A DNA stretch of 64,000 bases from Oceanotoga teriensis. Lineage in GTDB: Bacteria; Thermotogota; Thermotogae; Petrotogales; Petrotogaceae. Both the position numbers and the translations under genes were made by a program. Under the pieces are notes generated by a model. The model worked only from the letters and a program-made list of their open reading frames with translations. It was not told the DNA's origin and ran no database searches. This document shows, piece after piece, positions 1 through 64,000 of the stretch; position 1 is the stretch's first letter; each line of letters begins with the position of its first letter. The stretch is taken from contig NZ_QGGI01000016.1 of assembly GCF_003148465.1 (NCBI RefSeq), forward strand, positions 1-64,000. Reading direction: 5' to 3'.

Positions 1-91
1 ACAATTTAATTATAACCTATGGAGGTAAATATCCCTTTTAACATCGTTTAAAATTACTTTAAATAAACGTTTTTAGAATTTAGAAAGATAC

Positions 92-97
92 TATAAT
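92..97 (+). promoter_or_regulatory. Probable -10 box for the STAS-like/PIN pair
   Basis: A consensus TATAAT lies about 28 bases before the start codon of the first gene. No convincing -35 box is present at the usual distance, so only the -10 is claimed. An AAAGGAGGT ribosome site follows at about 109-117. Confidence 0.4.
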
Positions 98-124
98 ATA
101 TGATATAAAAGGAGGTAGATAATT

Positions 125-469
125 TTGAAAACGATAATTGTAATTAACTATACAAAATTATGCCTTTCAGAACTATCTGGTAATAAAATTAAAAATTTTG
201 TTGAAGAAGCATACAATAATAATGAAAAAACTTTATTTGATTTTTATGGAATAACAAAGTTTGCAACAAGTTTTTTTAATTATGTTTTTGGAACATATAT
301 TTTGAAATACGGCATCGAAAAATATAATTCATTAATAGAAGTAACTAATTTAACAGAATTAGGTAATGAGTTATATAGTAAATCAGTGGAAAATGCAATA
401 AAACAGTCAAAAATGAATTCCGATGAAAAAGTTCGAGTAGAAAACTTTTTCAAAGATTTAGAAGAGTAA
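125..469 (+). CDS. STAS-like DUF4325 family protein
   Basis: A 114-residue soluble protein starting at TTG, which sits seven bases after a perfect GGAGGT ribosome site; no nearby ATG competes. The central segment alternates short hydrophobic strands with the pattern FDFYGITKFATSFFNYVFG and then LIEVTNLTELG. I recognise this as the STAS-like fold of DUF4325: an acidic strand, a helix with S/T-x-F-x-N, then a second strand. Family members are often placed as single-domain partners beside nucleases or kinases, but their biochemistry is poorly known. Its stop is one base before the overlapping upstream part of the PIN gene, so the two are translationally linked. The pairing suggests a partner, sensor or antitoxin role for the PIN protein; that role is inferred. 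The family call rests on motif recall only. Confidence 0.6.
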   Translation: MKTIIVINYTKLCLSELSGNKIKNFVEEAYNNNEKTLFDFYGITKFATSFFNYVFGTYILKYGIEKYNSLIEVTNLTELGNELYSKSVENAIKQSKMNSDEKVRVENFFKDLEE

Positions 470-479
470 GGTGTTCATT

Positions 480-1079
480 ATGTTAAATTCATGTGTTTAT
501 AATCTTAATAATATTGATTTTAAATATCTAAACGAAAATGATTTCTTTATTGATACAAATGTTTTATTCTGGTATCATTATGCTTTTGCAAAATATAATT
601 ATAATAATATAAAAATTGCTGAATATCAAAAGAAATATCCCGAATTTATTGAACAATTTATAGAAAAAAATAAGAATTTATTTACATCTTCGATAAATTT
701 ATCAGAGTTGTTTTATAGAATTGAAATGACAGAATATAAACTTTATAAAAAAAATAATAATAACCCCTCTTTAAAATTAAAAGATTACCGTAACATAGAA
801 GTTGAAAGAAATAAATTAAAAAAAACATTAAATGCAATTTATAAAGAAATTAAAAATTTATACACTATAAAAGATATAAATTTTACAAATAATAATTTAC
901 TGGAATATATCAACGAAATGTCTACTCATAAATGTGATGTATATGATCATGCAATTTTATCTTTTATTAAAAGTAAAAAATTATTGAATGTTATTTCAGA
1001 TGATAGTGATTTTACATCAATTTCTGGAATAAATGTTTATACTTTAAATAATAAAGCTATAAAAAATAACAATTCATAG
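480..1079 (+). CDS. PIN-domain ribonuclease-like protein
   Basis: About 199 residues. I chose ATG 480 over an upstream GTG at 471 because AAGGTG lies six bases before the ATG. Near the N-terminus FFIDTNVLFW is the first acidic strand of a PIN nuclease (D-T-N). Near the C-terminus CDVYDHAILSFIKS followed by VISDDSDF matches the later PIN acidic motifs (D..DH and D.DF). A middle insert, lysine- and asparagine-rich, makes it longer than the 130-150 residues of VapC toxins. It follows the STAS-like gene by ten bases, so they form one operon. PIN proteins are usually metal-dependent RNases of toxin-antitoxin systems. Here the partner is not a classical VapB-type DNA-binding antitoxin, so it may be a different kind of toxin or defence pair. 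Confidence 0.75.
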   Translation: MLNSCVYNLNNIDFKYLNENDFFIDTNVLFWYHYAFAKYNYNNIKIAEYQKKYPEFIEQFIEKNKNLFTSSINLSELFYRIEMTEYKLYKKNNNNPSLKLKDYRNIEVERNKLKKTLNAIYKEIKNLYTIKDINFTNNNLLEYINEMSTHKCDVYDHAILSFIKSKKLLNVISDDSDFTSISGINVYTLNNKAIKNNNS

Positions 1080-1163
1080 TTTAGAATTCTAAATGATTAG
1101 TCAAAATTTCACATCAGTTTTCTTTTCTTTAAGTATATATAGAAATATCTAAAGGTTAAACCT

Positions 1164-1300
1164 GTATTTCATAGCGATAGAAACTTGAAATATATTTATA
1201 AAATTAAAAAAACATACAACGATATAAAGTATATTCACGTATTGATAACTATGGAGAAAATGACCTTATGAATGCTTTGTTCAATACATTCAAACCTTAA
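1164..1300 (+). pseudogene. Decayed IS3-family transposase (OrfB) C-terminal remnant
   Basis: Reading from 1164 gives VFHSDRNLKYIYKIKKTY, which resembles the HSDRG.QYTS motif around the second catalytic Asp of IS3-type integrases. After a frameshift the phase beginning at 1256 gives ENDLMNALFNTFKP, which lines up with the DNA..ESFF..LK motif that normally holds the catalytic Glu. Here that Glu is replaced by Asn. The two phases do not join and both end in stops, so this is a dead fragment. It marks past mobile-element activity between the PIN pair and the ABC-3C operon. Confidence 0.55.
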
Positions 1301-1336
1301 ATATTTTATAACTATTATAGATTTCAGAAAAACTTT

Positions 1337-1382
1337 GGATGCTTGATTCTTTTAAAATTTAAAAATCTAGCATCCTTTTTTA
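1337..1382 (+). terminator. Intrinsic terminator
   Basis: GGATGCT at 1337-1343 pairs with AGCATCC at 1369-1375 and is followed by a T-run. It would end plus-strand transcripts from the PIN pair or from the transposase remnant. Confidence 0.6.
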
Positions 1383-1476
1383 TATAAAATTTTATTAATT
1401 TTTGTATTTAGCTCAATTCATTTACGACAGATAATTTATTTATATTGAAAAGCGTAATAATTATTTCAATATCCGC

Positions 1477-3201
1477 TCATTCACTTTCTTCAATTTTAAA
1501 TAATTTACTTTCTTGAGAAAGCTCTACCACTATATTGCCACTATCTAAGAGTTCGGTTGGTAATTTATCTTTTAAAATAGATACTACAAGCTGAATATTT
1601 TTTTCTTTCACAAATTTTGAAACTTCAATTAATTGATTATCATGCATCAATTCTTTTTTATCGTTTAATAAAAAATGTAAACAAGGTATTCTTTCTTCAT
1701 CGGCAAATAAAACATATGCTAAATCAAAACACAAAATCTCACCTTGTTTTTTTCCTGAACTAAGATTAGTATTAAAAGCGCTAAATTTATAAATTAGTTG
1801 ATTTTTCTTGTTTTTTATCTTATCGTATTTTAAAGCATATTTTTCTCCATACAGTTTATAAGAAATATCTGAAAAATATTTATTAAATTTTTTCACTTGA
1901 ACTTTTATTACCTCTTCAAAATCACCGGAAAAAAGTAAATTATCAATTTCTTCTATCTTTTTATTCAATTCATTAATATTAATTTCAACCTCTTCAAATT
2001 GTGTAATAGAACTTTCATATTCACCTTTTAATGCATGTTTTTTATTTAATTCTCGAATAATTTTTTCAAGTTCTTCAAAAGAATCACTTTTTGCAATTTT
2101 TTCTGATAACTCTTTCTCTTTTTTTAATAGCTCTGTTAATTTCATTTCTTCTTGTTTTATTTTCTCTTTTAATAAAGGTAATTCAGCAGTAATAAATTTG
2201 GTTTTTTCAACTAACATTTTATTATGATATGCAACTAGATCTTCAAATTTCTTCTGTATACCCGAAATATTCTTCGTTGCTTCCTTATAAATTATTTCAA
2301 GTTGTCTTAAATCAATTTTTGAAATATTTTGCTTCATCTCCAACTCAGCTTCTTCTATAAGATTTTCTCTTATTTTTAATTTACTAATTTCAGAACTACT
2401 TTTATTAATTCTGTATTTAATAAAATTTAACTCCTCTAAATCCTGTTCAAAATTTTCGTTTAAATTTAAATTCGATTTTCTTTTATTTAAATCATCGATT
2501 TCATCTTCAATAATTGATAATAACATTTCATAAGCTGATTTTGTTTCTTTTTTTTCAAGCCTTTGTTTAAAAGTTTTTTCTTGATCCATCTTAGTTAATA
2601 ATGATTGTTTTTTTGATCCATCTTCGAATTTACACCCCAATAAAAATAAGTATAATGCTTCGTATTCAACATCGGATGTATATTTATTTAACGTTTTTAA
2701 TGTATTATTGATATTTTCATCTTTATACCTTATATTATGAGATATTATCTGCCTGAATGTTGGTTTATCCGATTTTTGTTGAGGTATAATAAGCCTCTGT
2801 AATTCATCTTCAAAATCCTGTTCTAATATATCTTTGTCATTTATTCGTCTAATGGCTTTCTTTCTGGAAAGAAAATTTCTTTCAATTTTAATTTGTATAG
2901 AATCTTCATTAGATAAATCTTCAACTAAAACTAGAGTCACCAAAATTTCATTATCAATTAGGTAGTCTTTAACTAACTTATATTCTTCTTTTTTATTTTC
3001 CGTATCTGAATATATAACCTTTGGTTTTGCTCCCAAACAAAAATCTATTAATTTTAAAACTGTAGTCTTACCAACATTATTCCCGGTTAATTGTTCTACA
3101 TTTGCTGGTGTTTTATCTATAATTAAATTTAACCCCGCTTGAAATTTCAGTTCTCTAATAATTTCATTTTCTTTTGATATTTTCAAATTTTTTATGAACA
3201 T
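1477..3201 (-). CDS. ABC-three-component system ATPase (DUF2326)
   Basis: A roughly 574-residue SMC/Rad50-like ATPase; an ATG 12 bases further upstream gives 578 residues, and I could not separate the two by ribosome site. GNNVGKTT (residues 44-51 of the longer form) is the Walker A loop. Residues about 210-420 are a charged, Leu/Lys/Glu-rich coiled coil. LSSGKKQGEILCFDLA is the DUF2326-type signature region, followed by a hydrophobic strand and a D-containing segment (LMHDN). Family knowledge: DUF2326 proteins are the ATPase of ABC-3C systems, predicted counter-invader complexes in which nucleotide-driven conformational change controls a partner effector. Its gene overlaps the preceding small gene by about ten bases and is the last of three on this strand. 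Not SbcC or RecN: no zinc hook is seen and the C-terminal motifs differ. Confidence 0.82.
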   Translation of the reverse strand: MFIKNLKISKENEIIRELKFQAGLNLIIDKTPANVEQLTGNNVGKTTVLKLIDFCLGAKPKVIYSDTENKKEEYKLVKDYLIDNEILVTLVLVEDLSNEDSIQIKIERNFLSRKKAIRRINDKDILEQDFEDELQRLIIPQQKSDKPTFRQIISHNIRYKDENINNTLKTLNKYTSDVEYEALYLFLLGCKFEDGSKKQSLLTKMDQEKTFKQRLEKKETKSAYEMLLSIIEDEIDDLNKRKSNLNLNENFEQDLEELNFIKYRINKSSSEISKLKIRENLIEEAELEMKQNISKIDLRQLEIIYKEATKNISGIQKKFEDLVAYHNKMLVEKTKFITAELPLLKEKIKQEEMKLTELLKKEKELSEKIAKSDSFEELEKIIRELNKKHALKGEYESSITQFEEVEININELNKKIEEIDNLLFSGDFEEVIKVQVKKFNKYFSDISYKLYGEKYALKYDKIKNKKNQLIYKFSAFNTNLSSGKKQGEILCFDLAYVLFADEERIPCLHFLLNDKKELMHDNQLIEVSKFVKEKNIQLVVSILKDKLPTELLDSGNIVVELSQESKLFKIEESE

Positions 3202-3419
3202 AATTCCACACATCCATTTTCATCTATTTTTGCTGCATCAATTAAATATAACCAGTCCAAACATAATATAAAAATTGGAAAAGACATATCTACCCTATTT
3301 TTTACATTTTGATATAAATCTATTATTTTTTGTTTTTCTTTAATTTTTAATTCCATTAAAAGTATAGAACCATTATAATAAATACTAAGATCCGGATGTA
3401 TATTATCTGGTAACAACAT
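3192..3419 (-). CDS. ABC-three-component system middle component (MC6-like)
   Basis: A 75-residue protein that begins MLLPDNIHPDLSIYYNGS, resembling the short middle components (MC6 type) that sit between the SMEK or other large protein and the DUF2326 ATPase of ABC-3C systems. Start ATG 3419 has GGAGGG eight bases upstream. It overlaps the SMEK gene before it by 17 bases and the ATPase gene after it, so the three proteins are probably made in fixed ratio and assemble together. No catalytic motif is visible. The exact MC subtype is less certain than membership of the system, which follows mainly from position and size. Confidence 0.7.
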   Translation of the reverse strand: MLLPDNIHPDLSIYYNGSILLMELKIKEKQKIIDLYQNVKNRVDMSFPIFILCLDWLYLIDAAKIDENGCVELCS

Positions 3420-4380
3420 GATTATATCCCTCCGGATTCTTAAAGATTTTACACCTTATAAAAGCATCAACAACTAAAATCTGAACACACATTTCTAATT
3501 CTTCATAAGGAATCTCAACATAATTGTTGCTTTTTAATATAATATCTATCACATTATCAATTATATTAAAAAAAATAATTTCTGAAATTTCTTCTTTATT
3601 CTGCAACAATACATATTGCTTCCTAATTGCCTGTAAAACTGAAAAACTTTTATTTGCTCCTATTTTATCAAATTCAGTATATTTTTCATCAAGTTTAATA
3701 TAAAAAATCTTATAATCATCAATTGTTTCCCTAACACTTTCCAAAGAATTAAATTCTATTTTTCTATTAATCTCAAAGCTATTATCTGAATATTCCTCGA
3801 TTTCACTCAATTTTTCAGAGGCTAAAATATTTATAATTGTAGCTAAATTTGTATCGACTTTAAATATATCCGGCTCCTCTCCCAACTCTTTTTTTATAAA
3901 TTCAAAAAATGCCTTTTGTTTATCAATATGCATGTTCAATACATTATCTAAAATAGATTTTACATCAATAATATCTTCTTTTGGATTAAATAAAACATTA
4001 TTTGGATTCTTATATTTCATTTTTCTTAAATTTTCCGCTTCTCTTGCAATTGATATAAAATAAAATCTATACCCCGGATAATTATTAAAAATTTCTTTTT
4101 CTAAAGATTTTTCAATTTTTTGTTTTGTACTTGTAGAAGAAACCTGAGCAATAATTTTGTTTTCATTATCTATCAAATCTATACCTTCGATATTTTGTTT
4201 AAAAGTATTCATATTTTCTAAATTAAAATTAAAAATCATATTTAATAAATTTGCAAAAAATGTCTCTGAATAAATATTATAATCTAAAACATTCAACTTA
4301 CCTCTAGTTGCAACACTATTAGATAAAACTTGTAATTTATTTTCAATATAATTAAAGTAATATGATCTATTCATCGGCAT
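3403..4380 (-). CDS. SMEK-domain protein of an ABC-3C defence system
   Basis: A 325-residue protein. The first 130 residues match the SMEK domain as I know it: YSETFFANLLNMIFNFNLEN, then NIEGIDLIDNENKIIAQVSS, then TSTKQKIEKSLEK. The IDL and IAQVSS strands resemble a restriction-endonuclease-like core in which acidic and Q/K residues are kept. The C-terminal 170 residues are helical and unassigned. ATG 4380 is preceded by AAGGAG at ten bases; a second ATG two codons in is equally usable. This is the first gene of the SMEK-MC-DUF2326 operon. A TATAAT on this strand at 4455-4460 could be its -10 box. In ABC-3C systems this component is the likely effector, triggered by the ATPase; the trigger is unknown. 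Confidence 0.78.
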   Translation of the reverse strand: MPMNRSYYFNYIENKLQVLSNSVATRGKLNVLDYNIYSETFFANLLNMIFNFNLENMNTFKQNIEGIDLIDNENKIIAQVSSTSTKQKIEKSLEKEIFNNYPGYRFYFISIAREAENLRKMKYKNPNNVLFNPKEDIIDVKSILDNVLNMHIDKQKAFFEFIKKELGEEPDIFKVDTNLATIINILASEKLSEIEEYSDNSFEINRKIEFNSLESVRETIDDYKIFYIKLDEKYTEFDKIGANKSFSVLQAIRKQYVLLQNKEEISEIIFFNIIDNVIDIILKSNNYVEIPYEELEMCVQILVVDAFIRCKIFKNPEGYNHVVTR

Positions 4381-4795
4381 ATCAAAAAAACTCCTTAATT
4401 TTCTTTTATTTGATTATTTTCAACAAAAAGCAAATATGTATCAATCTCTAATGCATTATATAATTAATTTTATCATAAATTTAATTATCTATAACTTAAA
4501 ATATACAAAATAATCAAAAACAAAATAAGTTAACAATAAATAAATAAAATATATAATATGTTTTTTAATAAGTAAGAAAAATAAAAATTATAACTTCAAT
4601 AAAAGTATTGACAATAAAAACTATAAAACTTATATACATAAAAAAATAAAAATATTTTCAAAACAAATTGCTATAAATACTTCTTAATTTATATTTCAAG
4701 TCCTATATAATTTGATTATTATAAATTATTCATTTAATAATTAAGTATATCATATGATCTTTAACCCCAAACGAAAATATCAAACTATTGATTTA
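4381..4795. other. Non-coding A/T-rich gap
   Basis: Very low G+C stretch with no credible ORF on either strand. Apart from a possible minus-strand -10 (4455-4460) for the ABC-3C operon I see nothing in it. Confidence 0.5.
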
Positions 4796-5074
4796 ATGAC
4801 GGTAAATCCGTCATATTGATTAATACGTATGTAATCACACTGATGAATTTTATGCTAAGGCATACGATGAATATGAAAGATATACTGCATCTTTCATGAC
4901 GTTTCGTTTCACTTCACTTTAGCACGGAGTTTCACTCCTTTGGCTAAATACATTTCTTGTACTTGCTAAAGAATCTTTGATTCGTGCTAAAGATGCTTGC
5001 ACCGTCGAGATTTTGTTCTTTAAATCTCCCTACCAAAGGGATTTTCAATCCCGTTATGAAACCATCGGTTTCAT
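4796..5074. repeat. Cluster of perfect short inverted repeats beside the CRISPR array
   Basis: Eight separate perfect hairpins lie in 280 bases. They are 4796-4814 (7-bp stem), 4851-4864 (5 bp), 4873-4897 (9 bp), 4926-4938 (5 bp, loop TTC), 4971-4983 (5 bp, loop TTT), 5007-5028 (7 bp), 5038-5052 (6 bp, loop TTC) and 5056-5074 (8 bp, loop ATC). An outer arm TTTAGC/GCTAAA at 4918-4923 and 4943-4948 encloses the fourth. GCTAAA recurs at about 4965 and 4986. Base composition is visibly richer in G+C than the flanks. The last hairpin runs directly into the degenerate terminal CRISPR repeat. It is not a coding region that I can recognise. Confidence 0.8.
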
Positions 5075-7551
5075 CTTTATTCCACTATGGTTTGATTATT
5101 ATGAAGAAAAATATTTTGACCTGTGGAATGACTACCACATTTATATTCCAATATGGTTTGATTATTATAATTCTAGATATAAAAATGCTGGATCATATAA
5201 TAAATTTATATTCCAATATGGTTTGATTATTATCGTCATGAATAAGTTAGAAAATACTACTTATTTATTATTTATATTCCAATATGGTTTGATTATTATC
5301 AATTCATCTGTAAATATTACATCATATAAATCAAAATTTATATTCCAATATGGTTTGATTATTATATAAAATATATCCTGTACTCTTATTCTTCCACCAT
5401 AATTTATATTCCAATATGGTTTGATTATTATATCAGTATCTTTCATTTCAGTAAATTCTAATAATTCATTTATATTCCAATATGGTTTGATTATTATACT
5501 ATCGTTATTTGGATTATACCAAATAGCTCCCTCATTTATATTCCAATATGGTTTGATTATTATAAATAAACTTTTCCTTTAAAACTTTCAGCAAAAGAAA
5601 TTTATATTCCAATATGGTTTGATTATTATTATTAACAAACTTTCTATAACTTACTATATTATAAATATTTATATTCCAATATGGTTTGATTATTATAATG
5701 TCTAAAACTTCTATTATTCCTTTAGAAGTTCTATTTATATTCCAATATGGTTTGATTATTATAAACATCTTGAATATTTAAAAAACGGATATGTAAGGAT
5801 TTATATTCCAATATGGTTTGATTATTATTATTAACAAACTTTCTATAACTTACTATATTATAAATATTTATATTCCAATATGGTTTGATTATTATAATGT
5901 CTAAAACTTCTATTATTCCTTTAGAAGTTCTATTTATATTCCAATATGGTTTGATTATTATTATTAACAAACTTTCTATAACTTACTATATTATAAATAT
6001 TTATATTCCAATATGGTTTGATTATTATAATGTCTAAAACTTCTATTATTCCTTTAGAAGTTCTATTTATATTCCAATATGGTTTGATTATTATTTACTT
6101 TCATTTTAATTCTTAATTTTTAAATTCTTTATTTATATTCCAATATGGTTTGATTATTATTTTTCATGAAAGCCCGTTCAGACACCTTATAATTCAAATT
6201 TATATTCCAATATGGTTTGATTATTATAACGTTTTATAATAAAAACAAACTACATCCAATTGTATTTATATTCCAATATGGTTTGATTATTATAAACTTC
6301 AAGAAATGAAATTCATTACTCCAGAAAAAATTTATATTCCAATATGGTTTGATTATTATTTCATTGTGATTATAACTCCCAGTGAAAGTTCCTACATTTA
6401 TATTCCAATATGGTTTGATTATTATTTCATTGTGATTATAACTTCCTGTAAAATTGCCAACATTTATATTCCAATATGGTTTGATTATTATATTTTTTGT
6501 CTTTTTTGATATAATTTAACTGAAATGATTTATATTCCAATATGGTTTGATTATTATTACTTGCCAACTATTATCAAAAGCTTGACTAACACTGATTTAT
6601 ATTCCAATATGGTTTGATTATTATTAAATCAACATGCTTTAAAATTTCTGCACTTGTTTTATTTATATTCCAATATGGTTTGATTATTATACCTTTGCTA
6701 AAGTCAGTAGACTGAGGTTGTAAAAAATTTATATTCCAATATGGTTTGATTATTATAGCTATAAATAATAAACTAAATAGCTCGAAAGTAGCATTTATAT
6801 TCCAATATGGTTTGATTATTATGATGTTAAAAGACCAAGGATTTTTCATTGTAAGAGTATTTATATTCCAATATGGTTTGATTATTATGATATTTTGTTT
6901 ATAGCTGTTTCTTTATCAATTAATCATTTATATTCCAATATGGTTTGATTATTATTTTGCTGAAAAAAATATACACGTAAGACCTTACCAGTATTTATAT
7001 TCCAATATGGTTTGATTATTATATACATCCAAATGAACATCATCATTTTCTGAACTTTATTTATATTCCAATATGGTTTGATTATTATCGTTTTTGAAAG
7101 AGGGTGAAATTATGAAATTTACTAATTTATATTCCAATATGGTTTGATTATTATATGGCACAAAGAATCCAAGAACAACAAGAAAAAATAATTTATATTC
7201 CAATATGGTTTGATTATTATTACTTAAAATGTATCAAGATTCTTTAGAAAAAACAGCATTTATATTCCAATATGGTTTGATTATTATAAAAATGAACCTG
7301 TTGAATTGATATTCTTAAGTGTTATTTATATTCCAATATGGTTTGATTATTATATTAATATAAGTATGATAATTAAATGTCTTAATAAAATTTATATTCC
7401 AATATGGTTTGATTATTATAAAATTCTTCTTTTGTCATCTAATCACCAACCCATCATTTATATTCCAATATGGTTTGATTATTATTTAATGGCGTCGTAG
7501 CTACTTTTAATATCTTTCTTTATTTATATTCCAATATGGTTTGATTATTAT
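5073..7551 (-). CRISPR. CRISPR array, 38 repeats, 37 spacers
   Basis: The 30-base repeat on the plus strand starts ATTTATATTCC, continues AATATGG, and ends TTTGATTATTAT. Thirty-seven copies (5139-7551) look identical, and a thirty-eighth at 5073-5102 has three mismatches. Spacers are 35-37 bases. The repeat read on the minus strand ends ATATAAAT, the usual form of the 5-prime crRNA handle in subtype I-B-like arrays. The degenerate copy at the low end marks the leader-distal end, so transcription runs on the minus strand from a leader at about 7552-7800. Spacers at 5630, 5829 and 5962 are the same, as are those at 5697, 5896 and 6029, so 33 spacers are unique. Two neighbouring spacers (6360-6395 and 6426-6461) are close relatives. 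Confidence 0.98.
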
Positions 7552-7811
7552 GCGCCAAATTTAAATGCCTATTATTTCTCATTTATAACCTTATAATCTG
7601 TCTAACTGATAAAAAACCACACATTCAATCTTTAACAAAATTTACATAAGAAAATTTTTATTATTATTAGCCATTTTTAGAATCTGTCTATCTTAGGTGT
7701 TTATTTGATTAGTTGAGGTCGACAGATTTTCAAATAAAATTATTTTCCTCTTTATTTTCTAAATACCTTCCTATACCCTTTCTAAATATATTTCTTCGCC
7801 TCACTTTCGTT
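7552..7811 (-). promoter_or_regulatory. CRISPR leader region
   Basis: The A/T-rich non-coding stretch between the intact end of the array and the cas operon. It contains the direct repeat AATCTGTCTA at 7595-7604 and 7681-7690. The first eight bases of the second copy are inverted at 7721-7728 (GACAGATT) next to a GTCGAC palindrome. Such short repeats upstream of the first repeat could be binding sites for Cas1-Cas2 or host factors during spacer insertion; that is inference. No clear minus-strand promoter could be fixed. Confidence 0.5.
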
Positions 7812-7839
7812 TTGAATTTTCTTTTAATAATAGTATAAT
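7812..7839 (+). promoter_or_regulatory. Probable promoter of cas4-cas1-cas2
   Basis: TTGAAT at 7812-7817 and TATAAT at 7834-7839 are separated by 16 bases. This gives a 5-prime untranslated region of about 150 bases before the cas4 ribosome site. Another TTGACA at 7877-7882 lacks a -10 at the right distance. Confidence 0.4.
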
Positions 7840-7996
7840 TTTATTAAAATGTAAATGATTATTTTTTTTTAGATATTTGACATAAATAAAATGTTAAAAA
7901 AACCTTATTTTAATTTTATCATATTTATATAAATTAATTCAATAAACATCTAAAATAAAAATATTCTATTAGAAAAATTCAAGGTGGTGATAAAAA

Positions 7997-8485
7997 ATAA
8001 AAAAGTTATCTGGAATGCATATATATTACTTTAATATCTGCAAAAGAAAACTTTGGCTTTTTTCTCATAATTTAAACTTCGAAGATGAAAATATTGATGT
8101 GAAAATAGGTAAAGTGATAGAAGAAGAGTCATATAGTTCTCAAAAAAAGAATTATATGATAGACAACATAAATATAGATTATATAAAAAAGAATAAAACA
8201 ATACATGAAATAAAAAAAAGCAATTCATTCGAAGAAGCTAATATCATGCAAATCAAATATTATTTGTACATATTAAAAGAATATGGTTTAGATGATATAA
8301 AAGGTATATTAGAATATCCAAAGTTATATATAAGAAAAGAAGTACATTTAGATAAAAATGATGATATTATAATAGAAAAACAAATAGATGAAATATATAA
8401 AATAATAAATGATAAAAAAATACCTAATGTAATAGATAATAAAATATGTAAAAAATGTGCATATTATGAATATTGCTATGTATAA
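7997..8485 (+). CDS. cas4: CRISPR-associated exonuclease Cas4
   Basis: A RecB-like nuclease with an iron-sulphur cluster that trims prespacers before Cas1-Cas2 integration. Visible are the first cluster cysteine in NICKRKLWLFSH, the nuclease strand TIHEIKKS (E-x-K), the QIKYYLYIL helix and the C-terminal C-x2-C-x5-C (CKKCAYYEYC). The first in-frame ATG is at 8015, but the family's conserved (I/V)-x-G just before the YYF strand would lie upstream as KKLSG. The only good ribosome site (AAGGTGGTGA, 7981-7990) ends seven bases before an ATA codon at 7997. I therefore place the start at ATA 7997 (162 residues); ATG 8015 would be 25 bases from that site. A stop precedes at 7991. First gene of the adaptation operon. 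Confidence 0.9.
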   Translation: MKKLSGMHIYYFNICKRKLWLFSHNLNFEDENIDVKIGKVIEEESYSSQKKNYMIDNINIDYIKKNKTIHEIKKSNSFEEANIMQIKYYLYILKEYGLDDIKGILEYPKLYIRKEVHLDKNDDIIIEKQIDEIYKIINDKKIPNVIDNKICKKCAYYEYCYV

Positions 8486-8496
8486 GAGGTGATTTT

Positions 8497-9486
8497 ATGA
8501 AAAGATCTTATTATTTATTTTCTAACGGAGAATTAAAACGAAGAGATAATTCATTAATTATAAAAAACGACAAAACATCAAAATATATACCAGTAGAAGA
8601 CGTAAATCAAATATATGTTTTTGGAGAAATATCCTTTAATTCAAAACTTACTAATTTTTTATTTCAAAATAACATAACTGTACATTTTTTCAATTATTAC
8701 GGATATTATTCTGGCAGTTTTTATCCTAGAGAAAGTTTATTATCTGGAGATGTACACTTAAAACAAGCTGTTAGTCATTTAAATTTTCAAAAAAGATTAT
8801 TAATTGCAAAAGAATTTATAGATTCTGCAAGTTTTAATATAAGTAGAAATTTAAAATATTACAATAGAAAAGAAGTTAATTTAGAAACACAAATAAAAGA
8901 TATAGAACTATTAAGAAATAAATTAAACAAAGTTAATTCAATTGAAGAATTAATGGGAATAGAGGGTAATATAAGAAAAATATATTATTCTACTTGGAAT
9001 TTTTTCATAAACCAAAATATAAACTTTCATAAAAGAGAAAAACACCCTCCAAAAAATTGGATAAATTCATTAATATCATTTATCAATTCTTTAATATATA
9101 CTACAACTTTAACCGAAATATATCATACTCATTTAGATCCTACCATAAGTTTTTTACACTCTCCCTCCGAAAGAAGATTTAGCTTAAGTTTAGATATTTC
9201 AGAAATATTCAAACCTATTATAGGAGATAGATTAATATTTTCTTTATTAAATAAAAATATGATAACTCATGAATCTTTTATAGAAGAATTTAATCATATA
9301 ATATTAAAAGATTCTTCAAAAAAAATTATATTGAAAGAATTTGATGAAAGATTAAAACAAACAATAAAACATAAAAAACTTAATAAAAAAGTATCATATA
9401 GAAAATTAATCAGACTAGAATGCTACAAATTAGAAAAACATATAATAGAAGAAAAAAAATATGAAGGTTTTAAAATATGGTGGTGA
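8497..9486 (+). CDS. cas1: CRISPR-associated integrase Cas1 (subtype I-B type)
   Basis: A 329-residue integrase that inserts spacers at the leader end of the array. ATG 8497 has GAGGTG seven bases before it and begins MKRSYYLFSNGEL, the usual start of I-B Cas1 proteins; an upstream ATG at 8473 lies inside cas4 and lacks a site. The metal ligands fit the family: Glu in MGIEGNIRKIYY, His in DPTISFLHSPSERRFSL and Asp in LDISEIFKPIIGDRL. Length is normal for the subtype. It lies 11 bases after cas4 and 6 bases before cas2, so all three are one transcript. Confidence 0.97.
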   Translation: MKRSYYLFSNGELKRRDNSLIIKNDKTSKYIPVEDVNQIYVFGEISFNSKLTNFLFQNNITVHFFNYYGYYSGSFYPRESLLSGDVHLKQAVSHLNFQKRLLIAKEFIDSASFNISRNLKYYNRKEVNLETQIKDIELLRNKLNKVNSIEELMGIEGNIRKIYYSTWNFFINQNINFHKREKHPPKNWINSLISFINSLIYTTTLTEIYHTHLDPTISFLHSPSERRFSLSLDISEIFKPIIGDRLIFSLLNKNMITHESFIEEFNHIILKDSSKKIILKEFDERLKQTIKHKKLNKKVSYRKLIRLECYKLEKHIIEEKKYEGFKIWW

Positions 9487-9492
9487 TAAATA

Positions 9493-9780
9493 TTGTATAT
9501 AATATTAATTTATGACATAAATATTGAAGAAGACAATAAAAAAGGTCAAAGAATATTAAATAATTCATTTAAAATATGCAAAAAATATTTAAATCATGTA
9601 CAAAAATCTGTATTTGAGGGTGAAATAGATAAAGCTCAACTTGAAAAACTTCACTCAGAATTAAATAGATATATAAGAAAAGATTTAGATTCAATAATTG
9701 TATTTAAAAGTAATAACCCTAGATGGCTAATGAAAGATTTTTGGGGAATTAAAGAAGATAAAACTTCTAATTTTTTCTAA
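9493..9780 (+). CDS. cas2: CRISPR-associated protein Cas2
   Basis: A 95-residue ferredoxin-fold protein that bridges two Cas1 dimers in the integrase complex. It begins MYIILIYDINIEED, with the conserved Asp of the first strand. The start is TTG 9493 preceded by GGTGGTGAT at the right distance. The middle EGEIDKAQLEKLHSEL helix and the tail agree with I-B Cas2. The adaptation operon ends here: the next gene is on the other strand, and no cas3, cas5, cas6, cas7 or cas8 follows. Confidence 0.96.
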   Translation: MYIILIYDINIEEDNKKGQRILNNSFKICKKYLNHVQKSVFEGEIDKAQLEKLHSELNRYIRKDLDSIIVFKSNNPRWLMKDFWGIKEDKTSNFF

Positions 9781-9846
9781 AAGAATAAATCTGTAAAAGT
9801 CTATGTAAAATACATATAGAATTAGAAATTTTATCTTATAGATTTT

Positions 9847-10509
9847 TTAATTTATTATTCTCGGATATATTTTTGCCCATGTTATTTGTGTTGTTATTTC
9901 TTTTGGAAATGGGGGAGATTTAGATATATTTTTATCTTTAATATATTCGTTAATTTTATTCTTCATTTCCAATGGATCTTGTTTTGATATTTTTTCTAAA
10001 GTATCAAATCCAGAATCAAAATAAAGGGTTGCTCGAATATCTTTTACTCCCGGTAATCTCATAATATCAGCAATATTTGCCAATTTATTTATTTTTTCTA
10101 CAGGTATTTCTAAGCGATTTGAAAGTTTTTCTTTATTTTCTTGAGTTTTACATTCAATAATTAATGAACCTGTATCTTTTATGTTGATTGATTCTAATTT
10201 ACTAATATATTTTTTATCGAAAGAATTTATTTTTTTTAATTTTACAGTTCTAAATCTATAAAAAAACAACATATTTCTTAATAATAAAAAATATTCACTG
10301 GCAATATTTGTTTTATTTACTATTTTTTTTAATTCAGATACAGATTCTATTTTTTCAAAAAAAGAATTCGTATCTTTAATACCATAATCATATATTGCTT
10401 TACATAATTTATTTGATAATGGAATAAGATCATAATAACGTTTTAATAGAGAATCTTCTCTCAAAACAATTGGTAAATCAGAAATCAAAAAATTATCAAA
10501 TATATTCAC
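9847..10509 (-). CDS. DUF4332-like helix-hairpin-helix protein
   Basis: A 220-residue soluble protein starting at GTG behind GGGGGTG. The second half carries the DUF4332 pattern of paired helix-hairpin-helix units: LEIPVEKINKLANIADIMRLPGVKDIRATLYFDSGFDTLEKIS. The first half repeats a weaker version (LCKAIYDYGIKDTNSFFEKI). Such units bind DNA or proteins non-specifically, and no enzyme motif is present. It follows the esterase gene by 19 bases and is probably co-transcribed with it, converging on cas2. It is unlikely to be a cas gene because of strand and context. Function is not known. Confidence 0.65.
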   Translation of the reverse strand: MNIFDNFLISDLPIVLREDSLLKRYYDLIPLSNKLCKAIYDYGIKDTNSFFEKIESVSELKKIVNKTNIASEYFLLLRNMLFFYRFRTVKLKKINSFDKKYISKLESINIKDTGSLIIECKTQENKEKLSNRLEIPVEKINKLANIADIMRLPGVKDIRATLYFDSGFDTLEKISKQDPLEMKNKINEYIKDKNISKSPPFPKEITTQITWAKIYPRIIN

Positions 10510-10528
10510 TTTACACCCCCTATAGTTT

Positions 10529-11851
10529 TTAATTTATTATTTTTATTATTTCTCCAAATTCTCCAGTATTTATGATTCCTTTGTTGGCATATTCAAACCA
10601 TATATTTTTTAAGATTTTAGCTTTTTTATGAAAATCTTCCCAAGTCATACCTTCTAAAAATTTAGAATTTTGCCAAATTTCTTTATTCTCAAATAACATT
10701 ATTAATTCACTTGTATGTCCACCAGATAATTTATTTTTAGGAATTTTCCATGTGAATTCATACAAATAAGTATTTTTATTTCCATTTTTTATTATATTAA
10801 AAAATCGTTTTGCATCTTTTTTGTATATTAGATAAGTCAAAATATCTATTACAATTTCGTTTATCAAATTTCCTATCAATGGAATTTTTTTATTTTTAAT
10901 CATAAAAGGAATTATATCGGCAAATGTTGAAATCTCTCTATAATTATAGCCTACCATTATGTCAAATGAATCAGATGCTTTTTTCCAAGAATCTACTAAT
11001 TCATCTTCTGATGGTAAAGGATAATATCCATACTGAACTCCAAAAGGCATATTTCCTTTAAGGCCATGGTCTGACAACTTTGAAGGTATTTCCTTTTGTA
11101 AAGTAATTATTTCTTCAACAGATGTATCTTTAGTTATTCCTTTAGTTAATTCTAACATATCCATTGTCATCTTTTGTCTCTTTTTCATAATACCAAATGG
11201 AGCACTTTCTATTATAGCCCTGTTAAATAAATCTTCAGTTCCTTCAGAAATCAAAAGATGTGCAACTGAATCACCACCAGCAGATTCTCCAAATAAAGTA
11301 ATATTATTTGGATCACCTCCAAAGCCTATAATATTAGATTTAATCCATTTTAAAGCTTCTATTTGATCTAAAAGACCTAAGTTAGCTGGTTTATTTACGC
11401 CATCTCCTAAATAGCCGAATATACCAAGTCTATATGTTATAGAAACAACAATAACATTATGATCTATTACAAATTGTTTAGGATCATATATTTCATAATC
11501 TCCGCCCCCACTCACATAAGATCCTCCATGAATCCAAACCATAACCGGTAATTTTTTGTTTTTATTATCAGCATCAGGTATTGTTACTGATAAATACTGA
11601 CAATTTTCATCCATTTCAACAGGTCTGGTTAAATTTATTTTAAACTGATCAATAGTTAATGTATCCTCGTTTTGTGGACAAAAAGGTGACCATTTATTCG
11701 CAAGTATTACCTCTTTATAATTTGAAATAACTTTTGGTTTTTCAAATCTATTCGCATTCGCATATTTTATCCCTGTTGCCCTTAAAACACCTTCATCTTT
11801 CCAACCTATTATTTCTCCACTTGGACAATTCCATTTTATTTGATTGTTCAT
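10529..11851 (-). CDS. Type-B carboxylesterase (alpha/beta hydrolase)
   Basis: A 440-residue carboxylesterase/para-nitrobenzyl-esterase family protein hydrolysing carboxylic esters in the cytoplasm. VMVWIHGGSYVSGGG is the oxyanion-hole segment. LGLLDQIEALKWIKSNIIGFGGDPNNIT precedes the nucleophile elbow GESAGG (Ser at about residue 190). GGHTSEL near residue 380 supplies the likely catalytic His. No signal peptide is seen. It is somewhat shorter than the usual 490-500 residues, mainly in the C-terminal half. ATG 11851 has a GGAGG site. Substrate cannot be read from the sequence. Confidence 0.88.
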   Translation of the reverse strand: MNNQIKWNCPSGEIIGWKDEGVLRATGIKYANANRFEKPKVISNYKEVILANKWSPFCPQNEDTLTIDQFKINLTRPVEMDENCQYLSVTIPDADNKNKKLPVMVWIHGGSYVSGGGDYEIYDPKQFVIDHNVIVVSITYRLGIFGYLGDGVNKPANLGLLDQIEALKWIKSNIIGFGGDPNNITLFGESAGGDSVAHLLISEGTEDLFNRAIIESAPFGIMKKRQKMTMDMLELTKGITKDTSVEEIITLQKEIPSKLSDHGLKGNMPFGVQYGYYPLPSEDELVDSWKKASDSFDIMVGYNYREISTFADIIPFMIKNKKIPLIGNLINEIVIDILTYLIYKKDAKRFFNIIKNGNKNTYLYEFTWKIPKNKLSGGHTSELIMLFENKEIWQNSKFLEGMTWEDFHKKAKILKNIWFEYANKGIINTGEFGEIIKIIN

Positions 11852-12067
11852 GTATATTTCCTCCTAAAAACGATATTATACAGGACTTTGGAATTTTATC
11901 TGTCTATAGTTATATTAATAAAAATTCGTGAAATATTTTTTACAAAAAGATTAAATCAAGAAAATTTGTCAGCTAATTTTTTAAAATCAAAATATAAGAA
12001 TAATGATTTTAAATTGATTAGTTATACATAAATAATTAATTTAGTACCAAATATATAATATGTTATT

Positions 12068-12095
12068 AAAAAAGCTCGCAAAAGCGAGCTTTTTT
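12068..12095 (-). terminator. Bidirectional intrinsic terminator after cobO
   Basis: A 12-bp perfect stem: six A then GCTCGC at 12068-12079, an AAAA loop, and the complement ending in six T. It ends the minus-strand cobO transcript and overlaps the cobO stop codon. Confidence 0.85.
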
Positions 12096-12615
12096 AATGG
12101 TCTATTCCTTTTCTTGAAAGTATTCCTTTTTCATATGGATGTTTTATAGATTTAATTTCAGATAGATAATCTCCTTTTTTTAGTATATTTTTTGATGGAT
12201 TTCTACCTGTTATAATTAATTCTGTATTTTCTGGTTTTTTATCTATTATATTTAATAATTCTATTTCTTTTATTAGATTATATTCTATTGCCACAGATAT
12301 TTCGTCGAGTATAACTAAATCTCTCATTTCTTCATAGATCATTTTTTTAGCTTCTTTTATTCCTCTGTTTGCTTCTTCTACATCTTTTTTAGTTTCTTTA
12401 CCTTTATATATATAATCTGGTCTTCCCGTTTGGATCAATTTTATTTTGTCTAAATTTTCTAATATTGAAACTTCGGAGTATGGATAGCCTTTCATAAACT
12501 GAACTATACCAACTGATAATCCAGCTCCTAATGCTCTTATAGCCAATCCTAAAGCTGCTGTTGTTTTACCTTTTCCATCTCCATAATAAATATGTATTAA
12601 GCCTTTATTTTCCAA
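12094..12615 (-). CDS. cobO: Cob(I)yrinic acid a,c-diamide adenosyltransferase
   Basis: A 173-residue CobA/CobO/BtuR-type corrinoid adenosyltransferase that transfers adenosyl from ATP to cob(I)alamin in the cytoplasm. It shows the family P-loop GDGKGKTT at residues 12-19, the RALGAG segment after it, the Walker-B-like strand DLVILDEIS and the TELIITGRNP motif. The length matches the family. There are no other cobalamin genes nearby, so it probably serves salvage of corrinoids. It follows the antiterminator gene by 42 bases with its own AAGGAGA site. It may be partly read through from the beta-glucoside operon. Confidence 0.93.
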   Translation of the reverse strand: MENKGLIHIYYGDGKGKTTAALGLAIRALGAGLSVGIVQFMKGYPYSEVSILENLDKIKLIQTGRPDYIYKGKETKKDVEEANRGIKEAKKMIYEEMRDLVILDEISVAIEYNLIKEIELLNIIDKKPENTELIITGRNPSKNILKKGDYLSEIKSIKHPYEKGILSRKGIDH

Positions 12616-12657
12616 TTTAGATTCTCCTTTTAAGAAGATTTATATACATATATTGAT

Positions 12658-13500
12658 TTATTTATTAGCCATTATTAGCCTATGTATGTGTATTGCGAGA
12701 TATGTAAGTTCATCTTTAGACATTTCTTTATCATATTTTTTTTCTATATATTCTTTAATTTTGAATGATATTTCCATAGATTTAGGATAGGATTCAGATA
12801 TTTGTTTAAAAAGAGTTTTATCTTTATCTTTTAACATTTTATTTGCAAAAAATCTTTCAACGAAAAATTTTACATGAGTTATAAATCTTATATAATGAAT
12901 ATTTTTGCTATCTATATCAGAATTCAAATTATATTTCACAATATTCGTTATACCAGATATCATTTCGGCATACATCATTCCATCTCGATTTTCTTGATAT
13001 TCTCCCTGTGCATTTATTATATGAAAAGCTATATTTGCAGCTTCTTCAAATGGCATTTTTATATTAAACTCTTTGTCTAATAATTCTAACGTAAATATCC
13101 CTATTTCAAATTCACTTGGATAATAATTTTTTATTTCCCAATAAACTCTATTTTTTATTATCATTTTTTTATTATAACGCTCAACAGCAAAATTTAAGTG
13201 ATCCATAAGAGTTATATAAATTCCTGTATTAAGTTTGGTTTTTAATTTTTCTTCAGCAAATTTTACTACTTTTTGAGTAATATTTATATATACAGAGGGA
13301 ATATTTCCAAAAAAGTCAATTATTTCTTTTGTTCTTAGATTGTCAATAGGTATAAATATTTGATCTGCTTCTGATTCTTCAACTTTAGAACCTGATTTTT
13401 TACCATAACCTATTCCTTTTCCTAATAAAATATATTCTTTTTGTTTTTCATTACTTACAAGTACTACACTTGAATTTAAAACTTTTTTTATTTTTATCAT
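12658..13500 (-). CDS. BglG/LicT-family transcription antiterminator
   Basis: A 280-residue RNA-binding regulator. ATG 13500 is favoured over a GTG nine bases upstream because AAGGTG sits six bases before it. Residues 1-55 (MIKIKKVLNSSVVLV...GKGIGYGKKSG) are the CAT RNA-binding domain. Two PTS-regulation domains follow, with phosphorylatable His in the motifs LMDHLNFAVERY (PRD1) and LAIHIHRL (PRD2). It ends the operon that starts with the PTS gene. A matching RNA target and terminator sit in the leader at about 16868-16934. It should bind that RNA and allow read-through when beta-glucosides are transported. Confidence 0.93.
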   Translation of the reverse strand: MIKIKKVLNSSVVLVSNEKQKEYILLGKGIGYGKKSGSKVEESEADQIFIPIDNLRTKEIIDFFGNIPSVYINITQKVVKFAEEKLKTKLNTGIYITLMDHLNFAVERYNKKMIIKNRVYWEIKNYYPSEFEIGIFTLELLDKEFNIKMPFEEAANIAFHIINAQGEYQENRDGMMYAEMISGITNIVKYNLNSDIDSKNIHYIRFITHVKFFVERFFANKMLKDKDKTLFKQISESYPKSMEISFKIKEYIEKKYDKEMSKDELTYLAIHIHRLIMANK

Positions 13501-13530
13501 AGCAAACACCTTCCCTATTGAGATGTCAGA

Positions 13531-16811
<3,281 letters not shown>

Positions 16812-16855
16812 ACAAACTTCTCCTTTCCTTTCTATGATTAAAATATTATTATAAA

Positions 16856-16912
16856 AAATAAAAAAAAGGACCTAAAATAAACAAATAATTATTATTTGCT
16901 TATTTTAGATCC
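16856..16912 (-). terminator. Leader terminator of the beta-glucoside operon
   Basis: Read on the minus strand, GGATCTAAAATAAGC... at 16912 pairs over about 21 bp with ...TTATTTTAGGTCC ending at 16868. A run of T follows at 16867-16856. It lies between the promoter region and the PTS gene, and its 5-prime arm overlaps the antiterminator target, so the two structures are mutually exclusive. Confidence 0.88.
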
Positions 16913-16934
16913 TGCCTGCATTACCAGTCACATG
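16905..16934 (-). promoter_or_regulatory. Ribonucleic antiterminator (RAT) for the BglG/LicT protein
   Basis: Read on the minus strand the bases run GTGACTGGTAATGCAGGC and then AGGATC. They match the BglG/LicT RAT pattern G-TTACTG-n-GCAGGC-AAACC in spacing and core. The cognate regulator is the third gene of the same operon. A TTGACA for a promoter on this strand is at 16955-16960, but no -10 at ideal distance was found. Confidence 0.8.
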
Positions 16935-17072
16935 TCTATAATATATTATTCAATTGTCAAAATTTATTTTATATTATTTTATCTCTTTTACAAATTTTAA
17001 TATTAATCAATTATTAGAGAATATATTAAAATAATTCTAACTAAAAAAGAAAATTGTTCTTTTTGTTAGAAT

Positions 17073-17100
17073 TTGATTGAATAATTTTTTATACTATAAT
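17073..17100 (+). promoter_or_regulatory. Promoter of the PfkB kinase operon
   Basis: TTGATT at 17073-17078, a 16-base spacer, then TATAAT at 17095-17100. The start codon is 33 bases downstream, behind TTGGAGG. Confidence 0.6.
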
Positions 17101-17133
17101 AGAATTAAATATCTTATTTATTGGAGGCATTTT

Positions 17134-18075
17134 ATGAATAATATTTTTTGTATTGGTGAATTATTAATTGATATGGTTTGTACAGATAAAAAAGGTTTAA
17201 AATATGGAAAAAAATTTGAAAAGAAGGCTGGTGGTGCGCCTGCAAATGTTGCTGTTGCCGTTTCTAAACTTGGTGGAAGTTCTTATTTTTTAGGACAAGT
17301 TGGTAAAGATTTTTTTGGTGATTTTTTAATTGAAAGTTTAGAATCTTATGGTGTAAATATTGATATGATGATTCAAAAAGATAAGACAACTATAGCTTTA
17401 GTTGGTATTGATGAATTTGGTGAAAGAAATTTTGATTTTTTGAGAGGTGGCGATGGTAATTATTCATATGATTTAATAAATTTTGATCGTATTAATAATA
17501 ATGATATTATACATTTTGGTTCAGCTACTGGATTTTTAGGAGGAGAACTTGAAAAAACTTATTTTAAATTATTAAATTTTACAAATAAAAATAATATATT
17601 CGTTTCTTTTGATCCTAATTATCGTGATACTTTAATAGAGGATAAGTTTTTGAATGATTTTATTGATAAATGTATTGAGTTTATTAAATTGAGTGATTTT
17701 GTTAAATTAAGTGATAATGAATTATTTTTAATTACTAAAAAAAATACTTTAGAAGAAGGAATAGAGTTTTTACATGATTTAGGTGTTAAAGTTATAACTA
17801 TAACTCTTGGTGATAAAGGTACTTTATTAAGTATTAATAAAACCAAAAAAATAATTCCTTCTATTTCTATACATCAAGTAGATTCAACTGGAGCCGGAGA
17901 TGCCTTTGTTGGCGCTGTATTGTTTAAATTGAGTAGTTTTGATAATAAAAAAAATATTTCTTTTGAAGAATGGGAAGATATTATTTTATTTGCTAATAAA
18001 GTTGGAGCAATTACTTGTTCTAATTATGGAGCTATTGAATCTATTCCAACTTTGAATGAGGTAGATAATTTATAA
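17134..18075 (+). CDS. PfkB-family carbohydrate kinase (fructokinase-like)
   Basis: A 313-residue ribokinase-fold sugar kinase. ATG 17134 follows TTGGAGG and begins MNNIFCIGELLID, the normal start; an upstream ATG at 17077 falls inside the promoter. GGAPANVAVAVSKLGG near residue 35 is PfkB signature 1. DSTGAGDAFVGAVL near residue 245 is signature 2, with the catalytic Asp. The overall pattern (GELLIDMV, RDTLIED) is closest to fructokinases of the ScrK type that phosphorylate free fructose at C6. It is divergent from the beta-glucoside operon and followed after nine or so bases by a membrane-protein gene. Confidence 0.85.
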   Translation: MNNIFCIGELLIDMVCTDKKGLKYGKKFEKKAGGAPANVAVAVSKLGGSSYFLGQVGKDFFGDFLIESLESYGVNIDMMIQKDKTTIALVGIDEFGERNFDFLRGGDGNYSYDLINFDRINNNDIIHFGSATGFLGGELEKTYFKLLNFTNKNNIFVSFDPNYRDTLIEDKFLNDFIDKCIEFIKLSDFVKLSDNELFLITKKNTLEEGIEFLHDLGVKVITITLGDKGTLLSINKTKKIIPSISIHQVDSTGAGDAFVGAVLFKLSSFDNKKNISFEEWEDIILFANKVGAITCSNYGAIESIPTLNEVDNL

Positions 18076-18093
18076 TTTTAAGGGATGTGTAAA

Positions 18094-18726
18094 ATGGAAA
18101 ATAATTTTAATATTTTTTATATCGCATTATTAGTAGGTACTATAGGAGATTTATTAATTCCATTCATTATTGCACCTTTTTACAAGGGATATAATCATTT
18201 AAAAATGGTTATGAGTTTATTGGGTAATTCTAATTTTAATTATCATTATATTTATAATATTTGGTTGATAATCGCAGGGTGTTTTATATTTATTGGTGGA
18301 TTTAAACTTTATTTCGATGTTTTACATATTTCAAATGTATTATCTTTAATATTATTTATTTTTATTTCAATTTTTGCAGTTGGTGCTTGTATTTTATCTG
18401 GAATTTTTTCAGTTGAAGAATCAAAAGATCTTTCTTCTTTATCTTCAAAAATTCATGGGTTTGGTTCTGTATTTGGTTTTTTGAGTTTATTGTTTACTCC
18501 ACTTATTTTAGGTTTGTTATCTTTTAAAGATAGTAATCTTATTAATGGTTTTATTTTTATATTTTGTTTTATTTTAGCTTTTATATTTTTTGTTTTGTTT
18601 ATTATGTCTGATAAACCAAAATTTAAATCTTCTATAATTTCTTATGAGGGTTTATGGCAGAGATTGAGTCTATTATTTATGTATTTTCCAATTATAATAT
18701 TTTCTTTTGAAAAAATTTTTGATTGA
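18094..18726 (+). CDS. DUF998-like integral membrane protein
   Basis: About 210 residues with six predicted membrane spans. ATG 18094 is preferred to one nine bases upstream because it is properly spaced from AAGGG. The pattern of an N-terminal GTIGDLLIPFIIAP segment, a central SSKIHGFGSVFGFLSLLFTPLILG span pair and a C-terminal GLWQRLSLLFMY helix resembles the DUF998 family. That family has no established function. It is probably co-transcribed with the kinase, but no joint role can be deduced. Confidence 0.6.
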   Translation: MENNFNIFYIALLVGTIGDLLIPFIIAPFYKGYNHLKMVMSLLGNSNFNYHYIYNIWLIIAGCFIFIGGFKLYFDVLHISNVLSLILFIFISIFAVGACILSGIFSVEESKDLSSLSSKIHGFGSVFGFLSLLFTPLILGLLSFKDSNLINGFIFIFCFILAFIFFVLFIMSDKPKFKSSIISYEGLWQRLSLLFMYFPIIIFSFEKIFD

Positions 18727-18734
18727 GTTGTATT

Positions 18735-18777
18735 AAAAAAAGAGCAAATATATTTTTGTATAATTTGCTCTTTTTTA
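18735..18777. terminator. Bidirectional terminator
   Basis: AAAAAAGAGCAAAT pairs with ATTTGCTCTTTTTT around a 12-base loop. It separates the converging kinase operon and the deoC operon. Confidence 0.85.
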
Positions 18778-18783
18778 TTGTTT

Positions 18784-19434
18784 TTATTCATTTATAATTT
18801 GTACACTAGAACTACATCCGATTCTTGAAACACCTAAATCTAAATATTTTAAAACATCTTTTTTGGTTTTGATTCCACCTGCAGCTTTTATCTTTATATA
18901 GTCTTTAGCATGTTTTCTCATGAGTTTTACATCTTTAAATGTTGCACCAGATATTCCAAATCCAGTAGATGTTTTTATAAAATCAGGTTTTATATTATTA
19001 GCTATTTCACATAATAAAATTTTTTCATCATCTGTCAAATAGCAATTTTCAAATATAACTTTAGAAGTTATGTTTTCTTTCCTACAGATTTCTACAATTT
19101 CTGACATTTCTTTTTCTATATATTTATAATTTTTATTTTTTAATTGGGCAATATTTATTACATAATCTACTTCTCCTGCACCTTTTTCTATGGCATCTTT
19201 TGTTTCAAAAACTTTTGTTTCAAGAGTACTTTGTCCAAGTGGGAAACTAACTGCAGCATCTATTAATATTTCAGTTCCTTGGAGCTCTTTTTTACAATAT
19301 TCTATATAGGCATTGTTTATAGCAACTGTTTTAAAATTAAATTTAACAGCTTCAGAACATAATTTTTTTAATTCTTCATTTTTTGCGAATGGTTTTAAAC
19401 ATGTGTGATCAAATATTTTTGAATTAAATTCCAT
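18784..19434 (-). CDS. deoC: Deoxyribose-phosphate aldolase
   Basis: A 216-residue class I aldolase cleaving 2-deoxyribose 5-phosphate to glyceraldehyde 3-phosphate and acetaldehyde. The family motifs are present: FDHTCLKPFA at the start, EVDYVINIA in the middle, and the Schiff-base Lys in DFIKTSTGFG. IKAAGGIK carries the second essential Lys, and the C-terminal SRIGCSSS is the phosphate loop. It is the last gene of a four-gene operon behind a PMI-like protein, a GntR regulator and an isomerase. This suggests that the pathway ends with a retro-aldol step rather than nucleoside salvage alone, though no phosphopentomutase or phosphorylase is near. Confidence 0.92.
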   Translation of the reverse strand: MEFNSKIFDHTCLKPFAKNEELKKLCSEAVKFNFKTVAINNAYIEYCKKELQGTEILIDAAVSFPLGQSTLETKVFETKDAIEKGAGEVDYVINIAQLKNKNYKYIEKEMSEIVEICRKENITSKVIFENCYLTDDEKILLCEIANNIKPDFIKTSTGFGISGATFKDVKLMRKHAKDYIKIKAAGGIKTKKDVLKYLDLGVSRIGCSSSVQIINE

Positions 19435-19448
19435 AAAAATCCCTTCTT

Positions 19449-20312
19449 TTAAATTATTTTATTAAGATTGTTCATACTTTTTATTGTTTTTTCAAAATTC
19501 ACTTCAGACTCAAGGCTTAAAGAGTAATCATAATTATATTCTTTCAATTTATTAATTATATTATTATAATCGATATCTCCTTCAAGAAATATTTCGTGTT
19601 CAAATTCATTTTGATTTTTTTTATAATCTTTTAAATGTATATGATATATATTCTTTATATTATTTTCTATTTCATTAAAAAGATTATTTTTTATATATTT
19701 TTTTGGAATTCTATCATAATTTGCTCTAAAGCTGTTTCCTGGATCCCATAAAAGTTTTATATTGTCGACATTTAAATCATTTAAGAGTTTCCCTGTCATA
19801 TAAGAATTTGGTAAGTATGAATGAGGACAGTTTTCTAAAATAAAAGTAATGTTTTCATGTTTATATTTTTCAGATAATTGTTTAAAATATTTCTTTATAT
19901 TTGAAAAATCTTCATCATCTCCAATTATTTCCTTATCATTTGGAGCTCTAAATGGGAAGATTCTTATTTTATCTGTATTTAAGATGTTAGCAATTTTAAT
20001 TACATATTCCATTTTTTGAAAGTGTTCTTTTATATTTCCTTTAAAAGTTAAAAATTTATTTCCAAAATCAGAAATGTTATAGTTTTCATACAATGGACAC
20101 ATTAAAAATAATGTAGTTGAAAGGCATATTAGATTTAAATCATAAAATCCCAAGAGTTTTTTTATATTATAAGCTTCTTCAATAGTAATATTTTCAATAG
20201 TTTTATTCCATAAAGAGTGTATTTCAACATTTTTATAATTATATTTCTTTATGATTTTTAAAGCTTTTTCAAAATCCATATCAACTTGATCCGTAATAAT
20301 AGATTTTTTCAT
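19449..20312 (-). CDS. Sugar phosphate isomerase/epimerase (TIM barrel)
   Basis: A 287-residue protein of the xylose-isomerase-like/AP-endonuclease-2 superfamily. NVEIHSLWNK, ENITFILENCPHSYLPN, IKLLWDPGNSF, NIYHIHLKDYKKNQ and YSLSLESEVNF give the alternating barrel strands. Their Glu, Asp and His residues would bind one divalent metal. The order E...D...H...E matches epimerases and isomerases acting on ketoses or keto-sugar phosphates. It is tightly packed between the GntR gene (one base) and deoC. Substrate unknown; it presumably works on the same sugar as the PMI-like enzyme. Confidence 0.8.
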   Translation of the reverse strand: MKKSIITDQVDMDFEKALKIIKKYNYKNVEIHSLWNKTIENITIEEAYNIKKLLGFYDLNLICLSTTLFLMCPLYENYNISDFGNKFLTFKGNIKEHFQKMEYVIKIANILNTDKIRIFPFRAPNDKEIIGDDEDFSNIKKYFKQLSEKYKHENITFILENCPHSYLPNSYMTGKLLNDLNVDNIKLLWDPGNSFRANYDRIPKKYIKNNLFNEIENNIKNIYHIHLKDYKKNQNEFEHEIFLEGDIDYNNIINKLKEYNYDYSLSLESEVNFEKTIKSMNNLNKII

Positions 20313-20313
20313 T

Positions 20314-21048
20314 TTATTCTCCTTTTAATTTTATAAAATATTCATATCTGTTTGAAATATAATATCCTTTTGTATACTCTATAATTTTATTTTCTTCATC
20401 GAATGATTTTCTTTTTAAAAGTAATACTGGTTCTCCTTTTTTTATTTCAAGTTTATTACTAATTTTTTCATCCGCACTACATGCAGAAATTCTTTGTTCT
20501 GCATATTTTATATTTATTTTTTTTACTCTTTTTAAGTATTCATATAGTGAATCTGAATATTCATTTATGTCTAAATCTATCTTCATGTTCATATTCATAT
20601 AAGTTTCAAAATAGACTATTGGTTCATTGTCTGCACATCTAACTCTACTTATTTTATAGACTTGTTCACCTGTTTTTACATTTAAAGCTTTACAAACATC
20701 ATCAAATGCTTTAGTTATTAGAATATCTATTGACTTAGTAGATGGTGAAAATCCTCTTTCTTTCATTTCATCTGTAAAACTTTTAATTTTTGATAAGGGT
20801 TCTTCTATCTTTTTCGGTAAAACAATTGTTCCTTTTCCTCTTTTTCTTTTAAGATAACCTTCATTGACAAGTTCAGAAATAGCATCTCTGACTGTTATTC
20901 TACTGATTTCAAATCTTTTTTGAAGTTCTATTTCTGTTGGTATTAATTCTCCAGGAGTATAATCATTTTCTATCATTTCTTTTAAAATCATTTTTAATTG
21001 AATATAAAATGGTATTTCTGTATTTTTCTTATCAATATTATAGGCCAT
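20314..21048 (-). CDS. GntR-family regulator (HutC/UTRA type)
   Basis: A 244-residue repressor. Residues 1-75 are the winged helix (IPFYIQLKMILKEMIE, then ELQKRFEISRITVRDAISELVNEGYLKRKRGKGT). Residues 95-240 are a UTRA effector domain (YKISRVRCADNEPIVYFETYMN). UTRA regulators typically sense a sugar phosphate from the pathway they control. It sits inside the operon (four bases after the PMI-like gene and one before the isomerase) and so probably represses its own operon. Confidence 0.92.
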   Translation of the reverse strand: MAYNIDKKNTEIPFYIQLKMILKEMIENDYTPGELIPTEIELQKRFEISRITVRDAISELVNEGYLKRKRGKGTIVLPKKIEEPLSKIKSFTDEMKERGFSPSTKSIDILITKAFDDVCKALNVKTGEQVYKISRVRCADNEPIVYFETYMNMNMKIDLDINEYSDSLYEYLKRVKKINIKYAEQRISACSADEKISNKLEIKKGEPVLLLKRKSFDEENKIIEYTKGYYISNRYEYFIKLKGE

Positions 21049-21052
21049 CTAA

Positions 21053-22789
21053 TCACCTCTTTATAAATGCTTTTATAGTAGCAAGTTTTTTACCTTTAGT
21101 TTTATCTGTTGGTTCTATTATATAATTTTTTACAGATGCAGGTATTATAAAAGTTTCTGCATAATGAACAATAAATGGTTCAAAAGAATTATCTATTGAT
21201 TTAACAACTGCTTCTTCACCTTCAATTAAGTTTAACACATTTACACTATCAAAGGTTTCATGCAAGACAGGTCCAGTAAACCAATGTCTTCTTGTTTCAA
21301 GAAATTCTCTTTCATGCAATCCTGTTTTTTCTTCTACATAATTTTCTTCATTTTTTATATTTTCTATTTTATTTATTAGATTTTTTTCTACCCATTTCGT
21401 GTTTCTATCCCATTGTATTACATTTTTACCATGTTCTATATGAATAGGTCTTGGTTTTCCATCAAGATCTACTCTACCCCAATCCCAAAGTTTAAATGTA
21501 AAAATATAAGGTGTGGCACTTATTTCAAGAACCATAGTATCTTTACCGGAACAGTGAATAGTTCCAGCAGGAATTAAGAAATGATCATGTTTTTTAACCG
21601 GAAATCTATTTATATACTTTTCATCAGGAAATGATTTTTGACCTTTTTCAGCAGTTTTTAAATCATTTATAAATTCTTCTTTATTTACATTTTCTTTGAG
21701 ACCTAAATAAACTTCACTTCCTTCTTTAGCATCTAAAATATAATAGCTTTCATCTTGTGTAAATTTCATTCCAAAGTTATCTTGAATATATTCTGTTAAT
21801 GGATGAACTTGTAAAGAAAGATTTTGACCTCCCATCGTATCCAAAAAATCGAATCTTATTGGAAATTCATGCCCAAATCTTGCATGAACTCTATTTCCTA
21901 ACAAATTTACAGGTTTATAATATATAATATCAACAGAAGGAATTTCGATAAAATCATTTTCATATAATAAATAAACACTGTTTTCTTCAGGTACTCCATC
22001 AAAAGCCCAAGCATAATTATCTTTATTTTTATCTAAACCGCAAACATTTTTCATCCATTGTCCACCCCAAACACCTGGATCAAAATATGGCACAAGTCTA
22101 AATGGTTTTTTTGATGCTTGTTCTAATCCTTTTCTAAAATCATTTCCTGATAAAAGTTTTGGGTTTTCTTTAATATTGGTATCCAATAAAAAATCTATAT
22201 CATTTAAAATATTTTTTTTATGACGATCTGATATTCTCCATTCAAAGAAAAATCCTCTTTTATACTTACTTTTAAATTCATCATTAGAATTTTCAATATT
22301 CCAATTACTCATTCCATTTTTATATCTATTCTGAATTTCCCATCTTGCTATATCGGCATAAATATAAATGTCTCCTTTAGTTACTAATCCAGCTCCAACT
22401 CCATATAATAATATTATTCCTTCATTTATATTATTGATTTCATTTTTCATATTTTTTATTAATTCAGGTTTAAAATAATGATCGAGTTTTTTATGATTTA
22501 TAACTCCAAATACTCTATCATCTGTTAAATAGTCTGAAATTTTTTCTGTTAGTTCTTTTCCACTTAATGCACATTTATTGGAATTAAAAAAATAGTCAAT
22601 ATTTAATTCTTTAAATCCATTTATTATTTCATTTTCATCTACTCCTGGATACATATCTATAACTATTATTGTTTTTTGTTTTTTTAATTTTTTCTTTAAG
22701 AAATTACATATGCTACCATACCCTTTTATAATTTGGTTTTCAAAATTTTCTATTTTTATTTTAGGGTATTTGTCATAATTATTGTACAT
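21053..22789 (-). CDS. PMI-like cupin enzyme with an N-terminal kinase-like extension
   Basis: 578 residues, twice the size of ordinary class I mannose-6-phosphate isomerase. Residues about 220-578 carry the PMI cupin core: FDFLDTMGGQNLSLQVHPLTEY (zinc Gln and His), DESYYILDA (Glu), and HFLIPAGTIHCSG (His). Residues 1-200 hold TIIVIDMYPGVDENEI, a DRVFG segment and IILLYGVGAGLV. They look like a nucleoside-kinase-type alpha/beta fold but lack a G-x4-GKS P-loop. The related long proteins I know of are annotated only as class I PMI. First gene of the isomerase/deoC operon; a second, normal-length PMI is encoded at 25730. The second domain's role is unknown, perhaps sugar-phosphate binding. Confidence 0.78.
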   Translation of the reverse strand: MYNNYDKYPKIKIENFENQIIKGYGSICNFLKKKLKKQKTIIVIDMYPGVDENEIINGFKELNIDYFFNSNKCALSGKELTEKISDYLTDDRVFGVINHKKLDHYFKPELIKNMKNEINNINEGIILLYGVGAGLVTKGDIYIYADIARWEIQNRYKNGMSNWNIENSNDEFKSKYKRGFFFEWRISDRHKKNILNDIDFLLDTNIKENPKLLSGNDFRKGLEQASKKPFRLVPYFDPGVWGGQWMKNVCGLDKNKDNYAWAFDGVPEENSVYLLYENDFIEIPSVDIIYYKPVNLLGNRVHARFGHEFPIRFDFLDTMGGQNLSLQVHPLTEYIQDNFGMKFTQDESYYILDAKEGSEVYLGLKENVNKEEFINDLKTAEKGQKSFPDEKYINRFPVKKHDHFLIPAGTIHCSGKDTMVLEISATPYIFTFKLWDWGRVDLDGKPRPIHIEHGKNVIQWDRNTKWVEKNLINKIENIKNEENYVEEKTGLHEREFLETRRHWFTGPVLHETFDSVNVLNLIEGEEAVVKSIDNSFEPFIVHYAETFIIPASVKNYIIEPTDKTKGKKLATIKAFIKR

Positions 22790-23094
22790 AAATATATCCC
22801 TCCTAATTTTTGTTATGACTTTTTAACCTATATATTCAATATGTAAGTATCATGTTATTATTTTTATTATATACTATAAAAAAAAATTTATCAAGTTTGA
22901 TAGAAAAAGAATTTTGATTATATCTTTTATTATTTTATGTCAGTACTATGTAAATATAAAAAATTAAGTTTTTTGATATAATGATAAAATATATGGTTAT
23001 AATCGCCTCAGATTTTATTTTTTTATTATTTTTGAGGCTTTACTATGTAATTACATTATGATATAAATATAATAAATAAAGGAGGTTTCAAGAG
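22790..23094. promoter_or_regulatory. Divergent regulatory region between the two sugar operons
   Basis: A 305-base non-coding region. On the plus strand TTGATA (22973-22978) and TATAAT (22998-23003) are 19 bases apart. Another TATAAT is at 22977-22982. A 6-bp stem GCCTCA/TGAGGC (about 23004-23041) lies in the PTS 5-prime leader. It lacks a good T-run, so I do not call it a terminator. Operators for the two GntR proteins are likely here but none could be fixed. Confidence 0.4.
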
Positions 23095-23526
23095 ATGATA
23101 GGTATTGTAGTTTCAAGTCATGGCAACCTTGCAGAAGGTGTTTTAGATTCTTTAGGAATGATCATGGGAGTTCCTGAAAATGTTAAAGCTGTATGTTTAA
23201 AGAATAATTTAGGAATTGAAGAGTTCAACAAACAACTTTCTAAAACTTTGAATGAAGTTAAAAGTAGTGATGGTGTACTTATACTTACAGATCTTCAAAG
23301 TGGAACACCATATAATAGTAGTGTTTATTTTTCAACTTCTAAATTATTTGATTTTGAAATAGAAATAATTGCTGGTTTAAATCTCGGAATGCTCTTAGAA
23401 GTATGTGCCCAAAGAGACTTTTCCAATTTAAAATCTTTAAAAACAATTGCTTTAAATGCAGGAAGACAGTCTATTAATTCTTTCGAAAAGATTTTAGATA
23501 TTGATGAACAAGAAGAAGAACTTTAA
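23095..23526 (+). CDS. Mannose-family PTS component IIA
   Basis: A 143-residue cytoplasmic phosphocarrier accepting phosphate from HPr. IVVSSHGNLAEGV carries the phospho-His9. VLILTDLQSGTPYNSSVY is the conserved family strand-loop. GGAGG lies just upstream. First gene of a IIA-IIB-IIC-IID set, then PMI and GntR. The sugar is probably mannose, fructose, sorbose or a relative, because the operon carries a PMI. Confidence 0.93.
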   Translation: MIGIVVSSHGNLAEGVLDSLGMIMGVPENVKAVCLKNNLGIEEFNKQLSKTLNEVKSSDGVLILTDLQSGTPYNSSVYFSTSKLFDFEIEIIAGLNLGMLLEVCAQRDFSNLKSLKTIALNAGRQSINSFEKILDIDEQEEEL

Positions 23527-23537
23527 GGAGGGATATT

Positions 23538-24026
23538 ATGGCAATCACACTAGTTAGAGTAGATGACAGAATAATTCATGGACAAGTTTTAACTCAATGG
23601 ACAAGAATATATAAATGCGATGGAATAATAGTTGTTAATGATAATCTTTCAGAAAATAAATCTTTAGGAAATGTTTATAAGAATGCCGCTCCTGAAAATA
23701 TAAAGGTACATATTTTTTCAGTTGAAAAGACTATAAGAAAATTACCTGAAGCTATTAAAAGCCAAAAAAATTATTTTTTGATTTCTAAAACTCCTTTAGA
23801 ATTGAAAACACTTTTGGAAAATAATATAAGTTTTGGTAATTATATAGTTTATGGTCCTTCAAGTTATAGAGATAATACTACAACAATAGGTGCTAATCAG
23901 TCATTAACAAAAGATGAAATGGATGCTTGTGAATTTTTCTTTAAAAATAATATAGATATAGATTTTAAATTAATACCAAATAAAAAGGGATTTAAATGGT
24001 CTGAAATTAGAGAAAAATATTATTAA
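23538..24026 (+). CDS. Mannose/sorbose-family PTS component IIB
   Basis: A 162-residue phosphotransfer protein that passes phosphate to the sugar on IIC/IID. It begins MAITLVRVDDRIIHGQVLTQW, with the phospho-His14 in DDRIIHGQV. The GPSSYRDNTTTIGANQSLTKDE segment and overall length agree with SorB/ManX-B proteins. Free-standing IIB, separate from IIA, is the sorbose/N-acetylgalactosamine arrangement rather than the fused ManX form. It is 11 bases behind IIA and 17 before IIC. Confidence 0.94.
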   Translation: MAITLVRVDDRIIHGQVLTQWTRIYKCDGIIVVNDNLSENKSLGNVYKNAAPENIKVHIFSVEKTIRKLPEAIKSQKNYFLISKTPLELKTLLENNISFGNYIVYGPSSYRDNTTTIGANQSLTKDEMDACEFFFKNNIDIDFKLIPNKKGFKWSEIREKYY

Positions 24027-24043
24027 GTGAAAGGGGGAGTATT

Positions 24044-24853
24044 ATGCTTTTTCAAGCTATATTACTCGGGCTTTTTTGTTATGTTGCAAGTTTAGGTGTT
24101 CCTTGGTTTTTTGGTACTACAGGAGGTTTTTATTATTTAAGTCGTCCACTTATATCTGGAATGTTTGTTGGAATTATTCTTGGAGATATTCAGACAGGTA
24201 TAATAATAGGTGCTGCAGTACAAGCTTTATATCTGTCTTTGATAGTTCCAGGAGGAGTAGCGGCAGCAGATATAACTTTTGTTGCATATCCTGCAATAGC
24301 TCTTGCAATGCTTTCTGGTGCTGATGTTCAAGTTGCAATAGCTCTTGCTGCTACAATAGGTCTTTTAGGTGTTATACTTTTTAATTTAATAGAAACTATA
24401 AATACGTTTTGGAATCATCTTGCAGATAAATATGTAGAAAAAGGTGACTTAAAAGGGTTTTGGAGAGCTAATGCTATATATCCTCAAATAACAACTTTTA
24501 TTTTGAGATTTGTTCCTACATTTCTCGCCGTTTATTTTGGTGCTCAATATGCAGAAAATTTTTTGAATTCTATTCCAGATGTGTTAATGCAAATAATGAC
24601 TGTACTCGGTGGAGTTTTACCGGCAGTTGGTATAGGGTTACTTTTAAGTCAAATAATGAAAGAAAAATTTTTATTAGTTTATTTTTTAGTTGGTTTTATT
24701 GGAATAGTTTTTTTGAATTTAAATATGATAGCTCTTACAATTGTTGGAGCAACAATAGCGGTTATGCATTATAAGTATTCTCCAAGAGCTGTTAAAAGTA
24801 ATGCAGGGCCTTCTAATCAAAATATTGATGATGACGATGAGGAGGAGTTATAA
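24044..24853 (+). CDS. Mannose-family PTS permease IIC
   Basis: A 269-residue membrane permease. The N-terminal GLFCYVASLGVPWFFGTTGGFYYLSRPLISGMFVGIILGD and the AAVQALYLSLIVPGG segment are hallmark IIC(Man) sequences that form the sugar path. The hydrophilic tail is Asp/Glu-rich (DDDDEEEL). AAAGGGGGAG precedes the ATG. Its stop overlaps the IID start, so both subunits of the membrane complex are coupled. Confidence 0.95.
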   Translation: MLFQAILLGLFCYVASLGVPWFFGTTGGFYYLSRPLISGMFVGIILGDIQTGIIIGAAVQALYLSLIVPGGVAAADITFVAYPAIALAMLSGADVQVAIALAATIGLLGVILFNLIETINTFWNHLADKYVEKGDLKGFWRANAIYPQITTFILRFVPTFLAVYFGAQYAENFLNSIPDVLMQIMTVLGGVLPAVGIGLLLSQIMKEKFLLVYFLVGFIGIVFLNLNMIALTIVGATIAVMHYKYSPRAVKSNAGPSNQNIDDDDEEEL

Positions 24854-25674
24854 TGAATAATAAAAATTTTAAAAAGAAATTATCTAAAAAAGATTTATTT
24901 AAAAGTTGGTGGTCATGGATTCATTTTAATCTTGCAGCAATAAGTTTTGAAAGACTTGAAGGAACTTCTTTTGGTCAATCTATGCTCCTCATAATAAATA
25001 AATTATATGATACTAAAGAAGAAAAAGCTAAAGCTTTAAAACGTCATACAGGTTTTTATAACACTGAACCTCAAATTGGAGCAATAGTGAATGGAATAAC
25101 TGTTGGTCTTGAAGAAGCTAAAGCCAATGATCAACCTGTAGAAGATGAATTGATTGAAGGGGTTAAAGTCGGTTTAATGGGACCTATTGCAGGTGTAGGC
25201 GATGTAATAATACAAGGTATACTTGTACCATTATTATTGAGTATTGGTATGGGTTTAGCTGCTGATGGAAGTATTCTTGGCCCTTTATTTTATACAGTAA
25301 CTTGGTTGCCTTTAAGTCTTTTTGTATCCTACTTTCTGTTTAAAAAAGGATATACTCTTGGATTAGATGCTGTAAATATAATTGTCGGTGAAGAAGCAAA
25401 AAGATTAACAGAAGCTTTTAAAATACTTGGAATAGTTGTAATGGGTGGAATATCTGCTAGTTTTGTTAAATTAAATATAAGTGCTGTTTTTGATAATGGA
25501 AAAGCTGTTATTAATTTTCAAGAATTGATAGATGGAATATTTCCAAAGTTATTACCTCTTTTAATAGTATTATTATCTTGGAAATTACTTCAAAAAAAGA
25601 GCATAACTCCTTTAAAACTTATGGGAATATATTTATTATTATCTATAGTTGGAGTTTTTCTTGGTATATTTTAA
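24853..25674 (+). CDS. Mannose-family PTS permease IID
   Basis: A 273-residue partner of IIC. KSWWSWIHFNLAAISFERLEG, the helix-forming AKALKRHTGFYNTEPQIGAIVNG, and VGLMGPIAGVGDVIIQGILVPLL are IID signatures. Two or three membrane spans follow in the C-terminal half. Start ATG 24853 overlaps the IIC stop. A small hairpin lies directly after its stop and may lower read-through into the PMI gene. Confidence 0.95.
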   Translation: MNNKNFKKKLSKKDLFKSWWSWIHFNLAAISFERLEGTSFGQSMLLIINKLYDTKEEKAKALKRHTGFYNTEPQIGAIVNGITVGLEEAKANDQPVEDELIEGVKVGLMGPIAGVGDVIIQGILVPLLLSIGMGLAADGSILGPLFYTVTWLPLSLFVSYFLFKKGYTLGLDAVNIIVGEEAKRLTEAFKILGIVVMGGISASFVKLNISAVFDNGKAVINFQELIDGIFPKLLPLLIVLLSWKLLQKKSITPLKLMGIYLLLSIVGVFLGIF

Positions 25675-25679
25675 ATCCA

Positions 25680-25704
25680 AAACACCTTCTAAAAGAAGGT
25701 GTTT
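25680..25704 (+). terminator. Attenuator-like hairpin between IID and PMI
   Basis: AAACACCTTCT and AGAAGGTGTTT form an 11-bp stem with loop AAA, followed by only a weak T-run (ATCTTT). It probably causes partial termination or RNA processing within the operon. Confidence 0.55.
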
Positions 25705-25729
25705 ATCTTTAATAATGGGAGATGATTTG

Positions 25730-26656
25730 ATGTATCCTTTAAAGTTTGAATTTATACCTATTAAAAAAATATGGGCTGGAAAAAAATTAAATAATATAAA
25801 AAATGTAGATAAAGGAATTGGAATAACTTGGGATTTCAGTGCTCATAAAACAGCTGATTGTAAGATAAAAAATGGTAAATTTAAAGGTGAAACTTTAACA
25901 GAGTTAATAAAAAATAATTCTGATGATATTCTTGGAAAAAATATTAATCAAAAAGATCTTGTAAGAGTTGCTTATTTGGATGCTGATGAACATCTTTCAA
26001 TACAAGTTCATCCAGATAATAATTATGCTTTAAAAATCGAGAATGATAATGGAAAAACAGAAACTTGGTATATAGTTGATGCCGATGAAGGTGCCTATTT
26101 GTATGCAGGAACATCATTAAAGAAAAAAAGTGAAGTTATTAAGGCTATTGAAGATAATAATTTAGAAAATTTTTTGAATAGAATTTATGTAAAAAAAGGT
26201 GATGTTGTATCTATTCCGGCCGGAACAATACATGCTCTTGGAAAAGGAATATTGGCAATAGAAGTTGGACAGAATAGTAATATAACCTATAGATTATATG
26301 ATTTTGGTAGAGGTAGAGATTTGGATATAAAAAAGTCTTTAGATGTTATAGATATAAAATCTCAAGGAGTTATAGTAAAAAACATAGATATAGAAAGAGA
26401 AAATTATGTGATTAGAAAAACGTGTAAAGAGGTTTATACTATGAATATTATAGATGTACAAAAATACTATAATGGGAATGAAGAAAATAAGTTTAAGGTT
26501 TATACTTGTGTAAATGGTGAGTTTAATTTGAAATATAAAAAAGAATGTGAAACTATTAAAAATGGTGAAAGTATATTTATAGCTGCCAATTTCAAGAATT
26601 ATTTATTTGAAGGTTTAGGTACATTAATAGAAAGTTATGTAACTACCAACTATTAA
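25730..26656 (+). CDS. manA: Class I mannose-6-phosphate isomerase
   Basis: A 308-residue zinc cupin interconverting mannose 6-phosphate and fructose 6-phosphate. ATG 25730 has GGGAG eight bases upstream and gives MYPLKFEFIPIKKIWAGKKL, the common N-terminus of short Firmicute-type PMIs. Metal ligands are in LSIQVHPD (Gln, His), GKTETWYIVDA (Glu) and VSIPAGTIHALG (His). ITYRLYDFGR supplies the usual catalytic Arg. It follows the mannose-family PTS and so would channel mannose 6-phosphate into glycolysis. Confidence 0.9.
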   Translation: MYPLKFEFIPIKKIWAGKKLNNIKNVDKGIGITWDFSAHKTADCKIKNGKFKGETLTELIKNNSDDILGKNINQKDLVRVAYLDADEHLSIQVHPDNNYALKIENDNGKTETWYIVDADEGAYLYAGTSLKKKSEVIKAIEDNNLENFLNRIYVKKGDVVSIPAGTIHALGKGILAIEVGQNSNITYRLYDFGRGRDLDIKKSLDVIDIKSQGVIVKNIDIERENYVIRKTCKEVYTMNIIDVQKYYNGNEENKFKVYTCVNGEFNLKYKKECETIKNGESIFIAANFKNYLFEGLGTLIESYVTTNY

Positions 26657-26668
26657 AAAAGAATAATA

Positions 26669-26677
26669 TGTTATAAT
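26669..26677 (+). promoter_or_regulatory. Extended -10 promoter of the second GntR gene
   Basis: TGTTATAAT, an extended -10 (TG-n-TATAAT), lies 43 bases before the start codon. It allows separate expression of the regulator. Confidence 0.5.
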
Positions 26678-26719
26678 AAATATAGAATTTAGTCTTAATA
26701 ATAAGGAGAATGTAAAAAA

Positions 26720-27493
26720 ATGTTTAAACCACAAGAACTTAACAAAAAATCTCCAGTTCCATTATATTATCAGCTTCAGCAAATAATAGTTACAGCTATA
26801 AAAAATAAATACTTTTTAGAAGGCGATATATTACCAACTGAAATAGAGTTGAGTGAAATGTTTAAGATAAGTAGACCTACTGTAAGACAAGCTCTCAAAA
26901 ATCTTGTTGAAAAAGGATATTTATACAGAATAAAAGGAAAAGGAACTTTTGTTACAAAGCCTAAAGTAACACAAGAATATACAAGATTTATAGAAAGTTA
27001 TAATAGTTCCATGTTAAAAAATGGGTTGATTCCTAAAACAATAGTTTTAGATAAGAAAGTTTTAAAAGCTGATAATATCATATCTAAGAAATTGCAAATA
27101 AAAGAGGGCGAAGAAGTAATAAAATTAAAAAGAGTTAGATATGCCAATCATTTAAAAGAAGAAGAAGTAATTTTTGATACTAATAAACCCATACTTGTCA
27201 CAACTGTGTATACACCAAAAAAAATATTTCCCGAACTATTAAATTATGATTTTGAAGTTTTTTCTTTTTATGAAGTTTTAGAAAAAAATAATTTAAAAGT
27301 TAAAAAAGTTATAAGAGAGCTTGAAGCAAAAAATATAGATAAAGAAAACGCTGAAATACTTGAAATAAATGAAAATGATGCGGTAACTGTTATATCTTCT
27401 ATAGGATATTTAGAAGATGGACAGCCTATAGAATTTTCTACAAGTATTTATCCTGGAGAAAGAAATAAATTTATAATAGAAATTTCAAAATAA
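26720..27493 (+). CDS. GntR-family regulator (HutC/UTRA type)
   Basis: A 257-residue repressor. The winged helix is at residues 10-80 (VPLYYQLQQIIVTAIK, MFKISRPTVRQALKNLVEKGYLYRIKGKGTFV). The UTRA domain is at 100-255 (VIKLKRVRYAN...FDTNKPILVTTVYTP). It is last in the PTS/PMI operon and distinct from the GntR gene at 20314, sharing only family features. It probably controls the PTS operon in response to a sugar phosphate. It has an AAGGAGAA ribosome site. Confidence 0.92.
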   Translation: MFKPQELNKKSPVPLYYQLQQIIVTAIKNKYFLEGDILPTEIELSEMFKISRPTVRQALKNLVEKGYLYRIKGKGTFVTKPKVTQEYTRFIESYNSSMLKNGLIPKTIVLDKKVLKADNIISKKLQIKEGEEVIKLKRVRYANHLKEEEVIFDTNKPILVTTVYTPKKIFPELLNYDFEVFSFYEVLEKNNLKVKKVIRELEAKNIDKENAEILEINENDAVTVISSIGYLEDGQPIEFSTSIYPGERNKFIIEISK

Positions 27494-27535
27494 AAAATAT
27501 CACCTTTAATTTTAAAATTAAAGGTGATATTTTTT
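27494..27535. terminator. Bidirectional terminator
   Basis: A 42-base perfect palindrome whose arms read AAAAATATCACCTTTAATTTT and its complement, flanked by A and T runs. It separates the GntR gene from the converging chemoreceptor remnant. Confidence 0.85.
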
Positions 27536-27540
27536 TATTT

Positions 27541-29030
27541 TTAATATTCAAATCCTTCTATAAATTTTTGTAGATTTTTTAATGTTTTTCTTAAATCATT
27601 ACTTTTTTTAGATATTTCATTTAGATCTTCATTTTGATTTTGAATTGTATTTTTTATTTCATAGATTTCTTCACTTATTTCTTCTGTCGAATTGCTTTGC
27701 TGTTGAGCAGATTCTGATGTATCATCTACTGTTCATTCATCGAGTATATGTGATTCGTTATGTTCTCAAATTGTTTAGATATTTCAAATATTCCTTTATT
27801 TACACTATTTATTGAATTCACTACTTCAAATGTTTCTGTATCCACTAATTTAGCATCATTTTTTATTTCATTTAAAATTTTAGCTATCTCTTCTGTAGCA
27901 TTTTGTGAATCTTCTGCAAGCTTTCTAATTTCATCTGCGACTACTGAAAATCCTTTTCCAGCTGAATCTATATTTTTTATTAAATGTCTTAATGAATCTG
28001 TTGTTTTATTTATAGCTTTTGCAAGTTTTCCTATTTCATTTTTTGAATTTATATCTATTTCTTCATTTTTCAATATTCCTTTCCCAAGTTTTTCTATTCC
28101 ATCTAATACTTTATCTAATGGATTTGTTATTTTATTTTTTATGAAAAAATATCCTATTATTGCACCAAATATTGTAAAACCTATACCTATTATGAACATG
28201 GTTATAAATTTAGCTCTATCTTTTTCATATATTTCGCTTTTATTAACTGTTGTGAATACAAACCAATCAGTACCATAAATTTTTGAATAAAAAGCAACTT
28301 TTTTTATTTTTTCAAATTCATATTCTATGTAACCCGAATCACCCTCGATCGGATCTGATTCAGCTAAATTTGCCATATTAATTCCAATGTTTTCAGTTTT
28401 AGGATGCAAAACAGCATTTCCATCTTTATCTAATATAAATGAATATGAAGTTTCAAAATCAGATTTTTTAAGATCTTCAGTCAATGATTTTAGACTGAAA
28501 TCTATTCCTAAAATTCCTACAGTTTCTTCATTTTGAATCGATTTAGACATAGAAATTATGAGATCATTAGTCACTGCATCTATATAAGGGGGTGTATATA
28601 TTATATTTTTATTATCTTCTAAAGCTTTTTTATACCAATCTCTCGTAGTTACATCAAACCCTTCAGGAAGTTCTGCATCCGGTTTTATTAATATTTCTCC
28701 ATCTGAAAGACCTAAGTATATTGATATGACTTGAGGATATGTTTTTAATACATTATCAAAAGTTTTATACATCCAAATTCTTTCATCAAATTCGTTTTTA
28801 TATGCACCTTTTACATTGGGGTCTATGGCCATAAAGTTTACAAGGGATGTTAAAGGTTCAAAATAATTAGTTATTATTTGTGATTTTCCTTGAATATCTG
28901 CGAGTATTCTAACATTTGCACTACTTGTGGCATTTTGATAAGAACTTATTGTTATGTATAATGTAAAGATTCCCATAGGGATAGCTATAAGAAAAATTAA
29001 TAGTAAAATAACTTGTTTTTTTAGTGACAT
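27541..29030 (-). pseudogene. Methyl-accepting chemotaxis protein, damaged twice
   Basis: The N-terminus has a membrane span (VILLLIFLIAIPMGIFTLYI), a Cache sensor (residues 35-265, with FDERIWMYKTF and TTRDWYKKALEDNKNIIYTPPYIDA), a second span and a HAMP segment. At residue about 340 HAMP runs straight into DSAGKGFSVVADEIRKLAEDS. The 100 or so residues that normally come between, including the QTNLLALNAAIEAARA hairpin tip, are missing. The frame then stops at 27726 in YSMNEQ, yet one frame over the rest continues as VDDTSESAQQQSNSTEEISEEI to a natural stop at 27541. So there is one in-frame deletion and one frameshift. Without the tip it could not contact CheA/CheW. Confidence 0.85.
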
Positions 29031-29110
29031 TTCTATCTCCCCCTTTTATTTATTTTATATTATAATAATATTTTTTTACATTTAAGTTAAACAAGGGGGG
29101 TTTTTTTGAT

Positions 29111-31513
29111 TTAATTATTATTAATTCTGATTGTTATCATATTTCTGTTGTTTTTGAACTTTTTAAATATTTTATCTGGATTTTTTAATTTATCATCCCA
29201 TATTATAGTGTATTTAAAACTATGAAATCCACCAAGACTTGCTTTAAAATTTGTTTCCCATATGTTGTTCATTATCCAAGAAAAAAATATATCTTGATTT
29301 TTTTCTATTGATGGTTTTTCATATAATTTTATGTTTTTATATTTTGGTTTAGATAATTGTATCAAAGGAACATCTGGAGTTAAGATTAAGACAGAGTTTT
29401 TTGAACCTATTTTTAATATTCCATCTTTTACATAATAATATTCCATACATGTTCCAGGCAATTGATCTATCGCTGGTCTTAAATTTACCATTCCTTTGTT
29501 TATCCAAAGTTCTGAATTTTCTCCCGTATTAATTGGTAATGCCATTAATACGCTTTCTGGTTCCCATACACTTTGTTTATTCATTTTTAAAATTATATCT
29601 ATTTTTTTTAAATTTTTATATACTATCATATTTATTTCATAGTATGAAAAGCCTTTTAAATCATATTTAATACTTATTTCAGTAAATATATTTCCATCTT
29701 TTAATATATCTATACTTTTTATCATGCCTCTATTTATTTGGGTGTTTATATATCTTCTATTTCTTCCAAAAGTTCTTCTATGAGTCGATGGAATTAAATT
29801 TTTTTCATTTGGAGTTATTTCATATATTGGTTCTAATATTTCATAGTTTTTTGTTTTATCCACTAAATCTGTATTTGTTTGTTTATCTATCATATTCTTT
29901 ATTCCATGTTTTCCCCATATTATTTTTATATATTTTGTTTCTATATACTCGGGAGTTATTTGAAATGTATTATATTCTTGCTTATTTAAATCTATATCAT
30001 AAATTCCATCTGCCAATTTTATCGATTTATAATAATCGCTATTTTGTTTTTTATCTAATTTTATATTAAGAGTTTTTTCTTCTAAAGGTTTTAATTTTAA
30101 TGGTACATGAAGAATTATTCCACGTGGAAAGTTTTCTGATTGATAATCGTATTCTTCATTGGTTTTTTCTTCTATTATTTTATATCCTTTTTCTAAAAAC
30201 CTTAATTCCCAATAATTTATTTCAAGTTTTGCTATTTCATATATTTCTTGATTTGATGTATTTATTACTTTATAAATTAATGGTTGAGCTGTTTTTAAAA
30301 GTTGTTGTCCTTTTTGGATTAAAATTTTATCTAAAGATTTTTGTACTTGTATATGTGCATCTAATGCATATTTGTTTTTTCTCGCTTCCGAAAATAAGAC
30401 CATTTCATCAGAAGGATTGTCTATACTGGCAGAATATCCGCAAGTATGTTCAGAATAAAGTAATAAATTTTCTTCTATTTCTTCTCTTGTTTTTTCATTT
30501 ATAATATTTTCTTTATCTATTTCTTTTAAAAGTTCATAATCAGCTTGAGCATTTCTATACATCTTTGTATAGTCTGGTAAAGAACCAAATCCATCTGTCC
30601 ACCAATCAGGCCAATCTCCAGAATATGTGGGAATATCTTTCGATTCTTTTTTTAAATTTTTAAAAAATCCTTTTAATGTAGACATCTCAAGTTTAATACT
30701 TTTTCCATATTTTTCATTCCATTTTTTTATATATTCTATAAAATATGGATTAGGTGGTGCATTATCTGTTTCAAGTCCAGATGTCATAAGCGGTATATAA
30801 GAATATTCATAATTTTGTTTTTCAAGATTATTTATATATTGTTCTAATTTTTCATAATCATTTTCTATTTGTTGATCAATTTTGCTGCATAATTCCCAAT
30901 TTTTTTCTTTTATCCACATAATTTCAGGTGCATTTATTCCAACAGAAGCTGTTGTCATATAATGATCACCATTCCAAACAAGTATTTTATTTCCTAATGG
31001 CGTTTTCCAATAAAATGGTGTTTGTATTTTTCTTAAAGGGTACATTCCATGATGTGTGTGTATACATGAAAATAAATATTTTATTCCTTCATCATAAAAA
31101 GCTTGTGAATAACTCCAACCATATCCATTTATATCCGCTGTCATTGCTGTTTCAATATCTTGGTCACATTTTTTTGCAAAATTTTTTGCTTTTTTTATTT
31201 TATTTTTTAATGAAGGTATATCAGTTAATTCAGACATATTTAAATAGTTTGCAGTTAATTCTATATTCCCTCTTTTTATAGCTTTTATAAGTCTTTCTTT
31301 CCATATTTCATTTGTAGATTTTATAAAATTTTCAACTTCCCAAAAATTTTCACATACCCAAATAAAATTGTCATTTTCTTCTAATTTTTCACTTATTTCT
31401 ATAGCTTGTTTTAAAAATTCTGTGTGAAAATCCATTATTTTTTCTTGTCTATGAGTATATCCTATGTCAGTATGTGTAGTGTGAATCAATTTGATTGTAT
31501 AATTTCTTTTCAT
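29111..31513 (-). CDS. GH38-like glycoside hydrolase (alpha-mannosidase superfamily)
   Basis: An 800-residue cytoplasmic protein without a signal peptide. KLIHTTHTDIGYTHRQEK is the N-terminal GH38-type zinc strand (H-x-D). ETAMTADINGYGWSYSQAF carries the likely nucleophile Asp, and CIHTHHGMYPL a further zinc His. Residues 430-800 are beta-sandwich-like. The divergent form with THTDIGYT is found in a subgroup often labelled DUF5054, so the exact linkage cleaved is uncertain. It lies 47 bases after a LacI gene, and a LacI-type palindrome covers its presumed start of transcription. Regulation by that LacI protein is therefore likely. ATG 31513 has GGAGG. Confidence 0.78.
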   Translation of the reverse strand: MKRNYTIKLIHTTHTDIGYTHRQEKIMDFHTEFLKQAIEISEKLEENDNFIWVCENFWEVENFIKSTNEIWKERLIKAIKRGNIELTANYLNMSELTDIPSLKNKIKKAKNFAKKCDQDIETAMTADINGYGWSYSQAFYDEGIKYLFSCIHTHHGMYPLRKIQTPFYWKTPLGNKILVWNGDHYMTTASVGINAPEIMWIKEKNWELCSKIDQQIENDYEKLEQYINNLEKQNYEYSYIPLMTSGLETDNAPPNPYFIEYIKKWNEKYGKSIKLEMSTLKGFFKNLKKESKDIPTYSGDWPDWWTDGFGSLPDYTKMYRNAQADYELLKEIDKENIINEKTREEIEENLLLYSEHTCGYSASIDNPSDEMVLFSEARKNKYALDAHIQVQKSLDKILIQKGQQLLKTAQPLIYKVINTSNQEIYEIAKLEINYWELRFLEKGYKIIEEKTNEEYDYQSENFPRGIILHVPLKLKPLEEKTLNIKLDKKQNSDYYKSIKLADGIYDIDLNKQEYNTFQITPEYIETKYIKIIWGKHGIKNMIDKQTNTDLVDKTKNYEILEPIYEITPNEKNLIPSTHRRTFGRNRRYINTQINRGMIKSIDILKDGNIFTEISIKYDLKGFSYYEINMIVYKNLKKIDIILKMNKQSVWEPESVLMALPINTGENSELWINKGMVNLRPAIDQLPGTCMEYYYVKDGILKIGSKNSVLILTPDVPLIQLSKPKYKNIKLYEKPSIEKNQDIFFSWIMNNIWETNFKASLGGFHSFKYTIIWDDKLKNPDKIFKKFKNNRNMITIRINNN

Positions 31514-31528
31514 TTTTTTCCTCCTTTT

Positions 31529-31554
31529 ATTAATACGTATTAATTATTAAATCA
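31529..31554 (-). promoter_or_regulatory. LacI operator and extended -10 before the GH38-like gene
   Basis: ATTAATACGTATTAAT at 31529-31544 is a perfect 16-bp palindrome with the central CG typical of LacI-family sites. Immediately upstream on the minus strand is TGATTTAAT (31546-31554), an extended -10. The operator would cover the transcription start. Confidence 0.75.
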
Positions 31555-31560
31555 GTCTTC

Positions 31561-32562
31561 CTACTCTCTTGAAGAAGACTCTCTTATGGTTAACTTAGGT
31601 TCACATTGGAATTTTTTTATATGTTTTTCTTTTTTTATTTTTTTAAAAAGTATTTCAGCAGACTTTTCTCCCATTTCTATTAAGGGTATATCCGCTGTAC
31701 TTAAAGGAATTTGAGTGTATGGAGCATAACTATTGTGATCACATGATATTATTCCAAAGTCTTTTGGTATTTTTTTATTCAATTTTACAGCACTTTTCAT
31801 CGCATTATATGCGAGATATGTATGTGATGCTATTACAGAATCTATATTTTTATTTTGCTTTAGATATTTTTCTATTTCTATATTTGCATTTTTATAATCT
31901 TTTATATATATTATGTTTTCTTTTAATTTGAAATTTGAAATAACTTCTTTGTACCCCTTTATTCTATCCATTTCACCATAGTTTAAATTTTCAGGGGATA
32001 TATATAGTATATTTTTATATTTTTTTTCTATTAAATGTTTTGTAGATTCGAATGCTCCTTTGTATAAATTATATGTAATAGTTGTTATTTGTGGTATATC
32101 ATAACCAGCAATTATTGTCACAAATGGTATTTTTAAAGCATTTAATTCGTTTGATATTTGTTTTATATTTTCATCTATTGTTGCTACATATATTAATCCA
32201 TCTATTCTTTTTTGTTGATAATATTCTATATAGTCAGGAGTTTGTTGTTTATATTCCCAATTACATATGGTTATACTATTTTGATTTTTTATGCATATTT
32301 TTCTAATTCCTTCCAGAATATTGGGTATCAAAAATGAATCTATATATTTTGAAATAACAATCCCAATTGAATTTGCAAGGTTCATTTTCATATTTCTTGC
32401 AAGTATATTAGGCTTATAATTTAATTTTTCTACTGCATTCATAACTTTTTCAATGGTTTCTTTTTTAAAGTTTGCTCCTTTTTTATTATTCAGTATCATA
32501 GATACAGTCGACTGAGATACACCTGCTTCTTTTGCAACATCTTTACTATTTATTCTCTTCAT
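31561..32562 (-). CDS. LacI-family transcriptional regulator
   Basis: A 333-residue repressor. Residues 5-50 are the helix-turn-helix and hinge (SKDVAKEAGVSQSTVSMILNNKKG...KLNYKPNILARNMK). Residues 65-330 are the periplasmic-binding-protein-like sugar sensor (SIGIVISKYIDSFLIPNILEGI, RIDGLIYVA, DFGIISCDHNSYAPYTQIPLSTAD). It has matching 16-bp palindromic operators at its own promoter and before the downstream GH38-like gene, so it is autoregulated and controls that gene. Its ribosome site is a G6 run (GGGGGGAA). Confidence 0.95.
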   Translation of the reverse strand: MKRINSKDVAKEAGVSQSTVSMILNNKKGANFKKETIEKVMNAVEKLNYKPNILARNMKMNLANSIGIVISKYIDSFLIPNILEGIRKICIKNQNSITICNWEYKQQTPDYIEYYQQKRIDGLIYVATIDENIKQISNELNALKIPFVTIIAGYDIPQITTITYNLYKGAFESTKHLIEKKYKNILYISPENLNYGEMDRIKGYKEVISNFKLKENIIYIKDYKNANIEIEKYLKQNKNIDSVIASHTYLAYNAMKSAVKLNKKIPKDFGIISCDHNSYAPYTQIPLSTADIPLIEMGEKSAEILFKKIKKEKHIKKFQCEPKLTIRESSSRE

Positions 32563-32578
32563 TTTATATTCCCCCCAT

Positions 32579-32603
32579 TAATTAATACGTATTAATTATA
32601 TCA
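32579..32603 (-). promoter_or_regulatory. Promoter and operator of the lacI gene
   Basis: TAATTAATACGTATTAATTA (32579-32598) is a perfect 20-bp palindrome containing the same 16-mer found before the GH38-like gene. On the minus strand TGATATAAT (32595-32603), an extended -10, overlaps its edge. Confidence 0.78.
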
Positions 32604-32604
32604 T

Positions 32605-32701
32605 AAAATAAAAAAAAGCTGTGGAATATTTTTCCACAGCCTAATTCTATAATAACAAAGGGGGGGATCTTTGTTCGGTGATTGGGGTTTAGTTAATCAC
32701 T
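32605..32701 (-). ncRNA. Predicted small RNA with C-rich hairpin loops
   Basis: On the minus strand an extended -10 (32708-32713) predicts a start near 32701. The RNA then shows three consecutive hairpins. The first is GTGATT/AATCAC (32700-32678) with loop AACTAAACCCC. The second is AACAAAG/CTTTGTT (32675-32654) with loop ATCCCCCC. The third is a 9-bp GCTGTGGAA-type stem (32640-32618) followed by a run of T at 32617-32605, an intrinsic terminator. There is no ORF. C-rich loops that can pair with G-rich ribosome sites are the hallmark of several sRNA families. The lacI gene downstream has its own promoter, so this is probably a separate transcript rather than only its leader. Confidence 0.65.
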
Positions 32702-32707
32702 TGATTT

Positions 32708-32716
32708 ATTATAACA
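32708..32716 (-). promoter_or_regulatory. Extended -10 promoter of the predicted small RNA
   Basis: TGTTATAAT on the minus strand, a perfect extended -10. No clear -35 is present, as is usual for this promoter class. It sits seven bases before the first hairpin. Confidence 0.6.
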
Positions 32717-32916
32717 CGATTATTGTTACGTCTTTTTTACTTAAGTAACGGTCTTAATTAATTTTAGTTAAATAATATTTAAACTTTTATAATCTTATGT
32801 TAATTTTTGATTGCTTTTTAGTTCTATTAATTTCAGACTCTCTCATAAAAGCTTTAATATTAAGTTAATATCTGAATGTTGATATTTATCACATTTTTTA
32901 ATTATAATTTTTAAAT

Positions 32917-34116
32917 TCAATTTAAACTGTTTAAATATTCTGATATGACCCAAGCTGTGCTAAAAGCATATTGTATATTATAGCCTCCTGTATCTCCATC
33001 TACATCTATAACTTCACCTGCAAAATATAGATTTTTAATAATTTTCGATTCCATATTTTTAGGATTTATCTCTTTAGTGTCAATTCCTCCATTTGTAACC
33101 ATTGCATTATCAAAATTTCCGAGTTCATCTATTGTATATTCATGATCTATTAGAAAATCTGTTATCTTATCTTTTGTTCTTTTATCGATATTATGTGATT
33201 TTTGTTTTGGATTTATTTTTATTTTGTTTTCTATATAATCTATAAATCTTTTTGTTAGTTCATATTCTTTAAGTATTGAAAATAAATTGTCATTAGATTT
33301 TTTTATTTTTTTATTTATATCTTCTTTGAATAATTCTTTATTTTTTAAATTTATAAAAGAAATCTTTATTTTTTGATTTTCATTTAAATATCTCGAAAAA
33401 TCGAGTATACAAGGTCCTGAAAATCCTTGATGTGTAATGAGTAAATCATTGATATTTTGTTTTTTATCAGATATTTTTATTTTTGCATTTTTGAAAGATG
33501 TACCGGAAAGTTCTTGCATATCAAAATTTTTTATTTTTATATTTGTAAGGGCTGGTTTTGGTGTTATTATATTATGACCAAATTTTTTTGCAAATTCATA
33601 TCCATCACCATTTGTACCTAAATTTGGGTAAGATTTACCACCAGTAGCTATTATTACCATTTTTGATTTATATTCTGATTTATTTGTTTTTATTATGAAG
33701 TCTTTTTCTTTTTTTATACTTTTTACTTTTTCCGAAGTTTTTATTGTATAATTATTTCCTTTTATTATATTAATCAATATATTTAAAATGTCTTTAGATT
33801 TCTTTGTTTTTGGAAAATATTTTCCATTTTTATCTATTATGAAATTCATACCATATTTTTGAAAATAATTTATAGTATCATAATTAGTAAATCTAAAAAG
33901 TTGTTTTTTTACATAATTTTTTCTTTCTCCATAATGTGTTATAAATTGTTTTATATCTTCATAATGTGTTAAATTACATTGTCCAGATCCAGATATTAAA
34001 AATTTTTTACCAATTTCATCATTTTTTTCTATTATTAATACTTTTTTATTTTTTATATTTGCTGCAGCAAACAACCCTGAAGGGCCTGTACCTATTATTA
34101 CAACATCATAATCCAT
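32917..34116 (-). CDS. BaiN/HI0933-family flavoprotein
   Basis: A 399-residue NAD(P)/FAD-dependent oxidoreductase. It has the N-terminal dinucleotide fold DVVIIGTGPSGLFAAANI, then EKNDEIGKKFLISGSG, the family signature. VIIATGGKSYPNLGTNGDGYEFA, THQGFSGPCILDFS, and the C-terminal NLYFAGEVIDVDGDTGGYNIQYAFSTAW complete the family pattern. Proteins of this group (YhiN, HI0933, BaiN) reduce C=C bonds in a few tested cases; most have unknown substrates. It is transcribed alone. Confidence 0.9.
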   Translation of the reverse strand: MDYDVVIIGTGPSGLFAAANIKNKKVLIIEKNDEIGKKFLISGSGQCNLTHYEDIKQFITHYGERKNYVKKQLFRFTNYDTINYFQKYGMNFIIDKNGKYFPKTKKSKDILNILINIIKGNNYTIKTSEKVKSIKKEKDFIIKTNKSEYKSKMVIIATGGKSYPNLGTNGDGYEFAKKFGHNIITPKPALTNIKIKNFDMQELSGTSFKNAKIKISDKKQNINDLLITHQGFSGPCILDFSRYLNENQKIKISFINLKNKELFKEDINKKIKKSNDNLFSILKEYELTKRFIDYIENKIKINPKQKSHNIDKRTKDKITDFLIDHEYTIDELGNFDNAMVTNGGIDTKEINPKNMESKIIKNLYFAGEVIDVDGDTGGYNIQYAFSTAWVISEYLNSLN

Positions 34117-34353
34117 ATTTTTCCTCCTTTTTTTACATCGAAAATTATATCATAAAATTTATTTTTTCCCATTAATTTTTTTCACATCATTTATTAAAAT
34201 AAAATTAATATTTTTTTAATGTTTATACTTGTTTTATAGTATAAAATTAATTGATTGTTATTTTTTATACTATAGTATATTTATTTGTAATTTTGTGATA
34301 TCATGTTTATATTTAATATGGGATAATTTAATTTTTTCAAAGGGGAAAAAAAT

Positions 34354-35928
34354 ATGGTTTCTGGATTTATAAGTGTATTTTTGTTAATTATTACTATAAT
34401 TTTTATATTATTTTTTATACTTTATGCATTTAATAAAAAGGATATAATTGGGGCTAATGAATTTATTTTGTTCATGTTTTTGCTTTTGTTAAATACTTCA
34501 TCAACTTTGATAGAAATATTAGTTAATAATTTTAATTTGATGTTGTTTTTTAGAAATTTATCTCAAATAGGAATTTTTTATGCTCCTGTAGCTGGAGTTT
34601 TTTTTGCTTTGAGTTTTACAGGGTTTAATAAAAAAAGAAAAATTTTTATGATTAGTATACAAATTATTCCTATATTAAGTCTTTTTTTGATTTTTACAGA
34701 TTCTTTTCATCACTTGATGAGAGAAAGTATAAAAATTTTAAGTTTTGATGGATATACTACTTTATTTATAAAAACAACAGTTTTATCTAAAATTTTTGTA
34801 TCTCATAATTATATTATGGTTATTCTTTCGATAATAATATTACTTTCTTATAGAGGGCCTAAGAAATTTAGAATTCAATCTTGGCTAATTTCTATTGGTT
34901 TAGCTTTTCCAGCTATTTTAACTTGGTTTAAAATTATAGGTTTTTTTGATAGTATTCCTATGAGTACTTTTTTTATACCTGGTCTTATATTTGTCGCTTG
35001 GGGACTTTTTAAATACGATTTACTTTCTATTTCGCCAATTGCAAGGGATAAGGTTTTTGAAGTTATTAATGAATGTATATTGGTTTACTCTCCAAAAAGC
35101 CGTATAATAGATTTAAATCCTGCAAGTAGAGATTTTTTTTATACTTTAATGGATAGAAAAGATAATAATTATTCATTTGATGAAAAAGATAAATTTTATT
35201 CAAAAGTAAAAATAATTATTGAAAAAGAATTTCCTGAATGGTTTAAAAATATGGAAAGTAATAAAATAGAACATGTAGAAATAACTGTTAATATTTATAA
35301 TATGAAAAAACATTATTCTGTTAGTATATATCCATTGAGTACTAAATCGGGTAATGAATTTCTTGGATCTGTTTCGATCTTTAGAGATATTACAGTTGAA
35401 AGAAATGAAAAATTAAAACTTATAGATAAAGCAAATACAGATGGTTTAACCGGTCTTTATAATAACACTTATTTTAAATATTTGACAAATATTCAGATTA
35501 AAAAATGTAATGAATTCGATAAAAAAGTTTCTCTTATAATGTTTGATATTGATAATTATAAGAGTATAAATGATAAATACGGTCATCTCATTGGAGATGA
35601 TATTCTTGTACTTATTTCAAAAACGTTGAAATCTATGTTCAGATCTTCTGATATAATTGCGAGATATGGTGGAGATGAATTTGCAATTTTGTTGCCTGAA
35701 ACTGATATAGATGTTTCTTTAATGCTTGCTGAAAGATTGAGAATGAATATAGAGTCTCTTGTATTCAAAAAAGATGATATTTCACTTTCATTTACAATAA
35801 GCATAGGTCTTGTGACTTGTTCAATGGTTGAAAATATGTATTCGGATCTCATATCCGCTGCTGATGAGGCTCTTTATTTTTCTAAAAATAATGGTAAAAA
35901 TAGGTTAACAATATATGGACATGATTAA
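34354..35928 (+). CDS. Diguanylate cyclase with 7TM sensor and PAS domain
   Basis: 524 residues. Seven membrane spans fill residues 1-220 in the pattern of the histidine-kinase-type 7TM sensor (PVAGVFFALSFTGF, FHHLMRESIKI, SWLISIGLAFPAILTWFKI). A PAS-like domain at 230-350 follows (VFEVINECILVYSPKSRIIDLNPASRDFF). A GGDEF domain at 360-520 ends the protein (DGLTGLYNNTYF, IARYGGDEFAILL). The active site is intact, and the inhibitory RxxD site (RSSD) stands five residues before GGDEF. It should make cyclic di-GMP from two GTP in response to an unknown signal. The next gene encodes another cyclase. A 14-bp palindrome (34266-34279) lies upstream. Confidence 0.92.
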   Translation: MVSGFISVFLLIITIIFILFFILYAFNKKDIIGANEFILFMFLLLLNTSSTLIEILVNNFNLMLFFRNLSQIGIFYAPVAGVFFALSFTGFNKKRKIFMISIQIIPILSLFLIFTDSFHHLMRESIKILSFDGYTTLFIKTTVLSKIFVSHNYIMVILSIIILLSYRGPKKFRIQSWLISIGLAFPAILTWFKIIGFFDSIPMSTFFIPGLIFVAWGLFKYDLLSISPIARDKVFEVINECILVYSPKSRIIDLNPASRDFFYTLMDRKDNNYSFDEKDKFYSKVKIIIEKEFPEWFKNMESNKIEHVEITVNIYNMKKHYSVSIYPLSTKSGNEFLGSVSIFRDITVERNEKLKLIDKANTDGLTGLYNNTYFKYLTNIQIKKCNEFDKKVSLIMFDIDNYKSINDKYGHLIGDDILVLISKTLKSMFRSSDIIARYGGDEFAILLPETDIDVSLMLAERLRMNIESLVFKKDDISLSFTISIGLVTCSMVENMYSDLISAADEALYFSKNNGKNRLTIYGHD

Positions 35929-36021
35929 TTTTTAATATTTTATGTATATAAAGTTAATTTTTTATGTAGTTAAAATCTCCTTTTATTGTATACTGTATAA
36001 TACTATAAAAGGGGTGATCTG

Positions 36022-37281
36022 GTGAATACATATAACTATTTAAAAATATTTGAAAATCTTGGTTATGGACTTATAGAAACAGAAATTTTGTACCATAAAA
36101 ATAAACCCTATGATTTTAAGATATTGGAAATGAATAAAAATGTAAAAAATATTATTAAAGATATAATGAAAAATAACCCAGATCTTGAACTTAAGGAATT
36201 TTTTAAATATAGTTTTATAAAAGAGATTAATATGAAAGATTTTTTTGAGGGATATATAAGAAATATAGACAAATTAAATAATAAGCCTATAAATGTTTAT
36301 AATAAAAAGCTTGATGCTTATTATGAATTTGTAGCTTATTTAAAAAATAGAAAATGTCTTTTTGTTATAAGGGATATTACTAAAGAACAGAAAAAAGATA
36401 TTTTAATTTATAAGCTACAAAAAAGATTAAATATATCTTTAGATATAGGTAAAATAGGTTGGTGGGAATTAAATATCAAAACTGGCTATATCGAATTTCA
36501 TAAAAACAAAGCTGAACTTTTAGATTATACTATTGAAGAGTTTCCTAAACATATGTACGATATAATGAAACTCGTTCATCCAGATGACTATGAACATACT
36601 ATGAATGCAATGAAAAAACATTTAAATGGTGAAGATGAATTTTATCATACGGAGTATCGTATAAGAACAAAAAATGGATATTATAAATGGTTTTATGATC
36701 AAGGACAGATAATTGAAAGAGACAAAGATCATTCTCCTTTAAATCTTATTGGTGTTGTTATGGATATTACAGAACGTAAAAATACTGAGTTAAAATTGAA
36801 AGAATTAGCAGATTTTGATCCTTTAACTGATTGTTATAATAGGAGAATGGGCTTGATTCTTCTCGAAGAAAAATTAAAATATTCAAAAAGATATCAAAAA
36901 AAATGTGTTATATGTTTTATAGATCAGGATAATTTAAAGTATATTAATGATAATTATGGTCATGATATCGGAGATGATTCATTAAAATTGCTTGCAAAAA
37001 CTATAAAATCTGAAATAAGAGATTCAGATATTTTGTGTCGTATAGGAGGAGATGAATTTTTCATTGTTTTTCCTGATTGTGTCAAAAATTCTGCTTTAAG
37101 TGTAATAAACAGGATTAAAAATAAATTGAAAGATATTAATAAAAACTTAGATTTTTATATTGATTTTTCATTCGGTTTTTTTGAATATAATGATTTTGAT
37201 AGTATAGATATAGATGAGTTTATAAAAAAAGCTGATGAAGATATGTATTCTATGAAAAAATTAAAAAAAATTTCAAAATAA
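36022..37281 (+). CDS. PAS-GGDEF diguanylate cyclase
   Basis: A 419-residue cytoplasmic protein starting at GTG behind AAAGGGGTGA. Residues 1-120 are a weak PAS-like fold. Residues 130-255 are a PAS_3 domain (IGKIGWWELNIKTGYIEF, YRIRTKNGYYKWFYDQGQII, VVMDITERK). Residues 260-418 are GGDEF (DPLTDCYNRRMGL, CRIGGDEFFIVFPD) with the RxxD inhibitory site (RDSD). All catalytic residues are present, so it should be an active cyclase. It has no membrane segment, unlike its neighbour. The two may share a regulatory theme, but they are separated by 93 bases with a separate ribosome site. Confidence 0.92.
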   Translation: MNTYNYLKIFENLGYGLIETEILYHKNKPYDFKILEMNKNVKNIIKDIMKNNPDLELKEFFKYSFIKEINMKDFFEGYIRNIDKLNNKPINVYNKKLDAYYEFVAYLKNRKCLFVIRDITKEQKKDILIYKLQKRLNISLDIGKIGWWELNIKTGYIEFHKNKAELLDYTIEEFPKHMYDIMKLVHPDDYEHTMNAMKKHLNGEDEFYHTEYRIRTKNGYYKWFYDQGQIIERDKDHSPLNLIGVVMDITERKNTELKLKELADFDPLTDCYNRRMGLILLEEKLKYSKRYQKKCVICFIDQDNLKYINDNYGHDIGDDSLKLLAKTIKSEIRDSDILCRIGGDEFFIVFPDCVKNSALSVINRIKNKLKDINKNLDFYIDFSFGFFEYNDFDSIDIDEFIKKADEDMYSMKKLKKISK

Positions 37282-37308
37282 ATATTTTTTAGTTTTAAAA
37301 AATTTAAA

Positions 37309-37344
37309 AAGCGGAAGAATTTTATCTTTTAAATTCTTCCGCTT
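37309..37344 (-). terminator. Terminator at the end of the ribose-type operon
   Basis: AAGCGGAAGAATTT and its complement form a 14-bp stem with an 8-base loop. The minus-strand copy is followed by a T-rich stretch, so it best serves the ADP-ribosylglycohydrolase operon and also shields the cyclase gene. Confidence 0.8.
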
Positions 37345-37353
37345 CCCATATTT

Positions 37354-38337
37354 TTATACTGTAAACATAGTTGAGATCATATTTGAATATTCATCAAAAT
37401 CAATATTATTTAAAGTTGAAATTTCATTTATATATCTATATGGAATGTTATGATCTTTACTATATAAACTACATAATCCACCAGAAATAGCTCCTATTGT
37501 GTCTGTATCTCCACCTAATCTGCTGGAAAGTTTTATAGCTTTAAAAACATTTTCTCTACAATAAAGAAATATTCCTATGGCACTTGGAAATACTTCATTT
37601 GTACCTAAACCTGTTCCTATTACATTGTATAAAAAATCTAAAAGTTCTTCATCTTCTTTAATAGATTTTATATATTTTTCTATAAATTTTATCCTCTCTA
37701 ATGAGCTTGCTCCTGCAACTTCATAATTTGAACTTTGTTTTCCAATATTACAACCCAATTTTATTTTTTTCATAACTTCTTCTAAAGGATAGTTACAAGC
37801 CAAATAATGGTATGCAAAACCCAATCCCATAGCACCTTCGAGTGCAAGACTGGTATTATGAGTAGGAATAGAACAGTTTATAATACCTTTTATAAGAGAT
37901 TTTTCATCTTCTTTTTTTACACATAGACTTGGTGCAAGAACTCTCATAGCCGCCCCACAAGTAGTTCCATTTTTTCCAGATTCATTTACAGGCACTCCAT
38001 TTTTTATATTTTCAAGAGCTTTTAGTGAATTTGGTCCTATATATCCTTTTTTAACAGCATCTGATTTTATTATCCATTCTTCAAGCGTTTCATATGTATT
38101 TTTAATCGTTATTTCTCCATCTTTACTATAACGTTTTATTAAATAAAGAACCTGTTCGGTATCATCAGTTATTTGAAATCTGAAAAGATTCTTATGTAAT
38201 ATTGATTTTGCTGGATCTATGAAATCTTCATCTTCTTTAAGAAAATGTTTTATATGATTTCTGGTCATAAACTCAGTAGGCATACCTATAGCATCTCCTG
38301 CTGCAAATGCTTGAAGAACCTTTTCGAATAATTTCAT
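37354..38337 (-). CDS. ADP-ribosylglycohydrolase family protein
   Basis: A 327-residue all-helical enzyme of the DraG/ARH family, which removes ADP-ribose from proteins or small molecules using two Mg ions. The metal motifs are GDAIGMPTEF (residue 14 on), QITDDTEQ (T-D-D) and LGGDTDTIGAISGGL near residue 290 (D-x-D-T). It is the last gene of an operon holding a GntR regulator, a PfkB kinase and a ribose-type ABC transporter. That context favours a metabolic role such as hydrolysing ADP-ribosyl or N-ribosyl compounds, rather than regulating nitrogenase. ATG has an AGGAGGAA site. Confidence 0.9.
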   Translation of the reverse strand: MKLFEKVLQAFAAGDAIGMPTEFMTRNHIKHFLKEDEDFIDPAKSILHKNLFRFQITDDTEQVLYLIKRYSKDGEITIKNTYETLEEWIIKSDAVKKGYIGPNSLKALENIKNGVPVNESGKNGTTCGAAMRVLAPSLCVKKEDEKSLIKGIINCSIPTHNTSLALEGAMGLGFAYHYLACNYPLEEVMKKIKLGCNIGKQSSNYEVAGASSLERIKFIEKYIKSIKEDEELLDFLYNVIGTGLGTNEVFPSAIGIFLYCRENVFKAIKLSSRLGGDTDTIGAISGGLCSLYSKDHNIPYRYINEISTLNNIDFDEYSNMISTMFTV

Positions 38338-38356
38338 TTAATATTCCTCCTATAGA

Positions 38357-39370
38357 TCATTTCCAGTCATGATATTCTTTTAAGTTTGATTTGTCAACTA
38401 TTTTTATAGGTACTTGAATATCTGTTGTATAATTTCCATTTATTATCGTTTTATAGGCCATAACTCCACCTATATATCCATAAAGATAAGGAGACATTGC
38501 CAATGTAGCATCAAGTTCACCTTTTTCAATTGATTCTTTTGCTTCTTCTATGAAATCACATCCTATAACCATAACTTGATCTTTTTTTCCTACAGCTTTC
38601 AAAGCTTCTACAGAAGCAAGAGCCATCGTATCATTGGCACAGAATATTACATCAAGGTCTGGATTTGCCTGTATAAGATTCGATGTTACGTTTAATGCAG
38701 TTGTTCTATCCCAATTTCCTGGTTGTACAGATACAATTTTCATATTTGGAGATTTTGCAAGTTCAGAAATACAACCATTTTTTCTTCCTTCTGATTGTGC
38801 AGATCCAGGTATTCCCTCTATTATAGCAACTTTAACATTTTTTTCACCTTTAAACTTTTCAACTATATATTGGCCTGGAAGTCTTCCTTGATACTCAAAG
38901 TCTACCGCAAGCATTCCATTTATCTTTGCTCCAGCATTTTTAGCTGCTTGTTCATCTACATAAGTTCCTACAGCAATAACAGGTATTTTTCTTTGTGTAG
39001 CTTTAGAAACTGCCGGAATAAGATTGAAAGGATTTATAGGTGATATACATAGAGCATCATATCCTTTTATTAACATTGTTTCTAAATAGTTCAGTTGTGC
39101 AGAAGCATCTCCTTCTGAAGGTGCTGCAACTACATCGATTTTGAATCCAAAATCTTTTGCCGATGCCTCAAATCCTTCTTTCATAGTTACCCAAAAAGGA
39201 TTTGCCAAGGTTATTTCAAGAGCTCCTACTTTATAAACTTTATCTGTTTTTTCTGGACTACCGAGTTCTCTCAACACATCACTTTTTGCTTTTTCAAATG
39301 CACTTTGTTCAGATAAACCTATGCTAAAAATAGTAATAAAAGTTAAAAATAATGCCAAATATTTCTTCAT
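38357..39370 (-). CDS. RbsB-like sugar-binding lipoprotein/periplasmic protein
   Basis: About 337 residues. I start at ATG 39370, which follows AGGAGGG and gives MKKYLALFLTFITIFSIGLSE, a signal peptide; an ATG 18 bases upstream lacks a site. The mature protein has the type I periplasmic-binding fold (EITLANPFWVTMKEGFEASAKD, YDALCISPINPFNLIPAVSKA, IIEGIPGSAQSEGRKNG, DVIFCANDTMALASVEAL). It delivers substrate to the RbsA/RbsC transporter encoded upstream. Ligand unknown; a pentose or nucleoside is likely from context. Confidence 0.93.
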   Translation of the reverse strand: MKKYLALFLTFITIFSIGLSEQSAFEKAKSDVLRELGSPEKTDKVYKVGALEITLANPFWVTMKEGFEASAKDFGFKIDVVAAPSEGDASAQLNYLETMLIKGYDALCISPINPFNLIPAVSKATQRKIPVIAVGTYVDEQAAKNAGAKINGMLAVDFEYQGRLPGQYIVEKFKGEKNVKVAIIEGIPGSAQSEGRKNGCISELAKSPNMKIVSVQPGNWDRTTALNVTSNLIQANPDLDVIFCANDTMALASVEALKAVGKKDQVMVIGCDFIEEAKESIEKGELDATLAMSPYLYGYIGGVMAYKTIINGNYTTDIQVPIKIVDKSNLKEYHDWK

Positions 39371-39388
39371 AATATCCCTCCTGAACAA

Positions 39389-40336
39389 TTATCCTTTATA
39401 TGAATAATCGTTTCTTATTTTATCTATGAAAACTGCTATAAGAATTACTATACCAATAATTAAATTTTGATAATATGACTGAACATTCAATAGAGTCATT
39501 CCATTTCTTAAAACTCCCATTAAAAGAGAGCCTATTATAGCTCCTGTCACAGATCCTGTACCACCCGAAAGACTTGTACCACTCATAACAACAGCTGCAA
39601 CTGCATCAAGTCCCATGCTCATAGATCCCAATGGTTCTGCACTATTTAATCTTGCTGTAGTTATGATAGCTGCTATACCAGTTGTAAAACCATTTATCAT
39701 ATAAACTATCATTTCATATTTGAATATATTTATTCCACACATTTTTACTGCTTGTCTATTATCCCCTATTGCTAGTGCATAATGACCTATCTTTGTTTTT
39801 TTGAATATAAATATAGATATTATTATACAAATCAATGCAATTATTACTGGAATTGGTATTGATAATATAGAGCCTATTCCTAAGAATGAAAAGCTTTTTG
39901 GAAACCCATATATAGGAAGTCCTCCTGAAAATATTAGAGCTGCTCCTTGAAAAATACTCATAGTTGCTAAAGTTACTATAAAAGATGGTAAATTTATTTT
40001 TGATACAAGAAATCCATTTATAAATCCACATAAAATACTTATTATAAGTCCAGCAAGTATAGCAATAAATACATTTGTTCCGCTTTTCATAAGGCTTGCC
40101 ATTAATATACCACTCACTACAGCTATTGAACCAACTGAGAGGTCAATCCCGCCAGTAACAATTACAAAAGTCATTCCAATTGAAAGAATTATGTATGTTG
40201 AGGACTGTAATAGAATATTTATTAAATTATATCCAGATAAAAATAATGGTGATAAAAATGACATAAGTATAAAAAGTCCTATTAAAGCTATACTTACTCC
40301 AAATTCAGGAGCTTTTAAAATATTAAGTTTTTTCAT
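39389..40336 (-). CDS. RbsC-like sugar ABC permease
   Basis: A 315-residue membrane protein with eight to ten spans. ATG 40336 follows GGAGGAG and lies just inside the end of the ATPase gene. MTFVIVTGGIDLSVGSIAVVSGI is the classic RbsC segment and GLDAVAAVVMSGTSLSGGTGSVTGAIIG the second. It forms the channel of a type II sugar importer with two copies per ATPase. Overlap with the ATPase gene shows coupled synthesis. Confidence 0.93.
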   Translation of the reverse strand: MKKLNILKAPEFGVSIALIGLFILMSFLSPLFLSGYNLINILLQSSTYIILSIGMTFVIVTGGIDLSVGSIAVVSGILMASLMKSGTNVFIAILAGLIISILCGFINGFLVSKINLPSFIVTLATMSIFQGAALIFSGGLPIYGFPKSFSFLGIGSILSIPIPVIIALICIIISIFIFKKTKIGHYALAIGDNRQAVKMCGINIFKYEMIVYMINGFTTGIAAIITTARLNSAEPLGSMSMGLDAVAAVVMSGTSLSGGTGSVTGAIIGSLLMGVLRNGMTLLNVQSYYQNLIIGIVILIAVFIDKIRNDYSYKG

Positions 40337-41825
40337 ATTTTTCTCCTCCAGCTGATGTTGCATATTTAAGTAAGATCTTTTCATCTATATTTTTATTTTC
40401 TAATTCTTTAACAATTTTTCCATCAGATATAATTATTATTCTATTACATAAATCGAGTAGTTCTGGAAAATCTGATGATGCAACTATAGCAGAATTGTTT
40501 TCTGAACAGTACTTTCTTATTAGTTGATGTATTTCTTGTTTTGCATTTACATCAACTCCAACAGTTGGTTCATCTAAAAGAAGTATTTTAGATTTTTTTG
40601 CCAACCATCTAGCTATTAAAACTTTTTGTTGATTACCACCACTCAAATTCCCACTAATAAAAGACATATTCTGAGTATTTAGTCCAACTTTTTGTGAGTA
40701 TTCTGAAGATATTTTTTTTATTTTCTTAGTTTTTTTTATTCCTTTTTCAAATATCTCTTTACTCATTGGTAAGGTTATATTTTTTGATATTGATGATTTT
40801 AAAGAGAGTCCTGTTCTTTTTCTATCTTCTGTTACAAAGCCTATTCCTCGCATTATAGAGTTGTTTATTGATGGATTTATATATTCTTCAGAATTTATAT
40901 AAATTTTTCCTTTGTAATTTTTATTTATTCCATAAATACATTCAAATATTTCTGTTCTACCACTTCCAAGTAATCCCGCTATTCCAAGTATTTCTCCCTT
41001 TCTCAATTCAAAATTTATTTTTTTAAGTTTTATGGTTGATAAATCTTTTAATTCAAGAATTGTTTCACCTATAATTAGGTTATTTTTTTGTATTGAAGAG
41101 ATTTTTTTACCCGCCATGAGTTCTATGACTTTTTCTTTTGTTATACTTTTAGTATCAAATGTACCTGTATTTTCACCATCACGCAATATTGTTATCCGCT
41201 CAGATATTTTAAATATTTCTTCCATTCTATGAGAAATATATATTATAGATATATTTTTTTCTTTTAATGTTTTTATAATCTCAAAAAGTTTTTTAACTTC
41301 TTGAGCACTCAATCCACCTGTTGGTTCATCCATGATCACTATTTTTGCTTTTCTGTTTATGGCTCTCATTATTTCAACTGTTTGTTGCATACCTGTACTC
41401 AATTCAGATACTATAGTTTCAGGATCTATATCCATACTAAAACTTTTCATAAGTTTAGAGCTTTCTTTTATCATATATGATTTTGAAATTAATCCTTTTT
41501 TTAATGGTTCAAGTCCAAGAAAAATGTTTTCAGCTACACTTTTATGCATTAAAAGTGTTCTTTCTTGAGGTATTAACACTATTCCATTTTCATATGATTT
41601 TGATGGAGAAAGTACTTTAAGTTCTTGATCTTTGAATATTATTTTTCCTTCATCTTTTTTTATTAATCCAAAAATAATCTTTATAAGAGTTGATTTACCC
41701 GCACCATTTTCTCCAAGGAGTGCATGTATTTCTCCTTCTTTTAAATCAAAAGAAACTTTTTTTAAAGCCTTTACACCTGGAAAATTTTTACTTATATTTT
41801 TTACTGAAAGAATTGTTTTTTGCAT
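40323..41825 (-). CDS. RbsA-like sugar ABC transporter ATPase
   Basis: 500 residues with two nucleotide-binding domains. The first has GENGAGKST (Walker A), LSTGMQQTVEI (signature) and IVIMDEPTGGLS (Walker B). The second has the degenerate Walker A GLLGSGRTE usual for this family, a good LSGGNQQKV signature and ILLLDEPTVGVD. Such asymmetric ATPases energise uptake of ribose, galactose, xylose or nucleosides. It immediately follows the PfkB kinase gene. Confidence 0.95.
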   Translation of the reverse strand: MQKTILSVKNISKNFPGVKALKKVSFDLKEGEIHALLGENGAGKSTLIKIIFGLIKKDEGKIIFKDQELKVLSPSKSYENGIVLIPQERTLLMHKSVAENIFLGLEPLKKGLISKSYMIKESSKLMKSFSMDIDPETIVSELSTGMQQTVEIMRAINRKAKIVIMDEPTGGLSAQEVKKLFEIIKTLKEKNISIIYISHRMEEIFKISERITILRDGENTGTFDTKSITKEKVIELMAGKKISSIQKNNLIIGETILELKDLSTIKLKKINFELRKGEILGIAGLLGSGRTEIFECIYGINKNYKGKIYINSEEYINPSINNSIMRGIGFVTEDRKRTGLSLKSSISKNITLPMSKEIFEKGIKKTKKIKKISSEYSQKVGLNTQNMSFISGNLSGGNQQKVLIARWLAKKSKILLLDEPTVGVDVNAKQEIHQLIRKYCSENNSAIVASSDFPELLDLCNRIIIISDGKIVKELENKNIDEKILLKYATSAGGEKYEKT

Positions 41826-42758
41826 CTAAAAACCTTCTTTTATTCTGTATATTAGTTCATTTAAATCAGGACCACTTCTTGCCCCTTTTCTTGTACAGGT
41901 TATTGCTGCAGCTGTATTAGAATATCTGAGTGATTGTTCAAAATTTTCATTTCTTACATAATGCCAGTATAAAAATGTTCCTATAAATGAATCTCCTGCT
42001 CCTGTAGTATCTACCGGTTCTATTTTTAAAGATGGTTGCATTATAAGATCATCAGTGGTACATACACATGCTCCTTTACTTCCAAGAGTTAAAATAATAT
42101 CACCATTGTATTTATAATTTTCTCTTATAAAATCAATATTTTCGTTTAAATTCGATAAACCTGTTATATCTTTTAAAGTAGAAAAAGATATATTAAAAAC
42201 ATCTATATAATTAAAAAGTTCGGAAAATATTTCATCTGTCATACCAAAACCTTTCATAACAATTGGTGCAACTTGTAAATTGAATACAACAGTTTTTCCT
42301 CTTTTTTTAAATTCTTTTGCTGCATAAAGGCATGCATCACTTGGAATAAAATCTGTATAAAGAATATCAAATTCTTCAAATATTTTTTTATTTATTTCAT
42401 CTTTTGTTAAGTTTAATAGACAATCTCCAAGTCTTGTAAGAATTGATTTGTCTCCATTTTTATCAACATAAATAATTGTAGAAGTTGATATACCATTTTC
42501 TTTAGTTATCATATATTTAGAATTTATACCACTTTTTTCTAATCCTTTTTTGATTATTTTTGAACTTTCATCATCTCCAATTTTTGCACAAAAAGCCGTA
42601 TCTCCACCATACATTGCAATTTGATTTATAACATTTGCACAGCTACCACCATCATAAATTTTTTCATCTATGATGTTAGAAAATCCATCTTTTACAGGTA
42701 ATCTGTCTACAGTGAATATTCTGTCAATGGCTATACTTCCAAGTCCTAATATTTTCAT
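41826..42758 (-). CDS. PfkB-family sugar or nucleoside kinase
   Basis: A 310-residue ribokinase-fold kinase. KILGLGSIAIDRIFTVDRLP is the N-terminal strand, GGSCANVINQIAMYGG is signature 1 and PVDTTGAGDSFIGTFLYW is signature 2 with the catalytic Asp. The family includes ribokinase, adenosine kinase and pseudouridine kinase; I cannot separate these by eye. It ends where the ABC ATPase gene starts, so its product likely phosphorylates the imported sugar or nucleoside. Confidence 0.9.
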   Translation of the reverse strand: MKILGLGSIAIDRIFTVDRLPVKDGFSNIIDEKIYDGGSCANVINQIAMYGGDTAFCAKIGDDESSKIIKKGLEKSGINSKYMITKENGISTSTIIYVDKNGDKSILTRLGDCLLNLTKDEINKKIFEEFDILYTDFIPSDACLYAAKEFKKRGKTVVFNLQVAPIVMKGFGMTDEIFSELFNYIDVFNISFSTLKDITGLSNLNENIDFIRENYKYNGDIILTLGSKGACVCTTDDLIMQPSLKIEPVDTTGAGDSFIGTFLYWHYVRNENFEQSLRYSNTAAAITCTRKGARSGPDLNELIYRIKEGF

Positions 42759-42768
42759 AATATACCTC

Positions 42769-43506
42769 CTATAGTTTTCTCATAAGAGAGAAACGTATCA
42801 TATCATTTCTATAAAATGCTCTTGAATACCATATTGGTTTATTATCAAATGAATAATGAATTTGTTCAATATACATTATTAAATGATTATTTTTTATGGC
42901 TAATTTTTCACTTATAAGATCATCTGAACTATATGGATTTAAATAAGTTATTGCATGATCAACTTTGAATTCTTTTTTTTCTGTCAAATAAGATAAAAGA
43001 GAACCAGAAAAACTTTCATAATCTTCTTGATTAAAATAAACAAGAGGTACAAAACTTATTTCATAACAAAATGGATTTTCATCAGCTGTTCTAACTCTTT
43101 CTATTATAGAAACTTTTGAATCTTTTTTTAGGTCTAATTTTTCAGATATATTTCCATCCGCATAATCTGTTGAATACTTTGAAAATATAGTTCCTGGTCT
43201 CATTCCTGAACTTTTTATAAAATCTGTTATTGATCTTAGTTTTTCAAGTCCACCTTGAAGTTTATATTTATTACAATTTATAAAAGTTCCCATTTTTCTT
43301 TTTCTGGATATATATCCTTCAAGCTCAAGTTTTTTTAAAGCATCTCTTAAAGCTGTTCTACTTACATTTAATTGTTTTGAAAGTTTAATTTCTGATGGTA
43401 ATTTATCACTTGTTCTTTCTGGATTATTTATGTATTTTAAAAGTTCTTCATATGTCTTCGATACGACTGACCTTCCATCATTTATTTTCTTTATTTCATC
43501 AGACAT
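42769..43506 (-). CDS. GntR-family regulator (UTRA type)
   Basis: A 245-residue repressor. The winged helix is at residues 15-85 (VSKTYEELLKYI, LSKQLNVSRTALRDALKKLELEGYISRKRKMGTFI). The UTRA domain is at 95-240 (VSIIERVRTADENPFCYEISFVP). First gene of the kinase/ABC/ADP-ribosylglycohydrolase operon, ten bases before the kinase. Two copies of a GGTATTACC-type palindrome flank its promoter region, at 43533 and 43643, and are the probable operators. Confidence 0.92.
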   Translation of the reverse strand: MSDEIKKINDGRSVVSKTYEELLKYINNPERTSDKLPSEIKLSKQLNVSRTALRDALKKLELEGYISRKRKMGTFINCNKYKLQGGLEKLRSITDFIKSSGMRPGTIFSKYSTDYADGNISEKLDLKKDSKVSIIERVRTADENPFCYEISFVPLVYFNQEDYESFSGSLLSYLTEKKEFKVDHAITYLNPYSSDDLISEKLAIKNNHLIMYIEQIHYSFDNKPIWYSRAFYRNDMIRFSLMRKL

Positions 43507-43532
43507 ATATTTTCCTCCTCCATTATTTTAAT

Positions 43533-43654
43533 GGTATTACCAATAACATTATAATCTTTTTTTAAAAATTAATATAATTGAATTATTTATACTTATTAAC
43601 AAAGAGATTAGTTCTTAATCAAATATATTTAAAAATCTTTTTATTGGTAATACC
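43533..43654 (-). promoter_or_regulatory. Paired operators of the GntR/ribose-type operon
   Basis: GGTATTACCAAT at 43533-43544 and its exact reverse complement ATTGGTAATACC at 43643-43654. Each contains a 9-bp palindrome (GGTA-N-TACC). The pair spans the region where the operon promoter must lie, about 110 bases apart, which would permit looping. Confidence 0.7.
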
Positions 43655-43690
43655 TATTACTTTTTATTTTATTTTTCTAATAAAAAATAA

Positions 43691-43726
43691 AAAACCTGAT
43701 TAACTTTTTATTATTAATCAGGTTTT
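43691..43726 (-). terminator. Terminator of the TPR gene
   Basis: AAAACCTGATTAA pairs with TTAATCAGGTTTT around a 10-base loop. The minus strand continues in T-rich sequence. It ends the TPR/export transcript just after the stop at 43733. Confidence 0.82.
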
Positions 43727-43732
43727 CATAGT

Positions 43733-44974
43733 TCATATTTTGAGTTCTTTTATCATTCTATCATGTCTCTTTTTTAAAGTTGAATCTTTTATCTCTGTTG
43801 ACAATGCTTTAAATTCTTTAAAAAGTTCTTTAAGTTTTTCTTCTTCTTTTAATTTATTATAGAATATCATAAGTTTAAAATATGAATCAAAAAAGAATTT
43901 GTTTTCTTTGATCGATTTTTTATAATATGTTTCAGCTTCTATATTTTTATTTTCTATTTCATTTATATGACCCATAGAAAGATATATGAGTGCATCCGCA
44001 TAATCTTCTTTTTCAGCTTTTAAACCTATTTCATATGCTTTTTGATTTTGTTCTTTTCTCATATAACCATTCATTAAACAATAAGTTATTATAGGATTTT
44101 GTGGATATTTTTCTTTCAATTCACCATATATTTTAATTATTCTGTCAAAATCTTCAAGATTTTTATCCAAAAGGTTATGATATCTTATATATACATCTGA
44201 ATATGAAGGATATTTGTTCAATAAAATCTCCAATGTATCAGCACTTTTTTTATATTCTTCAAGGATCATGTATATATTTGAAAGACTTTCATATATTTTT
44301 TTGTTATCTTCGCAATTTTTTATTCCTTCTTCAAGCTTTTCAACAGCTTCTTTTAAATATTTATCCTCTTTTCTTTTTTCTATATCTAAATTTGCAAGAT
44401 GTGTACATGAATCTGCAAATTCTACATAATATATAGAATTCTTGTTTAATTTAATGGCTTCATTTAAGTATTCTAAAGCTTTTTGATGATCATTTTCAAA
44501 TCTTTTTAAAATTGCAGCTTGATGGTATGTTTCAGGATCATTTTTTTCGTTTTCTAATTTATATTTTATTTCTTTTAATTTTTCATCATATATTTTTTTT
44601 GCCTTTTCTTTCATATCGAGTTGAACATATAAAGAATAAAGTATAACCCAAAATCCTTTATCATCTTGTTCTATGCTTTCTAAATATTTTTCATATGATT
44701 CAATAGCATTTTTTATATATCCCATACTTTGATAAACATTTCCAAGCATAAAATAATTTTCATAAGCTTCAGGTTTGAACTTTAAAGCAAGTTTTAAAGA
44801 TTTTGATGCTTCTTCGAAATCTCTTAATATTATGTTTATACTCGCTATTTTACTGTGTATTTCATAAGAATTGAATTTCTTTTTTAAAGCTTTTTTATAC
44901 TCTTTAAGAGATTTTTCATATTTACCTTTTTTGTATAATTGATCTGCATTTTCTATAATTTCTTCAAATTTCAT
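43733..44974 (-). CDS. Tetratricopeptide-repeat protein
   Basis: About 413 residues. ATG 44974 follows GGAGGG; an upstream ATG 27 bases earlier lies within the palindromic leader and is less likely. Nearly the whole chain is TPR helices, for example ADQLYKKGKYEKSLKEYKKAL, YFMLGNVYQSMGYIKNAIESYEKYL and YHQAAILKRFENDHQKALEYLNEAI. There are about nine to ten repeats, and no enzymatic domain or signal peptide. TPR proteins are scaffolds. It lies downstream of the outer-membrane/export operon but has its own promoter, with a 20-bp palindrome at the transcription start. Confidence 0.85.
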   Translation of the reverse strand: MKFEEIIENADQLYKKGKYEKSLKEYKKALKKKFNSYEIHSKIASINIILRDFEEASKSLKLALKFKPEAYENYFMLGNVYQSMGYIKNAIESYEKYLESIEQDDKGFWVILYSLYVQLDMKEKAKKIYDEKLKEIKYKLENEKNDPETYHQAAILKRFENDHQKALEYLNEAIKLNKNSIYYVEFADSCTHLANLDIEKRKEDKYLKEAVEKLEEGIKNCEDNKKIYESLSNIYMILEEYKKSADTLEILLNKYPSYSDVYIRYHNLLDKNLEDFDRIIKIYGELKEKYPQNPIITYCLMNGYMRKEQNQKAYEIGLKAEKEDYADALIYLSMGHINEIENKNIEAETYYKKSIKENKFFFDSYFKLMIFYNKLKEEEKLKELFKEFKALSTEIKDSTLKKRHDRMIKELKI

Positions 44975-44983
44975 ATTATCCCT

Positions 44984-45014
44984 CCATGAAATATATTTCA
45001 TGGATATTATATCA
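44984..45014 (-). promoter_or_regulatory. Promoter and 20-bp palindrome before the TPR gene
   Basis: On the minus strand TGATATAAT (45006-45014) is an extended -10. CCATGAAATATATTTCATGG at 44984-45003 is a perfect 20-bp palindrome beginning near the predicted +1 and touching the ribosome site. It may be an operator or a 5-prime stabilising hairpin. Confidence 0.6.
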
Positions 45015-45019
45015 TAATA

Positions 45020-46606
45020 TTAAAAATAACCTGTTAATTGTAATTTTATTCCATTCAATTGTTTATTTGTATACATTGGATGAGTTTTATCATCTATTAA
45101 TGTGTATAAGAATGAAAAACCGACTTCAAAAAGCTTTTCTCCCGTATATTTTATGTCGCCTGTAAATGTATATGCCGGAGTTATTTTTGAATTATTTATG
45201 TCAAATCCTATCAATGTTCCAAATTGAATATCAAAATCTGAATTTTTGTATGATATGTATGGAGATATTCCAGGTGTGAATTTAAAATGCTGATTTGATA
45301 ATGAATTGAAGTATTCAATTCCAATTGTAAAATCATTTTTCATATACTCTAATCCAAATACATATTTAAAATAATTTTCTTTAAAAAATTTTTTATTTTC
45401 ACTGTAATTTCTTGTTTTGAAATTTTCTATATAATTTTTTTGTTTGATTATAGTGTCAGTGTTATCTTCATCAGTCTTTGTAGGAGTAGATTCAAAAGTT
45501 ATATCTATTTCATATATTGAATCTTTTTCTGTGTAATTAGTTCTATAAATACTTTCTTTTTTTTGAGGTATATAGTAGGCACTATCTAAATGCCATGTAA
45601 AACCATCTATTGGGATAGTTCCTTCTAAATCAAGTGTTATTATATTTCTATATGGCGTATAAAGTGTTGAAGTTGATTGAATAGTATCTATTATCATTCC
45701 AGATGCATCTATAGTATCTTTTATTTTCATTCCATCTATTATAGGACCTATCATGGGATCATTTGAATTTATTTCACCATTTAAAAGTATTCTAACTTTA
45801 TTATTAGTTCTATCCATATTTAAATTTATATCTTGTGGAAGTTTAAAATGGTAATGATCTCTATAATATCCTATTGTTGTATTTATTCCAAAGAAATTTA
45901 TGTTTCCTTTTATTCCTAAGTTTAAATCTTCATAAGATATTTTTGAATTTTTACCGTCTATCATCTTGGATATAGTCATGGTTGGTTCGAAAGTCATGAT
46001 TTTTTTTGATTTTTCTGTGAAAATTAGTAGTTCTTGTTTTGATTTATAATCTGGATTATCATATTTATTTACAGCTGTAAAGTAGCCCTCTAAAGCTATA
46101 TCATTTAAAAATCCTTGAATTTTTAATCCATCCATAGGAATTTTTTTATCATTCGTAAAAACACCTTTATAATCATTGGCTTGTAGATTTGTAGATGGAC
46201 TATAATAAAGCCCAGTTCCTGTATTCAAATCAAATCTTCCTATTCTCAAATTAAACGCTTGAGAATAGAAATCATAGAATACTTCTCTAAAAGATATATT
46301 AGATATTAAATATGTGGATAATAAATTCATGCTCGGAATTTCAAATGTAAAATCAGGTCTGCTTATTATATAAGCATTATCTTGCAATTGTTCATCTGAT
46401 ATTCCATTCAACAGGGAAAATGAAATATTATATTTGAAAAATGAATTGTCTGAATAGAATTCATTTATTATATCTGTTTTTATTAATTGATATATATCTG
46501 AGTTTTCAGATTCAAAATTTTTTGCTATATCAAAATCAATTTTTCCGTTTGCAGAATAGAATATTGAATATACAAATATAAAAGTTATTAATAATATTTT
46601 TTTCAT
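45020..46606 (-). CDS. Putative outer-membrane beta-barrel protein
   Basis: About 528 residues. ATG 46606 follows AGGTGAT and gives a signal peptide, MKKILLITFIFVYSIFYSANG. The mature chain is rich in alternating polar and aromatic strands (YFTAVNKYDNPDYKSK, NTTIGYYRDHYHFKL, FTWHLDSAYYIPQK). It ends in LQLTGYF, with a terminal Phe as in outer-membrane barrels. It overlaps the LolA-like gene by a few bases, after the MMPL exporter. Family knowledge: the MMPL plus LolA-like pair often has a third barrel-like partner. No closer homology recognised. Confidence 0.6.
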   Translation of the reverse strand: MKKILLITFIFVYSIFYSANGKIDFDIAKNFESENSDIYQLIKTDIINEFYSDNSFFKYNISFSLLNGISDEQLQDNAYIISRPDFTFEIPSMNLLSTYLISNISFREVFYDFYSQAFNLRIGRFDLNTGTGLYYSPSTNLQANDYKGVFTNDKKIPMDGLKIQGFLNDIALEGYFTAVNKYDNPDYKSKQELLIFTEKSKKIMTFEPTMTISKMIDGKNSKISYEDLNLGIKGNINFFGINTTIGYYRDHYHFKLPQDINLNMDRTNNKVRILLNGEINSNDPMIGPIIDGMKIKDTIDASGMIIDTIQSTSTLYTPYRNIITLDLEGTIPIDGFTWHLDSAYYIPQKKESIYRTNYTEKDSIYEIDITFESTPTKTDEDNTDTIIKQKNYIENFKTRNYSENKKFFKENYFKYVFGLEYMKNDFTIGIEYFNSLSNQHFKFTPGISPYISYKNSDFDIQFGTLIGFDINNSKITPAYTFTGDIKYTGEKLFEVGFSFLYTLIDDKTHPMYTNKQLNGIKLQLTGYF

Positions 46607-46611
46607 ATAGA

Positions 46612-47385
46612 TCACCTGTATACCAATATAGGATTTGATATATTGAGTTTATTGAAAAATCTATCTGTTATGGGAATATCATATTCAGCTTCTAAATAAT
46701 TCATTATAGTTTTTGTATCATTTTGTATATTTTGTATTTCTATTTTTTTCCAAAACTTATTTTTTCCTTCTTTTATAAGATCTTGAGATTTCATAATTTT
46801 TATAAGTTCACCTTTTTTATTATAAAAGTATGCTTGTTCTAACATCATCTCTTTTTTCAATATTATCATTTCTACTCTTGAATAATCTACATTTTCATCA
46901 TCATTTGTAATTTGTATTTTCCAATTATTTTCATCTTCTGAAATTATTTTTGAATTTTCATCATCTTCTATATCTCCAGTTATTAAATTCATATCCGAAT
47001 ATTTTATATCTGTATCAAGAAAGTTTTCATCTTTTGAAGAACCAGAAATTCTTTTTACTTTTCTCAATGCTGGTAAATATACGTATTGTTCATCTTCAGA
47101 TAAATTTAAAACTGTAGTATTTCTAACATCTACAGGTGAGTTTATTCTAAGTATAGTTTTATTTTTTGTTTCTCCATTTTCTTCATATATTAATACATAT
47201 ATATCTAATTCTTTTATACTTTTATTACCATTTTTTTCTACTATCAATTCATAACTTTGTTTAGCTGTCTTAAATGTTTTCATTGAATCTGAAAGTTGTT
47301 TTAAAATATCTTTTGCTGAATCTGCAAAGATATTTATAGATAGCATTGATAATACTAATATCATTAAAATAACAACTTTTTTCAT
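46612..47385 (-). CDS. LolA-like outer-membrane lipoprotein-sorting protein
   Basis: A 257-residue periplasmic protein with a signal peptide (MKKVVILMILVLSMLSINIFA). The mature part has the LolA-like half-barrel pattern: TILRINSPVDVRNTTVLNLSEDEQYVYLPALRKVKRI and YSRVEMIILKKEMMLEQAYFYNKKGEL. In this subfamily the protein is encoded beside MMPL/RND exporters and probably shuttles a lipid or hydrophobic cargo from the exporter across the periplasm. It starts one base from the exporter stop and overlaps the barrel gene. Confidence 0.85.
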   Translation of the reverse strand: MKKVVILMILVLSMLSINIFADSAKDILKQLSDSMKTFKTAKQSYELIVEKNGNKSIKELDIYVLIYEENGETKNKTILRINSPVDVRNTTVLNLSEDEQYVYLPALRKVKRISGSSKDENFLDTDIKYSDMNLITGDIEDDENSKIISEDENNWKIQITNDDENVDYSRVEMIILKKEMMLEQAYFYNKKGELIKIMKSQDLIKEGKNKFWKKIEIQNIQNDTKTIMNYLEAEYDIPITDRFFNKLNISNPILVYR

Positions 47386-47386
47386 T

Positions 47387-50071
47387 CTACTCAGCTCCTT
47401 TATTTTTAAGAAAATTCTTTTTATAGAATTTATCCGGTAATATATTTAAAATTATTGGAAATATAGTTAATGTCATTATAAAAGCTATAAATATATTAAA
47501 AGCAGTTATAGCTCCAAATTGTGCCATAAAGCCAACTTTTGCAAAACTTAAAGGTAAAAATCCAAATATTGTAGTTAATGCTGCAGAAAATATTGCATTT
47601 CCAGTGGTTGAGGATGCATTTATTATGGATTTGTATTTATCATGAGTTTTTATATATTCTTCACTGAATCTACTTAAGTAATGAATTATATAGTCTATTC
47701 CAAGGCCTATGACTATTGAAGCTATTGTTATTGTAGCTGCATTTAAATAAAATCCTACGAATTTTATGAATCCAAAATTCATTATCAGAGTTATCCCAAG
47801 GGGAATCATGGCTATTAATCCAAATATAAATGATTTCATTATTATCATAAAAGCTATTGTTACCAATATTAAAGCAATAAAAAGACTTAATAATTGACTA
47901 TCTATCATTATTTTATTTAAATTGGCCGTAACTATTGAATTTCCTGTTAAATTAATGTCCAGTTTATTGGTATCTCCAGAAATAGGTACTAAGATATCAT
48001 TTACATAAAAAGATAGTTCTTTGAGATCTTTTTCTTCTATATTTATTTTTTCTTTGTTTTGCAATAATTTTTCATAAACATATTTAGCTTTTAATTCTTT
48101 CTCAGATTGATATAAATAATTTTGTATATAATCATCATTTTTTTCAATCATAGAGATAAATGTATTCATATTTACTTTATTTTCATCATATGATTCTAAA
48201 AACTCGTTAAATCTGTTGAGCATATCTTCTTGATTTAATGATTTTAATATTTCTAAAACATCTTTATCTTTAGCATCTAATAAAGTGTTTAATATTATTT
48301 CCTCATAATTTCCATGTCTGGATAATACAAAAAATTTGAGTTCATTTTCAAATCCTTCTATAGATCTATAGTCTTCTTTATTGAAAGGTATTACATCATA
48401 AGAATATATTATATTATCTTTCATAAAATTTTGAGCTTTTTGAGAAAGATTATATACCAAATCAACATCAGATGTCCCCATTTTAAATTCCATAATAGAT
48501 TCTGAACTATCTAAAATAGCTATTTGTCTTAGAGAATCAGAGCCTTTCAAAAACAAAAATATTTGAGACATGGCTGAATTATCTGCTGGTATATACTCAA
48601 TGCCATCATAACTTTTCATCCAATTAGAGACTAAATCAGAAAATCCCCTTGAACTATCAACTTTTTCAAATTTTTGTATATATTCTTTTATATTTCTCAT
48701 AACTCTATTATAATAAAAATCTTGATACATATTTTCTTTATCACCTTTTAAATAAAGTGTTATATAGTTATTTCCACCAAAATTATTTTCTATATAATCA
48801 GATCCTTTTATAGAATCTGAATTTTTTGGAAGATACAGTTCTAAATCCATTTTTGCTTCTAATTTTGGTATTTGTATTGTAAAAATGGTTATTAATATTA
48901 TTATTGAAAGAATTATTAATTTTTTATTTTTTAAAACTAATTTTGTATATTTTTTTAAAAATTCATTATGACCTTTTTCATTAAGAATTTTCTTTTTTTT
49001 GGGTCTTATTAAAAAAATTAAAGCTGGACCAAATATTAAAGATATCATAAATGCATAAGTTATTCCTACACTGGCCATTATAGCGAGTTGTGAAATTGGT
49101 TTAATTCCGGCTGTTACAAGACTTAAAACTCCTATTATAGTGGTTATTGTTGTTAAAAATATAGGCTTTAAAATGCTTTTATATGTTTCTTTTATCGAGC
49201 TTTCCACATTAAAGCCTTTTGAAATATCTTCATTATATCTATTAAAAAAATGTATTGAATAATCAACGCCTATACCAATTAGAATTGTTGGAACCATCAA
49301 TGTTATACTGGTTAAAGTATTGAAAGATAATACCATAGTCCCCATAACCCATACTACTGATATCAAAACCGTTATTATTGGTATAAATATCCCTGTAAAA
49401 CTTCTAAACATAAAATAAAGCACTGATATTATTAATATAAGAGCAAATGGAAAAATCCTTAAAATATCTTCAACAGACATTTTAGCCATTTCTTCATTCA
49501 TAAAAATTAATCCAGAGTAGTAAATATCATCATAATTATAATTTAAAAATATTTTTTCTATATTTTTTTTCAAACTATAAAAATCATAATCTTTATCTTT
49601 AGTGTTTATTTCAAGTGTAAAAAGCACAGCTTTTCCATCTTTAGATATAAAATTTTCTTTTAATATATCATCCGATAATATTTCATCTTCTAAATCTAAA
49701 GTCTTATCAGAAAGATCATACATTTCTGTTAAACTTCCAACTTCTATTCCATTTTTTTCAGACTTTATTCTTATAACATTTGTGAGAGAATTTACACTTT
49801 TTACTTCTTTTAATTTTTGAAGCTCTTTTGTTATAAGTTCTATATCATATAATTTAGAATATATATTATCAAGTTCTACCCCAACTATTAAAAAATCTTT
49901 TTTACCAAATTTTTTTGTAACTTCATTATACTTGATAACTTCAGGGTCATTTTCGGATAAATAAGACAGCATATCTTCTTTTACTGTAATATCTGTTAAT
50001 TGATATCCTAAGAAAATAGTTATCAAAACAATCAGTACTATACTTAATATGCTTAAAACTTTATTTTTCAT
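47387..50071 (-). CDS. MMPL/RND-superfamily exporter
   Basis: 894 residues with twelve membrane spans in two RND halves. The first half has a span at residues 5-25, a periplasmic loop to about 200, then MSVEDILRIFPFALILIISVLYFMF and a sterol-sensing-like bundle (LMVPTILIGIGVDYSIHFFNRY). The second half repeats this (ITIASIVIGLGIDYIIHYLSRF). The GIGVDYSIH and GLGIDYIIH motifs hold the proton-relay Asp. It probably exports a lipid-like molecule. It is divergent from a MarR gene with which it shares a promoter region, and first of the exporter/LolA-like/barrel operon. Confidence 0.93.
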   Translation of the reverse strand: MKNKVLSILSIVLIVLITIFLGYQLTDITVKEDMLSYLSENDPEVIKYNEVTKKFGKKDFLIVGVELDNIYSKLYDIELITKELQKLKEVKSVNSLTNVIRIKSEKNGIEVGSLTEMYDLSDKTLDLEDEILSDDILKENFISKDGKAVLFTLEINTKDKDYDFYSLKKNIEKIFLNYNYDDIYYSGLIFMNEEMAKMSVEDILRIFPFALILIISVLYFMFRSFTGIFIPIITVLISVVWVMGTMVLSFNTLTSITLMVPTILIGIGVDYSIHFFNRYNEDISKGFNVESSIKETYKSILKPIFLTTITTIIGVLSLVTAGIKPISQLAIMASVGITYAFMISLIFGPALIFLIRPKKKKILNEKGHNEFLKKYTKLVLKNKKLIILSIIILITIFTIQIPKLEAKMDLELYLPKNSDSIKGSDYIENNFGGNNYITLYLKGDKENMYQDFYYNRVMRNIKEYIQKFEKVDSSRGFSDLVSNWMKSYDGIEYIPADNSAMSQIFLFLKGSDSLRQIAILDSSESIMEFKMGTSDVDLVYNLSQKAQNFMKDNIIYSYDVIPFNKEDYRSIEGFENELKFFVLSRHGNYEEIILNTLLDAKDKDVLEILKSLNQEDMLNRFNEFLESYDENKVNMNTFISMIEKNDDYIQNYLYQSEKELKAKYVYEKLLQNKEKINIEEKDLKELSFYVNDILVPISGDTNKLDINLTGNSIVTANLNKIMIDSQLLSLFIALILVTIAFMIIMKSFIFGLIAMIPLGITLIMNFGFIKFVGFYLNAATITIASIVIGLGIDYIIHYLSRFSEEYIKTHDKYKSIINASSTTGNAIFSAALTTIFGFLPLSFAKVGFMAQFGAITAFNIFIAFIMTLTIFPIILNILPDKFYKKNFLKNKGAE

Positions 50072-50121
50072 GATATCCTCCCTATTGATATAAAATTAGT
50101 TAATATTTTTAATTATTAATA

Positions 50122-50151
50122 ATTATAACTGTTTTTTACATCGATTGTCAA
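50122..50151 (-). promoter_or_regulatory. Promoter of the MMPL exporter operon
   Basis: On the minus strand TTGACA (50151-50146), an 18-base spacer, and TATAAT (50127-50122). Both hexamers are perfect consensus. Confidence 0.75.
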
Positions 50152-50172
50152 ATTTTATTATTATATTTTTAT

Positions 50173-50201
50173 TTGACAAAAAAAATTATAGATGTTATCA
50201 T
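50173..50201 (+). promoter_or_regulatory. Promoter of the marR gene
   Basis: TTGACA at 50173-50178, a 17-base spacer ending TGT, and TATCAT at 50196-50201. It is back-to-back with the exporter promoter. ACATCGAT near 50138 and the inverted ATAGATGT near 50188 may be the MarR half-sites. Confidence 0.7.
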
Positions 50202-50234
50202 CAAGAAAAATAAATTTTTTAAGAAGGTATAAAT

Positions 50235-50681
50235 ATGAAGAATAAGAATAAAAATAACAAATTACTTTTAGAGATGTTATTAGATCTCGTAAATAGTTTT
50301 ACATCAAATCTTGATTTTAAAAAAAGCAAAAAAGCTCTTTCTTTAAAACCCATTGAATTTAATATACTGAGTTTGATTTATTATAAAGGGCCACAAAAGA
50401 TGAAAGATTTGGCTGATTATCATAATTTAACAAAAAGTGCAATTACAATAATAGTTGATAAACTTGAAAGTAATGATTATTTAAAGAGAATTAGATCTTC
50501 TAAAGATAGAAGAATTATTCATATTCATCTAACAAAAGCAGGTAAAATAATGGTTGAAGAATTTTTAGAAGATCTCAATATAAAATTGATGGATATGTTA
50601 GACCCTATATCCGATGAAGAATTAGAAGTTTTATTTGAAACAGTTAATAAAATACACTCAAAAAAACATAAAAAAATATAG
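50235..50681 (+). CDS. MarR-family regulator
   Basis: A 148-residue winged-helix dimer. KALSLKPIEFNILSLIYYKGPQKMKDLADYHNLTKSAITIIVDKLESNDYLKRIRSSKDRRIIHIHLT contains the recognition helix and the wing with the D-R-R motif. It lies divergent from the MMPL exporter operon with face-to-face promoters, so it most likely represses that operon and itself. No Cys of the OhrR type is present. Ligand unknown; a hydrophobic or phenolic compound handled by the exporter is plausible. Confidence 0.92.
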   Translation: MKNKNKNNKLLLEMLLDLVNSFTSNLDFKKSKKALSLKPIEFNILSLIYYKGPQKMKDLADYHNLTKSAITIIVDKLESNDYLKRIRSSKDRRIIHIHLTKAGKIMVEEFLEDLNIKLMDMLDPISDEELEVLFETVNKIHSKKHKKI

Positions 50682-50702
50682 AGGTTATACCTCTATATTT
50701 TT
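50672..50702. terminator. Bidirectional terminator
   Basis: AAAAATATAGAGGT and ACCTCTATATTTTT around loop TAT, a 14-bp perfect stem shared by the converging marR and acetyltransferase genes. Confidence 0.85.
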
Positions 50703-51184
50703 TAATTTTTAAGCCTCATTTCAGCATATTTAGATTTGAATCCACTTCTTTCATAAAGTTTTCTTGCGGGATTATCATATTCTACATGTAAAGCTATATC
50801 TCCTTTACATTTTTTAGCAGTCTCTTTTATAAGATTTCCCCCGATTCCTTTTCCTCTGTATTCATCGTGAACAGCTATATAAACTAATATATTTTCTGGT
50901 ATATAACCATTCATTCCAGTATTGTTTATTACAACACTACCTATTATTTCATCTTGATCATGGAGCACCAGAACAAATCCACCTTTTCCTTTTTCATCAG
51001 AAAGAGCATAATCAATTGCATCGATTATATCTTCTAAAGGATCACCAAATCTTCCAAGATGTTCATGGAGAAATTCTGCTACCTCATTTTTCGTAAAATC
51101 TATATCATCTTCGAGAAAATCTTCTCTGCTTGTAACAAATTCAAGATTGATACTTTCCGTATTCATATTTTTTAATTTAAACAA
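50702..51184 (-). CDS. GNAT-family N-acetyltransferase
   Basis: A 160-residue acetyltransferase. I start at TTG 51184, eight bases after GGAGGTG; an upstream ATG (51232) has no site. The acetyl-CoA pantetheine loop is RGKGIGGNLI near residue 117, preceded by strand ILVYIAVHDEY. NPARKLYERSGFKSKYAEMRL is the typical C-terminal strand. The substrate is unknown. It stands alone, converging on marR. Confidence 0.82.
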   Translation of the reverse strand: MFKLKNMNTESINLEFVTSREDFLEDDIDFTKNEVAEFLHEHLGRFGDPLEDIIDAIDYALSDEKGKGGFVLVLHDQDEIIGSVVINNTGMNGYIPENILVYIAVHDEYRGKGIGGNLIKETAKKCKGDIALHVEYDNPARKLYERSGFKSKYAEMRLKN

Positions 51185-51343
51185 CAGTATAACACCTCCA
51201 AATTTTTTAAAGATAAAAAAAATAGTCTTCAATATTATGTTATCACATTTCTTAACTTTATTTAATACAAAAGCAATAATTTTATTTTAAATCTAAATAA
51301 ATTCTTTTAAATCTTAATATTATATTTTGTTTTTCATAACATA

Positions 51344-51380
51344 AAAAGCATTCATATTTATATTCTATATGAATGCTTTT
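51344..51380 (-). terminator. Terminator of the amidohydrolase gene
   Basis: AAAAGCATTCATAT pairs with ATATGAATGCTTTT around a 9-base loop, just after the amidohydrolase stop. The trailing T-run is short. Confidence 0.65.
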
Positions 51381-51384
51381 ATTT

Positions 51385-52662
51385 TTATATGTGAATTTCA
51401 GGAATAGTTATTTTTTCATGTGGATTATCTTTGAATATTAAATATCTATCATGCATATCTTTTTCTCTATCTATTTTATCTATTACTTCTGGAGCATAAG
51501 TAACTTTATGTAAGAGATATTTTAAAGGTATTCCCATATCACTTAAAGTTTTTAAATCTCTTATCCAGTCTGGAATTTCAACTGGTGCATCAGAAGACAA
51601 AAATAATGGTATATTACTTTTATATATATCCAAAAATCTATAAGCTTTTTCTGTTCTCAATCCCAATCTTTTTTCTAATATTGGTTTATCAGAATTTATA
51701 AACTCAGGTTGCATATCAAGAATTATATTATATTTTTCAAGTTTTTTTATTTGTTCATCATGTAAAATAGCTGAATGTATTATTCTATGAAGACCTATTG
51801 GATTTATTTTTTCAAATATTTCTAATATTATGTCTATAGATGCATCTCCTATTGCATGCATTGCAAGATGAAGTTTTTTATCTTCACAAAATAACAATAC
51901 TTTCATCAATTCTTCTTTATTCCAAACAAATTTCCCTTTAGTATTTCTATCCTTATAAACTTCTCTCATATATGCAGTCCATCCACCAAAAGATCCATCT
52001 AAATAAACTTTAACAGCTTTATATTTTTTGAAATATCCTCTTTCATAATATTTTAAAAGCTCATCATATGAATTAACAGCTATTTTCTCATATACTTTTA
52101 AATATTCATCATCATATGGTAAATCATCTACAGTTATTCCATGAATATCTTCTGAATGAACAAATCCATAACCCTTAGAAATCAAATAATTCTTTGCCTC
52201 TTCATATGCACCATTTATATCTGTAAAATATCCTATTTTTTCATATATTTTTTCCAATGCTTTTTCATATATATATCCATTTGATCTATTAACATATTTT
52301 TCTGATTCTTCAAAATCTAAATTTTCTAAAAGATTTGTATTTGCAATGGCAACATGTCCACATCTTCTTATAAGTAAAATATTTTTCTCTGTTTTAAAAT
52401 CATCTAAAATATCTTTATTTAGATCACAATCTTGTTCCGACCATCCACGTAATACTATATCTTTTTTATCTTTTAAAAGCTCTTCTTCGATTATTTTTTT
52501 TATGTTTTCATTATCTTTATGTTCAAGATCAGGATTATTAAGTTTTTCTCCAAAGCCCAGAAGATGAAGATGAGTATCTGTTGCTAAAGGAGTTACAAAA
52601 TAATTAAAATTGTGTTTTGTATTAATTGTATAAAAATCTCCGTTTCTTCTAAGCTTTTTCAT
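51385..52662 (-). CDS. YtcJ-like metal-dependent amidohydrolase
   Basis: A 425-residue TIM-barrel hydrolase. The metal motifs are TDTHLHLLGFG (H-x-H), HSEDIHG, KVYLDGSFGGWTAYMREVY, LAMHAIGDASIDIILE (His), IHSAILHDEQIKKL (His) and LFLSSDAPVE (catalytic Asp). The pattern is that of the amidohydrolase_3/YtcJ group, which usually has 520-540 residues. Here the N-terminal beta-sandwich is nearly absent, with catalytic motifs starting by residue 28, so it is a short form. Substrate unknown; this group includes N-acyl amino acid and amide hydrolases. The ribosome site GGGGG lies 13 bases from the ATG, a little far. Confidence 0.8.
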   Translation of the reverse strand: MKKLRRNGDFYTINTKHNFNYFVTPLATDTHLHLLGFGEKLNNPDLEHKDNENIKKIIEEELLKDKKDIVLRGWSEQDCDLNKDILDDFKTEKNILLIRRCGHVAIANTNLLENLDFEESEKYVNRSNGYIYEKALEKIYEKIGYFTDINGAYEEAKNYLISKGYGFVHSEDIHGITVDDLPYDDEYLKVYEKIAVNSYDELLKYYERGYFKKYKAVKVYLDGSFGGWTAYMREVYKDRNTKGKFVWNKEELMKVLLFCEDKKLHLAMHAIGDASIDIILEIFEKINPIGLHRIIHSAILHDEQIKKLEKYNIILDMQPEFINSDKPILEKRLGLRTEKAYRFLDIYKSNIPLFLSSDAPVEIPDWIRDLKTLSDMGIPLKYLLHKVTYAPEVIDKIDREKDMHDRYLIFKDNPHEKITIPEIHI

Positions 52663-52835
52663 ATACTTTCTAATGCCCCCTTAAAATATCATTATTATAT
52701 TTACTATATCTATGATATCAAAAGTTTTTATTTTTTAAAAATCTATTCAAAAAAGAATATGTTTAAATATTTTATTTTTTTATCATCTCTTTATAAAATC
52801 TATACATCTAATTTATTTTATTTATACATTTTATG

Positions 52836-52870
52836 TGTTATGATATACATAAATTAGGCATACCTAATTT
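52836..52870 (+). promoter_or_regulatory. Extended -10 and DtxR/IdeR-like iron box before flavodoxin
   Basis: TGTTATGAT (52836-52844) is an extended -10. AAATTAGGCATACCTAATTT (52851-52870) is a 20-bp palindrome with one mismatch pair, placed on the expected transcription start. Its TTAGG...CCTAA arms match DtxR/IdeR-type iron boxes. Confidence 0.65.
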
Positions 52871-52883
52871 AAGGAGGTTTATT

Positions 52884-53312
52884 ATGAAAAATTCAGTTAT
52901 AGTATTTTGGTCAGCAACAGGAAATACAGAAGCTATTGCCAATGAACTTGAAGATGCTTTGATAAGTGAAGGATCTACAGTTAAAAAACTATTTGTAGAT
53001 GATGCAACTTTAGAAGATTTAGAGAATGCAGATATAATAGCCCTCGGTTGTCCTGCAATGGGTGCTGAAATTTTAGAAGATGGTTCAATGGAACCATTTG
53101 TAGAATCGCTATCTAATTTTAATTTTTCAAATAAAAAAGTGGCTCTTTTTGGTTCATATGACTGGGGTGATGGTCAATGGATGAAAGATTGGGAAGAAAG
53201 AATGGAAAGTTATGGAGCTACTTTGGTTTCAGAAGGACTTATAGTTCATCTTCATCCAGAAGATGAGGACATTCAAAAATGTAAAGAAATGGCACATAAA
53301 TTGGCAAATTAG
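52884..53312 (+). CDS. Flavodoxin
   Basis: A 142-residue FMN-binding electron carrier. ATG 52884 follows AAGGAGG; earlier in-frame ATG lies upstream of the operator and is not used. FWSATGNTE (residues 8-16) is the FMN phosphate loop. IIALGCPAMGAE and ALFGSYDWGDGQWMKDWEERM are the isoalloxazine-binding loops. It resembles short-chain flavodoxins of anaerobes. The DtxR-like box over its promoter suggests that it replaces ferredoxin when iron is scarce. Confidence 0.95.
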   Translation: MKNSVIVFWSATGNTEAIANELEDALISEGSTVKKLFVDDATLEDLENADIIALGCPAMGAEILEDGSMEPFVESLSNFNFSNKKVALFGSYDWGDGQWMKDWEERMESYGATLVSEGLIVHLHPEDEDIQKCKEMAHKLAN

Positions 53313-53381
53313 ACATCTGTACTTGCAACTCCAGGCTTTGTGTACCTCTATTTTTACCATTTGTTTAGCTTGAACTATTCC

Positions 53382-53410
53382 TTTAAGCGGGCTCAAAGAG
53401 CCCGTTTAAA
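53382..53410 (+). terminator. Hairpin after flavodoxin
   Basis: CGGGCTC and GAGCCCG pair around loop AAA, flanked by weaker TTTAA/TTAAA pairing. It is G+C-rich, but no long T-run follows, so termination strength is uncertain. Confidence 0.55.
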
Positions 53411-53458
53411 TAGTAAAAAATAAAAACGAACAATTATTCTTTTTTGAAAGGAGATATT

Positions 53459-54073
53459 ATGCAAATACAAAAAGAAGATATAAGAGAAAATATAATAGAA
53501 ACATCTAAACTTTTATTTTTTGAAAAAGGATATATTAAAACAAAAATATCTGATATATCAAAAAAATCCGGTATCCCAGTTGGAAATATATATAATTATT
53601 TTGATTCTAAAGATTCTATTTTTTATACATGTATTGAAAATACTTTAAAAATTATAGATAAATGGTTTTTGGAGCAAGAAAAGAAAAAAAATATGATTCT
53701 AGATTTTCATAGTGAGCTTATCCTGAAAGAACTCGATGATATGATAGATTTTATCATTAATAATAAAGTAGAAATAAATCTTATTTTTAATATTTCTTAT
53801 GGAACTAATTTTGAATATATTCCAGAAAAAATATTGAAAAGATACTTTGAAGTTGGAAAAAATCAAATGTCATTGATGAATTATAAGAATAATAATTATA
53901 ATATTTCCAATTTTATTTTAAAACAATTAATATCTCTTTATTTTAGAGTTCTTGTAGAAGTAACTTCTAACGATTATTCAAAAGAAGAAATTAAAAATAT
54001 TTTAAAAGAACTTATAAATTTTTTATATTCAGGGTCATATGGTTTATTAAAAGATTTGAAAATTTACCATTAA
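53459..54073 (+). CDS. TetR-family regulator
   Basis: About 204 residues. ATG 53459 follows AAAGGAGA; an upstream ATG at 53444 overlaps that site. REN IIETSKLLFFEKGYIKTKISDISKKSGIPVGNIYNYFDSKDSIFY is the helix-turn-helix. The remainder is a helical ligand domain. It is 15 bases before a MATE efflux gene and likely represses that operon. Confidence 0.92.
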   Translation: MQIQKEDIRENIIETSKLLFFEKGYIKTKISDISKKSGIPVGNIYNYFDSKDSIFYTCIENTLKIIDKWFLEQEKKKNMILDFHSELILKELDDMIDFIINNKVEINLIFNISYGTNFEYIPEKILKRYFEVGKNQMSLMNYKNNNYNISNFILKQLISLYFRVLVEVTSNDYSKEEIKNILKELINFLYSGSYGLLKDLKIYH

Positions 54074-54088
54074 TGGGGGGAGATTTTT

Positions 54089-55432
54089 ATGGAAATTTCC
54101 AAAGATAATATTTTGAAAGATGATATGGGTTTTTTATTCAAGAAACTCGCAATACCAGGAATTATAGGAATGTTTGCATTGGGTCTTTATAATTTTGTAG
54201 ATGCAATATTCATAGGTCAATTTGTTAGTAAAGAAGGTCTTGGTGCAATCACACTCGCATATACAATCGTTCTTATAAATCAGTCTATAACAACATTATT
54301 TGGAAATGGTGCAATGTCTGTTTTGTCAAGAGCCATTGGGAAAAATGATTCTAATAAAATTGAAAAAATTGCTGGTAATGTATTAATCTTAACTTTCTTA
54401 TTTTCTCTCATTTTAACGATAATTGTAAATGTTTATGCTGAAAATATTATTTCATTTTTAGGGGGAAAAAATGAAATTTTAAATCTTGCAGTAGACTATG
54501 TAAAAGTATTATCTTTAGGATTTGTTTTTGCTTCTTCGGGGCCAGCTTTAAATTTTTTGATTAGGGCTGAGGGGAGAATGAAAACAGCCATGAAGATGGT
54601 TTTTATTTCAATATTCATGAACATAATTCTTGATCCCATTTTTATAATAGGTTTTAAACTGGGTATTAAAGGTGCTGCATGGGCTACAGTCATATCTCAA
54701 ATTACATATTTTATTATAAATATATTATATATTCAAAAAAGTTCAAGTTATGCAAAAATTAAATCATTTAATTTGAATTTCGATATAATATTGAATATAT
54801 TAAACCCAGGAATTTCAGCAATGGCATTGAATATAGTTGCTATTATTCAGCAAATAATAATATTTAGACTTTTGGCAAAATATGGTGGAGATTTTCATAT
54901 AATAATAATGGGAACATGTTTAAGAGTTTTTATGTTTTTTTATACTCCTCTATGGGGTATTGGCCAAGCATTGGCATCTGTTTCTGGAATAAATTATGGA
55001 GCCGGAAATGTACATAGAACATATTTTTCATTAAAATATTTTAATATCATAGGAACTATAATATCTTTTATGTGCTGGTTAATTTTCATGTTATTTCCAG
55101 AATTTATATTGAGCTTATTCATCAATAATACAGAATATATAGTTGATGGTGCTCCTTTATTTAGAATTCTTTTATCTGTATTTTTTATTTATTCAATAGA
55201 AGTTAACTATATAAGTTTTTTTCAGGCACTTGGAAAAGGTCTCCATGCATCTATATTAACTATTGGTAGACTCGTAATAATTTTTATTCCTTCTGTATAC
55301 ATTCTTAGTTATTTTATGCAATCAGATGGAATTTGGATTTCTCTTCCTTTAGCTGATATCTTAATAACGATCACTGGAGCTATTTTAATAAAAATATTAA
55401 AGACCAAACAAATGAAAAGGGTCACTTTATAG
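54089..55432 (+). CDS. MATE-family multidrug efflux protein
   Basis: A 447-residue transporter with twelve membrane spans. LFKKLAIPGIIGMFALGLYNFVDAIFIGQFVSKEGLGAI and FGNGAMSVLSRAIGKND are the N-lobe MATE signatures. NPGISAMALNIVAIIQQIIIFRLLAKYGGD and WGIGQALASVSGINYGAGN form the C-lobe repeats. It is a cation-coupled efflux pump, co-transcribed with the TetR gene. Its ribosome site is a G6 run (AATGGGGGGAG). The stop lies inside the terminator stem-loop. Confidence 0.94.
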   Translation: MEISKDNILKDDMGFLFKKLAIPGIIGMFALGLYNFVDAIFIGQFVSKEGLGAITLAYTIVLINQSITTLFGNGAMSVLSRAIGKNDSNKIEKIAGNVLILTFLFSLILTIIVNVYAENIISFLGGKNEILNLAVDYVKVLSLGFVFASSGPALNFLIRAEGRMKTAMKMVFISIFMNIILDPIFIIGFKLGIKGAAWATVISQITYFIINILYIQKSSSYAKIKSFNLNFDIILNILNPGISAMALNIVAIIQQIIIFRLLAKYGGDFHIIIMGTCLRVFMFFYTPLWGIGQALASVSGINYGAGNVHRTYFSLKYFNIIGTIISFMCWLIFMLFPEFILSLFINNTEYIVDGAPLFRILLSVFFIYSIEVNYISFFQALGKGLHASILTIGRLVIIFIPSVYILSYFMQSDGIWISLPLADILITITGAILIKILKTKQMKRVTL

Positions 55433-55442
55433 TGACCCTTTT
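55415..55442. terminator. Bidirectional terminator holding both stop codons
   Basis: AAAAGGGTCACT and AGTGACCCTTTT with loop TTAT. The MATE stop (55430-55432) and the stop of the converging small gene (55427-55429) both fall at the loop, so the genes overlap by six bases. Confidence 0.88.
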
Positions 55443-55714
55443 TCATTATTTTTTAAAAAAAGTATAGTTGTATTTCTCTTTTGTATTATTTTTGGTTTTA
55501 ATTCGGAGTAATTATTATTGGATCTTTCTAAATCATCGTTTAGTATAACTTCATCTATTATTTTTATCTCTTTTTTATTCTTCAATTTTTTTATCTCTTT
55601 TTTTAAAGTTTTATGAAAATTATCTTTTCTTCTCTGATCTTCTTCATAACTATTTTCAACTCTTTTTATTGTTCTTCCACTTACAGGTTCAACTTTATCT
55701 ACTTTAAAATCCAT
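55427..55714 (-). CDS. Small conserved-looking hypothetical protein
   Basis: A 95-residue soluble, highly charged protein. ATG 55714 follows AAGGAGGTGAT. The N-terminus is MDFKVDKVEPVSGRTIKRVE, followed by a Lys/Glu-rich helix (NFHKTLKKEIKKLKNKKE) and a basic tail. The strong ribosome site and fixed position behind a terminator argue that it is a real gene. I do not recognise a family. The sequence looks like an adaptor or nucleic-acid-associated helix, but nothing more can be said. Confidence 0.5.
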   Translation of the reverse strand: MDFKVDKVEPVSGRTIKRVENSYEEDQRRKDNFHKTLKKEIKKLKNKKEIKIIDEVILNDDLERSNNNYSELKPKIIQKRNTTILFLKNNEKGSL

Positions 55715-55843
55715 AATAATCACCTCCTTTTATTATTTTTCTTTCATATATTTTATCGTCTGAATATAATTAAAATTAAACTTTTTATAATAAAATAAAT
55801 TTATTTTGTTACTAATAAGAAATAAAAAAGAAAAAAAAGAATA

Positions 55844-55881
55844 GTATATTATAGTTGAACAGTTATTCAACTATAATATAC
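55844..55881 (+). promoter_or_regulatory. ArsR/SmtB-type operator, perfect 16+16 inverted repeat
   Basis: Arms at 55844-55859 and 55866-55881 are exact complements around CAGTTA. The core TTGAA-CAGTTA-TTCAA matches the SmtB/CzrA-type site (TGAACA-n-TATTCA). A TATAAT (55872-55877) lies inside the right arm, so binding would block the operon promoter. Confidence 0.82.
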
Positions 55882-55894
55882 AAGGGGGAATTTG

Positions 55895-56197
55895 ATGAAG
55901 AAAATAAATCCTAAATATTTTCAATTGGCATCAGAAGTTTTATCGGCTATGGGGGATATGACAAGATTTAAAATACTTTATGAACTCACAAAAAAAGATT
56001 TTTTAACAAACTCAGAGATCTCTGAAAATTTAGATATGAGTAAAAGTGCGATATCACATCAAATGAGGATATTAAAAAATCTAAACCTCGTAGATTATAA
56101 AAAAGATGGTAGAAATATTCTTTATTTTCTCACAGATCCCCATATAAAAAAAATAATTCAAATTGCAATAGAACATGTAGATGATTTTATCTATTAA
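55895..56197 (+). CDS. ArsR/SmtB-family metal-sensing repressor
   Basis: A 100-residue winged-helix repressor. ATG 55895 follows AAGGGGGAA. FQLASEVLSAMGDMTRFKILYEL, SEISENLDMSKSAISHQMRILKNLNLVDYKKDGRNILYFL (recognition helix and wing) and the C-terminal DPHIKKIIQIAIEHVDDFIY match the SmtB group. There the last helix supplies the metal ligands (D-x-H ... H-x-x-D/E). It is the first gene of the Tro/Znu-like metal uptake operon and has a perfect inverted repeat at its promoter. It therefore probably represses uptake when metal (Mn or Zn) is abundant, unlike most ArsR proteins, which control efflux. Confidence 0.9.
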   Translation: MKKINPKYFQLASEVLSAMGDMTRFKILYELTKKDFLTNSEISENLDMSKSAISHQMRILKNLNLVDYKKDGRNILYFLTDPHIKKIIQIAIEHVDDFIY

Positions 56198-56210
56198 GGG
56201 AGGGTTTTTT

Positions 56211-57146
56211 ATGAAAAGATTAATTTCTTTGTTGATAACAGTAATTATAGTTTTTGGTGTCATTTTTTCTTTGATTCTTTTTAACAATAAAAGTGTAAAT
56301 TCAAATTCGAATTTGAATATAGTTTCAACTACTGGTATGATTAATGATATAGTGATTAATATAGCTGGTGATAAAGCTGAGACTATATCTCTTATGGGAT
56401 CTGGTGTAGATCCACATCTTTATAAAGCTTCTGAAAGTGATGTCAGCAAGATGGAAAATGCAAATATAATATTCCACAATGGTTTACACCTTGAAGGAAA
56501 GATGGCTGAAGTTTTTGAAAATATGAAAAAACTTGGTAAAACAACGGTAGAAGTTTCAGAAGATATTCCAGAAAATATGCTTTTAGAACCTGATGACGGG
56601 TATGGAACTCATGATCCACATATATGGTTTAATGTGAATTTATGGATCATGGCTTCTGAAAAAGTATATGAGACTTTATCAGATTATGATAAGAAAAATT
56701 CTGAATATTATAAAAAGAATTATGAAAATTATATAAGATCTTTAAATGAATTAAACGATTATGTCATTAAAAAAGTTAAAGAAGTTCCTGAAGATAAAAG
56801 AGTGCTCATAACTGCTCATGATGCTTTTAATTATTTTGGAAATGCGTATGGATTTTCAGTTAAGGGAATTCAAGGTATTTCTACCTCGTCTGAAGCTGGA
56901 ACAAAAGATATAATAGAACTTGCAGATTATATAGCAAAAAACAAAATTAAAGCTATTTTTATAGAATCTTCTATTCCAAAAAGAAATATTCAAGCTTTGC
57001 AAGAAGCCGTAAAATCAAGAGGTTTTAATGTTGAAATAGGTGGAGAGTTATTCTCAGATGCTATGGGTGATGCTGGAAGTTTTGAAGGAACATATTATGG
57101 AATGGTTAAGCATAATGTAGATACTATAGTGAATGCTTTAAAATAA
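56211..57146 (+). CDS. Metal-binding protein of a Tro/Znu/Mnt ABC importer
   Basis: A 311-residue cluster-9 solute-binding protein. ATG 56211 follows GGGAGGG and gives a signal peptide (KRLISLLITVIIVFGVIFSLILF). The ligand motifs are GSGVDPHLYKA (His), THDPHIWFNVNLW (His), ITAHDAFNYFGNAYG (His or Glu) and GELFSDAMGDAGSF (Asp). This is the classic H-H-H/E-D set. The His-rich loop of ZnuA is missing, which favours Mn or Fe over Zn. The N-terminus lacks a clear lipobox Cys. It precedes the ATPase by 19 bases. Confidence 0.9.
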   Translation: MKRLISLLITVIIVFGVIFSLILFNNKSVNSNSNLNIVSTTGMINDIVINIAGDKAETISLMGSGVDPHLYKASESDVSKMENANIIFHNGLHLEGKMAEVFENMKKLGKTTVEVSEDIPENMLLEPDDGYGTHDPHIWFNVNLWIMASEKVYETLSDYDKKNSEYYKKNYENYIRSLNELNDYVIKKVKEVPEDKRVLITAHDAFNYFGNAYGFSVKGIQGISTSSEAGTKDIIELADYIAKNKIKAIFIESSIPKRNIQALQEAVKSRGFNVEIGGELFSDAMGDAGSFEGTYYGMVKHNVDTIVNALK

Positions 57147-57165
57147 TTATTTAAGGGGTGAGTTC

Positions 57166-57909
57166 ATGTCACAATACGCTTTAGAAGTCAACGATTTAAC
57201 TGTAGCATATAAAAATAAACCTGTTTTATGGGATATTGATTTAGAAGTTCCTGAAAATAATCTTATGGCAATAGTCGGTCCGAATGGAGCTGGTAAATCT
57301 ACTTTCATAAAAGCAGTTTTGAATATAATAAAGCCAATTGCTGGTAGTGTTTTAATAAAAGGTAATTCTTATAAAGAAAATATTGAAAAAGTTGGTTATG
57401 TGCCTCAGAGAGGTTCTGTTGATTGGGATTTCCCAACTACCGTATTAGATGTTGTCAGTATGGGAGCTTATAGAAAACTTGGCTGGATAAAACTTCCAGG
57501 TAAAAAAGAAAAAGATGAAGCAATCTCTGTTTTAAAAAAAGTTGGAATGGAAAAATTTGCTAATAGACAAATAAGTCAATTATCCGGCGGACAACAACAA
57601 AGAGTATTTTTGGCAAGAGCTTTACTTCAAAATGCCGATATATACTTTATGGATGAACCATTTCAAGGTGTAGATGCAACAACTGAAAAAGCTATAATTA
57701 ATATATTGAAGGAATTAAGAGAACAAGGCAAAACAGTTATAGTCGTGCATCATGATCTTCAAACAGTAAAAGAATATTTTGATTCTGTAACAATTTTAAA
57801 TGTTAGAAAAATAGCTTCTGGACCGGTAGAGCAAGTTTTTACTGAAGAAAACTTACATAAAGCTTATGGCGGAAGTATATCTTTTTTAAGAGAAAGACTG
57901 GGAAAGTGA
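57166..57909 (+). CDS. Metal ABC importer ATPase (TroB/MntB-like)
   Basis: A 247-residue ATPase. GPNGAGKST is Walker A, LSGGQQQRVFLARAL is the signature, DIYFMDEPFQGVD is Walker B, and VVHHDLQTV is the switch His region. SVDWDFPTTVLDVVSMGAYRKLGW is typical of the Mn/Zn-transport group. It sits five bases before the first permease gene and energises both permeases. Confidence 0.94.
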   Translation: MSQYALEVNDLTVAYKNKPVLWDIDLEVPENNLMAIVGPNGAGKSTFIKAVLNIIKPIAGSVLIKGNSYKENIEKVGYVPQRGSVDWDFPTTVLDVVSMGAYRKLGWIKLPGKKEKDEAISVLKKVGMEKFANRQISQLSGGQQQRVFLARALLQNADIYFMDEPFQGVDATTEKAIINILKELREQGKTVIVVHHDLQTVKEYFDSVTILNVRKIASGPVEQVFTEENLHKAYGGSISFLRERLGK

Positions 57910-57913
57910 TATT

Positions 57914-59026
57914 ATGGATATATTAAAAATGTTTTTTAGCGACTATACTATAAGAACTGTGAGTTTAGGTGCCGGCCTATTAAGTCTCATAAGTGGTGTT
58001 TTAGGATCTTTTGCTGTTTTGAGAAAACAATCTTTAATCGGTGATGCAATTTCTCATGCATCTTTACCAGGAATAGCCTTAGTTTTTTTAATCTTTAGAA
58101 CTAAAGATAGTATTTTTTTGGCACTTGGAGCAATAGCAATATCTTGGATTGCAGCTCTATTGATAAATGCAATAGTTGATAATACAAAAATAAAATATGA
58201 TAGTGCATTGGGAATAATATTGTCCGTTTTTTTTGGTTTTGGTATGGTTCTTTTAACCCTTGTTCAAAAATTACCCGATGCAAATCAAGCTGGATTAGAT
58301 AAATATTTATTTGGACAAGCAGCATCTCTGTTGGCAAAAGATATAATCAATATGTCAATACTTGGAAGTATATCTCTTATAATTTTATTGATATTTTGGA
58401 AAGAATTTAAGCTTTTAAGTTTTGATTCAGAGTATGCAAAATCTTTAGGTTATAATATAAAATTTCTTGATACATTATTAACGACTTTGATAATAGTCGC
58501 AATAGTAGTTGGACTTCAAACTGTAGGAGTAGTTCTAATGAGTGCAATGCTTATAGCTCCAGCAGCAGCATCCAGACAGTGGACAGAAAAAATTTCCATT
58601 ATGGTTATATTAGCTGGAATACTTGGTTTCATTTCAGGTGTTTCTGGTGCAATTTTAAGTTCAACTGTTTCAAAATTGCCTACAGGACCGACTATTATTT
58701 TAATAATGACATTTATAACTATATTTTCATTCTTATTTGGAAGTAAAAGAGGTTTAGTTTGGAAATGGTTGAGATTTAAAGTGAAAAAAACAAATTATAG
58801 AAAAGAATTTTTAATAGATTCTATGTATGAAATAATAAAAGATCATGATAATAAAAGTCATGAACATTCAATAGATATATTAAAACCAATACTGCAAAAT
58901 AATAATGAGTTAAAGGTGTATCTAAAAGAATTACAAAACCAAAATATTATAAATATAAAAAACTATAATTGGTCTTTTACTCAAAAAGGTATACAAGCCA
59001 TGAAAAGAAAAGAGGTGAAAGAATAA
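57914..59026 (+). CDS. Metal ABC permease with C-terminal winged-helix tail
   Basis: 370 residues. Residues 1-285 have eight membrane spans with the cluster-9 permease motifs (SLIGDAISHASLPGIALVFL, VGLQTVGVVLMSAMLIAPAAASRQWT). Residues about 290-370 are a soluble tail ending LQNQNIINIKNYNWSFTQKGIQAMKRKE, which looks like a winged helix. Ordinary TroC/ZnuB proteins of 270-300 residues lack it. Its stop overlaps the next start by one base (TAATG). Confidence 0.88.
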   Translation: MDILKMFFSDYTIRTVSLGAGLLSLISGVLGSFAVLRKQSLIGDAISHASLPGIALVFLIFRTKDSIFLALGAIAISWIAALLINAIVDNTKIKYDSALGIILSVFFGFGMVLLTLVQKLPDANQAGLDKYLFGQAASLLAKDIINMSILGSISLIILLIFWKEFKLLSFDSEYAKSLGYNIKFLDTLLTTLIIVAIVVGLQTVGVVLMSAMLIAPAAASRQWTEKISIMVILAGILGFISGVSGAILSSTVSKLPTGPTIILIMTFITIFSFLFGSKRGLVWKWLRFKVKKTNYRKEFLIDSMYEIIKDHDNKSHEHSIDILKPILQNNNELKVYLKELQNQNIINIKNYNWSFTQKGIQAMKRKEVKE

Positions 59027-60144
59027 TGGGAATACGACAAATAGAGATACAATTAATCGCATCAATCGTAGCAGTAGCAGCCTCTTTACCAGGAAATTTT
59101 TTAATACTTAGAAAAATGTCCATGATGAGTGATGCCATAAGTCATTCTATCCTTCCAGGTATAGTAATAGGATTTTTTATAGCTGGTAGTATAAGTTCAC
59201 CTATATTAGCAATAGGAGCAGCTTTAACTGGCGTTTTAACTGTATGGCTTGTAGAAGTTTTGAATAAAAGTAAACTCATAAATGAAGATGCTTCTATTGG
59301 TATAGTATTTCCAGCACTTTTTTCAATAGGTGTAATATTAATAACAAAATTTGCAGGGAATGTTCATTTAGACACAGACGCAGTTTTATTGGGTGAACTT
59401 GCTTTCGCACCATTTGACAGAATTATAATAAATGGAATAGATATAGGTCCTAAAAGTCTTATAATGATGAGTGTAATACTTTTGGTAAATTTAATTTTTA
59501 TTTTTATATTCTATAAAGAACTTAAAATATCAACATTTGATCCATCTTTAGCAGAATCTATGGGTTTTAAGCCCGAAGTGATGCATTATGCACTGATGAC
59601 AGTAGTTTCAATAACAGCAGTTGGATCTTTTGAAGCAGTTGGATCTATACTTTTAGTTGCTTTGATGATAGCAATACCTGCGACATCGTATTTATTAACT
59701 GATGAATTATCAAAAATGATATTACTTTCTTCATTGATAGGTATAATAACTGCCATCTCAGGCTATTGGAGTGCCCATTTATTGGATGTCTCTATATCTG
59801 GTTCTATGGCATCTATGGCTGGTATAATATTTTTTATAGTTTTATTTTTATCTCCAAAACACGGAATTTTGACAATGTTAAAAAGAAGGAAAAATCTAAA
59901 ATTAGAATTCGCTAAGATGGCTTTGACAATACATTTACAAAATCATGAAGAAGAAGAAGAGAGTTCTATAAATCATTTATATGATCATTTTAGTTGGAAT
60001 GAAAAGTTTGCAGATAAAGTCATTAAAAACTCAATTAAAGACTCTTTGATTAAAATAGAAAATAATATGATATTTCTAACAGAAAAAGGTATTACATTTG
60101 CAGATAAATCTCTAAAAGCACTTCGAATAGAAAATTTCAAATAA
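59026..60144 (+). CDS. Second metal ABC permease with winged-helix-like tail
   Basis: A 372-residue paralogue of the preceding permease. ATG 59026 follows AGAGGTG and overlaps the previous stop. SLPGNFLILRKMSMMSDAISHSILPGIVIGFFI and SFEAVGSILLVALMIAIPATSYLL are its family motifs. The C-terminal 80 residues (LYDHFSWNEKFADKVIKNS... NNMIFLTEKGITFADKSLKAL) again look like a winged helix. It forms the importer as a heterodimer with its neighbour. Confidence 0.88.
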   Translation: MGIRQIEIQLIASIVAVAASLPGNFLILRKMSMMSDAISHSILPGIVIGFFIAGSISSPILAIGAALTGVLTVWLVEVLNKSKLINEDASIGIVFPALFSIGVILITKFAGNVHLDTDAVLLGELAFAPFDRIIINGIDIGPKSLIMMSVILLVNLIFIFIFYKELKISTFDPSLAESMGFKPEVMHYALMTVVSITAVGSFEAVGSILLVALMIAIPATSYLLTDELSKMILLSSLIGIITAISGYWSAHLLDVSISGSMASMAGIIFFIVLFLSPKHGILTMLKRRKNLKLEFAKMALTIHLQNHEEEEESSINHLYDHFSWNEKFADKVIKNSIKDSLIKIENNMIFLTEKGITFADKSLKALRIENFK

Positions 60145-60148
60145 AATA

Positions 60149-60181
60149 AACAGGTATTATATCTTCGATATAATACCTGTT
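60149..60181. terminator. Bidirectional terminator
   Basis: A 15-bp perfect stem from AACAGGTATTATATC with loop TTC, closing the metal operon and the converging OhrR-like gene. Confidence 0.88.
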
Positions 60182-60182
60182 C

Positions 60183-60608
60183 TTATTCAAATTTAGAACT
60201 CAATTTATTTAAAGTATTCATAAGTATTTCATATTCTTCAAGCGAAAGGTTCATACTCTTTAATATACAATCTGGTATATCTTCAGCTTTTTTTTGAAGT
60301 TCTATTCCTTTTTGCGTAATTTTTATATTTACTTTTCTTTCATCATCTTCTTTTCTTATTCTATTCAAAAGACCCGCTTTTTCCATCTTTTTTAAGAGTG
60401 GTGTTAATGTTCCTGTTTTTAAATTCACTTTTTCACCAAGAGTTTTAAAATCCATTTCTTTATTTTCCCATAACACAAGCATAACGAGGTATTGTGTATA
60501 ACTCAGATCCACTTTTTCTAATATTGGTTTATAAAGTTTTATTATTTTTTTTGATATATCATAAAACTTAAAGCATAATTGATTTTCAAGTTTTAACTTC
60601 TCTAACAT
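60183..60608 (-). CDS. OhrR-like MarR-family peroxide-responsive regulator
   Basis: A 141-residue winged-helix repressor. The N-terminus LENQLCFKFYDISKKI places Cys12 at the position of the peroxide-sensing Cys of OhrR. LSYTQYLVMLVLWENKEMDFKTLGEKVNLKTGTLTPLLKKMEKAGLLNRIRKEDDERKVNIKIT is the DNA-binding region with the D-E-R wing. OhrR proteins are inactivated by organic hydroperoxides and usually control ohr, which is not in this window. A 20-bp palindrome overlaps its own -10 box, so autoregulation is likely. It sits upstream of nothing on this strand. Confidence 0.88.
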   Translation of the reverse strand: MLEKLKLENQLCFKFYDISKKIIKLYKPILEKVDLSYTQYLVMLVLWENKEMDFKTLGEKVNLKTGTLTPLLKKMEKAGLLNRIRKEDDERKVNIKITQKGIELQKKAEDIPDCILKSMNLSLEEYEILMNTLNKLSSKFE

Positions 60609-60645
60609 TTTTTCACCTCGAAAGCTCTTCTGTATTGAATACTAT

Positions 60646-60680
60646 TTTCAATTATATCATTGAAATATCAAGAATGTCAA
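60646..60680 (-). promoter_or_regulatory. Promoter and palindromic operator of the OhrR-like gene
   Basis: On the minus strand TTGACA (60680-60675), an 18-base spacer and TATAAT (60656-60651). TTTCAAT-TATATC-ATTGAAA (60646-60665) is a perfect 7+7 inverted repeat lying over the -10. Confidence 0.75.
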
Positions 60681-60683
60681 AAA

Positions 60684-60721
60684 ATAAAGTACCGAACGTA
60701 TTAAATACATTCGATACTTTA
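60684..60721 (-). terminator. Terminator of htpG
   Basis: An imperfect stem, AAAGTACCGAACGTATT against AATACATTCGATACTTT, followed on the minus strand by a T-rich run. Confidence 0.75.
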
Positions 60722-60724
60722 TTT

Positions 60725-62596
60725 TTATTTTATTAATAAATTTGAAATTTTTTCTGCAAATTCTGCAGGGTTTTCAAGTTCTATACCTTCAACAAGTAAA
60801 GCTTGATTATATAATATATATGCAATATCTGAAAGTTCTATAGAATCAGAATCTTCTTGATATATATCTTTTAATTTATTAAATACTTGATGTTCTGGAT
60901 TCAATTCAAGAACTCTTTTTGCATTAAAAGGCATATTTCCATCCATTTGCTTTAATATTTTTTGCATATTTATAGATATATTATCATCTGAACTCACGAT
61001 ACAGGCTGGAGATTTTTTTAGTTTATCTGTAACTCTTACATCCTCAACTTTATCTTTTAAAAGTTCTTTTAATTTGCCAAGCAAATCTTTATTTTCTTCT
61101 TGTTTTAAATCTTTTTCTTCTTTATTTCCAAGTTCTAAATCAGATGAACTTATAGACTTAAACTCTATTTCTTTATAATTATTGAGCATCTGTATTAAGA
61201 ATTCATCTACTTCATCTAATAGGTATATAACTTCAAATCCTTTTTCTTTAATCATTTCCATCTGTGGTAAAGATTCTATATATGAAATACTATCTCCAAC
61301 AGCATATAAGATGTATTTTTGATCTTCTTTCATTCTTTCTTTATATTCGGATAATGTTATATATTTATTTTCATTTGAGCTCTTGAACAAGAGTAAATCT
61401 TCAACTTTGTCTTTTGAATCAATAGATTCATATAATCCAGCTTTTATACCTCTACCAAATTCTTCCCAGAACTCTATGTATTTTTCTCTTTCATCTTTTA
61501 TGAGAGTTTTTAATTCAGATGTTATTTTCTTTTCTATATTCTTTTTTATAAGTTCTATATTTCTCGAATGTTGAAGTATTTCTCTTGAAATATTTAAAGA
61601 AAAATCTGGAGAATCTATGAGACCTTTTACAAAAGAAAAATATTTAGGAAGAAGTTCTTCATATTTTTCCATTATGAAAACATTTTTAGAATATAGGTTT
61701 AGCCCTCTTTTAAATTCTTTTGTATAATAGTTAAATGGTGCTTTAGAAGGTATAAATAATAATGCTGTAAACTGTATTGTAGATCCTTCAGCTTTAAAAT
61801 GAATAGTTTTTAATGGATCATTCCAATCATAAAAATTTTCTTTATAGAATTGATTGTATTCTTCATCTTTTATCTGAGATTTATTCTTTCTCCATAATGA
61901 TTCCATCGAGTTTAATGTTTTTATTTCTTTTTCTTGCTTGCCTTCTTCTTTATATTCTGTAACTTCCATTTTTATTGGATATTTTATATAGTTCGAATAT
62001 TTTTTTATTAAATCTTTTATTATAAATTCATCAAGTATTTTAAAATCATTCAAATCTTTTCTTATATGTAAAGTAATCTTTGTTCCCCTTTTTTCTTTGT
62101 TTATATTTTCTATTTCATATTCCCCGTCACCTTTAGAAACCCATTTTATTGCTTTTTCTGAAGGTTGATCATATTTAAGACTTTCTACTATAACTTCATC
62201 TGCTACCATGAAGGCAGAGTAAAATCCAACACCGAATTGTCCTATTAAATCCATTTCATCTTTTTCGTTCTTTAAATCTTTGAGTTTTTCCATAAAAACT
62301 TTTGTACCAGATTTTGCAATAGTTCCAAGATTTTCTACAGCATCTTCATAATTTAAACCTATTCCATTATCTTCGATATATAAATTTTCTTCATCATAAG
62401 ATAAATTTATACATAGGTTTTTATCTTCACCAAGAATATCTGGGTTTTTTATAGATTCAAATCTCAATTTATCTATTGCATCAGATGCATTAGATATTAA
62501 TTCTCTTAGAAAAATCTCTTTATGTGTATATATAGAGTTTATCATGAGATCTAAAAGTTGTTTAGTTTCTGTTTGAAATTGTTTTCTTTCAGCCAT
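60725..62596 (-). CDS. htpG: Chaperone HtpG (Hsp90)
   Basis: A 623-residue Hsp90. ATG 62596 follows AAGGAGG, giving MAERKQFQTETKQLLDLMINSIYTHKEIFLREL; an upstream ATG at 62614 is less well placed. The ATP pocket shows LISNASDAIDKLRF, IEDNGIGLNYEDAVENLGTIAKSGTK (D-x-G-x-G) and GQFGVGFYSAFMVAD. The middle domain contains RGLNLYSKNVFI and SLNISREILQHSRN. The C-terminus is the helical dimerisation domain. Length is standard. No CIRCE-like inverted repeat is seen upstream. Confidence 0.97.
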   Translation of the reverse strand: MAERKQFQTETKQLLDLMINSIYTHKEIFLRELISNASDAIDKLRFESIKNPDILGEDKNLCINLSYDEENLYIEDNGIGLNYEDAVENLGTIAKSGTKVFMEKLKDLKNEKDEMDLIGQFGVGFYSAFMVADEVIVESLKYDQPSEKAIKWVSKGDGEYEIENINKEKRGTKITLHIRKDLNDFKILDEFIIKDLIKKYSNYIKYPIKMEVTEYKEEGKQEKEIKTLNSMESLWRKNKSQIKDEEYNQFYKENFYDWNDPLKTIHFKAEGSTIQFTALLFIPSKAPFNYYTKEFKRGLNLYSKNVFIMEKYEELLPKYFSFVKGLIDSPDFSLNISREILQHSRNIELIKKNIEKKITSELKTLIKDEREKYIEFWEEFGRGIKAGLYESIDSKDKVEDLLLFKSSNENKYITLSEYKERMKEDQKYILYAVGDSISYIESLPQMEMIKEKGFEVIYLLDEVDEFLIQMLNNYKEIEFKSISSSDLELGNKEEKDLKQEENKDLLGKLKELLKDKVEDVRVTDKLKKSPACIVSSDDNISINMQKILKQMDGNMPFNAKRVLELNPEHQVFNKLKDIYQEDSDSIELSDIAYILYNQALLVEGIELENPAEFAEKISNLLIK

Positions 62597-62703
62597 AAGA
62601 ATCCTCCTTATCACTCTAATATTAAGTTTGCTAATTCCATATATTATTATAACATGAAATTTGAGATATTTGCGTTTTTTACTTATTTGTAATTGTAGCG
62701 ATA

Positions 62704-62731
62704 TTTACATTTAATAAATGATTGTTATAAT
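62704..62731 (+). promoter_or_regulatory. Promoter of the structured RNA
   Basis: TTTACA at 62704-62709, a 16-base spacer ending TGT, and TATAAT at 62726-62731: a combined -35/-10 with extended -10. Predicted start near 62738. Confidence 0.7.
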
Positions 62732-62737
62732 TAATAC

Positions 62738-62907
62738 AGATAATAATTGTCGGGTATAGCCCTGGCATAAATCAGCCCCTTCAAAATCCCATTTTGTTTA
62801 CTGAGAAACTAAGGTAAGTTAGGTATAAGTATTTTATTTACTACTGCTGCAACGGTGATAAATTCGATTTTTAAGGTATCCTGTGATATTTACAGGATAC
62901 TTTTTCT
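62738..62907 (+). ncRNA. Predicted structured RNA of about 170 nt with intrinsic terminator
   Basis: A promoter fixes the 5-prime end near 62738. A 9-bp terminator stem (GTATCCTGT/ACAGGATAC, 62876-62900) plus T-run fixes the 3-prime end near 62907. Between are several small hairpins, including CAAAAT/ATTTTG with loop CCC and AAAT/ATTT with loop TCG. The G- and C-containing segments (GGGTATAGCCCTGGC, ACTGCTGCAACGGTG) are unlike the A+T-rich flanks. No ORF spans it. It could be a regulatory leader for the small ORF at 62956 or an independent RNA. I checked it by eye against the common riboswitch cores and against SRP, 6S, tmRNA and RNase P hallmarks and found no match. Confidence 0.6.
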
Positions 62908-62955
62908 ATCTAATAATAATTATTTTTATAAAATTAACATATACGAGGTGATTAA

Positions 62956-63045
62956 ATGAATCCAAAACACAAAATAGCTAAATTGTTATCTAAAAATTTT
63001 AATGCTCTTTCAATTTTGACTATGTGGCATTACAACATAAGATAA
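62956..63045 (+). CDS. 29-codon small ORF behind the structured RNA
   Basis: ATG 62956 follows CGAGGTG at a good distance; the stop is TAA at 63043-63045. The peptide begins MNPKHKIAKLLSKNFNAL and ends MWHYNIR: basic, amphipathic, with a short hydrophobic centre. It is bracketed by two intrinsic terminators (62876-62907 and 63055-63084), so it sits in its own compact unit with the RNA. Function unknown. It may be a small toxin-like or membrane-active peptide, or a leader peptide. Confidence 0.5.
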   Translation: MNPKHKIAKLLSKNFNALSILTMWHYNIR

Positions 63046-63054
63046 TTTTAATGA

Positions 63055-63084
63055 AGTGTATAGAGATTTTCTATACACTTTTTT
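63055..63084 (+). terminator. Terminator after the small ORF
   Basis: AGTGTATAG and CTATACACT, 9 bp with a 7-base loop, followed by six T. Confidence 0.88.
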
Positions 63085-63193
63085 ATTTAAGTGAATTTGT
63101 GATTATATTAACTAATTTGTTTCGTTTTTTGATTTTATATTTAATTAAAATACTTTAAATCTAATTATTTATTCTTTTCTCTTTTTTTCTGAT

Positions 63194-63222
63194 TTGACTT
63201 TACGATTTTTTTCACATATAAT
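63194..63222 (+). promoter_or_regulatory. Promoter of the 125-residue unknown gene
   Basis: TTGACT at 63194-63199, a 17-base spacer and TATAAT at 63217-63222; near-perfect consensus. Confidence 0.78.
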
Positions 63223-63275
63223 TTAATTGAAAACAAAAAGTTAATTTTTTCACCTACATCTCGGGAGGTGGTCTG

Positions 63276-63653
63276 ATGAAAGCAGAAGAATTTAAGGTTT
63301 ATTTGAGTGAATTTAATTGTATTGAAGAAGATTTTTGTATCACATTTGTACTTACAGACTGTAGAGATGGAGTAAATGATAATGAATGCTATATAACTCC
63401 TGATAAATACTTGATTGAAGATGATAAGATTATTTTATATGAAAAAAATCCTTATAATTGTTTTAAAAAAGTTCATTTTAATGAATTAATGGAAAACTTT
63501 TCAAAAAAAGATCTTTATATAATGGATAAAAAGAGAAGACTTTATTCTATAGATTTCAATATCACTCCAATATTTGATTTCAGTAACATAATTTTTGACG
63601 TCCCTTTATTCAATTATTGTGGTAACTCCTGCATAAAATATGAAGGTGCTTAA
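63276..63653 (+). CDS. Hypothetical protein with several cysteines
   Basis: A 125-residue soluble protein behind GGGAGGTGG and a near-consensus promoter, so the gene is well supported. It is acidic in the first half (SEFNCIEEDFCITFVLTDCRDGVNDNECY) and carries six Cys overall, with NYCGNSC near the end. There are no membrane spans. I do not recognise the family. The Cys pattern could bind a metal, but spacing does not match a known motif. It is transcribed alone and ends in a shared terminator. Confidence 0.6.
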   Translation: MKAEEFKVYLSEFNCIEEDFCITFVLTDCRDGVNDNECYITPDKYLIEDDKIILYEKNPYNCFKKVHFNELMENFSKKDLYIMDKKRRLYSIDFNITPIFDFSNIIFDVPLFNYCGNSCIKYEGA

Positions 63654-63668
63654 TGCACCTTCATATTT
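63636..63668. terminator. Bidirectional terminator
   Basis: AAATATGAAGGTGC pairs with GCACCTTCATATTT (14 bp, loop TTAAT) and overlaps the stop of the preceding gene, which lies in the loop. It also serves the converging gene. Confidence 0.88.
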
Positions 63669-63669
63669 T

Positions 63670-63984
63670 TTATTTTATTCCAAATTTTTTCTTTAGATTT
63701 TCAAGTTTTTCTTTATCATTATCTTCTTTGAATTCAAATTCTTCATCACTTAATATGCTTTTTATTGATTTATATTTTTTCTTAGGTAATTTATCATATA
63801 TTTTTTCTATATTTATTATTGCAAATCTTTTATTTATAAGATCTTTAGATATTAAATGATACTTTAATTCATCTGATATTATAGCAAAATCATTTTCATT
63901 GAATAAATACATTTTTTCAGAACATATTTCTATTAGAGATTTATGATATTCTGGATTATGTTCATATGTAAATATGTTAAACAT
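63670..63984 (-). CDS. Hypothetical protein, possibly 5-prime truncated by the window edge
   Basis: At least 104 residues, charged and helical, ending EKLENLKKKFGIK. The first ATG in the window (63984) has no ribosome site, and the frame stays open to the window end, so the true start may lie outside. IISDELKYHLISKDLINKRFAIINIEKIYDKL suggests an alpha/beta fold. No family recognised. Confidence 0.5.
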   Translation of the reverse strand: MFNIFTYEHNPEYHKSLIEICSEKMYLFNENDFAIISDELKYHLISKDLINKRFAIINIEKIYDKLPKKKYKSIKSILSDEEFEFKEDNDKEKLENLKKKFGIK

Positions 63985-64000
63985 ATTTATTATATTTTTT

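Follow-up and report, generated by a model that had tools for sequence, protein, structure and literature searches.

The 64-kb window (the whole stretch of DNA that was analysed; GC content of 25%) contains on its minus strand a compact transcription unit that probably specifies a trans-acting anti-Shine-Dalgarno small RNA, co-regulated with a C-rich sRNA that is widespread in the class; this reading is built on sequence comparisons, predicted folds and predicted pairing energies. The features involved are collected in Table 1. A sequence-only reading had placed here an extended −10, hairpins and a terminator, all of which were borne out by the sequence and by comparison of the fold with shuffled sequences: the predicted fold reaches −28 kcal/mol (z −6.75), a value equalled by none of 200 shuffles, and after removal of the terminator the remainder still has a z of −4.15. 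The loops described as ending in CCCC and CCCCCC were likewise recovered in the fold (AACUAAACCCC and AUCCCCCC, respectively), with the C run of hairpin 2 comprising seven residues, the last of which closes the stem. The length of about 97 nt given in the same reading was roughly right, and the usual offset of 7 nt from the −10 brings it to ca. 90–93 nt. No ORF of 80 aa or longer is listed across the sRNA, nor is a −35 match listed for its promoter, and comparison of the window with the Rfam 15 covariance models gave no match at gathering score.

Table 1. Features of the window sRNA, its promoter region and its predicted targets (positions in the 64-kb window).
Feature	Coordinates	Strand	Details
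Putative small RNA	32610..32702	−	ca. 93 nt, with the start deduced from the −10; fold z −6.75
Extended −10, TGT TATAAT (TGTTATAAT)	32708..32716	−	from sequence; 11 nt past the last half-site
Operator-like array: TTAAC (32771–32767), GTTAC (32749–32745), GTAAC (32729–32725)	32725..32771	−	spacings of 22 and 20 bp
Predicted hairpin 1	32678..32700	−	6 bp, 32700–32695/32683–32678; loop AACUAAACCCC
Predicted hairpin 2	32654..32675	−	7 bp, 32675–32669/32660–32654; loop AUCCCCCC
Proposed anti-Shine-Dalgarno seed, C run of hairpin 2	32666–32660	−	fold and predicted pairing energies
Intrinsic terminator	32610..32640	−	stem of 9–11 bp (32640–32632/32626–32618), then U8
lacI promoter (TGATATAAT, 32603–32595) and putative LacI operator palindrome TTAATACGTATTAA	32582..32603	−	second copy before GH38
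Predicted target: lacI ribosome site, GGGGGG	32571..32576	−	loop 2 duplex, −15.9 kcal/mol
Predicted target: ribosome site GGGGGG plus ATG, gene of 447 aa (MATE in the sequence-only reading)	54075..54091	+	duplex energies

The host genome (G000) also contains its own copy of the class-wide C-rich sRNA (C18:4198–4280, minus strand; loci L083 and L149; hereafter the C18 type), with the core CCCCCUAUCCCCC. This sRNA was found in 21 of the 21 genomes of the family (covariance model R2, E ≤ 1e-6) and in 88 of the 103 genomes of the class (covariance model R3, E ≤ 0.001), with the copy of genome G093 at 934662–934738 on the minus strand; outside of the family its consensus reads ACCCCCCUAUCCCCCUUGAGAUACACCCCCCAC, followed by a terminator, and the C core is kept as sequence while the flanks change. 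A conserved hairpin was considered for the class-wide sRNA and discarded, because RNAalifold supported pairing in the terminator only, and none of the tested examples of the C18 type and related sRNAs reached a Rfam gathering score. In one genome of genus g11, group II intron sequence lies near the C18-type sRNA (L191:2966–3074).

Promoter architecture is what joins the window RNA to this class-wide sRNA. The promoter of the latter carries KTWAC half-sites, the last of them 11 nt before the −10. Their spacing is exactly 21 bp in six of the family's eight genera (that of the host genome, g2, g3, g4, g5, and g7) and more irregular in genus g6; the host copy has four half-sites with the 21 bp spacing. 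The promoter of the window sRNA follows the same plan, reading TTAAC-N17-GTTAC-N15-GTAAC-N11-TATAAT, that is, KTWAC half-sites ca. 21 bp apart in an array that ends 11 nt before the −10, although with slightly irregular spacings (22 plus 20 bp, vs. 21 plus 21). With a tolerance of 1 bp this was the only array match in the 64 kb, where 0.0079 would be expected from 1,256 Mb of simulated sequence, a figure that is somewhat generous since the tolerance was fixed after the window array had been seen. As an independent check, the pattern GTTACT-N13-16-GTAAC was traced genome-wide, and it occurs in only four places: the window sRNA, the C18 sRNA, C7:30798, and one site within coding sequence. The C7 site, which reads TTTAC-N17-GTTAC-N15-GTAAC-N11-TATATT, reproduces the exact 22/20/11 geometry of the window, expected 0.016 times per genome and found twice (window and C7), and precedes an unannotated intergenic transcript candidate of ca. 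89 nt with one CCCC segment and a terminator (L197:577–830). Given the half-site arrays at the three promoters, the window, C18, and C7 RNAs very likely share a regulator, for which, by analogy with the csRNAs, a response regulator would be our guess. Only the full array is significant: GTAAC-N11-TANNNT by itself, found once in the window vs. two expected, was rejected as a signal. A search for three exact TAAC repeats at 21 bp retrieved the conserved sRNA promoters, tandem repeats and other scattered sites, among which no new members of the regulon were identified.

The window RNA resembles the class-wide sRNA also in its C runs, size and terminator, but it does not contain the core CCCCCUAUCCCCC, and its runs of C are exposed in the loops of two hairpins. 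Model R3 gave no match at the window sRNA at E ≤ 1, the conserved core CCCCCUAUCCCCC-UGAGAUA not being found there, and model R2 scored 15 bits on the window (E 0.056). Homologs of the window RNA with C-rich loops, for which the sequence-only reading had suggested a covariance search, did not appear among the 60 genomes searched, none of which is from another species of the same genus: the inspected matches of a single-sequence covariance model (R1) had no C-rich loops, and several were dismissed as homologs because they were terminators at gene ends. Blastn comparison of the 111-nt element with these 60 relatives retrieved, besides the element itself, short AT-rich or terminator sequences as best matches. 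LacI orthologs were sought as synteny anchors and abandoned, none being close (best identity ca. 33%, in other genera), and a search of genome contigs yielded one distant match from Lachnospiraceae.

A search of the host genome for two C4 runs followed by a T run revealed at least four further intergenic C-rich sRNA candidates with terminators (C18:4199, C15:12061, C11:23660, and C13:19949). The motif AUCCCC is repeated in these other C-rich candidates, of which those of the C11 and C15 types are also seen in one further genus. Several look-alikes were set aside in the process: many matches to CCCCCC followed by a T run are antisense to GGGGGG ribosome sites, C11:29300 is by sequence the end of a tRNA, the C-rich family D is located immediately 3′ of a gene, and the C-rich family E follows 5S rRNA-like sequence. 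In genus g4 (L154, L155), a C-rich trailer that is conserved, CCCCATATGTCCCACCCC, comes after a 5S rRNA-like sequence and precedes a terminator. Genus g6 (L200–L205) has a second C-rich sRNA containing CCUCCUU, a sequence identical to the anti-Shine-Dalgarno tail of the 16S rRNA.

Runs of G in ribosome sites of the window had been put forward as partners of the C-rich loops, and we confirmed them at lacI, the gene starting at 54089, a 269-aa gene (24044), and a 100-aa gene (55895); overall, ribosome sites with G5 or longer precede 7 of the 59 window genes. Prediction focused on these G-rich sites agreed with the proposal, in that the predicted loop 2 duplex with the lacI and 54089 sites reaches −15.9 kcal/mol, vs. 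−9.3 kcal/mol for the 16S tail, and the median pairing of loop 2 over the 59 window genes is −5.9 kcal/mol. In the whole genome, GGGGGG-N4-10-ATG occurs 70 times (67 distinct), compared to nine in a reversed control, and 55 of 60 inspected sites are followed by an ORF of 60 aa or longer; the commonest case is an AU after the G run (24 of 55 sites), which matches the complement of the loop. These G6 sites cluster in operons, with seven adjacent same-strand pairs vs. 1.7 expected (fraction 0.001). Most clearly, four consecutive genes (G000:C9:45968–48402; L323–L326) all have GGGGGG ribosome sites, and three of them correspond to pyruvate dehydrogenase-type E1 alpha, E1 beta, and E2. The hfq gene (C17:41867, L343) has a GGGGGG ribosome site as well, so that C-rich sRNAs could also act on the gene of this RNA chaperone. 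GGGGGG sites also precede two neighboring genes at C20:16739–17691 (L346, L347), of which one encodes a KwaB-like domain, as in the Kiwa phage defence. A run of C will easily match a Shine-Dalgarno site by chance, and therefore it is the promoter array and the set of sRNAs that carry the weight of the argument.

Together, the shared array, the at least four other C-rich candidates and the operon-clustered GGGGGG sites lend support to the earlier proposal of a C-rich sRNA acting in trans. According to the mechanism that we propose, a DNA-binding regulator would recognize KTWAC half-sites two helical turns apart, and the same regulator would control the class-wide sRNA (C18) and a third small transcript (C7). 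The window RNA, of ca. 93 nt, would be transcribed from its own promoter, end at the intrinsic terminator and act in trans, its exposed loops ACCCC and AUCCCCCC pairing with ribosome sites of the type GGGGG(G)AU. This pairing would block ribosome entry, and with it translation, for a subset of genes, while genes with a standard GGAGG site would pair less well with the C loops. The structure, the terminator, the separation from lacI, the shared array, the complementarity, and the abundance of G6 sites with their grouping in operons come directly from the analysis; within this scheme we infer the transcription of the sRNA, the identity of its regulator, the direction of regulation, the actual targets, and any help from Hfq.

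Other explanations were considered. The sRNA and lacI share a strand, and some 85 nt beyond the C loop comes the lacI ribosome site, a GGGGGG run that is complementary to this loop; the RNA could thus be a cis-acting leader or attenuator of lacI, with normal read-through into this gene and a C loop masking the lacI ribosome site in cis only. We consider this improbable because a strong terminator with U8 separates the sRNA from lacI, which has its own extended −10, TGATATAAT, directly 3′ of that terminator and overlapping a perfect palindrome, TTAATACGTATTAA (32595–32582), and because elsewhere the same promoter array precedes stand-alone terminated RNAs. The view that the lacI promoter lies downstream of the terminator, and that the RNA is more than a lacI leader, thus held. 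The palindrome has one further exact copy in the window (31530–31543), before the next gene, of the GH38 alpha-mannosidase family, and judging by sequence the copies at 31530–31543 and 32582–32595 are likely a pair of LacI operators; from the shared TTAATACGTATTAA and the separate lacI promoter, lacI and the mannosidase gene resemble a self-controlled sugar operon, apart from the sRNA. Nor does it seem at all probable that there is no gene here, in which case the terminator would be that of the HI0933-family gene upstream, and both the array and the C-rich hairpins would be fortuitous. The HI0933-family gene ends at 32917, the sRNA terminator is the sole terminator-like site within 31500–34200, and no homolog of the window sRNA was found in the 60 relatives, which would agree with such an explanation; however, the fold keeps its significance when the terminator is taken away, and an array so rarely expected in 64 kb sits exactly 11 nt before the −10.

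A further alternative is that the sRNA is real and belongs to the array regulon, but functions independently of pairing to ribosome sites, for example by binding to mRNAs elsewhere, to a different sRNA, or to a protein. The C7 transcript shares the array but has only one CCCC segment, and hence the operator need not mean an anti-Shine-Dalgarno function. We nevertheless deem this alternative rather unlikely, since the conserved member of the regulon keeps its C core as its flanks change and the AUCCCC motif recurs in the other C-rich candidates of the host genome, and we favor a trans-acting anti-Shine-Dalgarno sRNA.

The sequence-only reading likened this anti-Shine-Dalgarno architecture to sRNAs of Firmicutes; the architecture was upheld, but the host is of the Thermotogota type and not a Firmicute. 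Among known systems, the csRNAs of streptococci, belonging to the CiaR regulon, comprise several small RNAs that end in terminators and leave anti-Shine-Dalgarno segments unpaired; their promoters contain spaced repeats of the site for the regulator ca. 10 nt ahead of the −10, the CiaR repeats being TTTAAG-N5-TTTAAG, and the RNAs carry an anti-start-codon CAU (PMC3091779). The window sRNA also has a predicted unpaired anti-Shine-Dalgarno segment and a terminator, a likeness that serves as a working analogy only, but its half-sites are KTWAC with a spacing of ca. 21 bp, it comes from a different phylum, and we saw no sequence relationship; no TTTAAG-N5-TTTAAG pair was found upstream of its −10. 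LhrC of Listeria, a multicopy sRNA that a two-component system controls, binds, like RNAIII, RsaE, SprD, and FsrA, to G-rich ribosome sites through C-rich UCCC segments located in loops or single strands (PMC4132741). A UCCC segment is present in loop 2 of the window RNA (AUCCCCCC), whereas its C runs are longer (4 and 7), its predicted sites are GGGGG(G), and it has no Rfam match. Because its promoter departs from the csRNA definition and no Rfam match was obtained, we regard the window sRNA as an analog, and not a member, of the csRNA and LhrC groups.

The literature searched yielded no description of a trans-acting sRNA from the phylum Thermotogota. The report on the Thermotoga maritima transcriptome describes a paucity of ncRNAs, with 12–13 putative ones for which no secondary structure is defined, and the class-wide sRNA is possibly already among them, uncharacterized (PMC3636130). 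We see an even chance that there is a Thermotogota-wide regulon in which one dedicated regulator, acting on an array of half-sites two helical turns apart, would control a set of C-rich anti-Shine-Dalgarno sRNAs, with one core member being class-wide and others, such as the window RNA, lineage-specific, and which would tune genes with all-G ribosome sites, including the pyruvate dehydrogenase operon. If true, the class-wide C-rich sRNA, its operator array and the extra members would provide this deep-branching phylum with a defined regulon of sRNAs, one that parallels the csRNA and LhrC systems independently and whose targets can be tested directly.
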